NCBI GenBank assembly: GCA_029974855.1
Contig: JARKQO010000512.1
Span: forward strand, 1-8,617
Direction: 5' to 3'
Length of the DNA: 8,617 nucleotides
DNA from: Eubacteriales bacterium
Lineage (GTDB): Bacteria > Bacillota_A > Clostridia > Christensenellales > Aristaeellaceae
Positions 1 to 8,617 of the stretch are shown here, piece after piece; position 1 is the first letter of the stretch, and every line of letters starts with the position of its first letter. Both the position numbers and the translations under genes were made by a program. The notes below the pieces were generated by a model. The model was not told the origin of the DNA. It saw only the letters and a program-made list of their open reading frames with translations, and did no database searches.

Positions 1-1226
1 AGGGCAATGCCTTGGGTATCGACCCCCGGCAGATTTCCTTCCGCCACTGCATGGACATGAACGACCGGCAGCTGCGCCAGATCGTCACCGGCATCGGCGG
101 GGTGAAAAACGGCGTGGTCCGGGAGGATGGTTTTGACATCACCGCCGCCAGCGAGGTGATGGCCGCCTTCTGCCTGGCGGGGGACTTGGCGGATTTGAAG
201 GCCCGGCTGGGCCGCATGGTGGTGGCCCGCACCTATGGGGGCGCTCCCGTCACCGCCGGGGAGGTGGGGGCCGCCGGGGCCATGACCGCTTTGCTGCGGG
301 ACGCCTTCTCCCCCAATTTGATCCAGACCATCGACGGTACCCCCTGCCTGATGCACGGGGGCCCCTTCGCCAACATCGCCCACGGCTGCAACAGCGTGGT
401 GGCCACCAAGCTGGCCTTGCGCATGGCGGATTATGTGGTCACCGAGGCGGGCTTTGGCGCGGACTTGGGGGCGGAGAAATTTTTGGACATCAAGTGCCGC
501 ATGAACGGCCTGTGGCCCAGCGTGGTGGTGCTGGTGGCGACCGTCAGGGCCCTGAAGCACCACGGTGGGGTGGAGAAGGCCGATTTGTCCGCCGAAAACC
601 TGCCCGCCTTGGAAAAGGGCATGGAGAACCTGCTGGCCCATGTGGGCAACATCCGGGAGGTGTGGAAGCTGCCCGTGGTGGTGGCTGTCAACCGCTTCGC
701 CTCGGACACCCAGGCGGAGCTGGACCTGCTGGGACAGGCCCTGGCGGCCCAGGGCGTGACCATGGCCCCCTGCGAAGGCTGGGCCCGGGGTGGAAAGGGC
801 GTGATGGAGTTGGCAGAAGCGGTCTGCCGCATCGCCGACGCCGGCGCTGCCACGCCCAGCTACACCTATGAGGACGGCGCGCCCCTCACGGAGAAGATCG
901 AGACCATCGCCCGGCGGATCTACCATGCCAAGGCCGTGGAGTTTTCCGCCGACGCGAAAAAGACTTTGGCCCAGCTTCAGGGGGAAGGGTACGGGAACGT
1001 GCCGGTGTGCATCGCCAAGACCCAGTACAGCATCAGCGACAACCCCAAGCTGCTGGGAGCCCCCCGGGATTTCACCCTCACCATCCGCTCCGCCCGGCTC
1101 AGCGCCGGGGCGGGCTTCGTGGTGGCCTTCGCCGGGGAGATCATCGCTATGCCGGGGCTGCCCAAGGCCCCCGCCGCCCTGTCCATTGACGTAAACGAGA
1201 TGGGCGAAATCCAGGGGCTGTTTTAG
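1..1226 (+). CDS. fhs: Formate--tetrahydrofolate ligase, 5'-truncated by window edge
   Basis: This enzyme makes 10-formyl-THF from formate, THF and ATP in the cytoplasm, feeding one-carbon metabolism (purines, or the methyl branch of acetogenesis). The reading frame is already open at the window start (first complete codon at base 3, reading GNALGIDPRQ), so the TTG at 12 is internal and not a start. About 407 residues are visible against a usual length near 556, so roughly 150 N-terminal residues, including the GKTTT-type P-loop, lie upstream. Family landmarks seen are RTYGGAPVTA, the TIDGTPCLMHGGPFANIAHG block, EAGFGADLGAEKF, the second FTHFS signature VATVRALKHHGG (bases 534-569), and the C-terminal AGEIIAMPGLPKAP followed by DVNEMGEIQGLF. 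The last block matches the family's normal end, so the 3' end is intact. No convincing terminator follows, so read-through into the Lrp gene 47 bases on is possible. The identification is secure. Confidence 0.96.
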   Translation, partial: GNALGIDPRQISFRHCMDMNDRQLRQIVTGIGGVKNGVVREDGFDITAASEVMAAFCLAGDLADLKARLGRMVVARTYGGAPVTAGEVGAAGAMTALLRDAFSPNLIQTIDGTPCLMHGGPFANIAHGCNSVVATKLALRMADYVVTEAGFGADLGAEKFLDIKCRMNGLWPSVVVLVATVRALKHHGGVEKADLSAENLPALEKGMENLLAHVGNIREVWKLPVVVAVNRFASDTQAELDLLGQALAAQGVTMAPCEGWARGGKGVMELAEAVCRIADAGAATPSYTYEDGAPLTEKIETIARRIYHAKAVEFSADAKKTLAQLQGEGYGNVPVCIAKTQYSISDNPKLLGAPRDFTLTIRSARLSAGAGFVVAFAGEIIAMPGLPKAPAALSIDVNEMGEIQGLF

Positions 1227-1260
1227 CCCCGGGAGGCCCGCCCGGATACCAAAGCATAAC

Positions 1261-1266
1261 AGGAGG
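1261..1266 (+). promoter_or_regulatory. Ribosome binding site of the Lrp-family gene
   Basis: A perfect AGGAGG lies 7 bases before the ATG at 1274 and fixes that start. Confidence 0.85.
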
Positions 1267-1273
1267 AAATATC

Positions 1274-1777
1274 ATGCAGTGCAATCCCGATTCCTTTGAA
1301 ATGGAGCTATTGTCGTTACTGGGCCAGGACTGCCGCCTGCCCTTGGAGAAGCTGTCCACCATGCTGGGCAAGCCCCTGGAGCAGGTGGCCGGGGCCATCC
1401 AGGACCTGGAAAAGCGCGGGGTGATTTTGCGCTATTCCCCGGTGATCAACTGGGACCGCACCGACCGGGAGCGGGTGGAGGCCATGATCGAGGTGCGGGT
1501 CACCCCCCAGCGGGACCAGGGCTTTGACGCCATCGCCAAGCGCATTTACCGCTTTGACGAAGTGAAAAGCGTGTACCTGATGAGCGGGGCCTACGATTTG
1601 CTGCTGCTGGTGGAGGCCCACAGCCTCAAGGAGCTGGCCTACTTCGTCAGCACCAAGCTCTCCACCTTGGAAACCGTCACCGGCACCGCCACCCACTTCG
1701 TGCTCAAGCGCTACAAGAGCGACGGGGTGATCTTTGAAGGGGACGGTGAGGACAAGCGACTGGCGGTGATGGCGTAG
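1274..1777 (+). CDS. Lrp/AsnC-family transcriptional regulator
   Basis: A 167-residue DNA-binding regulator. Residues about 7-55 form an AsnC-type winged helix-turn-helix: a helix around FEMELLSLLGQD, a recognition region around PLEKLSTMLGKPLEQV, and the wing GVILRYSPVINWD. Residues about 70-150 form the RAM/ligand-binding domain that in this family binds amino acids and drives oligomerisation; SVYLMSGAYDLLLLVEA and TATHFVLKRYKSDGVIF are typical of Firmicutes members. The length is normal for the family. The stop TAG shares its G with the GTG start of the aminotransferase, so the two are almost certainly co-transcribed and translationally coupled. From family knowledge, the regulator probably senses an amino acid that is substrate or product of its neighbour and controls this unit. 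The ligand cannot be read from sequence. Confidence 0.93.
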   Translation: MQCNPDSFEMELLSLLGQDCRLPLEKLSTMLGKPLEQVAGAIQDLEKRGVILRYSPVINWDRTDRERVEAMIEVRVTPQRDQGFDAIAKRIYRFDEVKSVYLMSGAYDLLLLVEAHSLKELAYFVSTKLSTLETVTGTATHFVLKRYKSDGVIFEGDGEDKRLAVMA

Positions 1778-2955
1778 TGGACTATGCCCGCTATGTGAAC
1801 CCGGCCATCGCCCGGGTGCCCAAGTCCGGCATCCGGAAGTTCTTCGACGTGGCCGCCACCATGCCCTCCGCCATCTCTTTGGGGGTGGGGGAGCCGGACT
1901 TCGTAACCCCCTACCACATCCGCAACGCCGCCATCGACAGCATCCTGGACGGGGAAACCGCCTATACCAGCAACTGGGGCACCCCGGGCCTGCGCAAGGA
2001 AATCGCCTACTATCTTCAGCACCGCTACGGTTGCGCCTACGACCCTGGCAAGGAGATTCTGGTGACGGTGGGAGCCAGCGAGGGCATTGATCTGTCCTTG
2101 CGCACTTTGCTGCAGCCCGGGGATGAGGTGCTGGTGCCCGAGCCCAGCTACGTCAGCTACGCCCCCAGCGTGGTGTTTGCCGGGGGCGAGCCCCGGGCCA
2201 TCCCCACCTGCGAGGACAACGGCTTTGTGCTGACCCCTCAGGCGCTGGAGGCGGCCATTACCCCCAAAACCAAGGCCGTGATTTTGCCCTATCCCAACAA
2301 TCCCACCGGCGCGGTGATCCTCCGCCAGGAGCTGCTGGAGCTGTGCCAGGTGATCCTGCGGCATGACCTGCTGGTCATCAGCGACGAGATTTACAGCGAG
2401 CTCACCTACCAGCCCGAGGGCCACGTGAGCATCGCCAGCCTGCCGGGGATGTGGGAGCGGACGATTTTGCTGAACGGCTTCAGCAAGGCCTTCGCCATGA
2501 CCGGCTGGCGGGTGGGGTATTTATGCGCCCCCGCCCCCCTCACCGACATCATGGTGAAGATCCACCAGTACACCATCCTGTGCGCCTCCCGGCAGGGCCA
2601 GGTGGCGGCGGAGGAAGCGCTGAAGCAGGGCCGGGAGGACAACTATGCCGATGTGATCGCCATGCGCCAAAGCTACGACCAGCGCCGCAGGCTGATGCTG
2701 GCAGCCTTCCGGGAGATGGGCCTGAGCTGCTTTGAGCCCATGGGGGCCTTCTATGTGTTCCCCGGCATCAAAAAGACCGGGCTTTCCAGCGAGGAATTCT
2801 GCCAGCGCCTGCTTCGGGAAAAGGAAGTGGTCTGCGTGCCCGGCACGGCCTTTGGGGCCTCCGGCGAAGGGCACATCCGCTGCTGCTACGCCACCGCCTT
2901 GGACAGGCTTCAGGAGGCCCTGCGCCGCATGGCGGATTTTGTGGGGTCCCTGTAA
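1777..2955 (+). CDS. PLP-dependent class I/II aminotransferase
   Basis: A 392-residue cytoplasmic fold-type I aminotransferase that moves an amino group between an amino acid and a 2-oxo acid. The catalytic features are present: NNPTG at 174-178 (N175 contacts the cofactor), D203 and Y206 in SDEIYSELTY, the Schiff-base lysine K237 in FSKAFAMTGWRVGY, and the substrate-carboxylate arginine R368 in GEGHIRCCYA. The N-terminal SLGVGEPDF motif is also typical. The start is a GTG overlapping the stop of the Lrp gene by one base. The reading frame gives the normal N-terminus (DYARYVNPAIARVPKSGIRKFF), and no strong separate ribosome binding site is seen, which suits coupling to the upstream gene. Related enzymes are annotated as aspartate, aromatic or alanine aminotransferases. 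The substrate cannot be assigned from sequence alone, so no symbol is given. Confidence 0.94.
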   Translation: MDYARYVNPAIARVPKSGIRKFFDVAATMPSAISLGVGEPDFVTPYHIRNAAIDSILDGETAYTSNWGTPGLRKEIAYYLQHRYGCAYDPGKEILVTVGASEGIDLSLRTLLQPGDEVLVPEPSYVSYAPSVVFAGGEPRAIPTCEDNGFVLTPQALEAAITPKTKAVILPYPNNPTGAVILRQELLELCQVILRHDLLVISDEIYSELTYQPEGHVSIASLPGMWERTILLNGFSKAFAMTGWRVGYLCAPAPLTDIMVKIHQYTILCASRQGQVAAEEALKQGREDNYADVIAMRQSYDQRRRLMLAAFREMGLSCFEPMGAFYVFPGIKKTGLSSEEFCQRLLREKEVVCVPGTAFGASGEGHIRCCYATALDRLQEALRRMADFVGSL

Positions 2956-2985
2956 AAAACGGCGCTCATTGGAATGTTTTGGATG

Positions 2986-3015
2986 GGAGCTTCGTCTTGT
3001 AGGTGGGAAGGCTCC
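2986..3015 (+). other. Bulged hairpin in the aminotransferase-capA gap
   Basis: GGAGCTTC (2986-2993) can pair with GAAGGCTCC (3007-3015) with one bulged G, leaving a 13-base loop. No T-run follows, so it is not a standard terminator. It could be an mRNA-stabilising or leader structure, or chance in GC-rich DNA. I see no confident promoter in the 110-base gap. Confidence 0.25.
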
Positions 3016-3053
3016 TGGTATCGGGCAAAGGGCCCTGTAACCACCGGACCAAT

Positions 3054-3060
3054 GGAGGGA
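3054..3060 (+). promoter_or_regulatory. Ribosome binding site of the capA-like gene
   Basis: GGAGGGA sits 5 bases before the ATG at 3066. It selects that start over longer in-frame extensions, which would put an uncharacteristic sequence ahead of the signal peptide. Confidence 0.85.
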
Positions 3061-3065
3061 ACGAA

Positions 3066-4244
3066 ATGTCGAAAAAGTGGATTTCATTGCTTTTGATTGT
3101 GGCCATGTGCCTGACGGGCTTGGTGCTGTCCATGGCGGAGGAGGACGAGGAGGACGTGTCCCTGGCGGATTACTTCGCCCAGCAGTCCGGGGAGGACCCG
3201 GCCCAGAGCGGCCCGGACCCCGCCGCCACCCCCACCCCAGAGGAGAAGAAGCAGCCCGTGTACGAGCTGGACGGCTCCACCGTGATCACCATGAGCTTCA
3301 CCGGGGACGTGACCATCGGCAGCAACGTCCAGTCCAGCGGCAAGTCTATTTTTGAGAAGGAGTTGGACAAGCAGAAGGGGGATATCCTCTTCCCCTTCCG
3401 CAATGTCAAGCACATCTTTGACGCGGACGATCTCACCGTGGTGAACTTCGAGGGTACCCTCACCACCGCGGGCCGGAACCGGGACAAGCTGGATAATGAC
3501 TATCTCTTCCGGGCTCCGCCGGAATACGCCGTCATGCTGCCCCAGGGCGGCGTGGACGCGGTATCCTTTGAGAACAACCACGCCATGGACATGGGGCAGG
3601 AGGGCAACGACGAAACCAAGCAGGTACTCCTGAGCCAGGGCATCCCCTACGCCAGCGAGGATGAGCCCGCCATTTTGGAGATCAAGGGGGTCAAGATCGG
3701 CCTTTTGGCCTACCAGACCTTCGACGGCAGGCATGATGAGCTCATCGAGAAGGTGCCTGCGGACATCGCTGCCCTGCGCCAGGAGGGCTGCGATATCGTG
3801 GTGGTGAACTACCACTGGGGCGCGGAAATGGATTACGCCCCCAACAACAACCAGATCCGGCTGGGACGGGCCACCATCGACGGCGGTGCGGACCTGGTGG
3901 TGGGGCACCACAGCCACCGGATCAACCCCATCGAGTATTACAACGGCAAGTACATCTGCTATTCCCTGGGGAATTTCAGCTTCGCGGGCAACGCCAAGCC
4001 CAGCGATATGGCCACCTTCATCTTCCAGATCAAGATGCGGGTGAAGGACGGGAATGTCACAAGCGACAGCTTCATCATCATCCCCTGCCGCATCTCCAGC
4101 CGGACGGACTACAACGACTTCGCCCCCACCCCCTACACCAAGGACCAGAATGTGGAAAGCGTGCTCAGCGTGCTGAAAAAGAACGGCGCGAAGCTTCAGT
4201 ACGCCGTTCAGGACTATCCGCTGAAATGGCCGGGGGAGGAATAA
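3066..4244 (+). CDS. CapA-family secreted protein (PGA_cap metallophosphatase-like)
   Basis: A 392-residue exported protein. Residues 1-24 form a signal peptide: MSKK, a hydrophobic core, then a likely signal peptidase I site LSMA|EE. C15 is not in a good lipobox. Residues 25-65 are an acidic, proline-rich linker (EEDEED, then DPAATPTPEE) expected to hold the domain away from the membrane. Residues about 72-345 are the CapA/PGA_cap domain, with the calcineurin-like pattern: TGD at 79-81, NFEG at 127-130, NNH at 170-172, NYHWGAE at 248-254, GHHSHRINPIE at 280-290 and YSLGNFSF at 299-306. The canonical form of the fifth motif is GHHPH, and here Ser replaces Pro. The family includes B. subtilis CapA/PgsA, needed for poly-gamma-glutamate export, but many stand-alone members have unknown substrates. 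No capB or capC lies nearby, so a capsule role is not supported; envelope hydrolysis or phosphatase activity is equally possible. Confidence 0.88.
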   Translation: MSKKWISLLLIVAMCLTGLVLSMAEEDEEDVSLADYFAQQSGEDPAQSGPDPAATPTPEEKKQPVYELDGSTVITMSFTGDVTIGSNVQSSGKSIFEKELDKQKGDILFPFRNVKHIFDADDLTVVNFEGTLTTAGRNRDKLDNDYLFRAPPEYAVMLPQGGVDAVSFENNHAMDMGQEGNDETKQVLLSQGIPYASEDEPAILEIKGVKIGLLAYQTFDGRHDELIEKVPADIAALRQEGCDIVVVNYHWGAEMDYAPNNNQIRLGRATIDGGADLVVGHHSHRINPIEYYNGKYICYSLGNFSFAGNAKPSDMATFIFQIKMRVKDGNVTSDSFIIIPCRISSRTDYNDFAPTPYTKDQNVESVLSVLKKNGAKLQYAVQDYPLKWPGEE

Positions 4245-4277
4245 GAAAGCAGGGGAAGCCTCTCAAATGTCGTTCTG

Positions 4278-4325
4278 TGCCGCCGTGTACGCTTGTTCGA
4301 TAGAAGCGTCCGGCGGCATTCTTTT
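4278..4325 (+). terminator. Rho-independent terminator after the capA-like gene
   Basis: Starting 33 bases after the stop codon, TGCCGCCG (4278-4285) pairs with CGGCGGCA (4311-4318), and ACGCTT (4289-4294) pairs with AAGCGT (4304-4309). They enclose a 9-base loop and are separated by a small internal loop. TTCTTTT follows at once. The opposite strand has no comparable T-run, so it acts mainly on plus-strand transcripts. Confidence 0.78.
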
Positions 4326-4345
4326 GGAATTGGCGGGAAACCATC

Positions 4346-4387
4346 CCTGGCAACAGAGAAACGGGGGAGTGGCCGGCCCTGCCCGTT
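4346..4387 (-). terminator. Possible terminator of the minus-strand operon
   Basis: AACGGG (4360-4365) pairs with CCCGTT (4382-4387), and a central GGCCGGCC (4371-4378) adds inner pairing. Read on the minus strand, the stem is followed by a moderately T-rich TTTCTCTGTTG. The hairpin overlaps the last bases of the ABC-like gene's stop codon, and the inner stem has mismatches, so this is only a candidate. Confidence 0.35.
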
Positions 4388-5850
4388 CAAAGGCCCGCAT
4401 CCGGCTGGTATGGATACTCCTCCTTGGCAAACAGCTTTCCGTCCTGAAGGCAGTACACCTGCCCGGGAAGGCTGGTTTCGGGCAGGGTTTCGGGCAGGTA
4501 GGAGGAAACGATGAGCACCGCCGTGCCACGGCCCAGCAGCTTCGCCATCATCCGCTCGGTGACGCTGTCCACCTGATAATCCATGCCGGTAAAGGGGTTG
4601 ATACAGACGATGACCGAGGGATGGAAGATGAGCCATTTGCAGTAGGCAACCTTTTGGAGCTGGATTGGGGTCAGCCGGTGCAAAGGGATATCCCATAAGT
4701 CCTCACCGCACAGCTCCAGGGCGGTCTTACGGAGGTTGTCCCGAAAGCGCCGCCGGAACCACAGTCCCCGCACCCGGCCCACCAGCATGATGGCCAAATT
4801 GTCGTAGACCGTCATGTTGCGCAGCAGCATTTTTTCCTGGGGGTTGCCCTCCACCACGCAAAGGCCCAGGCGTTGCGCCGCCTTAATGCTGGCGGGCCGG
4901 TAGGGCTTTTCCCCCAGAAAGATGGCGCCGCTTTCCGGGGCTAGGTCTCCCCGCAGCAAAGAGAGGAAATCGGAGCGGCTCAAATCGTCCAGATGCAGCA
5001 CCTTGAGCATCTTTCCCTTGGGCAGGGAAAAGGAAATGTCGTGAAGCCCTTTGGTGCTCACGGAGTGGAACGCCAGCGCCACATCCTTGGGCTCCGGGCG
5101 GTTGAAGCGCTTGGGAGGGACGCTGAGGGAATCGGCGAAGCCCAGGTCCTGCCACAGGGCGCTGCGCAGCTGCTCCACCCCCAGCTCCGAGGAACGGAAC
5201 AGCCCCGTGGTCTGCCCGTGCTTGATGATGGCGATGTTGTCCGTATGCTTGAAAATCACGTCCCAGAAGCTTTCGATGATCACCAGGCCGTAGCCTTCCT
5301 TTTTCAATTGGGCGGCGATGGCCAGCACCCCGTCCATTTCCGACGGGGTCAGATAGGAGGACAGGTCCGCCAACACGATGATCTTCTTTTTCAGCATATA
5401 GGCCTTCACCAGCTCCAAGGAGATGGCCTGCTGGTGGCTCAGCTTTTCCACGGGGCATCGGATGTCCACGTTGAGATGGAACTGGTCCACATAGTCCTCC
5501 AGCATTTCCCGATAGACCTTGAGATTCACCATCAGGGAAGGAAGCTTGGTGAACAGGATGTTTTCAAAGATACTCAGCCGGTCGCTGAGGGTGGTGCCCT
5601 TGCTGATGACGTAGATATTCTGCTGGATGATGTGAGGGTAGGTCACGATTTTCTCGTCGATGTACATCCTGCCGGAGGTGAAGGACACGTCCCCCCGCAG
5701 CACCTTGATGAAGGCTTCCTTTTCGTAGAGGTTGGCAAACAGGATGCCCAGCGCCTCCCCCGCCAGCACATTGAGATACACGCCCCTGAGCGCCTCGTAT
5801 AGGTTGATGTGCAGCCGCCCGTTATCAATGCGCAAAAGTTCTTTTTTCAT
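4387..5850 (-). CDS. Degenerate tandem ABC ATPase-like protein (RbsA/MglA fold, likely no ATPase activity)
   Basis: This 487-residue protein has the two-domain layout of sugar-import ATPases such as RbsA (about 500 residues), but its nucleotide-binding motifs are broken in both halves. First half: the P-loop segment G31-G53 aligns without gaps to the RbsA pattern, but GENGAGKST has become FANLYEKEA (38-46), keeping only the lysine (K44). The Q-loop Gln is replaced by K84. The signature is LSHQQ (137-141), with Gln for the key Gly. Walker B is IIVLADLS, with Ala161-Asp162 for Asp-Glu. The H-loop His is Ser194. Second half: G279-G301 keeps the spacing but reads HLDDLSRSD at the P-loop. The signature is LTPIQLQKV (393-401), and Walker B reads VIVCINPF, with Ile417-Asn418 for Asp-Glu. 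Flanking family features survive (SIFENI, TVYDNLAIML, LIVSSYLPETL). It starts within the stop of the histidine kinase gene (ATGA), so it is co-translated with it. No permease or binding-protein gene is adjacent. A regulatory or scaffold role with the two-component system is inferred; ATP hydrolysis looks unlikely. Confidence 0.85.
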   Translation of the reverse strand: MKKELLRIDNGRLHINLYEALRGVYLNVLAGEALGILFANLYEKEAFIKVLRGDVSFTSGRMYIDEKIVTYPHIIQQNIYVISKGTTLSDRLSIFENILFTKLPSLMVNLKVYREMLEDYVDQFHLNVDIRCPVEKLSHQQAISLELVKAYMLKKKIIVLADLSSYLTPSEMDGVLAIAAQLKKEGYGLVIIESFWDVIFKHTDNIAIIKHGQTTGLFRSSELGVEQLRSALWQDLGFADSLSVPPKRFNRPEPKDVALAFHSVSTKGLHDISFSLPKGKMLKVLHLDDLSRSDFLSLLRGDLAPESGAIFLGEKPYRPASIKAAQRLGLCVVEGNPQEKMLLRNMTVYDNLAIMLVGRVRGLWFRRRFRDNLRKTALELCGEDLWDIPLHRLTPIQLQKVAYCKWLIFHPSVIVCINPFTGMDYQVDSVTERMMAKLLGRGTAVLIVSSYLPETLPETSLPGQVYCLQDGKLFAKEEYPYQPDAGL

Positions 5851-6881
5851 AGCTCGTTGGCGCCTTCCGAAAGCCGCAGCTTGGGCAGGTTGATGCGCAC
5901 CTCCGTGCCCATGCCCAGGATGCTGTAAAGCTGGATGCCGTACTCCTCGCCAAAAAGGAGCTTGATGCGCTGAGCCACGTTGCGCAGGGCGATGCCGCCC
6001 CGGCGCTTCTTTTCATCCCGGATGTAGCTGAGGGCCACCTTTTCCAGCCGATGGTTGATCATGCTGACCTGCTCGCTCTCAATGCCTACGCCGTTGTCGG
6101 AGATGTTGATCAGCACCCGTTTTTCCGTGGTCTCCAGCCGCACGGTGACCTTTCCGCCCTCCGCCTTGTTTTCCAGCCCGTGGTAGATGGCGTTTTCGAT
6201 GATGGGCTGCAAGGTGAGCTTGGGGATTTGGCACAGCTTCAGCGATTCATCGTCGTCGGCGATGATGACCTCCATCTTCAGCCTGTCGCCGAAGCGGTAT
6301 TGCTGGATGGTGAAGTAGTTGTCAACGTTTTCCAGCTCGTCCTCGATGGTCACCAGGTTTCCGGTTTCCGTGATGGTGTACCGGAAGAAGGTGGACAGCG
6401 CCTCCGTGGTTTGGGCAATGCCCAAAGCCCCCTCGCTCAGCGCGTCGCCCCGGATCGCCTCCAGGGTGTTGTACAGGAAATGCGGGTTGATCTGGTTTTG
6501 CAGAGCCAAGTATTCCGCCTGTTTTTTGGACATCTCAATCACGTCCTGCTTGCCCAGCAGGTGGTTGAAATGGCCGATCATCTTCTCGTCCTCGGGGGAG
6601 AGGAAGATGTCGTGATGCAGCAGCTCATCATAGATCTGTTCGCTGACAAACATCCGCTGGATGTGCCTCAGGCGCCGGTATGGGGTCACCAGGCCAAAAA
6701 AGGCGGCGGCCATGAGGGAGAGCAGCACGCCCAGATACACCAGCACCTGGGGCAAAGTAACGCCGGTTTTGGGGTGCATCTCGGACACCTGAAACAGGCG
6801 GTTGACGCACACGAGGCCAAACAGGGCGAAGGCCGCCAACAGGGCAAAGGCGCGGGCGGAAAGATAGCGCTTGATGTTCAT
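5847..6881 (-). CDS. YesM-type sensor histidine kinase without extracytoplasmic sensor
   Basis: A 344-residue membrane kinase. Two membrane segments are visible, about residues 9-27 and 44-66, joined by a loop of only about 16 residues. Typical YesM-type kinases are near 600 residues with a large extracellular sensing domain, which is absent here. A cytoplasmic linker (67-118) leads to the His_kinase domain, with the phosphoacceptor H134 in NQINPHFLYNTLEAIRG. The HATPase domain has the N-box LQPIIENAIYHG (N230), the G1 box DNGVGI (262-267), GGIALRNVAQRI (295-306) and GMGTEV (323-328). All catalytic motifs look intact. It is expected to phosphorylate the response regulator encoded 29 bases upstream. 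Its stop overlaps the start of the ABC-like gene by four bases. AAAGGA lies 5 bases before the ATG and supports the start. The signal is unknown; sensing through a partner protein or within the membrane is an inference from the missing domain. Confidence 0.94.
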   Translation of the reverse strand: MNIKRYLSARAFALLAAFALFGLVCVNRLFQVSEMHPKTGVTLPQVLVYLGVLLSLMAAAFFGLVTPYRRLRHIQRMFVSEQIYDELLHHDIFLSPEDEKMIGHFNHLLGKQDVIEMSKKQAEYLALQNQINPHFLYNTLEAIRGDALSEGALGIAQTTEALSTFFRYTITETGNLVTIEDELENVDNYFTIQQYRFGDRLKMEVIIADDDESLKLCQIPKLTLQPIIENAIYHGLENKAEGGKVTVRLETTEKRVLINISDNGVGIESEQVSMINHRLEKVALSYIRDEKKRRGGIALRNVAQRIKLLFGEEYGIQLYSILGMGTEVRINLPKLRLSEGANEL

Positions 6882-6910
6882 GGCATTCCTTTCTTCCCCC
6901 CAAGAGGAAG

Positions 6911-8521
6911 TCAGTTGTAAAGCTTGCGGTATTCCTTGAGGCTGACGCCCGTTTGCTGCCGGAAGCGCTTATAGAAATACTTCATGTCGTTGTAGCCCAC
7001 CTTTTCGGCCACCTCGCTGATGCTCATGTCCGTCTCCACCAGCAGCTCTTTGGCTACGTCGATGCGGGTCTCCATCAGGTAATCCAGAAAGTTCTTGCCG
7101 GTTTCCTTTTTGAAGAGGGTGGAGAGATAGGAGGGGTTTAACCCCACCTCGGAAGCCACGCAGGGAAGGGTGAGAGGCTCGGCGTAATGGTCGTGGATGT
7201 ACTGCTTGGCCTTGCGGATGGGCTTGGTATCCTCTGCCTCCTTGGTTTGCCGCCATTCCTCCATGGTGGTGACGCAGGCGCTTTTCAGCGCCGTGAAGGC
7301 CTCGCTGAGGGAGTGGGCCCCCAAAAGCCGCCGGCGCGTGTCGGCCACCAGGTTTTCAGGGGTGGGCACGCCATTCTCCCGCATGTTGACCTCAAACAGA
7401 ATCAGGATTTCCTGGCAGATCTGAACCACGGACCAACCCGTGAGCTTGCCCATCCTCTTGAGCTTGTCATGGATACCGGCGATGGCGTCCCGCACCCCTT
7501 GGGCGTCCAGCAAAGTGACCCGTTTTTTGAACTCGGCCCGAAAGGCGGCGTCCGCCACCGCGGCCGCGTCAAGGTACAGCGCGTCCGCGGGAGGATACTC
7601 CAGCAGCGCGCCGGCGGGCAAAAGAATGCGCTGCATCATGGCCACCCGCGCCTGATGCACGCATTGGGGCAAGTCGTCAAAGCCGCGTACCACCTCGCTG
7701 ACCGCCACCGAAAGGTCCACCGCCTCAAAGAGGTCCTTCAGCGGCAGCATCATGCCGACGATGCGCTTGAGTTGCTTTTTCAAATCGTCGAACTGCTCGT
7801 GGGAGCCGTTCATCACACAGGCCACATAGCCGTCCGCGATGCCCACCACCATCTCGTGAAGGGCGGGCGCCAGCTGGCTTTCCAGAATATCCTTTACCTT
7901 TTTGTCCAGCAGCATATCGGCCTTGAAGTCGGGCTGGCCCTGGTCGATGGTGGCCTGTACCAGCAGCAGCTGGTAGGCGCCCTCCATCAGATGACAATGA
8001 TACGTTTCATTGACCTGCGCAAGGGTGCGGCGGCTGGCTTCATATTTTTGCGGGTCCATCAGCAATTGGAGGAAATGCTCCCGAAGCTGCTCCATGCTTT
8101 GGTGCATCTGCCGGGCCATGCTCTCCTGCTGCCGGTTGCGGTCAATTTTAGCCTCGTGCTGCTGGACGATTTTATGAAGAATCCGCTCCAGCTCCACTTG
8201 CTTGAGGGGCTTGAGCAGATAATCCTCCACGCCGAATTTGATGGCCTGGCTGGCGTATTCAAATTGCCGGTACCCGCTGACGATGATGAAATGGACATCT
8301 TTATTGGTTTCCCGTACTTTTTGGATGAGCTCGATGCCCGTATATCCGGGCATGCGGATGTCCGTAATCACAATGTCCGGGGAAAGCTCCTGAATTTTCT
8401 GGTAGGCGGATTTTCCGTCATTGACCACGCCTACCACTTTCAACCCCAACGCTTCCCAATTCACCAGATTCATCATCAGGTTGCAAACCTTGATTTCATC
8501 GTCAATGAGCAAGACTTTCAT
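6911..8521 (-). CDS. YesN-type response regulator with AraC DNA-binding domain
   Basis: A 536-residue cytoplasmic transcription factor. Residues 1-120 are a receiver domain: the acidic pocket D7-D8, phosphoacceptor D54 in DIVITDIRMPG, S82 in IIVSGY and K104 in YLLKPL, all canonical. Residues about 108-158 look helical and possibly coiled-coil (LERILHKIVQQHEAK). The central 160-430 region has no motif I recognise, as in many YesN proteins. Residues 435-536 are an AraC/XylS domain with two helix-turn-helix units, around LTLPCVASEVGLNPSYLSTL and MSISEVAEKVGYNDMKYFYK. The ATG at 8521 is chosen because it begins the receiver (MKVLLIDDE) and has AAAGGGG 8 bases upstream. Longer in-frame extension adds sequence unlike a receiver N-terminus. 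The gene is first in a three-gene operon and is the likely partner of the kinase. Family relatives activate carbohydrate-uptake genes, but no target can be named here. Confidence 0.94.
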   Translation of the reverse strand: MKVLLIDDEIKVCNLMMNLVNWEALGLKVVGVVNDGKSAYQKIQELSPDIVITDIRMPGYTGIELIQKVRETNKDVHFIIVSGYRQFEYASQAIKFGVEDYLLKPLKQVELERILHKIVQQHEAKIDRNRQQESMARQMHQSMEQLREHFLQLLMDPQKYEASRRTLAQVNETYHCHLMEGAYQLLLVQATIDQGQPDFKADMLLDKKVKDILESQLAPALHEMVVGIADGYVACVMNGSHEQFDDLKKQLKRIVGMMLPLKDLFEAVDLSVAVSEVVRGFDDLPQCVHQARVAMMQRILLPAGALLEYPPADALYLDAAAVADAAFRAEFKKRVTLLDAQGVRDAIAGIHDKLKRMGKLTGWSVVQICQEILILFEVNMRENGVPTPENLVADTRRRLLGAHSLSEAFTALKSACVTTMEEWRQTKEAEDTKPIRKAKQYIHDHYAEPLTLPCVASEVGLNPSYLSTLFKKETGKNFLDYLMETRIDVAKELLVETDMSISEVAEKVGYNDMKYFYKRFRQQTGVSLKEYRKLYN

Positions 8522-8617
8522 GACGCGCGCCCCTTTCCATGGCCATTTACGGGGGTGAAAAAAAGTGGAGTCAGCGAATAATGCCTTCACCACAATCTTA
8601 GGCTGGCCATTGGTTAT
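8522..8617 (-). other. Upstream region of the two-component operon, cut by the window edge
   Basis: These 96 bases hold the leader of the minus-strand operon. I found no pair of hexamers close enough to a sigma-A promoter to call, so the promoter may lie beyond the window. The 8-base word TGGCCATT occurs twice (8540-8547 and 8604-8611), the only visible repeat. Confidence 0.4.
8530..8536 (-). promoter_or_regulatory. Ribosome binding site of the response regulator
   Basis: On the minus strand AAAGGGG precedes the ATG at 8521 by 8 bases, supporting this start over upstream in-frame codons. Confidence 0.65.

Follow-up and report, generated by a model that had tools for sequence, protein, structure and literature searches.

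Gene content of the window

The window, which is the whole stretch of DNA analyzed here (8,617 nucleotides), carries a compact operon on its minus strand. A YesN-type response regulator gene is followed by a YesM-type sensor histidine kinase gene and, in third place, by a gene for an RbsA-like protein here termed pseudo-RbsA (Table 1). The kinase stop codon and the pseudo-RbsA start codon share a 4-base ATGA overlap. The phospho-acceptor His motif of the kinase and the Asp motif of the regulator are both present. By hydropathy alone, two membrane helices are predicted in the kinase (residues 12–30 and 46–64) with a 15-residue loop between them; such an arrangement, which leaves no ectodomain for sensing, is that of an intramembrane-sensing kinase. 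The plus-strand genes converge on the operon and are ordinary by Pfam. When 391 genomes were searched for the formate-tetrahydrofolate ligase, 112 matched at E 1e-150, and identities among the matches listed reached at most 61%. The window ends before any transporter gene, and an importer partner of its pseudo-RbsA would lie outside it; a CUT2 importer operon divergent from the regulator gene, perhaps including a glycyl-radical enzyme, is predicted beyond position 8617, as in three related loci (L001–L003). The pseudo-RbsA/YesM/YesN family is defined by motif loss in both halves of the RbsA-like protein and by the regulator–kinase–pseudo-RbsA gene order, and the window shows both.

Table 1. 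Features of the window
Feature	Position	Strand	Length	Remarks
Pseudo-RbsA	4387..5850	minus	487 aa	Tandem ABC-fold; both halves without nucleotide-binding motifs
YesM-type sensor histidine kinase	5847..6881	minus	344 aa	NPHFLYN, ENAIYHG, and DNGVGI motifs
YesN-type response regulator	6911..8521	minus	536 aa	Receiver domain with DIVITDIRMPG; C-terminal AraC-type HTH
Stretch upstream of regulator gene	8522..8617	no strand		First 96 bases
Formate-tetrahydrofolate ligase (3' part), AsnC/Lrp regulator, class I/II aminotransferase, PGA_cap protein	3-4244	plus		Pfam assignments

Motif loss and extent of the family

The original prediction described the third gene product as a tandem ABC protein of the RbsA/MglA type with its nucleotide-binding motifs erased in both domains, and both parts of this description were borne out. 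The protein has about 500 residues and a modeled tandem ABC fold, and it shares length, fold, domain order, spacing, and the post-Q-loop [DE]-N-h-F motif with RbsA/MglA/XylG-type (CUT2) ATPases. It differs from them in lacking Walker A, signature, Walker B, and H-loop motifs and in being encoded behind a kinase; the P-loop, signature, and Walker B are gone from both halves. A working ATPase would need at least one composite site with Walker A, signature, and Walker B, and the window protein has none. A frameshift or misread frame was ruled out as the source, since the same motif loss recurs across many genomes. Family members share the N-terminal pattern M-[KR]-x-E-h-h-R and have acquired specific new residues, C-[IV]-[NQ]-P-F at the second Walker B (Walker B2) and NP at the second Q-loop.

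Eleven close relatives of the window protein (33–97% identity) were found, all sharing the motif loss; by pattern, none of the 11 has a signature or a Walker B DEP, and a check for homologues with intact motifs in the same clade accordingly found none. A search with the protein of locus L072, from a sister subfamily, yielded 587 relatives at E 1e-40 or better. One of these (P0047, 88% identical to the L072 protein) comes from Lachnoclostridium phytofermentans, a cultivated species. Where relatives are named in databases, they are called "ribose transport system ATP-binding protein" or "ATP-binding cassette domain-containing protein". In an unrooted tree with long branches flagged, a single branch (SH-aLRT 100, quick method) splits 39 pseudo-RbsA rows from 31 intact RbsA rows.

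A genome scan gave matches in Faecalicatena orotica, Candidatus Mediterraneibacter faecipullorum, and a Eubacteriales MAG (G001), together with a broken copy in Candidatus M. intestinigallinarum; one of the five matches, L005 (Oceanospirillaceae, 23%), was left out. The MAG has at least four paralogues (L001, L014, L015, and L016), each beside its own importer genes. A profile search of 60 genomes from the family of genome G003 (itself included) identified 13 loci in eight genomes, and 17 of the other 18 among the 31 matches listed were intact RbsA. The same type of search in 391 genomes from the class of G003 added 12 genomes other than G003, with a single locus in each. These locus counts are lower bounds, as at most 27 (family) and four (class) candidates were scored per genome. 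In 198 genomes from the order of G330, no match was obtained at E 1e-90, a negative of little weight since there is no known carrier among them.

Gene neighborhood in related loci

The neighborhood was examined in 30 pseudo-RbsA loci from 22 genomes, all located via the pseudo-RbsA protein alone and including some close kin (L060/L061, L063/L064/L065, and L066/L068). The L079 and L082 genes were counted as pseudo-RbsA on the basis of their lost motifs; L018 was rejected as an ordinary intact RbsA operon. A YesM-type kinase gene lies directly upstream of pseudo-RbsA in 29 of the 30 loci, and the full regulator–kinase–pseudo-RbsA order is found in 28. Genes for an RbsC-type permease and a sugar-binding protein occur within nine listed genes in 24 loci; the nearby permease is RbsC-like in these 24/30, one protein having been checked as BPD_transp_2. 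An intact RbsA is encoded as a separate gene in 23/30 loci, and a glycyl-radical enzyme gene or its activase is nearby in 5/30. The unbroken series regulator, kinase, pseudo-RbsA, RbsA, RbsC, and sugar-binding protein occurs in 10/30 loci, with three more having one extra frame inside. In L001–L003, the regulator operon, which includes pseudo-RbsA, is divergent from an operon encoding the glycyl-radical enzyme, binding protein, RbsA, RbsC, and activase.

Six loci show no importer, and five of them end at a contig edge (L063, L066, L070, L075, and L081). L062 is a true exception, with an orphan pseudo-RbsA (L062:9115-10569) whose mapped gene surroundings include no kinase, regulator, or importer; the preceding gene presumably encodes an isoleucyl-tRNA synthetase. 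Across all loci, RbsA-like genes of >420 aa fall into 30 without motifs (one, in L075, with a P-loop) versus 22 with full motifs, and none of the 22 lies directly behind such a kinase. In the L075 protein (L075:9445-10872), the first half retains the P-loop GLRDSGKS and a Walker B-like VILLDD, and it is possible that this protein is an intermediate between RbsA and pseudo-RbsA.

Topology of the adjacent kinases

Hydropathy predicts two membrane helices joined by loops of 3–14 residues in 27 of the 29 adjacent kinases; those of L015 and L075 have no helix at threshold. The L075 kinase, as read, is only 257 aa long and has no predicted membrane helix. These loci also encode three further kinase-like proteins, two with loops of 255 and 273 residues, respectively, and one with eight helices. 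Since the adjacent kinases have almost no extracytoplasmic part, they are unlikely to read an outside sugar alone and probably need an input partner.

One protein-database entry (P0126; 837 aa, from a cluster of three sequences) joins kinase and pseudo-RbsA in a single chain. It was matched in 13/150 genomes (six candidates scored per genome), and no further unbroken fusion was found among the candidates scored in the 150 genomes. In five of the genome matches, a stop codon separates kinase and pseudo-RbsA genes that otherwise share a reading frame; losing that one stop, or an error in sequencing, could be enough to create such a fusion. As evidence for a partnership with the kinase, P0126 is suggestive only.

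Proposed role of pseudo-RbsA

The original prediction proposed a selected pseudo-ATPase acting as a sensor, adaptor, or scaffold. Selection is supported by the uniform degeneracy of the clade relatives and by dN/dS ratios far below 1 (see below), and the conservation of an operon that includes a sensor kinase and regulator, a feature absent from the original prediction, narrows the choice of roles to a specific proposal. We propose that a dead, duplicated RbsA feeds the signal, as an input subunit, into an intramembrane-sensing two-component system that controls its sugar importer, a model to which we assign a probability of roughly 0.6. An RbsA-type importer ATPase would have been duplicated, one copy losing catalysis and becoming a dedicated cytoplasmic third component of a YesM/YesN-type system. 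Pseudo-RbsA would bind the kinase in the cytoplasm and dock either on its cognate permease RbsC, at the coupling surface, or on an RbsC–RbsA complex. When the sugar-loaded binding protein engages the permease, the resulting change would be relayed via the pseudo-ATPase to the kinase; phosphorylation of the regulator would then switch on the nearby importer and catabolic genes. The elements of this model differ in strength. Given the strong gene linkage, pseudo-RbsA is very probably a third component of the kinase/regulator system. The permease as the origin of the signal is a more tentative assignment, with odds just short of even, and it presupposes the putative docking.

Conservation, coevolution, and alternative roles

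Conservation was calculated for 12 motif blocks relative to the family mean. Conservation is highest in the segment behind each Q-loop (1.58 and 1.44) and in the rewritten Walker B2 (1.45); Walker B1 reaches 1.31, and the two P-loops are lowest (0.92 and 0.80). N97 and N351 are invariant in 39 pseudo-RbsA and 31 intact RbsA rows. In ABC importers, the stretch behind the Q-loop lies next to the groove that receives the permease's coupling helix. The same profile bears on an alternative in which pseudo-RbsA is a cytosolic metabolite sensor, with remodeled pockets that bind a small molecule (e.g., a sugar phosphate) and relay its presence to the kinase, with no permease contact. The linkage to the kinase fits this reading equally well. 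Furthermore, the new conserved residues at Walker B2 and Q-loop 2 occupy former catalytic places and could equally serve a new ligand; the Walker B2 block is level with the second post-Q-loop segment, and P419 and F420 are found in 36/39 and 33/39 pseudo-RbsA rows, respectively. However, the P-loops that would line such pockets are the least conserved blocks, and the partial correlation with RbsC described below would be unexpected. A metabolite sensor is considered unlikely.

Coevolution was assessed in 19 operons (the near-duplicates L065, L071, and L082 were excluded, here and in the within-group resemblance tests). Spearman correlations of pseudo-RbsA distances were 0.86 with the regulator, 0.82 with the kinase, 0.75 with the binding protein, 0.69 with RbsA, and 0.63 with RbsC. 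The partial correlation between pseudo-RbsA and RbsC given the kinase was 0.34 (p 0.003), compared with 0.12 (p 0.085) for kinase and RbsC given pseudo-RbsA and 0.19 (p 0.012) for regulator and RbsC given pseudo-RbsA. This bridge pattern holds in a group of 11 operons (0.42 for pseudo-RbsA and RbsC given the kinase versus 0.08 for kinase and RbsC given pseudo-RbsA) but is absent from the remaining group of eight (0.30 versus 0.41). Coevolution thus lends weak support to pseudo-RbsA as a bridge between permease and kinase. Pseudo-RbsA and its cognate RbsA were also compared in 21 pairs (L065 dropped from 22). No resemblance was detected in the docking segments (p 0.75 for both combined); for the helical parts, p was 0.012 and 0.045. 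Whole-length resemblance (p 0.0006) weakens within groups (p 0.17 and 0.026) and is thus partly group structure, so no weight is placed on it.

These distances also bear on the possibility that pseudo-RbsA is an importer brake or exchangeable subunit, reducing transport by competing with RbsA at the RbsC dimer, the kinase being merely a neighbor. Many loci do encode an intact RbsA and RbsC in the same operon, which would favor this reading. Nevertheless, linkage to the kinase (29/30 loci) is at least as tight as linkage to the importer (24/30, contig ends included), and pseudo-RbsA distances track those of the kinase and regulator more closely than those of RbsA and RbsC. The placement of pseudo-RbsA in the regulator operon of L001–L003, divergent from the importer, and the one kinase fusion also speak against a brake, which we regard as improbable.

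Another alternative is an ATP-gated switch, in which pseudo-RbsA still binds ATP but does not hydrolyze it. Of the 587 sister-subfamily matches, 120 were listed; the signature SGG[NQ]Q and Walker B hhhxDEP are absent from all of these 120, two contain P-loop-like strings, and 22 keep N..GK[ST] remnants; on this sequence evidence, motif loss outside the window's clade is graded. Together with the GK(S) remnants of the first P-loop in L062, L066, L068, and L072 and the P-loop of L075, the remnants would suit ATP binding. Against it, P-loop, signature, and Walker B are all missing from each half of the window protein and, by pattern, from its 11 relatives, making a switch of this kind very improbable.

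Four pairs gave dN/dS ratios of 0.061, 0.108, 0.115, and 0.171 for the pseudo-RbsA gene; L064 is part of two of these pairs, and none comes from the window's own clade. Two further pairs were saturated and gave no value. These comparisons show purifying selection on pseudo-RbsA in sister loci and uphold the earlier claim that its motif loss is not simple decay. The regulator and kinase genes gave 0.011–0.156, the pseudo-RbsA gene being higher than both in all four pairs, and intact RbsA gave 0.063 in one pair. A decaying pseudogene, to which the motif loss itself and a copy in Ca. M. intestinigallinarum with stops in its first part (L004:3200-4480) might point, is scarcely credible given these ratios, the open frames, the operon conserved across 22 genomes, and the new conserved residues. 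The gene adjoining the L004 copy probably encodes a transposase.

Relation to known sensory systems

To our knowledge, no class of three-component sugar sensing is known in which a dead copy of a transport motor, replacing the live one on the permease, makes that permease the receptor of an ectodomain-less kinase. That pseudo-RbsA represents such a widespread class is conceivable, although the balance is somewhat against it. No description of pseudo-RbsA in a two-component operon was found in the open-access literature (for broad topics, among the best matches only). What would be new is a variant of transporter-coupled two-component sensing, transporter-sensing kinases and three-component systems with binding proteins being known already. 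If the model is correct, proteins named as transport motors would be signaling subunits in many Clostridia, the signal input of ectodomain-less YesM-type kinases would be explained, and the family would show clearly how a motor protein can become a signaling adaptor.

XylFII-LytS is a clostridial three-component sugar system in which an extracellular binding protein acts on the extracellular domains of the kinase. In CuaDSR, as set out in PMC10384115, a kinase and a regulator govern sugar uptake in clostridia together with an extracellular binding protein that acts on the kinase ectodomain. Both systems resemble the model for the window family in serving sugar uptake through a kinase, a regulator, and a transporter-related third protein. 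The third protein here differs in having an ABC fold and a presumably cytoplasmic location, and the window kinase differs in having no ectodomain. In BceAB-BceRS, according to PMC7828314 and PMC10314905, a kinase with no extracellular sensing domain and an ABC transporter form a sensory complex; the presumed ligand-binding element of Bce permeases is an extracellular loop of 200–250 residues, and BceA is an active ATPase. The gene order of the window family likewise places an ectodomain-less kinase alongside an ABC system, but its third gene encodes a separate motif-less nucleotide-binding domain protein with sugar-importer kin. Heterodimeric ABC transporters with one degenerate nucleotide site still work (e.g., PMC12038006); pseudo-RbsA shares the loss of catalytic residues but differs from them in that both sites are gone and its gene lies beside that of a kinase. 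Kinase mutations in C. phytofermentans are described in PMC3899296; one of the kinases has a predicted extracytoplasmic domain there, and the other does not lie beside a transporter.

A split glycyl-radical enzyme

The glycyl-radical enzyme is split in three genomes (L001:4361-6924, L002:4569-7104, and L003:4563-7106). A PFL-like body of 746–755 aa that has no glycyl loop is accompanied by a separate RVAGYS protein of 81–91 aa, with a gap of 22–57 bases between the two genes; family searches covered L003 and the L001 body. An exact-phrase search of the open-access literature found no report of such a split enzyme. The glycyl-radical enzyme body of L079 likewise stops short of the loop.
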